From the IMG/VR virus record IMGVR_UViG_3300025087_000164, positions 1 through 41,505 of that record: 41,505 nt of DNA. One strand, written 5' to 3'. The stretch is from a virus. Below, in pieces: positions 1 through 41,505 of the stretch; the stretch's first letter is position 1, and every line of letters begins with the position of its first letter. The notes beneath the pieces were generated by a model that worked only from the letters and a program-made list of their open reading frames with translations, was not told where the DNA came from and made no database searches. The translations under genes were made by a program, and so were the position numbers.

Positions 1-157
1 TATTAAGACTAGGAGTTTAGAACAAACCAGAAGGGGTCAGGAGTTGGTTTCGGAAAAAGGAAGCCTAGATGACAATAGCACTTCGAGATATGTTAAAGAG
101 TTAATTTCGACAAGACTTGAAAATGTCGGCAAAAAATACCTCAGTGGATTGAAGGAG
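1..157. repeat. Terminal redundancy, left copy (assembly circle join)
   Basis: Bases 1-157 match 41349-41505 with only two differences, at 29 and 31 (A versus C in both). Both fall in one codon and are silent (Arg AGA here, Arg CGC at the right end). The repeat lies inside a coding region, and the reading frame continues from the right end into the left end. The simplest reading is a circular or circularly permuted phage genome assembled with overlapping ends. Confidence 0.93.
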
Positions 158-292
158 GGTGCAATAAGCAATAAAGAACACGCTATGAAAGTCGTAAGTC
201 GGAAGGCTGAAGTCTTGGAAAAGAAAATACTAAATAAGAAACTTGATGTAAGAACCGCCCTGACATTATTAGATGAGTTGGCTTGTATATGA
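1..292 (+). CDS. Large internal virion protein, C-terminal part (gene continues from 39946)
   Basis: This is the end of the gene that starts at 39946 and runs off the right edge. The frame is open from base 2 and stops at TGA 290-292, giving the last 96 residues of a protein of about 564 residues when the ends are joined. The part not repeated at the right end is 158-292 (44 residues). It is Lys/Glu-rich and predicted alpha-helical, with no catalytic motif. The stop overlaps the ATG of the next small gene (289). It belongs with the flanking large proteins as a putative ejected or internal head protein. An isolated TTG at 44 could be mistaken for a start, but the join shows that the frame begins far upstream. 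Confidence 0.85.
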   Translation, partial: IKTRSLEQTRRGQELVSEKGSLDDNSTSRYVKELISTRLENVGKKYLSGLKEGAISNKEHAMKVVSRKAEVLEKKILNKKLDVRTALTLLDELACI

Positions 293-396
293 TTAACTGG
301 ATTTTATTGATAATTGCCATTTTATTATTTAGTTATATTTCTCTTGAGTCGGAAGAAAATGTGGAAGATATATTAAAAAAGATTAGAAAACAATGA
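289..396 (+). CDS. Tiny single-pass membrane protein (35 aa)
   Basis: ATG at 289 overlaps the upstream TGA, and the TGA at 394 overlaps the next ATG (393), so the gene is translationally coupled on both sides. Residues 3-18 form one hydrophobic segment (WILLIIAILLF), followed by an acidic then basic tail (ESEENVEDILKKIRKQ). It sits between two large internal virion proteins. The function is unknown; an envelope-penetration accessory or a small holin-like peptide are possibilities. It was called from its open frame, its coupling and its membrane segment. Confidence 0.6.
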   Translation: MINWILLIIAILLFSYISLESEENVEDILKKIRKQ

Positions 397-2423
397 AAAC
401 CTGTATACCAAAAGAAATCGTCGAAAGACTCAAGGTCTCCCTAGAGAGAGGGGAGATTAACGCCAATGCAATCTCTAAAATGCTCCCAGAGGAAAAGGTG
501 GCCTTAAGGTCTCTACTGGAAAGGGTCGTTTCTGAAAACTTAGGGATAAAGGTTTCCTCAGAAGAAATCGCCAACATAAGTAAATTGTCAAAAAAGATAG
601 ACACAGCCAGAGCGAGCCTCGGAAAAGATTTAGGGATTCCTTCCAAAATAAACGAACACTTGGATTTCTTCAAGGCAAAGAAAGGAATGGATGACTACCT
701 CCTTTCCCGTTCTCCGGCCCATAAACTAAAGGTTCTAACTGGAACAATCGGGAGGGGAATGATGCTTTTTTCGGTTAAATCGCCCGTTCTTAATATCGGC
801 TCTAACGTAGAGATTGGGCTAGCGGAAGCATTGTCAAGAAGGCTATCGGGTTTGGCTCTCAAGGGAGCCGACAATAAGTTGGCACTAGATTTTATCAAGA
901 TGACTAACAAGATTTATCAAAAAACTGGATATGATATTTCGAGAATGACCACATTGAGAGATACTGGAGCGAGGGGGGCTAGGGTCTTGGGAGAAACCGT
1001 GCACGCCGAAGGGCCGGGAGCTATCCGTAAAGGGGGAAGAATAATTGAGGATATTGTTTTCAAGCAACTTATGGGAGCGCCAGACGTAGCTTTTTCTTCT
1101 GCTCACTTTGCTGATAGTGTAAACCTAAATTCGTTGAAGCTATCAAGGGGGAATTTATCAAAAGCCAAAGTAATAATGGCCGACTCTATGAGACTTCAGC
1201 CCTTGACCGCTGAAGGGGAGATATTGAGGGCACAAGGGATACTTGATGCCCAAAAAGCCACTTGGACAGATACAAGTTGGGCTTCGAGGGTCTCGGAAGG
1301 AATAAGGAAGATATTAAATGAAGTAAGCGGAGACCTACGAGCTGGGGACTATTTATTGCCCTTTATCAAAACCCCTGCCAACGTCATCGCAACTGGTATG
1401 GACTACGCCGGACTTGGAATACCCAAAGCATTTGTAAAAATTTATAAAGCATTGAGAACGGGAGAGTTGGGTAGTAAAGAAACTTTAAGTAGTATTTCAA
1501 GAGATTTGGTCCGATCTGGACTTGGGCTGACGGGGGCAGTTCTTGTTGCAAGCAAACTAAAGGATGATGACTTTGTCGGGGCGTATGACCCCGCCAGGGC
1601 GCAGATAGAGAGTTTAAGAAATTCAAACTACAATGCAATCAGGATTAAAGGGAAGTGGATTTCAACAGACTGGCTCGGCCCACTCGCTGTTCCTATAACC
1701 GCCATGATGTACGCTAGGAAATATGGAAAAACCGGAGGCGAAAAAACTTTCCAATATAGCAAGGGGGTTTTGGCTTCCGCCCTGAATATCCCTGGCGTTT
1801 CCGATATTTACGACTCCGTTAAAAGTTATGCTTACAAAAAGAATCAGTCATTGGAAGAAATGACGGGTTCGACCCTAGACTATATAAGCTCGCAAATTTA
1901 TAGTCGTTTAATCCCCAGCTTCTTTTCAGACGTCGCCAAAGCGGTTGACCCCAATGTGAGGCAGTCGGTAAAAGGGTTTGAAAGTATTAAGGCCAAAGTT
2001 CCTTTCCTAAGTTATACCCTATCTGTTAAAAGGAATATCTTTGGGGAAGAAATAAAAGGGGAACCGGCCATTTCAGATATTCTTTTCGGGTCCCGAGTTA
2101 AAACGGACAGGGAAGATGCTTTGGTGAAGGAAATTAACACTATATCCCAAAATGTTGACAAAGGAATTTCATTTACCGACTGGGGCAAAAGCTCCAGCAA
2201 ACAACTTGCACAATTCAAATCAAAAGTGGGGGAACAAAGATATGATGAGGCCAAAATCAAATATGGTAACGAGCTAAAAAGACTTCTCACGATAGAAACC
2301 GCAAAATCTTCCTATAAAAAACTTTCGGATGAGGAAAAGCTTAAAATCATAAACAACCAAGATACGGAAGCAATGAATAGAATCTTTGGACTTTATAGAT
2401 TTAAGTATAAAAAGGAGAAATAA
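393..2423 (+). CDS. Large internal virion protein with an LPD38-like region
   Basis: 676 residues. The mid-protein segment around residues 318-335 reads LPFIKTPANVI, the kind of PF-x-TP-x-N motif I associate with the large polyvalent protein domain LPD38 of very large phage virion proteins. Around it are glycine/alanine-rich amphipathic stretches (for example DLVRSGLGLTGAVLVASKL near residue 370). The N-terminus (1-90) and C-terminus (560-676) look helical and charged. No enzyme motif is visible. It follows two other large proteins of the same kind and precedes the lysis genes, as ejection or core proteins do in short-tailed phages. Family assignment is from memory of the motif, not from a search. 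Confidence 0.7.
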   Translation: MKTCIPKEIVERLKVSLERGEINANAISKMLPEEKVALRSLLERVVSENLGIKVSSEEIANISKLSKKIDTARASLGKDLGIPSKINEHLDFFKAKKGMDDYLLSRSPAHKLKVLTGTIGRGMMLFSVKSPVLNIGSNVEIGLAEALSRRLSGLALKGADNKLALDFIKMTNKIYQKTGYDISRMTTLRDTGARGARVLGETVHAEGPGAIRKGGRIIEDIVFKQLMGAPDVAFSSAHFADSVNLNSLKLSRGNLSKAKVIMADSMRLQPLTAEGEILRAQGILDAQKATWTDTSWASRVSEGIRKILNEVSGDLRAGDYLLPFIKTPANVIATGMDYAGLGIPKAFVKIYKALRTGELGSKETLSSISRDLVRSGLGLTGAVLVASKLKDDDFVGAYDPARAQIESLRNSNYNAIRIKGKWISTDWLGPLAVPITAMMYARKYGKTGGEKTFQYSKGVLASALNIPGVSDIYDSVKSYAYKKNQSLEEMTGSTLDYISSQIYSRLIPSFFSDVAKAVDPNVRQSVKGFESIKAKVPFLSYTLSVKRNIFGEEIKGEPAISDILFGSRVKTDREDALVKEINTISQNVDKGISFTDWGKSSSKQLAQFKSKVGEQRYDEAKIKYGNELKRLLTIETAKSSYKKLSDEEKLKIINNQDTEAMNRIFGLYRFKYKKEK

Positions 2424-2431
2424 AGTAAGGG

Positions 2432-2460
2432 TTGCCTTAAATTAAGTTTATGGGGTTAAA
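2432..2460 (+). promoter_or_regulatory. Promoter-like box for the lysis module
   Basis: TTGCCT at 2432-2437, a 17-nt spacer and GTTAAA at 2455-2460, then 8 nt (TTAAAGAG) to the ATG at 2469. The arrangement matches boxes before 13064, 34115, 35423 and 37986. The -10 match is weak on its own; the repeated geometry is the evidence. Confidence 0.5.
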
Positions 2461-2468
2461 TTAAAGAG

Positions 2469-2678
2469 ATGACAAGAAACAACAATACTTTATCTTGGCG
2501 AGTCGTCCAGCTTGAAAAGCAAGTAGAGTCTATGGATGTAAAAATGGATAAATTGATGTCCAACGACCTTCCCCACCTTCACGAGAAACTTGGTTCACTA
2601 GAAACGAGGATAAATGTGCTGACAATGGTTAATATAGGCGCTATACTTTTGGCGTTGGTAGTTAATAAATTCCTATGA
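2469..2678 (+). CDS. Coiled-coil plus single-TM protein, XhlA/holin-accessory-like
   Basis: 69 residues. Residues 10-48 have heptad-like spacing of hydrophobic residues (VVQLEKQVESMDVKMDKL) typical of a short coiled coil. Residues 50-67 form one membrane helix ending in a short basic tail. This layout is that of XhlA-type phage lysis accessory proteins. The TGA overlaps the ATG of the CHAP endolysin (2675), which supports a lysis role. A promoter-like box ends 8 nt before the start, and no classical Shine-Dalgarno is needed if the transcript is leaderless. Confidence 0.6.
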   Translation: MTRNNNTLSWRVVQLEKQVESMDVKMDKLMSNDLPHLHEKLGSLETRINVLTMVNIGAILLALVVNKFL

Positions 2679-3097
2679 CCTTTGAACAATTTATAACCAA
2701 ATATAACGGCAGATACATAGACTTCGATGGGGCTTATGGTTTCCAATGTGTCGATGAAATCCGTCAGTATATCAAGGAAGTTTTGGGCTGGGGGCCCTAT
2801 ATCGCCTTACCTACTAGGGGGAACGCCAAAGATATATTCAACAAGTTCCCCGATGGTGGAAATAAATACTTCCAAAAAATTAAGAACGGCCCAAACAATA
2901 TGCCCCAGAAAGGCGACCTTGTATTCTGGACTTGGTATCCCTTTAAGATAGGTTGGGCAGGACACACGGCTATCGCTTCAGTCTCATGGTTAATGGGACT
3001 CAATACCTTCGACCAAAACTTCCCAACGGATTCGTTCTGTAGGTTTACTTTACACGATTACAAGGGGTGTTTAGGGTGGCTTCGGCCACGAGTTTAG
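2675..3097 (+). CDS. Endolysin, CHAP-domain peptidoglycan hydrolase
   Basis: 140 residues, almost entirely one CHAP (NlpC/P60-type cysteine peptidase/amidase) domain. The catalytic Cys is C25 in FQCVDEI, and the His is H97 in GHTAIA, preceded by the typical KGDLVFW strand (79-85). FDQN (112-115) is in the usual place for the polar residue. No separate cell-wall-binding domain and no signal peptide are visible, so export depends on the neighbouring membrane proteins. It would cut peptide or amide bonds in peptidoglycan at lysis. The start overlaps the upstream stop (ATGA). Confidence 0.88.
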   Translation: MTFEQFITKYNGRYIDFDGAYGFQCVDEIRQYIKEVLGWGPYIALPTRGNAKDIFNKFPDGGNKYFQKIKNGPNNMPQKGDLVFWTWYPFKIGWAGHTAIASVSWLMGLNTFDQNFPTDSFCRFTLHDYKGCLGWLRPRV

Positions 3098-3115
3098 GGA
3101 TGTTCTCATAATCCC
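3076..3115 (+). promoter_or_regulatory. Two adjacent hairpins at the endolysin/next-gene junction
   Basis: GTGGC-TTCG-GCCAC (3076-3089) is a perfect stem with a UUCG tetraloop inside the last endolysin codons. GGGAT (3097-3101) pairs with ATCCC (3111-3115) right before the ATG at 3117. There is no U-tract, so this is not an intrinsic terminator. An mRNA-stability or translation-control role is a guess. Confidence 0.4.
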
Positions 3116-3116
3116 G

Positions 3117-3353
3117 ATGATGTTAAAAAGTGAAGAACGAAAACTGGAAGCTAAAAAACGTGAGTGGGATGAGGGTTTGCGTGAGTGGGGTAAACGAAAG
3201 CACAAGTGGTGGCGAGAGTGTAGAAAAGAAATGAGAAAAGCCTTTAATTGGTATTTTTTCTATGAAGCAAGAGACGATGGCGATAGAGCCTATCATATTA
3301 TTATGTGGCTTTCAGTAAACATTGTTGTTTTGAGAGCATTGGGAATTTTTTAG
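3117..3353 (+). CDS. Small charged membrane protein in the lysis module
   Basis: 78 residues. The first 45 are strongly charged and Trp/Arg/Lys-rich (KREWDEGLREWGKRKHKWW). The C-terminal 20 form one hydrophobic segment (IIMWLSVNIVVLRALGIF). The start is one of two adjacent ATGs (3117 or 3120). It sits between the endolysin and a holin-like protein. The topology suggests a cytoplasmic basic domain with a C-terminal anchor. No known family is recognised; a holin or antiholin-type role is inferred from position only. Confidence 0.55.
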   Translation: MMLKSEERKLEAKKREWDEGLREWGKRKHKWWRECRKEMRKAFNWYFFYEARDDGDRAYHIIMWLSVNIVVLRALGIF

Positions 3354-3365
3354 GGGGTGATTTAG

Positions 3366-3590
3366 ATGAAAGACTTTTTACTTAAAGCCTGGGATAGCGT
3401 AGATGATTTTGTTTTGGAGGCGGGTCGGGTTATGGTCTTGGCCGCCGTTCCTATTCTTTGGGAAGCCATTACTAGTGGTTCGCTTGATTTAAGACTTGTG
3501 GGAGGAGCCATGATTTTGGCCGCACTAAGAGCATTAGACCGATGGTTACACGAAAAAGATATTGTTAAAACTGGCCTAGTTCCTTTCTAA
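3366..3590 (+). CDS. Putative holin, two hydrophobic segments
   Basis: 74 residues with two hydrophobic stretches (about 19-36 and 43-56) and a charged tail, which fits a small two-pass holin. A strong ribosome-binding site (GGGGGTGA, about 8 nt upstream) sets the start. It lies directly downstream of the endolysin and the charged membrane protein. Holins form pores that let the endolysin reach the wall; that role is inferred from size, topology and place. The short hydrophobic stretches leave some doubt. Confidence 0.55.
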   Translation: MKDFLLKAWDSVDDFVLEAGRVMVLAAVPILWEAITSGSLDLRLVGGAMILAALRALDRWLHEKDIVKTGLVPF

Positions 3591-3591
3591 A

Positions 3592-3723
3592 ATGGAAACA
3601 CTCCTGTCCGCCCTGCTCATTTGGATAGGACTAAACATTGTCCTTCTGGTCTTTTTGTTTTTTCATAAGACGGGAAGTTTAACTGGTAAGAATGGTTATC
3701 CTAAAAAACGATGGCGAAAATAG
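3592..3723 (+). CDS. Small single-TM membrane protein (43 aa)
   Basis: Starts 1 nt after the upstream stop. Residues 4-25 are a long hydrophobic helix (LLSALLIWIGLNIVLLVFLFF), followed by a basic tail ending KKRWRK: an N-out/C-in single-pass protein by the positive-inside rule. It overlaps the next gene by 13 nt. It may be a further holin or lysis accessory. Confidence 0.55.
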   Translation: METLLSALLIWIGLNIVLLVFLFFHKTGSLTGKNGYPKKRWRK

Positions 3724-3959
3724 AAGAGTGTTTATTGTGGGAACGCACCAGAGACCTAGCAAAAGATAGAGGATTTGAATTACACGGAAGTTGCCCAATT
3801 ATATCTTCTTGCGATGGTTCGCATTGTTTTTACCTCTCCCCTTCAGGTGATACCGGCCCCCAGAGGATAGAGGATTTTAAGACCCGTCAAGAGAAAACCG
3901 ACTACCTTAAACTTTTAGAGTTACGCAGAGAGGTTAAAAGGATGATGCCCCTTCGCTAA
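3711..3959 (+). CDS. Hypothetical protein, last gene of the lysis operon
   Basis: 82 residues, no membrane segment. Cys residues at 7, 28, 34 and 39 together with His 25 and 38 could bind a metal, but no named zinc-finger pattern fits. The C-terminus is a basic helix. It overlaps the preceding gene and is followed by more than 500 nt without a convincing + strand gene, so it closes this transcription unit. Function unknown. Confidence 0.6.
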   Translation: MAKIEECLLWERTRDLAKDRGFELHGSCPIISSCDGSHCFYLSPSGDTGPQRIEDFKTRQEKTDYLKLLELRREVKRMMPLR

Positions 3960-3973
3960 TCCCTCAATAAAAA

Positions 3974-4045
3974 ACTGCCCTCTCTAAAACCCCTTGCCAG
4001 GTGGATCCTTTAGGATACTTTTGGCTAAGAGTAGATAAGGGCAGT
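3974..4045 (+). terminator. Nested RNA hairpin closing the lysis operon
   Basis: ACTGCCC (3974-3980) pairs with GGGCAGT (4039-4045). Inside are CTCT/AGAG (3982-3985/4028-4031), GCCA/TGGC (3996-3999/4022-4025) and ATCC-TTTA-GGAT (4005-4016). A U-rich but interrupted stretch (CTTTGATTTAATT) follows. It may be a terminator or a structured regulatory RNA. Confidence 0.45.
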
Positions 4046-4080
4046 CTTTGATTTAATTATCAGTTCGTAGTTTGGGGGAA

Positions 4081-4124
4081 GTCAAGGCACAAGAAAGCCC
4101 TTGACAAAAAAATGGCAAGGGCTT
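4081..4124. promoter_or_regulatory. Mutually exclusive hairpins
   Basis: GTCAAGG (4081-4087) can pair with CCTTGAC (4099-4105). The overlapping segment AAGCCCTTG (4095-4103) can instead pair with CAAGGGCTT (4116-4124). The two stems cannot form together, an attenuator-like arrangement. On the minus strand the second stem starts at the stop codon of the candidate gene at 4123-4311 and could be its terminator. Confidence 0.4.
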
Positions 4125-4311
4125 ATCTTGAACTATGTTCAATAGCAACTGCTATTATACCACCCCAAGTATACTTCTTGTCAAGAATTTCCGCAGTTTT
4201 TCCGCATTTGTAACAGGATACCAACACGGCAGTTCCACAAGTCCTGTCTAAAACGGCAAACGGAAAGCCATTAAACCGATTGTGGAAGCAGGGTTCAGGG
4301 CGGACACCCAA
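4123..4311 (-). CDS. Possible minus-strand zinc-ribbon-like protein (doubtful)
   Basis: 62 codons from a TTG at 4311 to TAA at 4123-4125. The middle reads RTCGTAVLVSCYKCGK, with spaced cysteines resembling a small zinc-binding fold. It would be the only gene on this strand. There is no ribosome-binding site. The frame is open further upstream to an ATG at 4344 except for one in-frame TGA (4324-4326), so it could be a decayed gene. A hairpin just after the stop could serve as a terminator. Real gene, pseudogene and chance frame are all possible. Confidence 0.3.
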   Translation of the reverse strand: MGVRPEPCFHNRFNGFPFAVLDRTCGTAVLVSCYKCGKTAEILDKKYTWGGIIAVAIEHSSR

Positions 4312-4480
4312 AATGGGGAATGCTCAAGGTTTCGGATATACCATAGCTGGCGTTAAGGTGAAGAACTCATAATTCACAAAAGAGAAACCCTTTCGCAAAA
4401 AATATCCGCCGGTTAAAGAAAACAGACAAGACTCTACCCAACTAGAGTTAGGTGCGTTTGCCCTAATGTGGGAATAATAT

Positions 4481-4651
4481 ATGACTCAACAAGAAAAGAA
4501 AAAATACATCTTGAAAGTTTGGGACATTTCTTCCGGTAAAAGAATCTCTGAAATGTTAAAGAGATATTACTCTGGACTTCCGAAAGAAAATAGTGGAGTG
4601 GATATTATAAAAACGGCGCAAGAAGTCTTCGTAGGCACAAAATTGATATAG
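4481..4651 (+). CDS. Small hypothetical early protein (56 aa)
   Basis: ATG at 4481 to TAG at 4649. Charged N-terminus (MTQQEKKKYILKVWDISSGK), no membrane segment, no cysteines. It lies just after the control region and just before the promoter at 4661, so it may be the first early gene or a separate small transcript. No family recognised. Confidence 0.5.
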   Translation: MTQQEKKKYILKVWDISSGKRISEMLKRYYSGLPKENSGVDIIKTAQEVFVGTKLI

Positions 4652-4660
4652 TTTTACCTA

Positions 4661-4690
4661 TTGACAAGTAAATTGCTATCAATATATCAT
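4661..4690 (+). promoter_or_regulatory. Early promoter with embedded operator-like box
   Basis: Perfect TTGACA at 4661-4666. The -10 is TATATC (4683-4688, spacer 16) or TATCAT (4685-4690, spacer 18). The ATG follows at 4696, leaving almost no leader. The spacer holds AAATTGCTATCAATATA (4670-4686), which recurs identically at 6397-6413; its core ATTG-CTAT-CAAT is an inverted repeat, suggesting a repressor site. Confidence 0.7.
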
Positions 4691-4695
4691 AGGGT

Positions 4696-4887
4696 ATGAC
4701 TTACATCACCAGGTTCTGCGAATACAAACTAAATGCCAAAGTTACCTGCTCAAATCCTCTATTAGAAAAAGCTTACAACTACTCGATAAATAAATACGGC
4801 AAACCCCTTTGTTTTGGACACCAAAGAAGAACCGATGAGGATGGAGGCCATGCTTCCCAGAAGGATTACGAGGAGTCTGAACTATGA
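4696..4887 (+). CDS. Small Cys/His protein, first gene of the annealing operon
   Basis: 63 residues with C8, C18, C39 and H42, which might hold a metal, and a polar C-terminal tail rich in Asp and Glu. It begins directly after the 4661 promoter and overlaps the next gene by ATGA. No named family is recognised. As the first gene after the strongest early promoter it may be made early and abundantly. Confidence 0.6.
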   Translation: MTYITRFCEYKLNAKVTCSNPLLEKAYNYSINKYGKPLCFGHQRRTDEDGGHASQKDYEESEL

Positions 4888-5018
4888 ACCCAATAGAAAT
4901 AATGAAGACCTTAATGGAAATTGTAGAGGGGGAGAGGGAATTTGAAGACAAATTACTGAAAATGATTGACGAAAGAAATAAAGCCGTACTAAAAGCCTTA
5001 AAAAAAATAAAACCATGA
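4884..5018 (+). CDS. Small coiled-coil protein (44 aa)
   Basis: Overlaps both neighbours by ATGA. Most of its length is one amphipathic, highly charged helix (for example EREFEDKLLKMIDERNKAV) ending in a Lys-rich tail. It is probably co-translated with the ERF protein that follows and could be a partner of it; no direct evidence of function. Confidence 0.55.
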   Translation: MNPIEIMKTLMEIVEGEREFEDKLLKMIDERNKAVLKALKKIKP

Positions 5019-5524
5019 AAGAGAATACCTTTTACAAAGACCTACTCAAAGCCCAGGCCCAAATAGAAGAAGTACAGAAAGACGCAACCAACCCCTTTTT
5101 TAAGTCCGGCTACGCAACCCTCAACGCCACAATAGCCGCTTGTAAGAAAATCCTCAACGATAACAATTTTATAGTCCTACAACCCATCCAGAGCGACGCA
5201 GAAGGGGTTTATGTGTGTACAACGCTCATTCATACCTCCGGGGAGAAAATAGAGTCCAGAATGAAGATAGAGAGCAAGGCCGAGAACGACCCCCAAGCCC
5301 AAGGGTCCGCCATTAGTTACGCCCGAAGATACTCTCTTCAATCTCTCCTTTTAATGAGTGCGGTAGACGACGATGGGGAAGGAGCGATGACAAAAGTAAG
5401 GAAGCCGGATACTCCCATAGCAACTAAGACAGAACAGGCGGAAATAGCGGAAACAATGAAAGAGTGTACTTGCGGAACGACCAATCAATATCACTCCAAA
5501 GACTGTCCTTTATATCATATATGA
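5015..5524 (+). CDS. erf: ERF-family single-strand annealing protein
   Basis: 169 residues. The N-terminal 120 carry the ERF signature: NPFFKSGYATLNATIAACKK (27-46), then a beta-rich stretch with TLIHTSGEKIESR, then DPQAQGSAISYARRYSLQSL (92-111) and an acidic VDDDGEG. ERF proteins anneal complementary single strands during phage recombination and genome circularisation. The C-terminal tail has two Cys-containing motifs (CTCG, DCPLYH) that could bind zinc. No exonuclease, SSB or polymerase is seen nearby, so host enzymes are probably used. It overlaps the next gene by ATGA. Confidence 0.9.
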   Translation: MKENTFYKDLLKAQAQIEEVQKDATNPFFKSGYATLNATIAACKKILNDNNFIVLQPIQSDAEGVYVCTTLIHTSGEKIESRMKIESKAENDPQAQGSAISYARRYSLQSLLLMSAVDDDGEGAMTKVRKPDTPIATKTEQAEIAETMKECTCGTTNQYHSKDCPLYHI

Positions 5525-5763
5525 CAGGATACAAAGAAGATAAAACCCAAGAGCAAAGGATTTTGGATCTTCTTAGAGAAAGAGGAATAGAAGGGGTTTA
5601 TGTCTATGAGTTTATGACTCCCCGGCCAGTCGGCTGCGGAATTGCACAGTATAATGCTCGCATCTACGGACTTAGGAAGAAGGGATATATTATAGATAAT
5701 AAGGAACCTGGACACTTTGTTCTCAAAGGGGAGCCAACGCCCGAGCAATCCAGTCTTATATGA
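5521..5763 (+). CDS. Small winged-helix DNA-binding protein (HTH_39-like)
   Basis: 80 residues from the ATG that overlaps the ERF stop. The pattern RILDLLRERGIEGVYVYEF ... IAQYNARIYGLRKKGYII ... PGHFVL is that of short phage helix-turn-helix proteins in which a recognition helix is followed by a beta wing. An upstream in-frame start would sit inside erf and is rejected. Likely a sequence-specific DNA binder of the replication operon; the target is unknown. Confidence 0.7.
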   Translation: MTGYKEDKTQEQRILDLLRERGIEGVYVYEFMTPRPVGCGIAQYNARIYGLRKKGYIIDNKEPGHFVLKGEPTPEQSSLI

Positions 5764-5764
5764 A

Positions 5765-5920
5765 ATGGCAACCAAATTTATTCAAGTTAAATCTTTTACC
5801 CAAAAGGGTATTGTTTATACAATCCGGAAAGATGGTAGGAGTTATAAATGTAATTGCCCAGCCTTTATCTTTAGCGGAAAGGAATGTAAACACTTAAAAA
5901 AGATAAAAGCTAAGAAATGA
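5765..5920 (+). CDS. Stand-alone SWIM-type zinc finger (51 aa)
   Basis: A basic protein whose core is YKCNCPAFIF-SGKECKHLKK, which fits the CxCx(n)CxH pattern of SWIM zinc fingers, preceded by a short beta hairpin (GIVYTIRKDGRS). SWIM domains usually bind DNA or protein as part of larger enzymes; here the domain is nearly the whole protein. Start chosen at 5765; an ATG at 5760 is in another frame. It may assist the annealing protein two genes upstream. Confidence 0.7.
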   Translation: MATKFIQVKSFTQKGIVYTIRKDGRSYKCNCPAFIFSGKECKHLKKIKAKK

Positions 5921-6394
5921 ATGAAATACTTTCTGCTCCTGCTACCATTCTTACTAATCTATGTTTTTACTAAACCCGAGGAAACTATCGAAATTAAAGC
6001 GACAACTCCACCGGATAAAGTGGAGGCTGTACATATCGACGATAGTAGGCCCCAAAGTGCGCCGGAAGCGAATACAGGACTTGCTTCGTGGTATGACCGA
6101 AGCGCGTGTGGAGAGAAAATATACGGAGTTGATTGCAAAACGGCGAACGGTGAGGTATTTAGTGAGACAGGAAACACTCTTGCTTGTTCTAGTCGCTTTC
6201 GCCTTGGAGATCGGATTAGGATTTGTTATCTGGGAAGGTGCATTGATACGATTTGTTCTGACCGGGGTAATTTTGAAAGATTGGGGAGAGATTTTGACCT
6301 CTCTAGGGGTGCTTTTAGTTCCCTGGCTCCTCTTGATAGGGGCGTTATTGAGGTTGAATGGGAAGTGATAGTGAAAGATATAGTTGAAAAGTAG
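5921..6394 (+). CDS. Secreted RlpA-like double-psi beta-barrel protein
   Basis: 157 residues. Residues 1-17 are a very hydrophobic signal or anchor segment. A Pro/Glu-rich linker runs to about 50, then an RlpA/expansin-like barrel (53-150): GLASWYD, TANGEVF, FRLGDRIRICYLGRCI, DRGNF, RDFDLSRGAF. Six cysteines (63, 72, 89, 102, 107, 112) in the barrel suggest disulfides outside the cytoplasm. RlpA-like domains act on or bind peptidoglycan glycan strands. Its place in the early operon, away from the lysis genes, is unusual; envelope modification or superinfection exclusion are possible roles. The start follows the previous stop directly. Confidence 0.75.
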   Translation: MKYFLLLLPFLLIYVFTKPEETIEIKATTPPDKVEAVHIDDSRPQSAPEANTGLASWYDRSACGEKIYGVDCKTANGEVFSETGNTLACSSRFRLGDRIRICYLGRCIDTICSDRGNFERLGRDFDLSRGAFSSLAPLDRGVIEVEWEVIVKDIVEK

Positions 6395-6413
6395 ATAAAT
6401 TGCTATCAATATA
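6384..6413 (+). promoter_or_regulatory. Promoter/operator before the MerR-like gene
   Basis: The 17-nt box AAATTGCTATCAATATA (6397-6413) is identical to that at 4670-4686 and ends 4 nt before the ATG at 6418. A TTGAAA at 6384-6389 could be the -35 with CAATAT (6407-6412) as the -10, spacer 17. Likely shared regulation of the two units, perhaps by the product of 6418. Confidence 0.6.
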
Positions 6414-6417
6414 AATT

Positions 6418-6708
6418 ATGACTGGTTTTCTCACGCTCAAACATATTCAAGAAGCCCTCAAGGTAGAACGGACCAAGATGCTTGCTGATGGCATCCTTAA
6501 AGAGTCTGGCAGATCCAAGTTCCCGGTTAATAGAAACTCCATCATCAAGCTCGAAAGGGAAGGGATTATAGACCGGCCATTAAGAACCCAAGTCCACTCT
6601 AACAGGGAGGACCGGCTATATGACGAGGAAGAAGTAGAGAAAATAGTAGCCCAAGTAAAAAAATATGTTCTCTCAAAGAAACACCTTAGCCCAATGAAGG
6701 AGAAATAA
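6418..6708 (+). CDS. MerR-like winged-helix regulator
   Basis: 96 residues. The centre reads SIIKLEREGIIDRPLRTQ and then RLYDEEEVEKIVAQVKKYV, the wing and following helix of MerR-type DNA-binding domains (lexxeGii-x-R...rrY-x-eevexi). The N-terminal LTLKHIQEAL is the first helix of the fold. There is no effector domain. The gene has its own promoter with a 17-nt box also present before 4696, so autoregulation plus control of the annealing operon is plausible but unproven. Confidence 0.6.
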   Translation: MTGFLTLKHIQEALKVERTKMLADGILKESGRSKFPVNRNSIIKLEREGIIDRPLRTQVHSNREDRLYDEEEVEKIVAQVKKYVLSKKHLSPMKEK

Positions 6709-6709
6709 A

Positions 6710-7123
6710 ATGAAACTAGAACAACAAATAACCAATTTAGAATTATCAAAGAAACTCGAAGAGCTTGGAGTAAAGCAGGAGAGTTTGTTTTATTGGGGAG
6801 AAAGACCATATGGGAAAAATAGAAAGCCGTGGGTGCCAGAGATTTTTGGAGAAGATGCCCCATTTGGTGAAGGGGTAGCCAAGATTGCTTCCGCCTTTAC
6901 CGTTGCTGAGTTGGGAACTTTATTGCCCAAGTCAATTCAGATAAGAGAAGAGGTTTTTTGGCTACAAATTGAGCCTCAGGGAGTTCAAGATGGATGGGCT
7001 TGCCAATATAGAAACATTGCTACCAAGTTTGGATTTGTTCCTAAGTTTTTTGAGGATAAAAGTATGACCAATGCTATGGCCAAAATGCTTATTTATTTAA
7101 TAGAAAACAAATTACTTAAATGA
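6710..7123 (+). CDS. Conserved-type phage hypothetical protein
   Basis: 137 residues starting 1 nt after the upstream stop. It opens with a helical LELSKKLEELGVKQESLFYW, has FTVAELGTLLPK in the middle and ends AMAKMLIYLIENKLLK. This layout occurs in many phage early regions, but I know no assigned activity. Trp and aromatic content suggest a folded domain. The last codons overlap the next gene. Confidence 0.65.
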   Translation: MKLEQQITNLELSKKLEELGVKQESLFYWGERPYGKNRKPWVPEIFGEDAPFGEGVAKIASAFTVAELGTLLPKSIQIREEVFWLQIEPQGVQDGWACQYRNIATKFGFVPKFFEDKSMTNAMAKMLIYLIENKLLK

Positions 7124-7458
7124 CTAAACCAAAAGCAGAAAAAGGGAGAGAGATAAAGATGAAAATAATTAAAATAACAGAAAGCCTTATTAAGTTTGAC
7201 AATGGCACCGAGATTACTTTTTCTCACGACCAAGACTGTTGTGAGCAGGTTTATGCTGATTTCAATTCTCTAAAAGACCAGGACATAAAAAAGAAAACAT
7301 TTAAGGAGATTAAGATAAGAGGAGTCAGGGGTTCTGGGTTCAGACTTAATGAGTATTTTATACCTTGCTACAATGAACAAAATGGCTATTATTCTTCCAA
7401 ATACTCGGACTTGCCCCGCCCAAAGCTCTTAAAAGTAGAGGACTTTGTAAGGGGGTGA
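7120..7458 (+). CDS. Small protein with HDQDCCE motif (DUF7448-like?)
   Basis: 112 residues; an internal ATG at about codon 14 is an alternative start. The middle reads NGTEITFSHDQDCCEQVYADF, a motif I associate with a small uncharacterised phage family, followed by a mixed beta region with Tyr-rich tail (NEQNGYYSSKYSD). The Cys pair next to His and Asp suggests metal binding. Function unknown. It overlaps the upstream gene (ATGA). Confidence 0.6.
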   Translation: MTKPKAEKGREIKMKIIKITESLIKFDNGTEITFSHDQDCCEQVYADFNSLKDQDIKKKTFKEIKIRGVRGSGFRLNEYFIPCYNEQNGYYSSKYSDLPRPKLLKVEDFVRG

Positions 7459-7463
7459 TTAAA

Positions 7464-7805
7464 ATGACAAAAAAGAATCAAGCCAAATTTTTAGGGTTAA
7501 TAATTCTCGGATTCGGACTAGGAATTGGTTATGTTCTAGCAGATAATCTCGTTGTTCCAAAATTACTACCACGAACTACAGCACAAATTGAGGAAAGAAA
7601 AATTCGGGATTACAAAGAAGTTGAATCTGTCTGCGGAGAAAACAATGTTTCTGAATTATGTAGTGATGGCACGAACGGCTGTAAGGTGATAACAGGTTTT
7701 GCCTGTAACAACTATAAAAATGCGGTACATAAAGAGGAAATAGAAAAAGAAAGAAAAGAGCGTGAAGAACAATATAGACGGGAATTTCCAGAGTATTACA
7801 AGTAA
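7464..7805 (+). CDS. Membrane-anchored small extracytoplasmic protein
   Basis: 113 residues from the ATG at 7464, chosen over the GTG at 7455 because GGGGGTGA sits at ribosome-binding distance. Residues 9-28 form a membrane segment rich in glycine (LGLIILGFGLGIGYVL). The rest is polar with four cysteines (VCGENN, ELCSDG, GCKVI, FACNN) likely paired outside the cytoplasm, then a highly charged Glu/Arg helix. It could be an envelope or superinfection-related protein. No family recognised. Confidence 0.6.
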   Translation: MTKKNQAKFLGLIILGFGLGIGYVLADNLVVPKLLPRTTAQIEERKIRDYKEVESVCGENNVSELCSDGTNGCKVITGFACNNYKNAVHKEEIEKERKEREEQYRREFPEYYK

Positions 7806-7932
7806 CTCTCTTTGAGGAGGTTTACTCTAGGATTGTAGGGTAATGCTTTAGCGATAGGGCATTGTCAATCCCTTCGGGGGTTGTAAGTTATCGCCCATCA
7901 ATCCTAGATTAAGCCCCCCTACAAAGGCAGAG
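7806..7932 (+). ncRNA. Predicted structured RNA with long helix, pseudoknot and UUCG hairpin
   Basis: Begins right after the stop at 7805. Closing stem CTCTCTTTG (7806-7814) with CAAAG/AGAG (7922-7932, 2-nt bulge). Long helix: TCTAGGATTG (7826-7835) with CAATCCTAGA (7899-7908), perfect over 10 bp and extended through GGTTTA/TTAAGCC and GG/CC (about 7816-7824 with 7910-7918). Inside are AATGC (7842-7846)/GCATT (7859-7863), GCGATA (7851-7856)/TATCGC (7889-7894) crossing it as an H-type pseudoknot, and CAATCCC-TTCG-GGGGTTG (7866-7883). No known class recognised. It could be a free small RNA or an mRNA leader control element. Confidence 0.7.
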
Positions 7933-7965
7933 AGGCCGGTAAGGAGGGTTTGAGAGTAAGAGGAT

Positions 7966-7987
7966 AACACCCTTTGATTAACTAAGA
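7966..7987 (+). repeat. Variant copy of the 20-bp gene-boundary repeat
   Basis: AACACCCTTTGATTAACTAAGA, a two-insertion variant of the exact repeat at 8251 and 8931, ending directly before the ATG at 7988. Confidence 0.65.
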
Positions 7988-8248
7988 ATGAAAAGAATAA
8001 ATAAAAAAAGAATGGCTGGAATTGAATTTACTAACGAGGCGTTGGGTGTTCTTTCTTTAATTGGTAAAACATCAAAAGACCCAACAGAACGAAGAATTAT
8101 CCGTATAAGAAGAAATTTGGAGTTGGCGGTGGATTCACTTAATAAAGAGCTTGTACGACATATCCCTAAGATTAAAATCAGGAGAATAAGTATTGAAAAG
8201 GTTGGCGAGGTAGAAATACACAGAACTTTACCAGACTATAAAACTTAA
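7988..8248 (+). CDS. Small basic hypothetical protein (86 aa)
   Basis: Very rich in Arg/Lys/Ile (for example RRIIRIRRNLELAVDSL and IPKIKIRRISIEK), with no cysteines or membrane segment. It may bind nucleic acid through its basic surface, but no fold is recognised. It is bounded upstream by the structured RNA and a boundary repeat, and downstream by a second repeat copy, so it is probably a separately acquired cassette. Confidence 0.6.
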   Translation: MKRINKKRMAGIEFTNEALGVLSLIGKTSKDPTERRIIRIRRNLELAVDSLNKELVRHIPKIKIRRISIEKVGEVEIHRTLPDYKT

Positions 8249-8250
8249 CT

Positions 8251-8270
8251 AACACCCTGATTTACTAAGA
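8251..8270 (+). repeat. 20-bp direct repeat, copy 1 (left of RNA ligase)
   Basis: AACACCCTGATTTACTAAGA, identical to 8931-8950. The two copies bracket the RNA ligase gene exactly, each starting at or within a few bases of a stop codon. Confidence 0.9.
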
Positions 8271-8281
8271 AGAAAAAGAAT

Positions 8282-8932
8282 ATGGAATATCACAAAATAA
8301 ATTCAATCTACAAGAGAGATATGAGTAAACCCAATGCCCCATTTATTGTGGGGGAATGGGCTGACCCTGCGTTTGATTATCTTCAGAGCAACCAGTGGGA
8401 GTTTACCGAAAAAGTTGACGGAACAAATATCCGTGTAATGTTTAATGGAAAGGACATTGTTTTTGGAGGAAAGACGGATAACGCCCAAATACCTGCACAT
8501 CTCACCAATAAGCTTAATGATACATTTCTAACGATTACCAAAAGAAAACTCTTAATGGATATGTTCAACAAAGAAGGGGAAGAAACCAATGTCATCTTAT
8601 ATGGAGAAGGTTTCGGTTTCAAAATTCAAGGCAAGGTTGGTGTTGATTACTTGATGAATGATGTAGATTTTATGCTTTTTGATGTAAAGGTTGGAGATTG
8701 GTGGCTTGAAAGGAAAAATGTTTATGATATTGGGCAAAAGCTAGGATTAAGAGTCAGTCCCGCTGTCGGATATGGAACAATAAACGAAGCTGTAAAGCTT
8801 GTAAAAAAAGGATTTAAGTCATCTTTTGGAACGGCTGATGCTGAAGGTTTAGTATTAAGACCTGCTTGTGAATTGAAAACCAGAAGTGGCGATAGAATTA
8901 TTACAAAAATTAAAGTTAGAGATTTTAACTAA
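8282..8932 (+). CDS. RNA ligase (Rnl2-like nucleotidyltransferase domain)
   Basis: 216 residues, an isolated adenylyltransferase core. Motif I is K44 in EKVDGTNIRV (the AMP-accepting lysine). YGEGFG (about 111) fits motif III, AEGLVLRP (about 196) motif IV, and ITKIKVRDF at the C-terminus motif V. Such enzymes seal 3'-OH/5'-P RNA ends using ATP, as in phage tRNA repair. There is no polynucleotide kinase and no tRNA gene nearby; the structured RNA at 7806 lies 350 nt upstream. The gene is flanked by exact 20-bp repeats and looks more AT-rich than the head genes, as a cassette would. Some of these cores are C-terminally truncated relative to T4 Rnl2. Confidence 0.85.
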   Translation: MEYHKINSIYKRDMSKPNAPFIVGEWADPAFDYLQSNQWEFTEKVDGTNIRVMFNGKDIVFGGKTDNAQIPAHLTNKLNDTFLTITKRKLLMDMFNKEGEETNVILYGEGFGFKIQGKVGVDYLMNDVDFMLFDVKVGDWWLERKNVYDIGQKLGLRVSPAVGYGTINEAVKLVKKGFKSSFGTADAEGLVLRPACELKTRSGDRIITKIKVRDFN

Positions 8933-8950
8933 CACCCTGATTTACTAAGA
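8931..8950 (+). repeat. 20-bp direct repeat, copy 2 (right of RNA ligase)
   Basis: Exact copy of 8251-8270. It contains the last two bases of the ligase stop and its final base is the A of the next ATG (8950). Confidence 0.9.
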
Positions 8951-9201
8951 TGAATAAAGACACAAAGTTGAAAAAGAAGTTTGAAGATTTATTGAGAACC
9001 TTTACTGTTGTAGAGTTTGGTGATAATTTTGATGATGATAAACTTTGGTCATTTATCCACTCCGCAGTAGAGGAGGCTTATAAAGACGGATATGATACTT
9101 TTGTCAAAGTGGCGAGGAAAAGCACGGGCTGGAAACCGAAATATTTAAAAGATTTGATAAAAGAAGCAGTAGATGAGGCAAGGAAAGAGGAAAGAAGGTA
9201 G
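8950..9201 (+). CDS. Hypothetical acidic/basic helical protein (83 aa)
   Basis: Helical and charged throughout: acidic in the middle (GDNFDDDKLWSF), Lys/Arg/Glu-rich at the end (KEAVDEARKEERR). No cysteine, no membrane segment. Starts at the end of a boundary repeat. Function unknown. Confidence 0.55.
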   Translation: MNKDTKLKKKFEDLLRTFTVVEFGDNFDDDKLWSFIHSAVEEAYKDGYDTFVKVARKSTGWKPKYLKDLIKEAVDEARKEERR

Positions 9202-9210
9202 GTGAGAAAA

Positions 9211-9396
9211 ATGAAGAAAATAAAGGAAAGTAAAACAGCAAATCCGTTTCTTAACGCAGGTTTTGAACATCCGTTGGCTCAAAATGACGAACGGTTTGAA
9301 GTTTTTAAGATTATTGATAGTTTGCTCCACCAACGGGAGAAAAAGGGAAATGAGTTTAACAGAAAAAGAAATACAGGAAATCCGAGAGAGATATAA
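9211..9396 (+). CDS. Small hypothetical protein (61 aa)
   Basis: ATG at 9211 preferred over the GTG at 9202 because AGGTGAG lies upstream. The protein is Lys/Glu-rich with a central helix (ERFEVFKIIDSLLHQREKK). It overlaps the next gene by 47 nt in another frame, longer than the other overlaps here, so one of the two could be spurious. The ribosome-binding sites of both look usable. Confidence 0.45.
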   Translation: MKKIKESKTANPFLNAGFEHPLAQNDERFEVFKIIDSLLHQREKKGNEFNRKRNTGNPREI

Positions 9397-9625
9397 CATT
9401 GTCCCTGTGGGCAAAAACGGAAGACTGGTTAGAGAGAAACCAAAGAGAGCGTGGGCAAGCCCGACGGGGAACAGGAAGTATCTTAAATGCGGAGAGCGTT
9501 TCTACGAAATAATTACCAGAAACAAAATTAAGGGAATTTTAACAAGGTATTTTGGATTTGTGAACCTTGATGATTTTATTGAAACAATGCACGGAGAGAT
9601 TCAATTTTTAGATGAAAACAATTAA
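9350..9625 (+). CDS. Hypothetical protein (91 aa)
   Basis: Start set at 9350 by a purine-rich AAAAAGGGAA upstream; earlier in-frame starts lie deeper in the previous gene. Helical N-terminus (LTEKEIQEIRERYNI), then a mixed region with basic residues (REKPKRAWASPTGNRKY) and an acidic C-terminus. It overlaps the next gene by 14 nt. No family recognised. Confidence 0.6.
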   Translation: MSLTEKEIQEIRERYNIVPVGKNGRLVREKPKRAWASPTGNRKYLKCGERFYEIITRNKIKGILTRYFGFVNLDDFIETMHGEIQFLDENN

Positions 9626-9836
9626 AATCGGGAACTCTGGGCAATCAGTCAGACTAAGGCTATCGTGGACAGAAAGGCAAATGCTAGCAACGGCAATCCG
9701 ATATAGAGTTTTAAGGGCGGATTATTTAGGAGAATGGGCAAGGGGCATAATGCAAATGCTACTTGATAGGATAGAGGGCAGATTGCCGAAGTTTAGAAAT
9801 CCAATAAGAAAGAGGATTAAATCCAATGCCGACTAA
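9612..9836 (+). CDS. Basic hypothetical protein (74 aa)
   Basis: Strongly basic with Trp, Tyr and Arg through the centre (WTERQMLATAIRYRVLRADY) and an Arg/Lys tail (RNPIRKRIKSNAD). Overlaps both neighbours. The helical basic character suggests nucleic-acid binding; there is no motif to support more. Confidence 0.55.
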   Translation: MKTIKIGNSGQSVRLRLSWTERQMLATAIRYRVLRADYLGEWARGIMQMLLDRIEGRLPKFRNPIRKRIKSNAD

Positions 9837-10062
9837 AGATATGGGGAATGATTTTCCAAGACTAATTAAAGAGGCACGGACTAAGCTGGGAATGACTGCA
9901 ACCGAATTTGGAAAAGAAATGGGAGTTTCTGTTACTGCCGTGAGCCTTTGGGAGAGTAACAAACGAGAAGCCCCCTATCGGGTTCTGTATCGTTGCCAAG
10001 ATATTATGAAAAACTACCAGAAGTGCAATAAGTGTAAAGGGAAAGGATATGTCAGGTTATGA
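9826..10062 (+). CDS. XRE-type HTH protein with a CxxCxGxG zinc knuckle
   Basis: 78 residues. Residues 10-62 are a Cro/CI-type helix-turn-helix: LIKEARTKLGMTATEFGKEM then VSVTAVSLWESNKREAPYRV. The last 15 residues add CNKCKGKGYV, a single DnaJ-type zinc knuckle. Known XRE proteins repress or regulate phage early genes. The combination of this fold with one knuckle in so short a protein is uncommon and may support dimerisation through a shared metal. It overlaps both neighbours. Confidence 0.75.
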   Translation: MPTKDMGNDFPRLIKEARTKLGMTATEFGKEMGVSVTAVSLWESNKREAPYRVLYRCQDIMKNYQKCNKCKGKGYVRL

Positions 10063-10385
10063 CCCCCTTAAAAGAGAAAATAATTAAGGAGTTTGAGAAG
10101 TATTGGTATCACGCTGGAGAGTGGCACTTGGCAGAATGTTACCTTATTTTAGACGACCAAGGTGTTTGTAATTGTAAGACAAGTAAGAATCGCAAAGAAA
10201 TACTCAAGGCCCTAGACTCCTACAGAGAAGAAATAATTAAGGAGATAGGGGAACACATTGACGAATTTATGGAATTACAAAGCAAAAACCGAGGCTTCAC
10301 CGAAGAAGATTTAATAACTTTAGAAGTAGGAATTGGAGCGTTCTTGATGTCTTATAAGTTATCCCACCTCAAAGGAGACAAATGA
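10059..10385 (+). CDS. Hypothetical protein with Cys/His pairs (108 aa)
   Basis: Helical protein opening LKEKIIKEFEKYWYHAGEWH, with two short Cys motifs (AECYLIL, VCNCKTSK) that with nearby His could bind metal. Acidic C-terminal half. ATGA overlaps on both sides. No family recognised. Confidence 0.6.
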   Translation: MTPLKEKIIKEFEKYWYHAGEWHLAECYLILDDQGVCNCKTSKNRKEILKALDSYREEIIKEIGEHIDEFMELQSKNRGFTEEDLITLEVGIGAFLMSYKLSHLKGDK

Positions 10386-10525
10386 AGAAGATAGAACAGA
10401 TAAAAGAGTATTGGCGAATTGACACAAGAGGCGGGCAAGAGATAATTCCTACCAATGAACAAATTGATTTTCTTGTTACAAAGATGAACGAAATAATAGA
10501 CAGACTGAATAAAGAGAAGATATGA
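10382..10525 (+). CDS. Small hypothetical protein (47 aa)
   Basis: ATGA overlaps on both sides. Charged, helical at both ends, no cysteine (for example FLVTKMNEIIDRLNKEKI). Part of a chain of coupled small early genes. Confidence 0.5.
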   Translation: MKKIEQIKEYWRIDTRGGQEIIPTNEQIDFLVTKMNEIIDRLNKEKI

Positions 10526-10650
10526 AGAAAACCTTGATTGAAAAACGCTTACTAGATTTCAGGAAGTTCTTGGACAAGAATTATGGGGGTTCTATTAAAA
10601 AATATGAGGAGGCTATCCGAGAAGAAACAATAAATGAAGAAAATTCTTGA
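10522..10650 (+). CDS. Small hypothetical protein (42 aa)
   Basis: Overlaps the previous stop by ATGA. Basic N-terminal half (EKRLLDFRKFLDKN), acidic C-terminal half. Its end overlaps the next gene by 17 nt. No motif. Confidence 0.45.
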   Translation: MKKTLIEKRLLDFRKFLDKNYGGSIKKYEEAIREETINEENS

Positions 10651-10753
10651 ACTGATATTTTGTAAATTACTTAAAAGACATTTTTGGGTTAAAAGCATTG
10701 ATGGTAGGTTAGAATTTTGTGCTTTTTGTGATGTATTAAGAAAGGAAGAATGA
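10634..10753 (+). CDS. Tiny CxxC protein (39 aa)
   Basis: Basic, with C10 and a CAFC pair at 29-32, suggesting a small metal-binding or redox peptide. Starts inside the previous gene and ends in an ATGA overlap with the next. Confidence 0.45.
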   Translation: MKKILELIFCKLLKRHFWVKSIDGRLEFCAFCDVLRKEE

Positions 10754-10887
10754 AACCCATAGGTGAGATTAAATTAGAAGTTCATAAAAACGGGAAAAGA
10801 ATAGACAAAGAAATCAAAAGGATTTACTTTGACGATGCCCAAGTCCGTCAGCTTATCTGTCCAGATTGCGGAGAAATTAGTCTATGA
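10750..10887 (+). CDS. Tiny zinc-ribbon-like protein (45 aa)
   Basis: Ends in LICPDCGEISL, half of a zinc ribbon that could be completed by dimerisation. Basic N-terminal half. ATGA overlaps on both sides. Function unknown. Confidence 0.5.
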   Translation: MKPIGEIKLEVHKNGKRIDKEIKRIYFDDAQVRQLICPDCGEISL

Positions 10888-11111
10888 ATAAGAACATAAA
10901 AATAAGAAGCACAATCCCTTTCAAGCTAAAAGATAGAGTTGACCGCAACTGGAAAGCCTTTAACTTAAAAGCCCAGTTTGGATTTTTGCCAGAGAGTATT
11001 ATAATAAGTAAACCGCACGGACAAAATAATGTGTTCATCTTAAGTGCGGTTCTGACCAAGGAAGAGCTTGCCAAATTGAAGGAGTCAAAAAAACCTAAGC
11101 CCAAAAAGTGA
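10884..11111 (+). CDS. Basic hypothetical protein (75 aa)
   Basis: Mixed beta and helix with a lysine tail (KESKKPKPKK). No cysteine, no membrane segment. It overlaps the neighbouring genes by 4 nt on each side. May bind nucleic acid. Confidence 0.55.
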   Translation: MNKNIKIRSTIPFKLKDRVDRNWKAFNLKAQFGFLPESIIISKPHGQNNVFILSAVLTKEELAKLKESKKPKPKK

Positions 11112-11383
11112 CAACTGTCTACTCAAATCTCTACGAAATAACCGAACTTCAACAGAAGATAATGAGATTTATAGACTACTGGGTCCACACCCAGAAGATA
11201 CCGGTCCCCCAAAAGGATATAATAATGGAGATGGAGACAAGAGGAGAGAAGAACTCAACCATAACCCACGCCCTAAATGGCCTTATTAAACTAAGCTATA
11301 TCAGAAAAGCAGTTACCAACTCATCTGGGGAGGACGGTACAGGAGCAAGAAAGACCAAGTATGTGATGTTGAAGAGATTATGA
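11108..11383 (+). CDS. Winged-helix protein before the terminase
   Basis: 91 residues from a GTG overlapping the previous stop. Reads as a winged helix: LQQKIMRFIDYWVHTQKIPV then PQKDIIMEMETRGEKNSTITHALNGLIKLSYIRKA and a charged wing. This is the DNA-binding half seen in LexA/MarR-like proteins, with no second domain. As the last early gene, directly upstream of the packaging genes, it is a candidate switch for late expression. Confidence 0.6.
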   Translation: MTTVYSNLYEITELQQKIMRFIDYWVHTQKIPVPQKDIIMEMETRGEKNSTITHALNGLIKLSYIRKAVTNSSGEDGTGARKTKYVMLKRL

Positions 11384-11407
11384 AACAAAGCATTCACCAA
11401 ATCGATT

Positions 11408-11451
11408 CTAAGGGGTGTGTAGAAAGTTTGACTACATCCGATACCTCTTAG
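11408..11451 (+). promoter_or_regulatory. Hairpin leader before the terminase genes
   Basis: CTAAGGGGT (11408-11416) pairs with ACCTCTTAG (11443-11451), 9 bp with one G-U. Inside, TGTAG (11418-11422) pairs with CTACA (11432-11436). No U-tract follows. A TTGACT at 11428-11433 lacks a good -10, so a promoter is not claimed. Confidence 0.45.
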
Positions 11452-11469
11452 TTCAGGCACAAAACAAGC

Positions 11470-11904
11470 ATGGCCAAAAAATACAATTATACAAAGAAGA
11501 CAGGAAGACCAACGCTTTACAAACCAGAAATAATTGATGAGTTAAATAATTATCTTAAAGAAGCGATACCGGAGAATATGAAGATACCGACTGTTGAGGG
11601 GATAGCATTAAAGTTAGGAATAACCAAAGAAACTCTTTATCAGTGGGCTAAAAAATATCCGGAGTTTTCTGACTCTTTGAAAGAATTAAAAATGAAGCAG
11701 AAGGAGGCATTGATTGAAGTTGGTATCTTTGGAGGAAAAGAGATAAATGCCGCAATAGTCTCACTTCTTCTTCGGGTCAATCACAAGATGGTAGAAACCA
11801 CAAAGGCTGATATAACCTCCGGCGGAAAACCCATACCAATTTTAGGCTATGTACATCCAGACGACAGCGACCCACAAACTCCAGGGTCTGACAAAGAGGA
11901 TTAG
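11470..11904 (+). CDS. terS: Terminase small subunit
   Basis: 144 residues. The N-terminal basic stretch (KKYNYTKKTGRPTLYKPE) leads into a helix-turn-helix (TVEGIALKLGITKETLYQWAKKYPEF) and then a coiled-coil oligomerisation helix (SLKELKMKQKEALIEVGIF), as in small terminases that recognise the packaging site. The C-terminal tail is Pro/Gly/Asp-rich. Its last 56 nt overlap the large subunit gene. Confidence 0.8.
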   Translation: MAKKYNYTKKTGRPTLYKPEIIDELNNYLKEAIPENMKIPTVEGIALKLGITKETLYQWAKKYPEFSDSLKELKMKQKEALIEVGIFGGKEINAAIVSLLLRVNHKMVETTKADITSGGKPIPILGYVHPDDSDPQTPGSDKED

Positions 11905-13024
11905 GATAGTCTGTGGCGGTACGGGGGCCAGTAAGACCATTTCTATCCTTCTGCTTCTTATCCAATATGCCCAAACCCATGACAACGAGATTATAAGCGT
12001 GGTTTCTGAAACCTTTCCACACCTTCGTAGAGGTGCGGTTAGGGATTTCTTAAGCATAATGACCGAGCATAACTACTTCGAGGACGCAAGGTGGAACAAG
12101 ACAGATTGTATTTATACTTTTGAGAACAAGAGTAAACTCGAGTTTTTCTCAGCCGACCAGCCGGGGAAAGTCAGGGGCCCAAGAAGAGATGTGTTATTTA
12201 TCAACGAAGCCAACAATATAAGTTATGAAACCTATACCCAGTTGGAGGTCAGAACCAAGAAAATAATCTGGATAGACTATAACCCCGTAAGTGAATTTTG
12301 GGTTTACGAAGAAATAATCGGGAAGATGGACTGCGATTTTATAACCTTAACATACCTTGACAATGAAGCACTCGACCCATTGATAGTTAAGGCGATAGAA
12401 GTCAGAAGATCCAACAAAAACTGGTGGAGAGTTTATGGCGAGGGGCTCTTGGGTGAGGCCGAGGGGAGGATTTACAAAGGGTGGAATGCCATTGATGATA
12501 TTCCAGACGATGCAAGACTTAAAAGAAAAGGATTGGACTTTGGCTACTCAAACGACCCAACATCCTTAGTAGACATCTACGTCTGGAATAACTCATTTAT
12601 TATTGACGAACTTCTCTATAGGAAAGGGATGAGCAACAAAGATATAGCCGACGCAATCCAACAGACCCAGGATGCCCTAGTAATAGGCGATAGCGCGGAA
12701 CCCAAGAGCCTTGATGAGATAAAGAGTTATGGAATATCTATCCTGCCCTCACAGAAGGGCCAAGGAAGCGTCTTACAGGGCATCCAGTACGTCCAGGACC
12801 AGACAATCTATGTTACCAAGAGAAGTATCAATATCTGGAAAGAGTATAGGAACTACCTTTGGCTGACCGATAAGGATGGGAAGATAATCAATGAACCCCA
12901 AGATTTCCTAAATCACACCATGGACGCAATCAGGTATGGGATGGAGAGCCTAAAACCAGTTGATTACAAAATAGACTTCTCGGATACAGGTGGCGTAAAA
13001 CCATTTATCGAGGGCGTTGGCTGA
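11849..13024 (+). CDS. terL: Terminase large subunit, PBSX/Terminase_3 type
   Basis: 391 residues. Walker A GGTGASKT (23-30), Walker B VLFINEANN, then a C-terminal RNase H-like nuclease with LDFGYSNDPTSLV, VIGDSAEPKSLDEI and HTMDAIRYGM carrying the acidic metal ligands. It translocates DNA into the procapsid using ATP and cuts the concatemer. The family is commonly associated with headful packaging, which agrees with a circularly permuted assembly. The start at 11849 is deep inside terS, but the Walker A at residue 23 leaves no room for a later one. Confidence 0.93.
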   Translation: MYIQTTATHKLQGLTKRIRIVCGGTGASKTISILLLLIQYAQTHDNEIISVVSETFPHLRRGAVRDFLSIMTEHNYFEDARWNKTDCIYTFENKSKLEFFSADQPGKVRGPRRDVLFINEANNISYETYTQLEVRTKKIIWIDYNPVSEFWVYEEIIGKMDCDFITLTYLDNEALDPLIVKAIEVRRSNKNWWRVYGEGLLGEAEGRIYKGWNAIDDIPDDARLKRKGLDFGYSNDPTSLVDIYVWNNSFIIDELLYRKGMSNKDIADAIQQTQDALVIGDSAEPKSLDEIKSYGISILPSQKGQGSVLQGIQYVQDQTIYVTKRSINIWKEYRNYLWLTDKDGKIINEPQDFLNHTMDAIRYGMESLKPVDYKIDFSDTGGVKPFIEGVG

Positions 13025-13027
13025 CTC

Positions 13028-13056
13028 TTGCCTTCCTTTAACTCCATAGTCTAATC
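13028..13056 (+). promoter_or_regulatory. Leaderless-type promoter before the portal gene
   Basis: TTGCCT 13028-13033, spacer 17, CTAATC 13051-13056, then TGTAGTT (7 nt) and ATG 13064. Transcription would start at about the ATG itself. Confidence 0.6.
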
Positions 13057-13063
13057 TGTAGTT

Positions 13064-14818
13064 ATGGCGGAAGAACTTATCCTCGAAAATCCAGAGCTTC
13101 AGATGCTTGTAAATAACAAGGAAGCTGGTTTTAATTATCGTGAGCGAAGGCACGAGCAGTGGAGAGAGAACTACGAACTTTACCGGGATAAGGTGCAAAT
13201 CAATAGGCTCACCCAAAGGCAGAGTGTCAATCTTCCCCTAATGAAAACATCCCTCCGCACTCTCTTGAAGGACGTGGACGATATGCCGGTAATTGAGTTT
13301 GAGAACTTGGACAATGACGGGGAAGCCGAGATATTTCAGAACGAATACTGGAAATACACCCTCGATATAAACAACGCCAAAATTCAGGACATTGTCGACA
13401 AAAAGCAGGACTTCTTCTTTGGCAGAACCTTCGACTCCATGCAGATAATTGATGGCAAGATTAAATGGGAGATAGAAGACCCCGAAGATATGCTGGTCGA
13501 TAGATTTATGAACCCCCACGATATAGACTCCTCAAGGTTTCTCATTCACACCCACATCTTCAAGCCCCTCAGCCAGTTAAAAGCCAACCCCGACTATAAC
13601 CAAGATGAAGTTAAGAAACTGGAAACCTTCTTCGAGTCGCAGATGGGAATAATCAAGGCTTCGGATAATAAGAACTCACTTCAGGAGAAAAACAAGAAGA
13701 TGGCAGACTTAGGAGTAACCGATATTGATGACCCAGTTCTTGGGGAAACTTATGTCGAGCTTACAATCCATCAGGTCTACCGCAACAAAATAGACGGCAA
13801 AGAGGTTGAGGAACAAATCTATGTCTACATCGAGGCCGAAGATCAGTGCATCTTAATGAGAAAGCCCCAGGAGGAGATAATCGGGACAACCGAAGACAAT
13901 TTCTGGAGAAATCATTACCGCTATAACACCTGGGGGGATGATGTAGATAAACAAGACTTCTGGACGGACGGGATAGCGGATATAGTCAGAGTACCGAATA
14001 AAATCCTTAATTCTTGGTTCTCCCAGCTTGTAGAGAACAGAACCCTCAGAAACTTCGGGATGCACTATTATGATGCCGCTTTGAAAGCCGAGGGATTTCT
14101 TCCTGGGACCTGGCAACCCACACCCTGGGGATGGTATCCAGTTCCTCTGGGCGGAAGAAATATAAATGAAGTATTCCAAAAAGTGGACATTCCCGACCTC
14201 TCGGAGAGTTTGGATGAGATGGGTTTTGTTATCGAGATGACGGAAAAGGCAACGGGAGCGACCACCACTCAGCAAGGAGCCCAAACAGAGCGCAAAACAA
14301 CGCTAGGAGAGGTTGAGCTTGCACTAGGAGAGGCCAAGGAGAGAACCCAAGGGATGTCCAAGTTCTATACTAGGGCTTGGGAGCAAAGAGGACTCAAATT
14401 CTTAAAAATGATAGAGGCGGGCAAGGATAAATTGGATGCGGTCAAGATTTATCACAAAGGGAAGAATACCGACAATGTCTTTGAGCGGGAGATAAGCCCG
14501 AAGGATTGGATGACCAAATCCGGCTACAGAGTCAAGGTCTGGAGCCAGGATGAGAAGAACGCCAAGGATACAGACTCTCTCACCAAACTAAACGCAGTCA
14601 TTCTCAGTATGCCTGGCAACCCGAAGCTGATGGAGGTCTATCAGAGGAAACTATTAGAGTATGCCGACCTGACGCCGGAGGAGATAACCGAGATTATGCA
14701 GGCTGAAAAGGACAAGTTGACAAACCCCTTACTGGGGGGCCAAAATGGAATGATGGGTGGACAGCCACCGCAGGCTGGGGCAACACCACCAGCCCAACCG
14801 CCTAGATTGGTAGCATGA
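13064..14818 (+). CDS. Portal protein
   Basis: 584 residues following the large terminase, the usual place and size. Contains the acidic, Trp/Phe-rich clip and stem-like stretches and a long C-terminal helical region (TTLGEVELALGEAKERTQGM, then KFYTRAWEQRGLKFLK) ending in a Gly/Pro/Gln-rich tail. The dodecameric portal is the channel for DNA and the anchor for the tail. No detailed family assigned; position and shape carry the call. Overlaps the next gene by ATGA. Confidence 0.8.
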   Translation: MAEELILENPELQMLVNNKEAGFNYRERRHEQWRENYELYRDKVQINRLTQRQSVNLPLMKTSLRTLLKDVDDMPVIEFENLDNDGEAEIFQNEYWKYTLDINNAKIQDIVDKKQDFFFGRTFDSMQIIDGKIKWEIEDPEDMLVDRFMNPHDIDSSRFLIHTHIFKPLSQLKANPDYNQDEVKKLETFFESQMGIIKASDNKNSLQEKNKKMADLGVTDIDDPVLGETYVELTIHQVYRNKIDGKEVEEQIYVYIEAEDQCILMRKPQEEIIGTTEDNFWRNHYRYNTWGDDVDKQDFWTDGIADIVRVPNKILNSWFSQLVENRTLRNFGMHYYDAALKAEGFLPGTWQPTPWGWYPVPLGGRNINEVFQKVDIPDLSESLDEMGFVIEMTEKATGATTTQQGAQTERKTTLGEVELALGEAKERTQGMSKFYTRAWEQRGLKFLKMIEAGKDKLDAVKIYHKGKNTDNVFEREISPKDWMTKSGYRVKVWSQDEKNAKDTDSLTKLNAVILSMPGNPKLMEVYQRKLLEYADLTPEEITEIMQAEKDKLTNPLLGGQNGMMGGQPPQAGATPPAQPPRLVA

Positions 14819-15168
14819 TTGATGAAATCTTAGAGAAATTCGGACTTACTTATAAAGACCTAGATACCGAAGGGTATGCCGGAGAGCTTCAAACTCTGTT
14901 AGATATGCAAGCCAATCTTCAAAAAGGACAGGTATCGATTGAATCTACAAGAACACATTTAGCCTCAATGAGAGACGCAGTTGAACGAGAATTAGTGGAT
15001 GAACCAGAATTTGTCTGGCGGTTTATCTTCAGAGTCCCCAATAGGAAACAGATATATCTTAAAGCAAGGCTAAAAAACTACATGTTACTGGAAGCGTATT
15101 TATCAAGTCCAGAAAGAATGAAGCAGATGATGGAGGATATGGTTGGTAATATAAAGAAGGTGATATAA
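14815..15168 (+). CDS. Head-assembly-region hypothetical protein (117 aa)
   Basis: Helical, acidic at the N-terminus (MIDEILEKFGLTYKDLD), with a long central helix (STRTHLASMRDAVERELVDE) and Met-rich C-terminus. Coupled to the portal by ATGA. It may be a portal partner or a minor head protein. No motif recognised. Confidence 0.6.
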   Translation: MIDEILEKFGLTYKDLDTEGYAGELQTLLDMQANLQKGQVSIESTRTHLASMRDAVERELVDEPEFVWRFIFRVPNRKQIYLKARLKNYMLLEAYLSSPERMKQMMEDMVGNIKKVI

Positions 15169-15169
15169 A

Positions 15170-15262
15170 ATGCCACGAGTCGGCAAAAAACATTTTCCAT
15201 ATAGTAAGGCCGGATACAAAGCCGCCGCCAGAGCGAGAAGAAGAAAGAAAAGAAAGTCTTGA
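15170..15262 (+). CDS. Tiny very basic protein (30 aa)
   Basis: Follows a GAAGGTGAT ribosome-binding site. Opens MPRVGKKHFPYSKAGYKAAA and ends in a run of Arg/Lys. Small proteins that open like this occur between portal and scaffold in many phages; I know of no assigned function. The charge suggests binding to packaged DNA or to the acidic portal/scaffold. Its last codons carry the TTGACA of the next promoter. Confidence 0.65.
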   Translation: MPRVGKKHFPYSKAGYKAAARARRRKKRKS

Positions 15263-15288
15263 CATCAAGTAAAATCAGACCTTACTAT
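15259..15288 (+). promoter_or_regulatory. Promoter before the SAP/HeH-like head gene
   Basis: TTGACA 15259-15264, spacer 17-18, TTACTA/TACTAT at 15282-15288, then 7-8 nt to the ATG at 15296. Leaderless-type geometry. Confidence 0.6.
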
Positions 15289-15295
15289 TAAAGCA

Positions 15296-15610
15296 ATGGA
15301 CCCCAAATCCCAAGAAACCCTCGATAACATACTTACGAAAAGCCTTGAGGCACTCACGGAAGACGACAAAGCATTTTTAAGAGCCAGAAGGTCATATCTT
15401 AATAAATCCCAGATAGAAACTTATGAAGATGTACTTAGCGAAGTCCCGGCCCCCAAAGAAGAGGTAGAGCCCGAAGTTTCAGACGCACAGCCGCCCAGTT
15501 ATCTATCAACCAAAGACTTAAAAGCTAAGGCCGAAGAGCTGGGAGTTGATACCAAAGGAAAGTCAAGACAAGAGATAGAGGATTTAATCAAAGAAGCAGA
15601 AACCAAATAA
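15296..15610 (+). CDS. Head-region protein with a C-terminal HeH/SAP-like fold
   Basis: 104 residues. N-terminal helices (LTEDDKAFLRARRSYLNKSQ), an acidic Pro/Glu linker (about 50-65), then LSTKDLKAKAEELGVDTKGK and RQEIEDLIKEAE, which fits the two-helix HeH/LEM/SAP pattern used for DNA or protein binding. It lies between portal and scaffold, so it is probably a minor head or assembly protein. Confidence 0.65.
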   Translation: MDPKSQETLDNILTKSLEALTEDDKAFLRARRSYLNKSQIETYEDVLSEVPAPKEEVEPEVSDAQPPSYLSTKDLKAKAEELGVDTKGKSRQEIEDLIKEAETK

Positions 15611-15649
15611 CCTTAGACCAATCCAAACCCTAGCAATAGGACGGCAAAA

Positions 15650-16474
15650 ATGGCTACCCACAAAAAACCTACCCCAGAAGAATTAAAGAAGATACAAGAA
15701 GAGGCTATTGCGGCAGGAAATAATCCGCCTACTCCCGAACCCGAACCTAGCGAGCCAGTTCCTTCAGAGCCCATACCAAGTGAGCCTGTCCCCGGTGAAC
15801 CAGTGCCATCCGAACCGATTCCCAGTGAACCCGTACCCTCAGAGCCCGTACCAGAACCCGAGTCGCAAGCCGAACCCTCAAAAGAAATATATAAAAAGAA
15901 GTTCTCCGAGTCGTCTAAGGAGGCCCAAAAGATTGCCGCCAAGAATAGAGTTTTGAATCAAGCAATCACCGATACGGATGAAATCCCCGAGCCGACAGAA
16001 GAAGAATTACAAACCGAGTTTAAAGACTGGGAGTTGATGAGTGAAGTTGAAAGAACCCTTGCTAGAGAAACCCTTATTAGCCGAAGATGGAGAGCCAGAA
16101 TAAAGGAGGCCCAAGACCAAGCCAAGAAAATTGAAAAGTGGAATGAGTCGGTTGATGGATTTATTGGAGATCCGAAAGTCTTAATCGCTACCCCGGCCCT
16201 CGAAGGAAGACAGGAAGAGTTTGCGGAATTTGCCAAACAAGAGTCTAATAATAGTGTACCTTTTAATATCTTAGTCGGGGCGTTTTTATATGACCAATCC
16301 ACCAAAGGTAAAAAGAATAAGGGGGCAATGTTTCCGACAGGAAGCGGCGGGCCCAACGAAAAACCAACTCCAAAAACCGATATGTTAACGGTTGAGGAAG
16401 GACGAAAGTTAAGGGAGACGGATTACGATAAATGGAAGGAAATGTTGAAGGCCGGGAAGATTGCCAAAGAGTAA
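15650..16474 (+). CDS. Putative capsid scaffolding protein with Pro/Glu repeats
   Basis: 274 residues. Residues 28-72 are EPVPS/EPIPS-type repeats, an extended acidic Pro/Ser-rich arm. The rest is helical and charged (KKFSESSKEAQKIAAKNRVL; ETLISRRWRARIKEAQDQAKK) with a Gly/Pro break near residue 230 and a basic C-terminal helix, as in scaffolds that bind the shell with their end. Position just before the major capsid supports it. The Pro-rich arm is not usual for scaffolds. Confidence 0.65.
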   Translation: MATHKKPTPEELKKIQEEAIAAGNNPPTPEPEPSEPVPSEPIPSEPVPGEPVPSEPIPSEPVPSEPVPEPESQAEPSKEIYKKKFSESSKEAQKIAAKNRVLNQAITDTDEIPEPTEEELQTEFKDWELMSEVERTLARETLISRRWRARIKEAQDQAKKIEKWNESVDGFIGDPKVLIATPALEGRQEEFAEFAKQESNNSVPFNILVGAFLYDQSTKGKKNKGAMFPTGSGGPNEKPTPKTDMLTVEEGRKLRETDYDKWKEMLKAGKIAKE

Positions 16475-16499
16475 TTTAGCCCCAAAACAAAACTCCCTC

Positions 16500-16528
16500 T
16501 TGACAGCAACCAATTCCCATAATTATAG
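16500..16528 (+). promoter_or_regulatory. Strong promoter for the major capsid gene
   Basis: TTGACA 16500-16505, spacer 17, TTATAG 16523-16528. Unlike the other late boxes, it leaves a leader of roughly 55 nt before the ATG at 16590. The TCTTGACAGCAA core is shared with the box at 21192. Confidence 0.75.
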
Positions 16529-16563
16529 TTAAACCTAGATTACTCCAAACCCCACTTCGGGAC

Positions 16564-16587
16564 GGTAAAGAAATCTACAGCTTTACC
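16564..16587 (+). promoter_or_regulatory. Hairpin immediately before the capsid start
   Basis: GGTAAAG (16564-16570) pairs with CTTTACC (16581-16587), 10-nt loop, ending 2 nt before the ATG. No Shine-Dalgarno is visible. It may tune translation or protect the mRNA. Confidence 0.55.
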
Positions 16588-16589
16588 AA

Positions 16590-17696
16590 ATGAGCGCATA
16601 CGGCACAAAATTAGCAGAAGGATTTTCGAGTAAGGTCATGGAGTGGGTCTATGACAAGAGCTTACTCGATGTCATTGTTAACCGGGACTATGAGGGAGAG
16701 ATTAACGGGATTGGTTCACTTCTTAACATTTTAGACTTCGATAAACTTTCAGAAAAGACTTATGCAGATGCAGCCCTTACCGCAGACTCTTTAACCGAAA
16801 ATAACGCCCAGCTTGATATTACCGAGCAGAAATCTTTTTATTGGAAAGAGAAAACACTAGCCAGGTGGCTCTCCTACATCAAGAATCCGCACCCCACAAT
16901 AGTTACTCAGGTCGGTAATGAGAGAACCAAGAATATGGACGAGTTTGCCCTCGGTCTTTATGGGGATGTCGGGTCTGGAAATAGGGTTGGAACCGACTAC
17001 ACGACAGGGGATGTTGAAGTTGCGGTTACCACAGGAGTCGTAACAGGGAATGGAACCACATTCACTTCGGATATGGTTGGCAAGGGCTTCAAAGCAACAG
17101 GACACACAAAGTGGTACAGAATAAAGACATTTACTTCAACAACCCAAATTACGATTGAGGATGACCTAGACGATGTAACTTCGGCTTACACGGGTGGAGC
17201 AATTGCCTCAGGCACGGCCTTTACAATCGAAGCCGCAACCGTTCTGACCATTACCGCCGCAAATCTCTTGGCAAAGGTCGCCGCCCTAAAGCAGAAGTTG
17301 GACCTAGCTGAGAAGAACGGATACACAGCCGTCCCCGACACAGACAGGTTCTTGATTGTCCCTCCGGAGTTCGAAACCATACTTATTTCCGCCACAGGAA
17401 TCGCTCTCCATGTTCCGGCGGTCTACGAAGAGCTGGTCAAGAGAGGTTTTATCACCGAACTTCAGGGATTCAAGGTATTCAAGAGCAACAGACTCTCAGG
17501 GGACAACACCGACGGATACCAGGTCCTTGCGGGACACCCCATGTGGCTGACCTTTGCCGAGAAGGTTTTGGATACCAGGATGGAAGAGGATTTAATAGGA
17601 GACTTCGGAACAGCCTACAAAGACTTATTCGTATACGGGGGCAAAGTGAAGGATCACGTCCGACACTCAGCCGCCTTAGGTTTCTGGAAGTTTTAA
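16590..17696 (+). CDS. Major capsid protein with a beta-rich insertion
   Basis: 368 residues. The N-terminal arm (1-45), central helices and C-terminal VYGGKVKDHVRHSAALGFWKF fit an HK97-fold capsid subunit. Residues about 138-205 (VEVAVTTGVVTGNGTTFTSD through YTGGAIASGTAFTIE) form a Thr/Gly-rich beta domain inserted in the fold, likely exposed on the capsid. Position after scaffold, strong promoter and following terminator support the call. The assignment rests on context and fold-like features. Confidence 0.82.
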   Translation: MSAYGTKLAEGFSSKVMEWVYDKSLLDVIVNRDYEGEINGIGSLLNILDFDKLSEKTYADAALTADSLTENNAQLDITEQKSFYWKEKTLARWLSYIKNPHPTIVTQVGNERTKNMDEFALGLYGDVGSGNRVGTDYTTGDVEVAVTTGVVTGNGTTFTSDMVGKGFKATGHTKWYRIKTFTSTTQITIEDDLDDVTSAYTGGAIASGTAFTIEAATVLTITAANLLAKVAALKQKLDLAEKNGYTAVPDTDRFLIVPPEFETILISATGIALHVPAVYEELVKRGFITELQGFKVFKSNRLSGDNTDGYQVLAGHPMWLTFAEKVLDTRMEEDLIGDFGTAYKDLFVYGGKVKDHVRHSAALGFWKF

Positions 17697-17716
17697 CAAG
17701 TAGTTAGTCAGTACTT

Positions 17717-17770
17717 GGGAGCTTGGGAAAAAAGGGTCTCTCCCTAATCCCATTTAAGCTCCCTTTTTTT
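17717..17770 (+). terminator. Rho-independent terminator after the capsid gene
   Basis: GGGAGCTT (17717-17724) pairs with AAGCTCCC (17756-17763) and is followed by seven T (17764-17770). A small inner stem lies in the loop. Partial read-through would lower expression of the SRR genes relative to capsid. Confidence 0.9.
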
Positions 17771-17781
17771 ATGGGAGAAAA

Positions 17782-18756
17782 ATGAGCGCATTTGAGATAA
17801 AAGAAAATTTACCAAAAGACACACAGAACGAACTCGAAAGAATCGAGGCAATTTCCAGTGGATTAAGAACCACGGGCGAAGCGAACTTCCTAACCGCTCG
17901 TGCCCCTTACCGGACCAATAGGGTTATCAGGTGGGATACGACATTGGTCCAGGGGTCGACAAATCCTACCCATCTTTCAACTGATAACATCCTAGAAGCT
18001 GAAGGCAATACTCTTCCTACGGGATACGAGGGGTTTAAGCATGGAGCTGTATTCTATGACCTTGATAAGAACGGGAACAATGTTTATATAAACACGGGTG
18101 ATAGTGATTATGCTATATGGACTCAGGCAATAGAATCTGAGATAGCGTCCGGGTCAGCCTCTGGTTCGCCATCTGCATCAAAATCTCTATCTCCGTCAGC
18201 CTCTGGTTCGCCATCGCTCAGCATCTCGGCATCTTTATCCCCATCAGCATCCGGGAGCAAGTCGGCTAGCCCTTCACCATCTTTGTCCCCATCAGCCTCT
18301 GGTTCGGCTAGCGGAAGTAAGTCTGCCAGTCCGTCGGCTTCTGAATCTGCGAGTGGTAGTGCTTCTGAATCTGCGAGTGCCTCTGCCTCCCTTAGTCCAT
18401 CGGGGTCGGCTAGTGCCAGTGAAAGTAAATCCGCCAGCCCGTCGGGTAGTCTTAGTCCATCAGGAAGCCTATCTCCTTCTGCATCAGAAAGTGCCAGTGC
18501 CTCGGCATCCGAGAGTGCCAGTGCCAGTAAGTCGGCTAGTCCGTCGGCCTCGGAGTCTGCGTCTATCAGCCCATCTGCTTCAAAGTCTCCATCAGCCAGT
18601 GCCAGTAAGTCGGAATCCAAAAGTGCCAGCCCGTCTGGAAGCGCCTCACCCTCCGCTAGTGGCTCAAAGTCCGTCAGCCCATCGTACAGCCCCTCAGGGT
18701 CACTTTCACCATCTGCAAGCCTAAGCCCGTCAAGTTCACCATCGTTCCCGCCATAA
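17782..18756 (+). CDS. Capsid-fibre/decoration-like protein with a Ser-rich repeat tail
   Basis: 324 residues. The N-terminal 120 residues hold a small folded domain ending [20 protein letters not shown] and [15 protein letters not shown], a pattern seen in phage head-fibre/decoration domains. From about residue 122 to the end the protein is a Ser/Ala/Pro/Lys/Glu repeat (SPSASxS units). It lies directly behind the capsid gene. The tail is probably an extended, exposed rod and a candidate for O-glycosylation by the downstream enzymes. It ends SSSPSFPP with no anchor. Confidence 0.75.
18145..18750 (+). repeat. Coding Ser-rich repeat tract 1 (SPSAS type)
   Basis: About 200 codons, roughly half serine, with Ala, Pro, Lys, Glu, Gly and Leu between. 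All six serine codons are used, so protein periodicity is high and DNA identity between units is low. Confidence 0.95.
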
Positions 18757-18757
18757 T

Positions 18758-19090
18758 ATGATTGAAATACCAACAGACAAATTTGGAAGGGCAATACAAA
18801 TAACGCCAAGAGCGGTAGCCCTGGCCAGGACGATAGATGCGTCGATTTCAGTCTCTACAGAGATTACTCTAAACGCCGACACGACCTTTCTTCGTGTTTA
18901 CGCTATCGCCAAGGATGTTTATTTAAAGTGGGGAATAGAGGATGTAGATACTAATACTTTCGATGAGGTTATTCCGTCTGCTCAGGTCGTGGACTTGGTG
19001 GTTCCCTTACAAGCTGATGGAACACCCTACACGGCCATCAATGTTATTGAAAGAGAATCCGGGGCAACGGTTATAATAATCGAAAAATAA
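18758..19090 (+). CDS. Small beta-rich virion protein
   Basis: 110 residues, one nucleotide after the upstream stop. Alternating hydrophobic strands (TEITLNADTTFLRVYAIAKD, VYLKWGIEDVDT, VVDLVVPLQADG) suggest a beta sandwich without repeats. It sits between two SRR genes of the head region and is most likely a capsid surface or connector protein. Family not assigned. Confidence 0.6.
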   Translation: MIEIPTDKFGRAIQITPRAVALARTIDASISVSTEITLNADTTFLRVYAIAKDVYLKWGIEDVDTNTFDEVIPSAQVVDLVVPLQADGTPYTAINVIERESGATVIIIEK

Positions 19091-19145
19091 TGTGGTCCTT
19101 ATATGGAATCTAATCGACACTTCTAACCTCTTAATTAAACTTCAA

Positions 19146-19153
19146 AAGGAGGT
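19146..19153 (+). promoter_or_regulatory. Strong Shine-Dalgarno before the long SRR gene
   Basis: AAGGAGGT with 8 nt to the ATG at 19162. Notable because many neighbouring starts lack such a site. Confidence 0.8.
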
Positions 19154-19161
19154 AGACTAAT

Positions 19162-21186
19162 ATGGCTCAATTTGCCAGACCCGATGGGGATAATGCAACT
19201 GGCTCATGGCTAGCTACACCTCTCTGGTCGAAATTAGATGAGGTAAGTTTTGATGATGCCGACTTTATTCAATCAACGGGTGCGGGCGAATCCTTCTGTG
19301 TACTTAATCTCTCCGATGTAACTGACCCTGCGGTTGGCACTGGACACATTATCCGTTTCAGAATGCGAGCCGCAGGAAGCGGTGGGCCCGAGAACCTTAC
19401 TCTTGAACTATTAGAAGGCGGTTCTGTAATAGCAATCATGAATAACCAGACCAACCGCAGTTCCAGCTTTGCCGAGAAAACATATACGCTGAGTGCGGGG
19501 GAAGCAGACTCTATTACTGACTACACCAACCTTGCTTTGCGTTTTACCCCTTCTCACGGCGATACCGAAACAATAGATGTGAGCTGGGCGGAGTTTGAAG
19601 TCCCTGATGCCACAGGTACGGTTTCTTCTTCACCTTCTGGCTCGGCATCCTTGTCCCCCTCTGCTAGTCTTAGTCAATCCGCCAGCCTTTCCCCATCCGC
19701 TTCTTTATCTCCAAGCGCATCTGAAAGTCCTTCAGCATCTCTTTCCCCATCCGCTTCCTTATCTGAAAGTGCGTCCCTCAGTCCCAGTGCAAGTTTATCC
19801 CCTTCTGCCTCATTAAGTCCGTCAGCGTCTTTGTCGCCCAGCGCTTCCCTTTCCTTCTCAGCTAGTGAAAGCCCCAGCGCATCAGAGAGTAAAAGTCTAA
19901 GTCCTTCGGAATCGGGCAGTTTCAGCGCTTCGCCTTCAGGATCGGAATCCCCATCCGCTTCCGAAAGTAAGTCGGCCTCACCATCTGGTTCAGAATCCAA
20001 ATCTCTAAGCCCATCTGGTAGTGAAAGTCCTAGTGCCTCTGAGTCAAAAAGTCAGTCCCCGTCGGCTTCGGAAAGCAAATCACTCTCTCCATCGGCAAGC
20101 CTATCTCCCTCAGCCAGTGAGTCAAAATCTCTTTCGCCTAGTGCATCGGAATCTAAGTCATTATCTCCCAGTGCGTCAGAGAGCAAATCTGCAAGCGCTA
20201 GCGAAAGTCCATCCGAATCTCCGTCAGAGTCGAAAAGTTTGAGCCCTTCTGCATCAGAATCCAAAAGCGCCTCTCCCTCGGAAAGTCCAAGTGAATCTCC
20301 TTCAGAAAGCAAGAGCTTGTCACCTTCTGCCAGTGAATCTAAATCCGCCAGTAAGTCAGCTTCGGCCTCTGAATCTGCTAGTGAATCAAAGAGCCTTTCC
20401 CCATCGGCTTCAGAGTCCAAGAGTGCCTCTGCCTCTGCCAGTCCATCAGGTGTGGGTTCAGGTTCGGCTAGCCTTAGTCCTTCGGCTTCAGAGTCAAAGA
20501 GTTTATCTCCTTCCGCATCAGAGTCTAAATCTGGTTCTGCCAGTGAAAGTAAAAGTTTATCCCCCTCGGCCAGCGGGAGTAAGTCGGAATCTGCCTCAGA
20601 AAGCAAGTCTTTAAGTCCGAGTGGGTCGGAATCTAAAAGTGGTTCTGCTTCTGAGAGCAAATCCCTTAGCCCGAGTGCAAGCGAATCTAAGTCGGGGTCT
20701 GCTTCCGAAAGTAAATCATTGTCGCCCTCCGCATCGGAATCATTCTCCAGTAGTGCATCCGGTTCTAAAAGTTTAAGCCCATCAGCCAGTGCGAGTGCAT
20801 CTGAAAGCCTGAGCGAGAGTAAATCCTTGTCACCTTCAGCTTCGGGTTCCAAAAGCGAATCCCCTTCGGTAAGTTCAAGTCAAAGCCCATCAGGGTCGGA
20901 AAGTAAATCGGAGTCTCCTAGTGTTTCTCCATCCGAATCCCCATCCGTATCGGCGAGTCTAAGCCCCTCTGGGTCGGCATCTAAAAGTGCATCGGCCTCT
21001 CAATCACCAAGCGAAAGCCTATCAGAAAGTGCCAGTCTATCTCCATCCGCTTCAATGTCGGCAAGTCTCTCACCAAGCAGAAGCGAATCCCCTAGTCCGA
21101 GCCCTAGTGCCGAAGAGGATGGGTCAGTAAAAACACCAAGATTCCAAGCAAATCTAAATCTATTAAAGAACTTTGGTTGCCGGTAA
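19162..21186 (+). CDS. Long Ser-rich-repeat virion protein with N-terminal beta-sandwich
   Basis: 674 residues. Residues 1-150 form a beta-sandwich-like domain ([56 protein letters not shown]) resembling carbohydrate-binding or jelly-roll folds. Residues about 153-650 are SPSAS-type repeats. The last 24 residues ([22 protein letters not shown]) are unique and end in Cys-Arg, possibly an attachment point. It is the largest SRR protein here, probably a long fibre on the head or neck. No anchor or protease domain is visible. Confidence 0.75.
19621..21110 (+). repeat. Coding Ser-rich repeat tract 2 (longest)
   Basis: About 495 codons of SPSASxSxS units, with recurring [15 protein letters not shown] blocks. 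Serine codons alternate among all six. Antisense frames through it are open only because of this composition. Confidence 0.95.
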
Positions 21187-21191
21187 TCCTC

Positions 21192-21221
21192 TTGACAGCA
21201 ATCAAAACGGATACCCATACT
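21192..21221 (+). promoter_or_regulatory. Promoter for the sugar island
   Basis: TTGACA 21192-21197, spacer 18, CATACT 21216-21221, then 8 nt (AGAGGTAT) to the ATG at 21230. The only clear promoter before the 12.8-kb island. Confidence 0.65.
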
Positions 21222-21229
21222 AGAGGTAT

Positions 21230-21391
21230 ATGGTATCAAAGACATTATTCTTTGGCGAAGAACAGATAAGATTCCTCAAAAAACTCAAAGATATTACTTT
21301 CTCCGAACACGTGCGCATGGCGGTAACTAAATATATAAACGAAATTAAAGCAAATAGTGTCAGTGCTTCAGCATCGAAGGGCGGTGAATGA
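21230..21391 (+). CDS. Ribbon-helix-helix-like regulator (53 aa)
   Basis: Strand-helix-helix layout: SKTLFFGEEQIRFLKKLKD then FSEHVRMAVTKYINEIK, as in CopG/Arc-type DNA-binding proteins that act as dimers. The C-terminal tail (NSVSASASKGGE) briefly resembles SRR sequence. Being first behind its own promoter it may autoregulate the sugar island. Overlap is minimal with the next gene. Confidence 0.6.
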   Translation: MVSKTLFFGEEQIRFLKKLKDITFSEHVRMAVTKYINEIKANSVSASASKGGE

Positions 21392-21392
21392 T

Positions 21393-21647
21393 ATGTACCC
21401 AGAACCTAAGACATTAACCCCGAGAATACAAAATAAGCCAGACTTAATGGATTTTCCTACCGCAATTCGCAGATTGACAAATGGCAAGAAGATTAGACGA
21501 GTCGAATGGCCCAAAGGGGATTATGGACTTTTGAAAGACAGCTTTTTGACCATTTATAGAAATGGAGTATTTCATAGGTGGTTAGTGAATGATGGCGATT
21601 TAGAAGCGACAGATTGGATTGTTTTGATAGAGGAGGTATTAAGCTAA
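21393..21647 (+). CDS. Tad2/DUF2829-like protein (probable anti-Thoeris)
   Basis: 84 residues. DFPTAIRRLTNGKKIRRVEW near the start and DLEATDWIVL near the end match the DUF2829 pattern (alkxGkkvxRxxW ... DLxAxDWxv). Members such as phage SPO1 Tad2 sequester the cyclic-ADP-ribose-like signal of the Thoeris defence system. The central loop is shorter than in SPO1 Tad2, so ligand range may differ, and not all DUF2829 proteins have been shown to be anti-defence. Start set at 21393; upstream in-frame starts lie inside the preceding gene. Confidence 0.65.
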   Translation: MYPEPKTLTPRIQNKPDLMDFPTAIRRLTNGKKIRRVEWPKGDYGLLKDSFLTIYRNGVFHRWLVNDGDLEATDWIVLIEEVLS

Positions 21648-22523
21648 GTGGACCTATCTATAATAATTCCTAACAGAAATTCTCAATTTACTTCCAAAAC
21701 CATAGAAGATGTTCTCAATAATGCCGGAGTGGAGGTTGAGGTAATAGTTAACGTCGATGAAAATTGGCCCGAGCCCCTAGTTCAAGACAAAAGAGTTACC
21801 TACATTCATCCAAACTCCCCCGTTGGACTAAGGCAGGGCATAAATAATTGTGTGAAGTTGGCCAAAGGAAAGTACATAATGAAAACGGATGACCATTGTA
21901 GTTTTGGCAAAGACTTCGGCAGAGTGCTAATAGATAGTCATTTAGAGGATAACTGGATTCAAATACCTCGACGATACGCCTTAAATGCTGAGGAGTGGAA
22001 GATAGAGGAACGGACTGACAATAAGTACCCGGTGGATTATATGTATATAGATTTCCCTAGGGTTGGTAAACCTCACGATTCGGGGATGCACGGAGTTCCC
22101 TGGAAAAGAGACCGAATAGAGGAAATAGATGATACGCCTTCGCTTCAAGGTTCCTGCTACTTTATGACCAAGAACCATTTTGATAACTTCCTGCATGGAT
22201 TAGACCCGACAAATTACGGCCATTTTGCACAAGAATCACAAGAAATAGGATTTAAGACTTGGCTGGGGGGTGGGGCGATGAAAGTAAACAAAAAAACCTG
22301 GTATGCTCATTTACATAAGGGCCGAAGATATGGCCGAATGTACAAATTAGACGACAAAGACCATGTTCGGGGTGCGGAGTGGAGCGCTGAATACTGGCTC
22401 AATGACAGATGGGAAGGTAGAATCCATGACTTTTCTTGGTTCATAAATGAGATGTTCCCGGGGATGCCGACTTGGCCCCCAAATTGGGAAGAAGAAATTA
22501 GAAAGATGGGTTGGATAAAATGA
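21648..22523 (+). CDS. Glycosyltransferase family 2 (paralogue A)
   Basis: 291 residues from a GTG behind a good AGGAGGT. N-terminal GT-A fold: LSIIIPNRNS, then KTDDHCSFGKDF where the metal-binding motif is DDH rather than DxD, then QESQEIGFKTWLGGG and NKKTWYAHLHKG. The C-terminus HDFSWFINEMFPGMPTWPPNW is shared with the GT at 25575. It transfers a sugar from an activated donor; acceptor unknown. Coupled to the next gene by ATGA. Confidence 0.82.
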   Translation: MDLSIIIPNRNSQFTSKTIEDVLNNAGVEVEVIVNVDENWPEPLVQDKRVTYIHPNSPVGLRQGINNCVKLAKGKYIMKTDDHCSFGKDFGRVLIDSHLEDNWIQIPRRYALNAEEWKIEERTDNKYPVDYMYIDFPRVGKPHDSGMHGVPWKRDRIEEIDDTPSLQGSCYFMTKNHFDNFLHGLDPTNYGHFAQESQEIGFKTWLGGGAMKVNKKTWYAHLHKGRRYGRMYKLDDKDHVRGAEWSAEYWLNDRWEGRIHDFSWFINEMFPGMPTWPPNWEEEIRKMGWIK

Positions 22524-23050
22524 ATGATTTAGAAAAACTAGGTAAAAAATACGGGACCGACAAGGGAACTAAACATCATTATCTGTCTTTTTACTATGAT
22601 TTTTTCAAAGACAAACGAAATGAGGTTAAAAAAGTTATTGAGATAGGAGTGGGTGAAGGGGCAGGACTAAGAATGTGGCGGGATTTCTTTCCCAACGCAA
22701 AAATATATGGGATGGAGAACCAAAAAGTCCGTATATTTCAAGAGGGAAGGATACAAGTCCTTTTGGCAGACCAAAGCTCGGCCAGAGACATTGCCGACCT
22801 AGTCGAAATCTTGGGGCCAGGTATAGATTTGGTCGTTGACGATGGGTCTCACGACCCAGCCGACCAGCTATTTGCTTGTTTGGGGATAATGAATCTCCTT
22901 AAAAAGGAGAAAAACCCTAGCTTGGTTTATGTTATCGAGGACGTTGCCGATTTAGACCTTATTAAATATTTGAGCGAGAAATACGCCACCAACATGATTG
23001 AATGTGGCAAAAGATATGATGATAGGCTTGTTGTAGTAAAACACTTATGA
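22520..23050 (+). CDS. SAM-dependent methyltransferase, MycE-like O-methyltransferase
   Basis: 176 residues. LEKLGKKYGTDKGTKHHYLS (entry helix), VIEIGVGEGAGLRMW (SAM-binding motif I), AKIYGMEN (motif II), IDLVVDDGSHDPADQ with the Asp-Asp pair used to bind metal or sugar hydroxyl in MycE-type enzymes. This group methylates sugar hydroxyls or glycosylated products. Likely to methylate the phage glycan. Start set at the ATG overlapping the upstream stop. Confidence 0.8.
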   Translation: MNDLEKLGKKYGTDKGTKHHYLSFYYDFFKDKRNEVKKVIEIGVGEGAGLRMWRDFFPNAKIYGMENQKVRIFQEGRIQVLLADQSSARDIADLVEILGPGIDLVVDDGSHDPADQLFACLGIMNLLKKEKNPSLVYVIEDVADLDLIKYLSEKYATNMIECGKRYDDRLVVVKHL

Positions 23051-24078
23051 AAATAGCGATTATCGGTAAAGACCAGTTGGCACAGGCTTTATTCACATAT
23101 TTAAAGAAATGGGGCCACCAGATTATTACACCGGATTTATGCGAAATATGCTGGATTGCGATTGACACCCCGGTTAATGAAAAAGGGCAAGGCAATGTAA
23201 AGCCCATATTCGAGGCGATAAGAATAGTCAAACCCCTACTTAAAAAAGGCACATTGGTAATTGTATCCAGCCAAATTCCAGTCGGTACTTCAAAAGAGAT
23301 AATCAAAATACTAGGAAAGAAATTTGGGTATGCGTATATGCCTGAACACGTAAGAGTCGGCAGGGGAGCGGAAGACTTAGACAATCTAAAAGAGATTTTT
23401 ATCGGAACGGATGATGAGAGATGCAAGAAAATCTTTAAGGGCAAAAAGGTCAAGTTTGTAAGTGTAGCTACGGCCGAGATGATTAAACACGCCCTAAATG
23501 CTTTCTTGGCTACTTCTCTATCTTTTATCTACGATATAGCCGATTTATGTGAGAATGTAGGGGCTGACGTAACCGACATAGCCCACGCACTGAGGTCTGA
23601 CTACAGAATAGGCCCTGAAGCCTACCTAGACGCTTCTGTGGGGTTTTCAGGGGGACACTTGGAGAGAGACCTGGATTATCTAAGAAAAGTGGCTAGAAGG
23701 TATGGAGTTCTTATCCCAGTGATAAACGCGGTTGCTGGAAAGAACAACAGGCGTTTTGAGAGGATGCTTGAAGTTCTTAGTCAATTTAAGAAAGTAACCT
23801 TTTGGGGGTTGTCATACAAACAGGGAGTGGATGTGGACAAAAGTTCTTTGCCAATGAGACTTATGAGTGAACTGAAAAAGATAGGGATTGAAGCGGTGGA
23901 AAATGAACATAAAGATAGCCAGGCGATTGTTTGTATAACGCCATCGGAAGAAATGAAAAAGGCCAATTTCAAAGAAATAGCGAGATTGATGAAAAAACCC
24001 AAGTTATTCTTTGATGCCCGAAACTATTTTAAAGATATAGATATGTCAATGTTTAAGTATATAGGAGTGGGAAGATGA
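23047..24078 (+). CDS. UDP-glucose/GDP-mannose dehydrogenase-like protein lacking catalytic Cys
   Basis: 343 residues with the family layout: N-terminal Rossmann domain (MKIAIIGKDQLAQALFTYLK), VSSQIPVGTS, PEHVRVGRG, AEMIKHALNAFLA carrying the Lys and Asn of the active site, and a C-terminal VTFWGLSYKQGVD. Two key points differ. The Gly-rich NAD loop reads GKDQLA instead of GxGxxG. The catalytic Cys block (usually GGSCFPKD) is SGGHLERD, so the Cys is replaced. It is shorter than the usual 400-440. It may do a two-electron oxidation, an epimerisation, or be non-catalytic. ATGA overlap on both sides. Confidence 0.75.
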   Translation: MKIAIIGKDQLAQALFTYLKKWGHQIITPDLCEICWIAIDTPVNEKGQGNVKPIFEAIRIVKPLLKKGTLVIVSSQIPVGTSKEIIKILGKKFGYAYMPEHVRVGRGAEDLDNLKEIFIGTDDERCKKIFKGKKVKFVSVATAEMIKHALNAFLATSLSFIYDIADLCENVGADVTDIAHALRSDYRIGPEAYLDASVGFSGGHLERDLDYLRKVARRYGVLIPVINAVAGKNNRRFERMLEVLSQFKKVTFWGLSYKQGVDVDKSSLPMRLMSELKKIGIEAVENEHKDSQAIVCITPSEEMKKANFKEIARLMKKPKLFFDARNYFKDIDMSMFKYIGVGR

Positions 24079-25025
24079 TACACTTTGCTTTAATCGGTTT
24101 AGGTAGGATGGGGTCAAGGTGGGCAAGGATAATATCTGAAAACGCTTCTCTTGATGCCGTTGTTGACTCGGGAATAGAGGGATCGCCTTCCTTGGACGAT
24201 GTTTTAAGTGATGAAAATATAGATGCGGTTTTGATTGCCACTCCGCATAAATATCACGCTTCTATTACAAAACAGGCACTTCAATCGGGTAAACATGTTC
24301 TTTGTGAGAAGCCCGGGGCTATTAAGTCCAAGGAAATCTTAAATAATATCTTTTTAGCTGACGAAAAAGGTCTAACTTATATGGTTGGATATAATTGTCG
24401 TTTCCATGATGGGTTTATTAAAGCCAGAAAGTTATATGAAAAGGGGATTATAGGCAATCTTCTCTTTATTAGGGCCAGATATGGCTTCGGAGGAAGGGTT
24501 GGTTATGAAGAAGAGTGGCGTATAAACAAAGAAATGGGTGGCGGGGGACATTTGCACGACCAGGGGGTACACATGATTGATATGGCGAGGTCTTTTCTCG
24601 AAGAAATTAAGAAAGTTCAAGGCATGAGGGCCGATATGTATTGGAAAGCCGGGACAGAAGACAATGGATTCGTGTTACTTCAGAGTGAAAATGGTGTTAT
24701 AGCCTCAATTCACAGCAGTTTGACCCAGTGGAAGCGTATGCATAGTTTCGAGATTTACGGAACTGAAGGTTACTTAGAGGTTCAGGGGCTTGGGATGAGG
24801 TATGGGGAACCTGAAAGGTTAGTGTTGGGAAAAAGGACCAAAGACCCGGAAAAGGTAAGGGAAAGAGTAATTAAATGTAATCCGGTAGCGGACGACTCGC
24901 TTAAACTTGAATTGAGGGAGTTTCTCTCAGCCATAAGGGAGGACAGAGTAACAAATCCCTCTCCCCTCGATGCTTATGAAACCCTGAAGATTGTTGAGGA
25001 GGTCTACAAGACTAACAAAATATGA
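24075..25025 (+). CDS. Gfo/Idh/MocA-family sugar oxidoreductase
   Basis: 316 residues. NAD(P)-binding ALIGLGRMGSRW, then VLCEKPGAI with the conserved EKP lysine, and GGGGHLHDQGVHMIDMARSF carrying the catalytic Asp and His. Family members oxidise or reduce sugar hydroxyls, often nucleotide-linked. Here it probably alters the heptose or a related sugar next to the dehydrogenase-like protein. All core motifs are intact. ATGA overlaps on both sides. Confidence 0.85.
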   Translation: MIHFALIGLGRMGSRWARIISENASLDAVVDSGIEGSPSLDDVLSDENIDAVLIATPHKYHASITKQALQSGKHVLCEKPGAIKSKEILNNIFLADEKGLTYMVGYNCRFHDGFIKARKLYEKGIIGNLLFIRARYGFGGRVGYEEEWRINKEMGGGGHLHDQGVHMIDMARSFLEEIKKVQGMRADMYWKAGTEDNGFVLLQSENGVIASIHSSLTQWKRMHSFEIYGTEGYLEVQGLGMRYGEPERLVLGKRTKDPEKVRERVIKCNPVADDSLKLELREFLSAIREDRVTNPSPLDAYETLKIVEEVYKTNKI

Positions 25026-25582
25026 AGTGCATTTTATTGTGTGCAGGCCGAGGTATACGAATGATGCCACTAACGGCCAAAACCCCTAAGCCTTTGCTTA
25101 AAGTGAAGGGCAAGGCGCTGATTGATTATGTATTGGAATCCCTACCAAGTGAGGTGAACGAAATCATAATTGTTACTAAATATCGTGGCAACCAGATAAG
25201 GATGCATGTCGGCGGAGATTACAGAGGCAGAGAAGTAAAATATGTCGAAGGTTCCGACAAAGGTAATGCATATAGTTTTCGTGCCACAAGGAAATACCTA
25301 AACAACGAGAGGTTTCTCTTAATCTATGGGGATGAAATGCCAACCCCGGAAAATGTTAAAAGGTGTGTGGCAAAGAATTTAAGTGTGTTAGTCTTCGGTC
25401 CTAAGACAAAGGACGGCGTGATGGTCTTAAATACGGACATTTTTGACTACCATTTGGTATGTCCCGATTTCAGTGTATTGGTAGACTGGTTTATCTGGCT
25501 CCATAAAGTGCCGTTAATTAAGGCAAAGAACTTTGTCGGGGAAATAAATACGCCCAAAGATATAGAAAGGTTAAATGGCTAA
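25022..25582 (+). CDS. Sugar-1-phosphate nucleotidyltransferase (HddC/RmlA-like)
   Basis: 186 residues. LCAGRGIRMMPLTAKTPKPL is the nucleotide-binding loop of NTP-transferases, LIYGDEMP holds the acidic metal ligand, and the C-terminal GEINTPKDIERL closes the fold as in minimal enzymes. It is shorter than typical (about 230), without a trimerisation domain. Next to HddA and GmhA homologues it is the candidate for joining heptose-1-phosphate to NTP. The exact sugar and nucleotide cannot be read from sequence. Confidence 0.8.
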   Translation: MKCILLCAGRGIRMMPLTAKTPKPLLKVKGKALIDYVLESLPSEVNEIIIVTKYRGNQIRMHVGGDYRGREVKYVEGSDKGNAYSFRATRKYLNNERFLLIYGDEMPTPENVKRCVAKNLSVLVFGPKTKDGVMVLNTDIFDYHLVCPDFSVLVDWFIWLHKVPLIKAKNFVGEINTPKDIERLNG

Positions 25583-26498
25583 ACTATCTATCATAATCCC
25601 TAGTTGCAATGAGATAGCAACTACTAACGAAGGGGTAAATGTACTTCAAAGAATGATTCAAGACATCTACGAGAAAGCTACGGGAGATTTTGAGGTCATA
25701 GTCGGCTTTAATGGGCCACCCTATCAAGACTTTCCTTATCCGAACCTAAAAACCCTTGAATTGCCAGAAAATATCGGACTAAAAACAATGGTCAATACCC
25801 TAGCAATAATGGCTAGAGGTAAATATATCTATAAATCTGATGCCCATTGCTCATTCGGTAAAGGATTTGACGAGATACTTCAAAAAGATATGCAGGATAA
25901 CTGGCTAGTAATGCCAAGATTTTATGTTTTAGACGCAAAGACATGGCAATGGCAGGACGAGAGGCACTATGACTATTTTTACTTGCCCTGCCCCTTCACC
26001 GACCCGAGAGGATTTAGGTTCAAAGCCGGTGGACACTGGCCCGAGAGAACAGCAGAAAGAGAAAATAACCCCGAATATATGATTGATGAAACCCCTCAGT
26101 TCCATGGGTCGGGTTGGATGGTAGAAAAAGACTTCTTTCTTAATAAGATAGGGGGTTTCCCTACGAATGACCCGATGGGACATGCCCAAGAACCGGCCAA
26201 CATAGGTTTGAAGTATTGGTTGGGGCCATGGGGAGGTAAGGTTATGGTCAATAAGAATACTTGGTACGCCCATCTCCATCAAACGAACCAAGATAAGGGA
26301 TACCATTACACAGGGGAAGAAGAGAAGTTTTCCTATGACATTTGGGCAAAGTATTTTCTATATGATAGATGGGGAGAGAGGAAACATGACTTTGCTTGGT
26401 TTGTTGACGAGAGATTCCCCAATATGCCAACATGGCCAAGCGATTGGAAGGAAAGATTTACGAGTTATAGAAGGGAACACCCAGAAAATGATTATTAG
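25575..26498 (+). CDS. Glycosyltransferase family 2 (paralogue B)
   Basis: 307 residues, close in layout to the GT at 21648: LSIIIPSCNE, KSDAHCSFGKGFD with DAH in the metal position, NKNTWYAHLHQT, and HDFAWFVDERFPNMPTWPSDW. An insertion of about 30 residues (YFYLPCPFTDPRGFRFKAGG) distinguishes it. Overlaps both neighbours by several nt. Probably adds a different residue of the same glycan. Confidence 0.82.
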   Translation: MAKLSIIIPSCNEIATTNEGVNVLQRMIQDIYEKATGDFEVIVGFNGPPYQDFPYPNLKTLELPENIGLKTMVNTLAIMARGKYIYKSDAHCSFGKGFDEILQKDMQDNWLVMPRFYVLDAKTWQWQDERHYDYFYLPCPFTDPRGFRFKAGGHWPERTAERENNPEYMIDETPQFHGSGWMVEKDFFLNKIGGFPTNDPMGHAQEPANIGLKYWLGPWGGKVMVNKNTWYAHLHQTNQDKGYHYTGEEEKFSYDIWAKYFLYDRWGERKHDFAWFVDERFPNMPTWPSDWKERFTSYRREHPENDY

Positions 26499-27453
26499 CA
26501 AGACACCTCTACGTTTAGCCCTCTTCGGGGGGAATACCGATTTCAGAGAGTATTTCCTGAATTATGGGGGGCTAGTCCTCTCCACAACGATAGACAAATT
26601 TATTTACTGCACGGTTGTTAAGAGATTTGACGACCTAATCATCGTAAATTACTCGGAAAAGGAGATTGTCAAAGAGGTCAAAGACTTAAAACATGACCTT
26701 GTGCGTGAAGCTCTCCTAATGCTTAATATAAAGAGGGGAATAGAAATAACCTTCCTAGCGGACATTCCCACCCAAGGGACGGGTCTGGGTGGCTCTGGTG
26801 CGGCCACAGTGGGTCTTTTGAACGCTCTCCACGCTTATCTAGGGGAAAGTGTTAGTTCTCATCAGTTGGCAGACGAAGCGATTAAAATTGAGTTGGATAT
26901 TTTGAAAAGACCATCAGGGATACAAGACCAACATATAGCGGCGATGGGAGGGTTGAGGGCGATTGAATTTAGCCCTTCCGGAAGAGTTAGCGGTCTTAAA
27001 TTAGAAATGGATGAATCGGTAAAAGAAGATTTCAATAATAGCCTCATGCTGTTTTACACGGGAATAACTAGGAAGTCCAATGAGGTTCTTTCTAAATTAA
27101 ATATCAAGGATAATCTCCCCATGCTCCACCAAAACAAGGTTCTCGCCCAAGGTGGAGTTAGGGCCTTGCTTAAAGGAAACCTCAAAAAGTTCGGGGAATT
27201 ATTAAATGTTTCTTGGGAAGCGAAGAAAGCACTGAATAGCACCACAAGCAATCCCGAAATAGACAAAATGTATAAATTGGTTAGAAAAGCAGGAGTTATC
27301 GGAGGAAAGGTAATCGGTGCCGGCGGTGGAGGGTTTATGTTAGTTATGTTCCCGGCCAACAAGAGGGTGCAAATAAGAGAAAGGTTAAAGGATTATAGAG
27401 AAATGCCGTTTAGATTTGAGGAGAAAGGAAGCAGGATAATTTTCAATGACTAA
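26488..27453 (+). CDS. hddA: GHMP kinase, D-glycero-D-manno-heptose 7-phosphate kinase (HddA-like)
   Basis: 321 residues. Opens IISKTPLRLALFGGNTDF, the HddA form of GHMP motif 1, then PTQGTGLGGSGAATVGLLNA (ATP-binding motif 2) and GKVIGAGGGGFMLVMFP (motif 3). HDLVREALLMLNIKRGIEIT and LKRPSGIQDQHIAAMGGL are also HddA-like. HddA phosphorylates C1 of heptose-7-phosphate on the GDP-heptose route. Start set at 26488; an upstream in-frame start lies inside the previous GT. Overlaps both neighbours. Confidence 0.85.
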   Translation: MIISKTPLRLALFGGNTDFREYFLNYGGLVLSTTIDKFIYCTVVKRFDDLIIVNYSEKEIVKEVKDLKHDLVREALLMLNIKRGIEITFLADIPTQGTGLGGSGAATVGLLNALHAYLGESVSSHQLADEAIKIELDILKRPSGIQDQHIAAMGGLRAIEFSPSGRVSGLKLEMDESVKEDFNNSLMLFYTGITRKSNEVLSKLNIKDNLPMLHQNKVLAQGGVRALLKGNLKKFGELLNVSWEAKKALNSTTSNPEIDKMYKLVRKAGVIGGKVIGAGGGGFMLVMFPANKRVQIRERLKDYREMPFRFEEKGSRIIFND

Positions 27454-27745
27454 GGATATAAAAATCTTGTGTATTTGTAGAAGTGGGACTTACCGAAGTG
27501 TGGAAACAAAGTACAGTCTTAATAAAAGAGGATATTACAATGTACTTTCTGTCGGAGGCCTTATTGTTTCCAGAGAAACCCTGAAAATGCTCTGTGAATG
27601 GGCCGATATTATCTTATTGGCAAAACCCAGACACGGCAAAAACATTGAACCTAAATATAGAAAGAAAATAAATACCAAGTTTTATATCGGTGATGATTTG
27701 CAAACAACTGTAAATAAACAATTAGATTTAATCGGACTTAAATGA
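27446..27745 (+). CDS. Low-molecular-weight tyrosine-phosphatase-like protein
   Basis: 99 residues. CRSGTYR (11-17) is a CX5R phosphatase P-loop followed by Ser, at the N-terminus as in LMW-PTP/ArsC folds; CEWADIILLAKP resembles the later strand. It is shorter than LMW-PTPs (about 150) and the usual C-terminal DP acid motif is not clear, so the general acid may be missing. Its place right after the kinase is where a heptose-bisphosphate phosphatase (GmhB) would be expected; that role would be new for this fold. Confidence 0.65.
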   Translation: MTKDIKILCICRSGTYRSVETKYSLNKRGYYNVLSVGGLIVSRETLKMLCEWADIILLAKPRHGKNIEPKYRKKINTKFYIGDDLQTTVNKQLDLIGLK

Positions 27746-27870
27746 AGACGAAAGAGAAAAGACCTATTATAAAAAAAATGCCAAACAAGAGAACCCTTGA
27801 GGAGTTCCTTCGTCAAGAGGGAAAAGTAAGGTTTAACCTAGAAACAGGTGAATTTGAATGGGATAAATAA
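27742..27870 (+). CDS. Small basic hypothetical protein (42 aa)
   Basis: ATGA overlap with the gene before. Lys/Arg-rich N-terminal half (KTKEKRPIIKKMPNKR), then a beta-like FNLETGEFEWDK. No family recognised; probably a real coupled gene. Confidence 0.5.
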   Translation: MKTKEKRPIIKKMPNKRTLEEFLRQEGKVRFNLETGEFEWDK

Positions 27871-27873
27871 AAA

Positions 27874-28383
27874 ATGGCCACGAAAATGATGGTATCGCTA
27901 AATTATGGGAGCCATCTATCCTGTCTTATAAAAGCAATGGAAAAAACTAACGGCGACTGCCTCGAGTTGGGAATGGGAGTCTTTAGTACCCCCTTCCTAC
28001 ATTACCAGTGTATTCTCCAAAACAGAAAGCTAGTATCCTATGAGAACTTCAAAGAATGGATGGATTTTTTCCTGAAGTATAACTATCCTTGCGAGAACCA
28101 CGAGATAAAATTTGTCGAAAAATATGAAGATGCGGAAATAGACAAGCCTTGGGACATTGCTCTAATAGACCAGACCCCAGACTCAAGCCGTATCGAGACA
28201 ATCAGAAGGCTTGCGAATTTGGCGAAATATATAATCATCCACGACTCCTCCGAGAAAGACGAAAGGGTTTATCATTACTCGGAGATTTACCCCCTGTTTA
28301 AGTACCGGACGGATTGGGTTAAGGACAACAATCACGCTACAGTATTATCTAATTTTGTGAATTTAGGGGATTTTTGGAAATAA
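27874..28383 (+). CDS. Methyltransferase-like protein
   Basis: 169 residues. DCLELGMGVFSTPFLH resembles SAM motif I, KLVSYENFKEW motif II with the acidic ligand at its end, IDKPWDIALIDQTPDSSR motif IV and LAKYIIIHDSS motif VI. A Rossmann class-I methyltransferase fold is likely; an active-site set is not identifiable. Shares TAATG with the next gene, another methyltransferase, so both may act on one glycan. Confidence 0.6.
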   Translation: MATKMMVSLNYGSHLSCLIKAMEKTNGDCLELGMGVFSTPFLHYQCILQNRKLVSYENFKEWMDFFLKYNYPCENHEIKFVEKYEDAEIDKPWDIALIDQTPDSSRIETIRRLANLAKYIIIHDSSEKDERVYHYSEIYPLFKYRTDWVKDNNHATVLSNFVNLGDFWK

Positions 28384-29048
28384 TGGATACACATAAATAT
28401 ATTATTGATAAATACAAAATAAATGTAGGGAACCAATATATCGTTAATATCCCCAATATGGGTAGAGATAATCTGGCTGAATTATTTGCTGAGCTAAACT
28501 TCAAAAAGGGGGCAGAGATAGGTGTGTGGAGAGGAGAATACTCACAAGTACTATGCAAAGCTAATCCTAATTTGAAACTCTTTAGTATTGATTCCTGGAT
28601 GTTGTCGGATTACGAACCGTTGGAGCAAATAACGGCCTTAAATGCTCCTCAAGAGTACTTTGAAGGTAAATACCAAGAAACAATCAGAAGACTGACCCGT
28701 TTTAAGAATTGCACGATAGTAAGAAAAAGTTCAATGGAAGCCATAAAAGACTTTGAAGACGAGTCTTTAGACTTCGTATATATCGATGCTAATCACGACT
28801 TTGTAAACTTTACCAATGATTTACACTACTGGCTAAAGAAAGTCCGTGTTGGTGGGATTATGTCGGGCCATGACTACGCTTACTTTTCTTACAAGAAGTT
28901 TAACCATGTCAAAAGAGCCTTAATCCCATACGCTAGGTGTTATAGAATGATACCTCTATTTATAGTTGGGGCGGATGAGTACAAAGAAGGAACAATTAGG
29001 GATAAATACAGGAGCTGGATGTGGGTAAAAAATTTGCATCATGGATAA
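28383..29048 (+). CDS. Class I SAM methyltransferase (Methyltransf_24-like)
   Basis: 221 residues from the ATG overlapping the upstream TAA. GAEIGVWRGEYSQVL (motif I), LFSIDSW (motif II), LDFVYIDANHDFVNFTNDL (motif IV with Asp-Ala-Asn-His), and VRVGGIMSGHDYAYFSYKKF. This pattern is common in sugar-modifying methyltransferases of polysaccharide loci. Coupled to gmhA by an 8-nt overlap. Confidence 0.75.
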   Translation: MDTHKYIIDKYKINVGNQYIVNIPNMGRDNLAELFAELNFKKGAEIGVWRGEYSQVLCKANPNLKLFSIDSWMLSDYEPLEQITALNAPQEYFEGKYQETIRRLTRFKNCTIVRKSSMEAIKDFEDESLDFVYIDANHDFVNFTNDLHYWLKKVRVGGIMSGHDYAYFSYKKFNHVKRALIPYARCYRMIPLFIVGADEYKEGTIRDKYRSWMWVKNLHHG

Positions 29049-29622
29049 ATTTAATACCGAGAAATACTTTGGACTGATAGCGGAGTTATCTAAAGGATTT
29101 GCGACAGACGCTAACTACCAGAAGGCGCTAGATATTCTCCACGACTGCTACAAGCGCGGTGGAGTAGTCTTTACAATGGGATGTGGAGGGTCAGCATCTA
29201 CCGCCACTCACTTTGCGGCAGACCTAGCCAAGACCGTTAGTGCGGAACATGGCTTCAAGGCAATATCTTTAGTAGATGATATTCCTCTAGTAAGTGCTTG
29301 GACCAATGATTTCGGTTGGGAAAGCGTATTCGAGGGGCAATTAAAGGCTTGGCTAACCAAAAACGATGTCTTGGTGGGATTCTCTGTTCATGGGGGAAAC
29401 AAACAATGGTCAGGTAATCTTACTAAGGCTATGCAGTATGCTAAAAAGGTTGGGGCAAAAACAATAGGATTTTCGGGTTTTGATGGGGGAGCAATGAAAG
29501 AATTGGCCGATGCTTGTCTGATAGTTAAGACTGATAGCGAGATATATGGAACTCCGTTAGTTGAAGCCATGCATGTCGTCATAAATCACTCGATAATTTG
29601 GGATTTGCGTGAACGGATTTAA
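29041..29622 (+). CDS. gmhA: Sedoheptulose-7-phosphate isomerase (GmhA-like)
   Basis: 193 residues, one SIS domain. MGCGGSASTATHFAADL (phosphosugar loop), NDFGWESVFEGQL, FSVHGGNKQWSGNL and YGTPLVEAMHVVINHSI with the conserved His. The E. coli catalytic Glu65 position reads Asp here (HFAADL), a conservative change seen in related SIS proteins. It turns sedoheptulose 7-phosphate into heptose 7-phosphate, the first committed step of heptose synthesis. The transaldolase downstream could supply the substrate. Confidence 0.85.
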   Translation: MDKFNTEKYFGLIAELSKGFATDANYQKALDILHDCYKRGGVVFTMGCGGSASTATHFAADLAKTVSAEHGFKAISLVDDIPLVSAWTNDFGWESVFEGQLKAWLTKNDVLVGFSVHGGNKQWSGNLTKAMQYAKKVGAKTIGFSGFDGGAMKELADACLIVKTDSEIYGTPLVEAMHVVINHSIIWDLRERI

Positions 29623-29626
29623 TAAA

Positions 29627-30265
29627 ATGCCAACAGGAATATACAAACGTAAACCATGTTCAGAGGAAACTAAACGAAAAATTAGTTTAGCTAATGCGCT
29701 TGTCAAAAGGAAAACTGGAGAACTAGCATCAAATTGGAAAGGCGGAAAACCAAAGTGTATTGATTGTGGAAAACGATTAAGTATTTATCATGGTAAAAGT
29801 AAAAGATGTATTCAATGTAATTCGAAGTTGCATAATGGAGAAAATCACTATAATTGGCAAGGTGGATGGAAAAATAAACTTCCTAACTGTAGTGAATGTG
29901 GAAAACAATTGTCAACTTACAACAGTAAAAAATGCTGTGAGCATAAAGGATTAAAAGGAAAGAATAGTCCTAATTGGAAAGGTGGCGCAGTCTCAAAAAG
30001 AAAACTGGAAAGGAATAGATTTAAGGTAGAAATGCAAAAATTAGTTTTTGAGAGAGATGACTACGCTTGCCAACTTTGCGGTATTAGAGGAGTATATTTA
30101 CAAGTTGACCATATTCAATCTTGGGCTGAATATGTAGAACTCCGTTTCTCAATGGATAATTGTAGAACTTTATGTATGGGTTGTCATTATAAAGTAACTT
30201 ACGGTAGACCAATGCCTTCTCATGTCAAGGAATGGGGACATAGTTTGAAAGGACAATTATTATGA
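29627..30265 (+). CDS. HNH homing endonuclease with NUMOD3 repeats
   Basis: 212 residues. Three NUMOD3-type motifs (ASNWKGGK, HYNWQGGW, SPNWKGGA), each near cysteine pairs (CIDCGK, CSECGK), then a C-terminal HNH: FERDDYACQLCGIRGVYLQVDHIQSW and NCRTLCMGCHYKVT. Such genes spread by cutting intron-less or gene-less alleles. It lies between gmhA and the transaldolase, keeping their coupling by ATGA at the right end, and is visibly more A/T-rich than its neighbours. ATG 29627 preferred to GTG 29609. Confidence 0.88.
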   Translation: MPTGIYKRKPCSEETKRKISLANALVKRKTGELASNWKGGKPKCIDCGKRLSIYHGKSKRCIQCNSKLHNGENHYNWQGGWKNKLPNCSECGKQLSTYNSKKCCEHKGLKGKNSPNWKGGAVSKRKLERNRFKVEMQKLVFERDDYACQLCGIRGVYLQVDHIQSWAEYVELRFSMDNCRTLCMGCHYKVTYGRPMPSHVKEWGHSLKGQLL

Positions 30266-30975
30266 AAGAATCCGGTATATTTTACGATTCCGCAAACCTT
30301 AAAGACCTCAAAAAGTGGTTTGACTCCGGTATTTTAGGGGGGGCCACAACAAACCCCGTTATTCTTCAAAAGGAGGGAGTTTTTAATATTCCCGAGCACA
30401 TATCAAAGATGATAGAAATTGTCGGGGAAGACTTCCCTATCTCTATTGAGGTTCCCGACTCCGAGATGCCTGGGGGCGAAATGGTTGAACTTGCTCTCAG
30501 GTATGCCAGGATGTTTCCCAAAAATGCCGTCATTAAGATACCGATGGACCCGAGAGATCCCCCGAAAGCCTTTGAAGTAATGAGTAAACTAATCAAAGAG
30601 GGCGTAAAGATTAACGCTACACTCGGTCTAACTTCAGGACAACTCATAGGAGCATCCGAAGCCCTCCGGGGAAGCAAGGATAGTTATATAAGTTTATTTT
30701 GGGGGAGATGTGAAGAAGCCGGAGGAACGGGGGCTATTTCAACCTTAACTGCGGTCCTAAATTATCTTGAAAAGCACAATCTATCTTCGAAAGTAATTAT
30801 CGGGAGCATTCGAAGTGTGGACCAAATTGAAAAAGCCTTTAGTTTGGGTGCGGATATAGTTACCATCCCTCCCAAACTATTAGAGGATTGGATGTTTACC
30901 CAAAGAGGCGTAGAAACCGCCGATCAGTTTAATAAAGCCTATCGTGATATAAAAGGGAAGGTTACTTTAATATAA
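30262..30975 (+). CDS. tal: Transaldolase (TalC/FSA-like subfamily)
   Basis: 237 residues. FYDSANLKDLKKWFDSGILG and GATTNPVIL open the barrel, VIKIPMDP carries the Schiff-base lysine, INATLGLTSGQ and SLFWGRCEEAGGTG follow. Transaldolases move a three-carbon unit to give sedoheptulose 7-phosphate, substrate of GmhA. Some close relatives have fructose-6-phosphate aldolase or other activities, so exact substrate is inferred from the neighbours. Phage transaldolases are known in cyanophages, with another purpose. Confidence 0.88.
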   Translation: MKESGIFYDSANLKDLKKWFDSGILGGATTNPVILQKEGVFNIPEHISKMIEIVGEDFPISIEVPDSEMPGGEMVELALRYARMFPKNAVIKIPMDPRDPPKAFEVMSKLIKEGVKINATLGLTSGQLIGASEALRGSKDSYISLFWGRCEEAGGTGAISTLTAVLNYLEKHNLSSKVIIGSIRSVDQIEKAFSLGADIVTIPPKLLEDWMFTQRGVETADQFNKAYRDIKGKVTLI

Positions 30976-30977
30976 AT

Positions 30978-31481
30978 ATGAAAATTGTTGGGAATGGTGC
31001 TATCGCCAAAGCGGTTAGTGATGCCGAAGCAAAAGATAGATTATATTTTTGTTCGGGCGTAAGTAATTCTTCAGAGGTTCGGGAATCTGAATATCAAAGA
31101 GAAATAGACTTGCTCATGAAACAAGATAAAGACTCTCATCTTGTTTACTTTAGTTCCCTAGGGGTCTTGGGCGGAACTAGCCGATATTACGAACACAAAA
31201 GACAGGTGGAGGCCATCGTTAAGACTTATTTCGATAAATATACAATCGTGAGGCTAGGTAATATAACTTGGAAAAATGATAATCCTCATACCTTAATCAA
31301 TTCTATGAAGTTGAGGGTGAAAAGAGGCGAAAAGCTGGAAATTAGGGATGAGTACCGCTATTTAGTCGATAAAGATGAGTTTTTATATTGGGTTAATCTT
31401 ATCCCTGAATGGAGTTGTGAAATCTCTATCATCGGGAAGCGGATGAAAGTTAGAGAAGTCGTGAAGAAGTATGTACTATAG
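30978..31481 (+). CDS. Short NAD-dependent epimerase/reductase-like protein
   Basis: 167 residues. MKIVGNGAIAKAV resembles a truncated dinucleotide loop, VYFSSLGVLGG the active-site Ser/Thr strand, YYEHK the YxxxK catalytic pair, and YTIVRLGNITW the following strand of extended SDR enzymes (RmlD/GalE types, about 300 residues). At about half that length the N-terminal region is cut down, so NAD binding is uncertain. It may reduce or epimerise the nucleotide-heptose, or be a decayed copy. Confidence 0.55.
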   Translation: MKIVGNGAIAKAVSDAEAKDRLYFCSGVSNSSEVRESEYQREIDLLMKQDKDSHLVYFSSLGVLGGTSRYYEHKRQVEAIVKTYFDKYTIVRLGNITWKNDNPHTLINSMKLRVKRGEKLEIRDEYRYLVDKDEFLYWVNLIPEWSCEISIIGKRMKVREVVKKYVL

Positions 31482-31507
31482 GAAACAATTTTGATACTTG
31501 ACAACTT

Positions 31508-32365
31508 ATGAACATATCAATTTTTGCCAAACCACCTTTTCTTAATGTTAATCCGGGCCAGCCTTATAAGTTTGGTACACCGATAAGACGAGGCCACTTA
31601 ATGAGGGTTTCCTCGATTATTAGAGGAATCCAAATATCCGAACAACTCAAATGCAAACTCAATCCCACTGAAGGATATGAGAACGATGCTTGTATTTACG
31701 TTAAGCCCCATGTTCCTCTTGGATATGATTTTAAGTTTGAAGGTAGACCGTATATGGATATTATAGACGGGTGGGCGTTAGGACCGTTAATGGTCAAACA
31801 CCCTGAAGTTCCGGTAATCGTTATCTCACTACATGATAAAGAACTTCTCGAGAAAATCCTTCCTAATAAAATTATTTTAATTCCCCAGCACCATGTTAAT
31901 TTTGAACGGGTTGTAAGATATAAGGATTCAATGGTTAATGTCGGAGTAATCGGAACGGCGGGGGCTTTTCCTTTCTTACCTGGAGAGTTAAATAGCAGAT
32001 TAGCGGAACGAGGAATGAACTTAATCGAGTTTTCCAAATTCGATACCAGAAAAGGGATTCAAGACTTTTACCAAAGTTTGTTTGTTCAAATAGTTTGGAG
32101 GCCATATAAAAAGAATCTGGCCAATCCGTTAAAGTTGGTCAATGGGGCATCTTTCGGTGTTCCCACAATCGCCCTTGAGGAAGATTCGTTTAAGGAGCTA
32201 AATGGTTATTATTTTCCAGTCCATACTTTGGATGAGTTCTTCGAGCAACTAGATAAGTTAAGAGGCGATCCGTTATTTTATGAGGACTTTTCTAATAAGT
32301 TAATTGCCAAAGCAGAAGAATACCACATAGAGAATATAGCAAATTTGTATAGAAAACTAACTTAA
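31508..32365 (+). CDS. GT-B-like glycosyltransferase
   Basis: 285 residues. The C-terminal part reads VWRPYKKNLANPLKLVNGAS and FGVPTIALEEDSFKEL, a nucleotide-sugar-binding pattern of GT4-like enzymes (Glu and Gly-rich turn). The N-terminal half is mixed alpha/beta (KPHVPLGYDF, VIVISLHDKELLEK, NVGVIGTAG). Shorter than a standard GT4 (about 370). A different fold from the three GT2 paralogues, so likely a different linkage. Confidence 0.6.
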   Translation: MNISIFAKPPFLNVNPGQPYKFGTPIRRGHLMRVSSIIRGIQISEQLKCKLNPTEGYENDACIYVKPHVPLGYDFKFEGRPYMDIIDGWALGPLMVKHPEVPVIVISLHDKELLEKILPNKIILIPQHHVNFERVVRYKDSMVNVGVIGTAGAFPFLPGELNSRLAERGMNLIEFSKFDTRKGIQDFYQSLFVQIVWRPYKKNLANPLKLVNGASFGVPTIALEEDSFKELNGYYFPVHTLDEFFEQLDKLRGDPLFYEDFSNKLIAKAEEYHIENIANLYRKLT

Positions 32366-32366
32366 A

Positions 32367-34076
32367 ATGATAGACCTTAGCGTGCTTGTGCCTGCGCGCA
32401 ACGAAGAATTTCTACAAAAGACGATTGATGATTTAACTGAAAACGCAGAAGGGAATATTGAAATCATTGCAATCTTGGATGGATATTTACCCGACCCCCC
32501 TCTCAAACCAAATCCTAAACTGATTGTTATCTATCACCCCGAATCCGTTGGGCAAAGGTTGGCGACCAAAGAAGCCGCCAAACTTGCTAATGGCAAGTAT
32601 TTAATGAAAATTGACGCTCACTGCGCCTTCGATAAGGGATTTGATGTCAAAATGATGGCGGATATGCAGGACGATTGGACTCTTCTCCCTATGATGAAGA
32701 ATCTCCACGCTTTCGACTGGGTCTGTCCAGATGGCCACAGACGCTACCAGGGGCCTTCTGGGCCGTGCCAGTGGAAGTTTGACGGCAAGGAGTGGGTATA
32801 TTCGGAAACTAAACACAATACTGCATCAGATAAAGTATGCGGTAAACCCACTACCAAGGATGTCGTTTGGATAGTAAAGCACAATCCTACAAGTACAACC
32901 TATAGATTCGATAAGACGATGCACTTCCAATACTGGAAAGACCTCGAAAAGAGACAAGCTGGTGAATTGGTCGAATCATTGAGTATTCAAGGCTCATGCT
33001 TTATGTGTACAAGAGAGAAGTTTTTTGAATTAGACCTCTGCGGAGATGAGTTTGGCAGTTGGGGCCAGCAAGGAGTGGAAGTGGCCTGTAAAAGTTGGCT
33101 TTCCGGCGGAAGGGTTCTGGTTACGAAAAAAACTTGGTACGCTCATATGTTTAGGACTCAAGGAGGCGATTTCGGCTTCCCCTATCACAATCCTCAATCC
33201 GAAGTCGAAAAGAATAGAGAGCTATCAAGGCAATTATTCCAACACGACAAGTGGCCGAAAGCGACCAGAAAGTTCCAGTGGTTACTGGATAAGTTTAATC
33301 CCCCCGATTGGGGACTAACGAGAGGAATAATCTATTATACAGATAACGAACTTGCGAAGAATATAGCCAAACCCTGTCGGGAGGCGATTATAAAAGCAAG
33401 TAAGGATAAAAACATTCCGATTACCACCGCCGCCTTACATAGAAAATTAGACTTCGGAGTGAAGAATATCTACTTCCCTTCCTTAAAGAGAAGTTATCTA
33501 AGTATGTTTAAGCAGATTTTGGGAGCATTGGAAAATAGCAGTGCGGATATTATCTTCTTTTGTGAGGCGGACGTTTTGTATCACCCGACCCATTTTGACT
33601 TTATTCCCCCAGAAAAAGATACTTTTTACTTTAATCAGAGCGTTTGGTTCCTTAGAACAACCGATGGCCACGCCCTGCACTATGATGTCAACCAACTATC
33701 TGGGCTTTGCGTGTATCGGGATGCGGCCCTAACCCACTTCAGAGAAAGATACGAAATGGCTTTAGCCGAACATGAAAGATTAAAAGCAATTTATCCGAAT
33801 GAAGAGGAGTTTTTAAGGATGTTTAATAGGTTTATAAGGAATATGGGCTTTGAACCCTTCACCCACCATAGGGTTCAATGGAAAAATCAGTTTAAGATGG
33901 GAACTTGGAAATCCGAGCAACCGAATATAGACATCAAGCACGGGGCCAATGCTACCGGCCAAAGATGGAGGAAAGAGGAATATAGAAATCAACAGCTTCT
34001 TATAAATTGGACAGAGAGCGAGGATACAATCCCGGGTTGGCCTCCAACGAGAGAACTAATAAAAATGCTTCAATAA
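32367..34076 (+). CDS. Two-domain glycosyltransferase (GT2 paralogue C plus second domain)
   Basis: 569 residues. Residues 1-310 are a GT2 like those at 21648 and 25575: LSVLVPARNE, KIDAHCAFDKGFD, VTKKTWYAHMF and FQWLLDKFNPP. A Cys-rich insertion (CPDGHRRYQGPSGPCQ ... KVCGKPTTKD) is unique. Residues 315-569 form a second region with IIFFCEADVLYHPTHFDFIP, where EAD may be another metal site, and VRFxGT-type neighbours absent, so a second transferase is probable but not proven. Last gene of the island. Confidence 0.72.
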   Translation: MIDLSVLVPARNEEFLQKTIDDLTENAEGNIEIIAILDGYLPDPPLKPNPKLIVIYHPESVGQRLATKEAAKLANGKYLMKIDAHCAFDKGFDVKMMADMQDDWTLLPMMKNLHAFDWVCPDGHRRYQGPSGPCQWKFDGKEWVYSETKHNTASDKVCGKPTTKDVVWIVKHNPTSTTYRFDKTMHFQYWKDLEKRQAGELVESLSIQGSCFMCTREKFFELDLCGDEFGSWGQQGVEVACKSWLSGGRVLVTKKTWYAHMFRTQGGDFGFPYHNPQSEVEKNRELSRQLFQHDKWPKATRKFQWLLDKFNPPDWGLTRGIIYYTDNELAKNIAKPCREAIIKASKDKNIPITTAALHRKLDFGVKNIYFPSLKRSYLSMFKQILGALENSSADIIFFCEADVLYHPTHFDFIPPEKDTFYFNQSVWFLRTTDGHALHYDVNQLSGLCVYRDAALTHFRERYEMALAEHERLKAIYPNEEEFLRMFNRFIRNMGFEPFTHHRVQWKNQFKMGTWKSEQPNIDIKHGANATGQRWRKEEYRNQQLLINWTESEDTIPGWPPTRELIKMLQ

Positions 34077-34078
34077 GA

Positions 34079-34107
34079 TTGCCTTCCGATAATCTGCGAG
34101 TTTATAT
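34079..34107 (+). promoter_or_regulatory. Leaderless-type promoter before the fibre gene
   Basis: TTGCCT 34079-34084, spacer 17, TTATAT 34102-34107, TTGAGAT (7 nt), ATG 34115. It overlaps the last base pair region of the sugar island. Confidence 0.65.
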
Positions 34108-34114
34108 TTGAGAT

Positions 34115-35386
34115 ATGGCACAGCTTTTAGATACTTCCCTTTTTAATGATGCCAACTTGGTGGCTTACTACCGAACGGAAAGCGGGGCATTAACTACCGA
34201 CTCCAAAGGTAGTTTTACTTTAACTAACAACAATACTGTTGGCGAGGATACTGGCAAATATGGCGGTGCGGCAGACTTTGGGACAGCAAATACCGACAAA
34301 TCTCTAAGTATAGTTAATGATTTGGGGGTTCAAGGTGGAGCGTGTAGTTTGGTTGGTTGGCTCAAAGCGAATACAGCTATACCTGACGGTGGGAGTTGGA
34401 TGTTTGTTGGGGTAGAGGATGCTGGAACTTCTGTCAATTATGCAATTGTTTATTCTAGGACTGGTGCGACAAGAACCTTAACTTTCAGGCGCTATAGGCA
34501 GGGGGTTTCGGGGGATGAAATTTCTTACAATGTTGATTTAGGAACGACTTATCATCAAATAGTTTTGACTTATGACGCAACGAACCTTCGGGGATACTTG
34601 GATAATGTTTTGGTGGCTGGGCCAACGGCGTTTTCTGGGAACGGGAGTGGAGTTACGGCAGATATGTTTTCCATTGGTAACTTTAGAGGATTGGCGACTG
34701 GAAATGGCAGTTATGCTTCAATAGATGCAGATGATGTGGCGGTATTTACAAAGGCGCTTTCGGTGGCAGAGATTGACACTCTTTTTATAGATGGCAGTCC
34801 CTCCCTTTCCCCATCCGCCAGCTTAAGTCCCTCTGCTTCTCTTTCTCCTTCAGCGTCTTTGTCTCCGAGCGCATCTGCCTCTAAATCTGCTAGTGCATCG
34901 GAATCAAAATCCCTTTCACCTTCGGGCTCTTTAAGTCCTTCAGCTTCTGGTAGTGCATCTGGTTCTAAAAGTTTGAGTCCTTCTGCCAGTGAATCTAAAT
35001 CCCTTTCCCCCAGTGCATCAGAATCCAAAAGTGCTTCTCTTAGTGAATCGAAGTCGCTAAGTCCTTCAGCTTCCGAATCTAAATCGGCAAGCGCAAGTGA
35101 ATCCAAAAGCGCATCTGCTTCCGAATCTAAATCTGAATCAGCATCAGAATCTGCTTCGGGGTCGGCTTCTTTAAGCCCTAGTGCTAGTTTAAGTCCCAGT
35201 GCTTCGGTTTCTGCTTCTCTATCCCCTAGTGCCAGTGCAAGCCCCTCGGTTAGCCCATCAGCATCGCCTTCCCCAGCGGCTTATACTGATAAATATACAA
35301 CACAGGGAACTGCTTATACGGATAAATACTCAATTCAAGGAACGGCCTATACTGACAAGTATAAAAAGTTTCCTAATCTTCCATAG
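34115..35386 (+). CDS. LamG-like fibre protein with Ser-rich repeat
   Basis: 423 residues. Residues 1-225 fit a LamG/concanavalin-like jelly roll ([60 protein letters not shown]). Residues 228-388 are SPSAS repeats. The end has three copies of AYTDKYxxQGT. LamG domains often bind sugars, so this may be a receptor-binding or virion fibre protein with a repeat stalk. It has its own promoter-like box. Confidence 0.78.
34795..35277 (+). repeat. Coding Ser-rich repeat tract 3
   Basis: About 160 codons of SPSAS/SESKS units between the LamG-like domain and the C-terminal AYTDKY repeats. Confidence 0.93.
35278..35366 (+). repeat. Triple AYTDKY repeat
   Basis: Three near-identical 10-11-residue units ([31 protein letters not shown]) at the fibre C-terminus, differing at the DNA level mainly in third codon positions. 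Perhaps an attachment or trimerisation tip. Confidence 0.85.
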
Positions 35387-35415
35387 TTGCCTTCCAACAA
35401 TCCAGTGATTTAATC
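35387..35415 (+). promoter_or_regulatory. Leaderless-type promoter before the nozzle-like gene
   Basis: TTGCCT 35387-35392, spacer 17, TTAATC 35410-35415, TAGGAGT (7 nt), ATG 35423. TAGGAGT could also act as a ribosome-binding site. Confidence 0.6.
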
Positions 35416-35422
35416 TAGGAGT

Positions 35423-37030
35423 ATGTCGGCCTATGTAGTAAAAAAATTCCAAGGGGGCATTGGGTCTTCCAATGATATTGATATTGGCGGGAGGGGTTCA
35501 GCGAAATTCTTATCAAATTGCGATATAAGAAAGGCTAATGATTCCCTTTCGGCTGGGCAGGCCCTTAAAGAAGAGGGAGAGTTTGGCGGGACACATTCCC
35601 AATCTGCTTCGGTTTCACAAAGTCCTTCCCAGAGCCCAAGCGCAAGTGTCAGTGCATCTCCTAGTCCCAGTAGTAGTTCCTCGGCGTCTAAGTCGCCGTC
35701 TGCCTCGGCTTCTAGGTCCGTTTCGGCAAGCGCTTCCCCTTCAGCTTCAGCCAGTCCCTCTGCCTCGGTTAGCGCCTCTCCTTCCCCTTCGGCTGGACTA
35801 TTTAATGTTTTCGAGGATTTAATACTCTTTTTCGTGAAGGCATCGGACGGGAACACCTATGGGTTTGGTAACGCAGGACATATTTATCGAAGATACACGG
35901 ACGGATTTACGAGAATGGTTTATACAGACGCAGACGGAGCGATTAAAGGGGCGGTTGAAAAGCCCTCAGATGATGGGAAGACTTATCTTCAGTGGGCAAC
36001 TGGAACCTCAGTAAAACGAAAACCCCTCCCCGGCGCTTCCGATTGGAGCGATGTAACCGAAATAGCAGACAACTTAACGGGTGCGGATTGGCACACTATG
36101 AAACAAGTAGGTGGGGCAAACTATATTGCTAATGGCTCGAAGGTGGCTCTCGTTGGATATGATGACTCGTGGACAAACGAAGCCCTGGATATAATCCCAG
36201 GAAGATTGATAAAAACCATCATTGAAAGAAACGGAAGATCAGTCTTTGGCACTTATCCTGCGGGATACCCCGACAAAGGAACAAACGGTGCGATTGACTG
36301 TGAGGTTCCTTTGGTTCAAATAGGAGATGATGGAGAACTCTTTTTTGCCAACTTCTCCGACTCAATGCCTTACAAAAGATTCCCGGGCGGAGGCAGAGTA
36401 AACCCTGGCGGGGTAACAAACGAAGTAGACCAGATAGAGATATTCGATTGGGTATTTGGGGCGGACTCATGGATTGACAGACAGACACTGGGCAATATGT
36501 CTATGTGGGGAGTTTTTGGGGCTGATACGGATAGAAACGGAATCTACTTTATAGGTAGAAAAAATAAAGACCAGCCTTTTGCTATGAATCTTGAATATGC
36601 CTTAGAGGTGGACGAAATAGGGGCGGTAGCGAATGTAGAGGGAACCACGATTTGCTCCTACAGGGACGGGAACGATTTTGGCGTAAAAGTAGTAGACTCA
36701 GACAACAAAGCGACTGCGACTTATCAATCTTTGGAGTATAAGGCTCCTCTAAAAAAACCCTCAAACATCACGGAGTGGAAATACGCTGAGGTTGAAATGG
36801 CATCTTTACCCAGTGGCTGTTCGATAGCTTTTTATTATAGAATGGACAAGAATGGGGATTTTGTAAAAGCCAATGTTGCCGATGGTGGCACAAGTTTCAG
36901 CACGACAAGTGGCCGTAAGGCGGTCTTTCGTATAGGAGCAGAAGGACGGATTTATGAATTTCAGTTGATATTGACTCCGAGTGGAAATAATACGCCTGAA
37001 ATATACAAAATATCTACTTTTTTTGATTAA
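35423..37030 (+). CDS. Tail nozzle/propeller-like protein with inserted Ser-rich repeat
   Basis: 535 residues. An N-terminal tag of about 55 residues, an SRR tract (58-126), then a long beta-rich part with short blade-like units (GNTYGFGNAGHIYRRYTDGF, YIANGSKVALVGYDDSW, DGELFFANFSD, TDRNGIYFIGRKN) and a C-terminal beta sandwich (SLPSGCSIAFYYRMDKNGDF). The blade periodicity suggests a beta-propeller as in T7-like nozzle proteins. The SRR tract is inside the protein rather than at its end. Assigned from pattern and position. Confidence 0.65.
   Translation: MSAYVVKKFQGGIGSSNDIDIGGRGSAKFLSNCDIRKANDSLSAGQALKEEGEFGGTHSQSASVSQSPSQSPSASVSASPSPSSSSSASKSPSASASRSVSASASPSASASPSASVSASPSPSAGLFNVFEDLILFFVKASDGNTYGFGNAGHIYRRYTDGFTRMVYTDADGAIKGAVEKPSDDGKTYLQWATGTSVKRKPLPGASDWSDVTEIADNLTGADWHTMKQVGGANYIANGSKVALVGYDDSWTNEALDIIPGRLIKTIIERNGRSVFGTYPAGYPDKGTNGAIDCEVPLVQIGDDGELFFANFSDSMPYKRFPGGGRVNPGGVTNEVDQIEIFDWVFGADSWIDRQTLGNMSMWGVFGADTDRNGIYFIGRKNKDQPFAMNLEYALEVDEIGAVANVEGTTICSYRDGNDFGVKVVDSDNKATATYQSLEYKAPLKKPSNITEWKYAEVEMASLPSGCSIAFYYRMDKNGDFVKANVADGGTSFSTTSGRKAVFRIGAEGRIYEFQLILTPSGNNTPEIYKISTFFD
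35594..35797 (+). repeat. Coding Ser-rich repeat tract 4 (shortest)
   Basis: About 68 codons (SQSASVSQSPSQSPSAS onward), poorer in Lys/Glu and richer in Val/Gln than the other tracts. Confidence 0.92.
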
Positions 37031-37032
37031 AT

Positions 37033-37800
37033 ATGGCTGAAAAAGTATATGAGATAGAATCCGTACCCGAGACTCCCTTCCCCGGGGAACCCGAGTCTAT
37101 TATTCCTCAGGTTAAACTACCAGCAGGAACTTATGCTCCTACAGTGGCCCAAGAAAAGAGTTTCCCTAAAAAGAGAATAGCAACTGAGCTTCTAAGTACT
37201 GCACTCAATACAAGAAGCAGGAAAATCCTCGAATCGTTTGATTTGGAACAACGAGGGGCAATGCAGGTAGGAAATTTCCAAAAAGGCGTTACGGGAGATT
37301 TAAGGATTACTCCTAACGGACTAACCGCCAGGGATAAAGCGGGGATAACTACTTTTGCGATAGATGGGGATACTGGAGACGCCACCTTTAAGGGTACTGT
37401 TCAAGCTGGGGCTTTTATAGGTGGTTCCTCTGTGCAAGTAAACGACGATGGGATAACAATTTCTGGCGATAATGGAGATATGACATTTAATTCTGAGGGA
37501 TTGTCAACAGATGAATTTAGTGGAAATATTTTTACTTTCCGAAGGACAAATCCGAATAATGATGCAACTTTGGAACTTAATTCTAGTAATAACTTAGTTT
37601 TATTAAATGAAGGTGATTTGGAACTTAGAGCTGGAGGAGCCAATATTATTCTAGGTGAAGATGGGTCAGTTTTAATAAATGTGTTGGGCGTTTCTGCTGG
37701 GAAAGTAACAGTTAAAAAGGGTGGTACTACTTTGATGGAACTAGACAACAGTGGTAATTTAAATATAAAAGGAGTCCTATCCCAAAATTATGTTTTCTAA
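37033..37800 (+). CDS. Tail fibre/tip-like protein with beta-repeats
   Basis: 255 residues. After a Pro-rich lead (VPETPFPGEPESIIPQVKLP) and a helix, residues 90-255 contain the fibre pattern FAIDGDTGDATFKGTVQAGAF-type units and Gly/Asn/Asp-rich short strands (GDLELRAGGANIILGEDG, TVKKGGTTLMELDNSG). This fits a trimeric beta-solenoid tip such as DUF1983-like tail proteins. It lies after the nozzle and is a receptor-binding candidate. No SRR tract. Confidence 0.65.
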   Translation: MAEKVYEIESVPETPFPGEPESIIPQVKLPAGTYAPTVAQEKSFPKKRIATELLSTALNTRSRKILESFDLEQRGAMQVGNFQKGVTGDLRITPNGLTARDKAGITTFAIDGDTGDATFKGTVQAGAFIGGSSVQVNDDGITISGDNGDMTFNSEGLSTDEFSGNIFTFRRTNPNNDATLELNSSNNLVLLNEGDLELRAGGANIILGEDGSVLINVLGVSAGKVTVKKGGTTLMELDNSGNLNIKGVLSQNYVF

Positions 37801-37942
37801 TAATTCATCAAGATTTTATTTTCTGATAATTTCTGGTCTAATACTAATTATTGTTGGTCTTTTAATAACAATTTTTTGGCAAAGAGGCTTTGTTCAACTT
37901 CAACCTCTTCAATGTCCACATTTTAGATTGTGGTTTGCCTAA
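37790..37942 (+). CDS. Small single-TM protein (50 aa) in the tail region
   Basis: Overlaps the fibre gene by 11 nt in another frame. Residues 10-30 form a hydrophobic helix (FLIISGLILIIVGLLITIFW), followed by a short Gln/Pro-containing tail with one Cys. Odd in a structural module; may be an extra holin or an envelope-insertion peptide. Confidence 0.5.
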   Translation: MFSNNSSRFYFLIISGLILIIVGLLITIFWQRGFVQLQPLQCPHFRLWFA

Positions 37943-37948
37943 CCTCTC

Positions 37949-37977
37949 TTGCCTTCAATCAATCCCCTTGTCTATTC
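37949..37977 (+). promoter_or_regulatory. Leaderless-type promoter before the adaptor-like gene
   Basis: TTGCCT 37949-37954, spacer 17, CTATTC 37972-37977, TTAAAGTA (8 nt), ATG 37986. Confidence 0.55.
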
Positions 37978-37985
37978 TTAAAGTA

Positions 37986-38714
37986 ATGGATTTATTCAGC
38001 GACTTAGTACAGGGCGTCCAAGACGACAAGACCATAGGGGATGAGTCTACTCTTTATCCGCTTGCCCTTGTTAAAAGAGCCATAAACCGAGCTTATAGGA
38101 AAGCTGGGGCGTTATTTCCTTGGCCGGAACTTCAAGACGCTAAACAAACTACATCCCAAGCAAATATCGAGTATTACGACTACCCTCAAACATGGAGGTC
38201 TAATTCTGTCTGGAAATTGACCGTTACTCCTTCGGGCGGAGATGAAGTCAGGTATGGGGAAGACCCCGACGGAAGTCCCCTCTCTTTTGATGATTATTTG
38301 GCTTGGAAGGAAGACTACCCCGACGACACGGATAAAAAGTGGGCCAATCAGTGGAGAAGGTATTTTATCTGGCCCATTCCTACCGTAGCAACCTCGACAA
38401 TTACTATTTGGGGACAGATGGTTACGGAAACCCTCAGTGATGACGGGGATGTAACGATATTCTCTTACTCCGCCCCAGAAGGAAACGAAGCTATAGTTTT
38501 AGAGGCTGTCGCTATTCTTAAAGCCAAGGGAGAAGAAGAAAACTCCGCAGAATTTAGAAGCACAGAGGCAAAACAGATACTCGCTGGTATGTGGGGAAAG
38601 ATAAGACAAGAACTCGCAAAATACGAAAAAATCCAGCCGATGTTCGATGTGCAGGACTTTTACTCAAATACAACCAGTGTGGATATGAGAGGAAGGTTTA
38701 ATAGGAGAGTATAA
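37986..38714 (+). CDS. Putative head-tail adaptor protein
   Basis: 242 residues. Start chosen at 37986, the ATG after the promoter box; earlier in-frame starts overlap the small membrane gene. Helical N-terminus (LVKRAINRAYRKAGALFPWP), a beta centre (SVWKLTVTP, RYFIWPIPTVATSTITIWGQ), and a helical C-terminus with a bundle-like LEAVAILKAKGEEENSAEF. Alpha-beta-alpha organisation and location fit an adaptor between portal and nozzle. No named family confirmed. Confidence 0.5.
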   Translation: MDLFSDLVQGVQDDKTIGDESTLYPLALVKRAINRAYRKAGALFPWPELQDAKQTTSQANIEYYDYPQTWRSNSVWKLTVTPSGGDEVRYGEDPDGSPLSFDDYLAWKEDYPDDTDKKWANQWRRYFIWPIPTVATSTITIWGQMVTETLSDDGDVTIFSYSAPEGNEAIVLEAVAILKAKGEEENSAEFRSTEAKQILAGMWGKIRQELAKYEKIQPMFDVQDFYSNTTSVDMRGRFNRRV

Positions 38715-38716
38715 AA

Positions 38717-39943
38717 ATGGACCCTAATTCAATTGTAGATTGGCTTAAATCTCAGGGCCAGCCGTATGACTATGCATCGCGGGCTACTCTAGCGGCGTCT
38801 AAGGGCATACAAAATTACATTGGCAGTTCTTCCCAGAATTTACAACTTTTGAACCTTTTGAGGGGCGGTGGCGCTTCCACGACTCCGACTGTTCCATCCA
38901 GTCAGCCATCGCCCCAACCTCAACCAACAGCAATGGCCACCTCAACTGCGACTCCTCAAGCCCAAGGCGGAAATCAAGGATTTGGCGACTGGTTGCGCTC
39001 CCACGGATATAACGATGAAAACGTAATCGCAAATGCTATTGCCAATCCCAGTACCGCAGGCAGTGCCTATCAAGATTATTTAAGAGAATCGGGGACTGGT
39101 TCAACTGGAACGAGTGGCGTCTCAGGTTTTCTTAATGCCCCTACTATCAATCTTCCCGAACTATACGAAGGACTCTATGCCAGCTCAGGAATTATGGGTA
39201 TTCAAGGTGAGCTTTCAGAAAAAACAAAAGCCTATAACGAACAGGTTGCCAAGATAAAAGACAATCCTTACTTAGCAGAGGCGACAATGACGGGAAGACT
39301 AAGTAAACTGGCGGATAAATTTAATGCCGATACTCTAGCTCTCAGATCGGATATTGCCACCAAAAAAGCCGATGTCGAAACCAAACTGAACATTCAGATG
39401 AAACAATTTGATATACAAAGCGACCAGGCAAAACAAGCATTAGACCAATTCCAAACACTTCTCGCCTCGGGAGCCTTAAGTAATCTATCCGGAGAGGATA
39501 TAGCCAATATAACTCGGGCCACAGGACTTAGTAGTTCAATGATTAACGCCGCCATCGCCGCAACCAAAGCTAAGAATGTTCAGACCAGCATAATTCAATG
39601 GGACGATGGGACAAATCAAGGGTTTTCGGTTGTCAATTCTCAAACAGGAGAAATTATCAAGAAAGATTCAGTAGCGGCGAGTAAACCTTCAACTGGCACA
39701 ACAAGTAGCACCGAGAATATACAACAGCAGTTCTTAGAAGAAGCAAAAACGATTAAAGGACAAAGCACTCCCTCGGGGTGGGTTGGGGAGTTTCCGCTAC
39801 TTGTAGCCAAATATGCCCCATTTTTCAGTCTTGAAGAAATCTACAAACTCTATATGCAAAGCGTTTTAGGGAAGCAGTATGGAGCGCCAATGGAAAATGC
39901 GGGCGATATTAAAGAAATATATGATGCTTATAGAGGAGCTTAA
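38717..39943 (+). CDS. Internal virion protein with Pro/Gln linker and coiled coil
   Basis: 408 residues. N-terminal DWLKSQGQPYDYASRATLA and GFGDWLRSHGYNDENVIANA are related repeats on either side of a Pro/Ser/Gln/Thr-rich linker (50-85). Residues 190-260 form a long coiled coil (DIATKKADVETKLNIQMKQF). C-terminal helical domain. It is the first of three large helical proteins that run over the genome join, as in podovirus ejection proteins. Function otherwise unknown. Confidence 0.65.
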   Translation: MDPNSIVDWLKSQGQPYDYASRATLAASKGIQNYIGSSSQNLQLLNLLRGGGASTTPTVPSSQPSPQPQPTAMATSTATPQAQGGNQGFGDWLRSHGYNDENVIANAIANPSTAGSAYQDYLRESGTGSTGTSGVSGFLNAPTINLPELYEGLYASSGIMGIQGELSEKTKAYNEQVAKIKDNPYLAEATMTGRLSKLADKFNADTLALRSDIATKKADVETKLNIQMKQFDIQSDQAKQALDQFQTLLASGALSNLSGEDIANITRATGLSSSMINAAIAATKAKNVQTSIIQWDDGTNQGFSVVNSQTGEIIKKDSVAASKPSTGTTSSTENIQQQFLEEAKTIKGQSTPSGWVGEFPLLVAKYAPFFSLEEIYKLYMQSVLGKQYGAPMENAGDIKEIYDAYRGA

Positions 39944-39945
39944 CG

Positions 39946-41505
39946 ATGTCATTATTAGAAGCCGTCCAATCCGCAAGAGGAGAAACACCTAGCCAGACAA
40001 CTCCTACTTCTCAAGGAGGGACTTCTCTATTAAATGCAGTTCAGATTTCAAGGGGGGAAGTTACACCCACTTCTATTTCACAGCCCAAGAAAAAGAAAAG
40101 TTTAACTGAAAAGGCTAAGCCAATCTTTGAAGCGGGAAAGAAACTAATAAGCCAACTGACGGGTTATGTTAAGGCGACCAAACAAAGACCCTTTGAAACT
40201 GCGGCAGGTGCGGGAACTAAAATAATTCAGTTCTTCGGTGGAGATTTGGCGGGAACCATCCAGCAGGGAATAGCCTCGATTACTGGGAAAGATATTCCCG
40301 ATAGGTGGAACCTTAAAAAGCAAGCCAAAGCCTTTGAAGAGCTTAATCGAATGAATTTAGGGGCAGAAGGAAAAGAGAATGTAAATGCACAGGCTTTTGA
40401 AACCGGTAAGTTTCTTGGTTCATTCGTTCCCTATTATTTCGCCGGAGCCGTTGCTGGGGCTTCGGTGGGTACTCGTATTTTAGCTCCAGTCGCTTCTAAA
40501 TTCGTTCCCAAGGCAGTCAAATTAGTCCCAGTTATTAGTAACGCCATCGGTTTTACGGGGGTAGGACAATTAGAGTACGACAAAGAAGTCGATGGGGCAA
40601 GGGTTGATAGATTAAAGACCGACCTTGTAATGTTGGCTCTCTTTGAGGTGGGCGGGGCCTTGGCGAAAGGATTAGCGAAAGGTACTTCTAAACTAGTTTC
40701 TAAAACCGTAACTGGTATTTCAAAGAAAATAAAGAGTGGGGAACAAGTCCCCATCGCTGAAATTGAAAAGGCCATCGCTGAAACCAAAGGAGCAATCGCC
40801 AAAGATACTGGTAAGTCGGCAGAAGTAGTCCTTGCCAACAATATAGCTGGTGCAAGCGAGAAAGAAATCCAAGCTCTTACGCCAAAAGTTGAAGTTCCAA
40901 AGGGAAAAGGGGTTCCAAAGGTATCGGAAGTAGCTCTTGGCGAGAAACCCCCCTTAAAACCGATTACAGAAGCCCCCAAAGCTGAAAAGATAGCCGTTCC
41001 CACAGAAAAACCGCAGATTTCCGCAAAGACTCCTCTACCCTCCCCCATTAAGAAGGTGTCTCCCCCACAGGCTCAAAAAGTGGTCTCCCCTACCGAGAAA
41101 TTCCAAAGTAGAGTGTTTCAAAGGCTCAAGGCAGACCATCCCCAATTAGAGGGAGAGTTAACTTATGACCCCATTAAACTAAAGGAGCAAGCCAAAAAAG
41201 CGGTGGATTTGATTGCAAAAGATAAACAGAAAGCATTTGATGTCGCAATGGGGAAAGAACCATCAAAAGAAGTTACCTCAACTGCGGTTAATATCGCCAT
41301 GTCAGAAAAAGCGTTGGATGAAGGGAACCACGAGCTGTACGCAAAACTTATTAAGACTAGGAGTTTAGAACAAACCCGCAGGGGTCAGGAGTTGGTTTCG
41401 GAAAAAGGAAGCCTAGATGACAATAGCACTTCGAGATATGTTAAAGAGTTAATTTCGACAAGACTTGAAAATGTCGGCAAAAAATACCTCAGTGGATTGA
41501 AGGAG
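39946..41505 (+). CDS. Large internal virion protein, N-terminal 520 residues (continues at 158-292)
   Basis: Open from ATG 39946 to the right edge, exactly 520 codons. Joined through the terminal redundancy it continues at 158-292 to give 564 residues. Glycine/alanine-rich hydrophobic stretch 160-185 (YFAGAVAGASVGTRILAPVA), then a Lys/Pro-rich linker (320-400) and a charged helical C-terminus. Gly/Ala-rich amphipathic segments occur in proteins that insert in membranes during DNA ejection. No enzyme motif. Spacing of 2 nt from the previous gene shows one operon. Confidence 0.8.
   Translation, partial: MSLLEAVQSARGETPSQTTPTSQGGTSLLNAVQISRGEVTPTSISQPKKKKSLTEKAKPIFEAGKKLISQLTGYVKATKQRPFETAAGAGTKIIQFFGGDLAGTIQQGIASITGKDIPDRWNLKKQAKAFEELNRMNLGAEGKENVNAQAFETGKFLGSFVPYYFAGAVAGASVGTRILAPVASKFVPKAVKLVPVISNAIGFTGVGQLEYDKEVDGARVDRLKTDLVMLALFEVGGALAKGLAKGTSKLVSKTVTGISKKIKSGEQVPIAEIEKAIAETKGAIAKDTGKSAEVVLANNIAGASEKEIQALTPKVEVPKGKGVPKVSEVALGEKPPLKPITEAPKAEKIAVPTEKPQISAKTPLPSPIKKVSPPQAQKVVSPTEKFQSRVFQRLKADHPQLEGELTYDPIKLKEQAKKAVDLIAKDKQKAFDVAMGKEPSKEVTSTAVNIAMSEKALDEGNHELYAKLIKTRSLEQTRRGQELVSEKGSLDDNSTSRYVKELISTRLENVGKKYLSGLKE
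41349..41505. repeat. Terminal redundancy, right copy
   Basis: Matches 1-157 with two substitutions in one codon (CGC here, AGA at 29-31), both Arg. Lies inside the coding frame of the 39946 gene. Confidence 0.93.

Follow-up and report, generated by a model that had tools for sequence, protein, structure and literature searches.

A strongly folded intercistronic hairpin upstream of the terminase genes of a tailed virus, and comparable hairpins in related viruses

The structure formed by positions 7806-7932 of the window (the whole stretch of 41,505 nucleotides analysed here) is real, and hairpins of comparable build lie between the genes of several related viruses. Our preferred explanation, offered tentatively, is that the element is transcribed as a cis-acting intercistronic hairpin, the long helix of which would act as an RNase III-type processing or stability site dividing a polycistronic mRNA. 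The element falls outside the known RNA families, yet it is most likely an intercistronic hairpin of an ordinary kind.

Position, fold and uniqueness of the element

The record is that of a 41.5-kb virus with a 157-bp direct terminal repeat, in which the + strand holds nearly all the larger ORFs. The preliminary description placed the element between a stop codon and the next cassette, and this is its position. The upstream ORF ends with TAA at 7803-7805, the element starts at 7806 and the next ORF at 7988, leaving 56 nt from the end of the element to the next ATG. terL lies 3.9 kb downstream. The closing stem, long helix, 10-bp core and seven-pair UUCG hairpin of the same description are also present where it had placed them. 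The features are summarized in Table 1.

Table 1. Coordinates of the element, its parts and the neighboring genes in the window
Feature	Coordinates	Strand	Remarks
Upstream ORF, 116 aa, orphan	7455..7805	+	No Pfam or PHROG match; stop adjoins element
Whole structured element	7806..7932	+	Starts at first base after stop codon of ORF 7455-7805
Closing stem, 5' strand	7806..7814	+	Pairs with 7922-7932 in MFE fold; rival pairings in longer context
Lower long helix, 5' arm GGAGGUUUA	7816..7824	+	Partner UUAAGCCCCCC 7909-7919; alternative nearly isoenergetic
Perfect 10-bp core, 5' strand UCUAGGAUUG	7826..7835	+	Pair probability ~1 in all contexts folded
Inner hairpin 1, AAUGCUUUA/UAGGGCAUU, GCGA loop	7842..7863	+	Contains proposed pseudoknot stem 1
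Inner hairpin 2, CAAUCCC-UUCG-GGGGUUG, seven pairs	7866..7883	+	MFE fold
UAUCGC, proposed pseudoknot partner of GCGAUA 7851-7856	7889..7894	+	Not above chance
Perfect 10-bp core, 3' strand CAAUCCUAGA	7899..7908	+	Pair probability ~1 in all contexts folded
Lower long helix, 3' arm UUAAGCCCCCC	7909..7919	+	MFE fold
Closing stem, 3' strand CAAAGGCAGAG	7922..7932	+	MFE fold
AAGGAGGGUUUGA, near-copy of 5' arm	7941..7953	+	Can displace 5' arm by pairing with 7909-7919
Downstream ORF, 86 aa, orphan	7988..8248	+	First of three genes with similar leaders
RNA ligase gene	8282..8932	+	L021 ligase 78% identical, flanked by hairpins of same build

Folded alone, the + strand of the element has a minimum free energy of −54.1 kcal/mol, compared with −33.8 ± 3.5 kcal/mol for 200 dinucleotide shuffles (z = −5.79). 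None of the shuffles folded as well, and the element thus passes the comparison with shuffled sequence proposed for it earlier. The minus strand folds less well, at −43.2. In a scan of both strands of the 41.5-kb genome this was the top fold of 130 nt, and only one such element was found. The long helix counts 22 bp with a duplex energy of −29.9, and includes a U·G wobble at 7821/7913 in its lower part. An imperfect 25-nt inverted repeat in the element is 80% complementary. Support is good for both the long helix and the three-way inner fold, and the latter is present in every minimum-energy structure printed. The inner domain (~63 nt) is itself significantly folded, with z = −2.8 for the inner part alone.

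The preliminary description also proposed an H-type pseudoknot in the inner domain. The complementary segments are present (AAUGC 7842-7846 with GCAUU 7859-7863, and GCGAUA 7851-7856 with UAUCGC 7889-7894), but the crossed pairing competes with a nested 9-pair hairpin, and the minimum-energy fold has this hairpin plus GGGU/GCCC. An equally strong pseudoknot is found in 9% of shuffled inner parts, whereas the nested fold is rarer by chance, with ~0.7% of shuffles as good. The pseudoknot is possible and unremarkable, and is not supported. To call the element elaborate is an overstatement, since the pseudoknot lies within chance and hairpins of the same build, with unrelated inner sequence, occur in related phages.

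When 7790-7935 is folded the lower helix and closing stem are preferred. Extending the sequence to 7790-8000 or further leaves the 10-bp core and the inner domain at a probability of ~1, and that of the lower helix and closing stem falls to ~0.1 because of competition with pairing to 7941-7953. The two states in 7790-8000 are within ~1 kcal/mol (−65.8 and −65.0 kcal/mol).

Searches agreed with the earlier failure to recognise a class. Rfam 15 gave no match at the gathering score over the window and none at E up to 10 for 7700-8050, nor any in ten hairpin-bearing relatives and other phages. ARAGORN found no tRNA or tmRNA genes in the window. An intrinsic terminator was considered and rejected; there is no T-run after 7932 and the terminator scan lists none there. 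The only DNA match, contig IMGVR 3300002097_000144, is 100% identical over the element, so that no covariation is obtainable. No diverged homologue came from phage records, pattern scans or neighbor-protein baits. A single blastn match to phage records was judged to be chance, and the pseudoknot pattern AATGCN4GCGATAN2GCATT occurs in 22 other IMG/VR contigs, none having the full fold. The core-helix pattern CTAGGATTG..CAATCCTAG was found in seven other contigs, with no recognisable shared genes and one weak 29-residue match, and in none of 380 Patescibacteria genomes. These matches are not homology because the pattern itself selects hairpins; they suggest that long hairpins are common in phages. 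As baits, the proteins of 7988-8248 and 6710-7123 returned the identical contig only, while that of 7120-7458 (DUF7448) found other viruses, the hairpins of which are unrelated in sequence to the element.

Host and hairpins of related viruses

In IMG/VR, dozens of relatives are found for the large terminase and the portal. Portal relatives are also present in genome contigs, 74% identical in a Woesebacteria MAG and 41% in a Paceibacterota MAG. A Patescibacteria host is therefore likely, an assignment made from relatives alone and open to binning errors. All three MAGs that carry related portals, of which two bear the labels Woesebacteria and Paceibacterota, encode an RNase III domain, and the virus encodes none. 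In the Paceibacterota MAG L130, the 16S rRNA lies between complementary arms of ~26 bp; such arms flanking 16S rRNA are a typical RNase III stem.

We scanned the intergenic windows of viruses with shared terminase and portal genes. Hairpins with a helix of 15-28 bp and a variable inner part of 22-65 nt, between a stop and a start codon, are found in L112 and the near-identical L056 and L057, in L069, L072 and L093, and also in L009, L013, L083, L078 and L007. Sense-strand helices with an energy of −24 kcal/mol or better occurred in 16 windows and in no dinucleotide shuffle of the same windows. With stricter masking, i.e. genes masked on both strands, they occurred in 14 of 1,196 windows, compared with none in the shuffles and none of 425 windows from other phage contigs, a small and imperfect control set that replaced a first one confounded by genes on both strands. 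The strongest hairpins (−26) lie on the sense strand in 12 of 13 cases (p = 0.003), as expected if selection acts on RNA rather than DNA. The sense helices contain 42 G·U pairs and 2 A·C mismatches, a count weakened by the choice of strand, which favors G·U but leaves the sense bias intact.

The hairpins begin near stop codons, and most end 7-60 nt ahead of the next start. Several are 1-2.5 kb upstream of terL. The downstream genes are all different and unrelated, so no single gene goes with the element, and the earlier suggestion that it might be riboswitch-like finds no support. Such a hairpin is missing from about half of the relatives in which enough upstream sequence is available. The inner parts are unrelated in sequence and mostly fold no better than shuffles.

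Four relatives (L112, L069, L072 and L093) have a common helix motif in which one U·G wobble is constant; with the arms aligned by hand, 10 of the 22 helix positions carry compensatory changes. In a leave-one-out test of the motif GAGGGUUU/AAAGCCC against shuffled helices these four members group together (p = 0.0005-0.005), and the element gave p = 0.078. The helix covariance model R1, trained with the element, recovers its four other members. With default filters it reported only the minus strand of the element (18.8 bits, E = 0.21), and without filters it missed the full-length element, perhaps through a limit on match length. In an unbiased count no helix word of 4-6 pairs clearly exceeded the null maximum; GUUU/AAGC occurred 7 times compared with 0.66 expected, which is suggestive only, several of the hairpins having caught attention before the tests were designed. 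The element has the architecture of the relatives' hairpins and a similar location, but these comparisons do not demonstrate a common origin.

A number of further features were noted in these genomes. In L021, two long hairpins (4906-4994 and 5645-5770) flank the RNA ligase related to that of the window, and three of the several hairpins inside the second have GAAA tetraloops. The inner part of L093 525-625 can form a crossed pairing of GCCAAGA/UCUUGGC with GGGGCU/AGCCCC that is reached by none of 200 shuffles, and is a better pseudoknot candidate than 7806-7932. The long hairpin at L007 5008-5100 has an inner sequence, GGTGGTTCGATTCCAC, that resembles a tRNA T-arm; ARAGORN calls no tRNA there. 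Two contigs with RNA ligase genes (L023 4177-4235 and L025 153-218) have a common hairpin stem GCCGGTAGGC/GCCTACCGGC and a similar inner part. In the window itself, similar leaders (7966-7990, 8245-8282 and 8925-8950; TTAACTAACACCCTGATTTACTAAGA) precede three consecutive genes including the RNA ligase, two copies being 94% alike over 33 nt. L069 and L112 have repeated leaders of their own with a similar look (TTACCAAAGAAGAATATG in L069). Such leaders are possibly a phage promoter or start-site signal. In the region 3966-4311, an ORF on the minus strand (4123-4311) encodes a CxxC motif and is followed on its 3' side by a long hairpin with a minus-strand T-run; it probably represents one of the rare reverse genes, equipped with a terminator of its own. 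Long stretches of degenerate serine-rich repeats, at 18136-21111 and 34802-35261, fall within large ORFs predicted in the structural region.

Possible functions of the element

The element, part of a long array of genes running one way in a tailed virus, is located upstream of the terminase and structural block. If it is transcribed with these genes, its function would lie mostly in the long, slightly imperfect helix of ~20 bp or more. A host RNase III-type nuclease may cut this helix, and/or the helix may block exonucleases, and the long polycistronic mRNA would be split into pieces that are separately stable or translatable. The variable three-way inner part would then be a stabilising cap and not a specific receptor. 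A processing or stability site fits better than a receptor because the helix of ~22 bp is intercistronic, slightly imperfect and on the sense strand, its cap varies and there is no U-run.

The features of an RNase III site can be compared directly. A near-continuous helix of ~20 bp or more is found here in the 22 bp, though the lower part competes in longer context. The position is intercistronic, the ORFs at 7455-7805 and 7988-8248 being on the same strand, and the enzyme is present in the lineage of the MAGs with related portals (3/3). Against a processing site, the inner domain exceeds what a minimal RNase III site requires in both size and degree of structure, and the lower helix is not the dominant pairing in longer context. 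One element in 41.5 kb provides one place to cut, around half of the relatives lack a hairpin, and the link of the element to the others through the helix motif is not significant (p = 0.08).

It is unlikely that the element is instead a free-standing phage non-coding RNA, a 127-nt piece released from the operon transcript that would act in trans, for instance as a ligand of a protein, of RNA polymerase or of the ribosome. The fold, compact and closed on itself, with its ends paired and its hairpins capped, would suit such an RNA, as would the significant inner fold and the two hairpins flanking the RNA ligase of L021, 78% identical to that of the window. Yet a trans-acting RNA is expected to conserve its business end, and there is no homologue with a conserved inner part; those of the relatives are unrelated and mostly fold at the level of shuffles.

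The competing pairing raises another explanation, that of a regulatory 5' leader or bistable switch in which 7909-7919 pairs with either 7816-7824 or 7941-7953, and ribosomes terminating at 7805 could shift the balance. We consider this rather improbable, even with the states so close in energy and the stop codon directly beside the 5' arm. The ATG at 7988 lies ~40 nt beyond the sequence at 7941, a greater distance than a normal ribosome-binding site allows, and no terminator-type U-run follows the element. Moreover, reading the four best relatives revealed no matching competitor, and the downstream genes of the relatives differ.

The location upstream of the terminase block, of a kind common to several relatives, could also suit a role in transcription, for example that of a processive antitermination RNA with which RNA polymerase is loaded at the boundary ahead of the genes for packaging and structure. 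Known RNAs of this type (EAR, put) are structured, intergenic, ~100-130 nt long and located inside operons, and the element resembles them in these respects. However, they keep a core, whereas here the inner parts are unconserved, no conserved core was found and there is no Rfam match; this role is very unlikely. A DNA-level inverted repeat acting in replication, packaging or recombination, with an incidental RNA fold, is just as improbable, because the repeat and its location in the kilobases before the terminase genes are set against the sense-strand position of the group's strongest hairpins, their excess of G·U over A·C (partly biased by strand choice) and the much better folding of the + strand.

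Significance and comparison with known systems

Transcript organisation in the viruses of Patescibacteria is little known, and their hosts are hard to culture. If the processing or stability site is the correct reading, hairpins recurring between genes at comparable places would offer a first way into the study of their RNA processing. A bolder proposal, which we regard as doubtful, is that Patescibacteria viruses share an undescribed intercistronic RNA class, in which a ~22-bp helix with a preferred GGUUU/AAGCC step plus wobble encloses a structured domain that evolves rapidly. A protein of the host or of the virus would recognise such RNAs at the packaging-gene border, and the element would count as a diverged and unusually elaborate example. 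Should a specific protein prove to bind the hairpins, they would be a new RNA class. At present the element mainly shows that strong folding energy alone does not imply a new functional RNA.

One comparison is with the hairpins of the same virus group, which share its helix length, variable inner part, sense strand and location between ORFs; the element differs in having no significant sequence relation to them. Intercistronic mRNA-stabilising hairpins are similar in lying between cistrons and in having a stable stem without a terminator U-run. The element differs from these in its three-way inner fold. In the early mRNA of T7, host RNase III cuts at five sites (PMC4858673). Compared with those sites (R1.1 type) the element has a larger structured inner domain and is present as a single copy in its genome, and its cleavage is a prediction. 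Both are long, slightly imperfect sense-strand helices that follow a stop codon and precede the next gene in a long phage operon.
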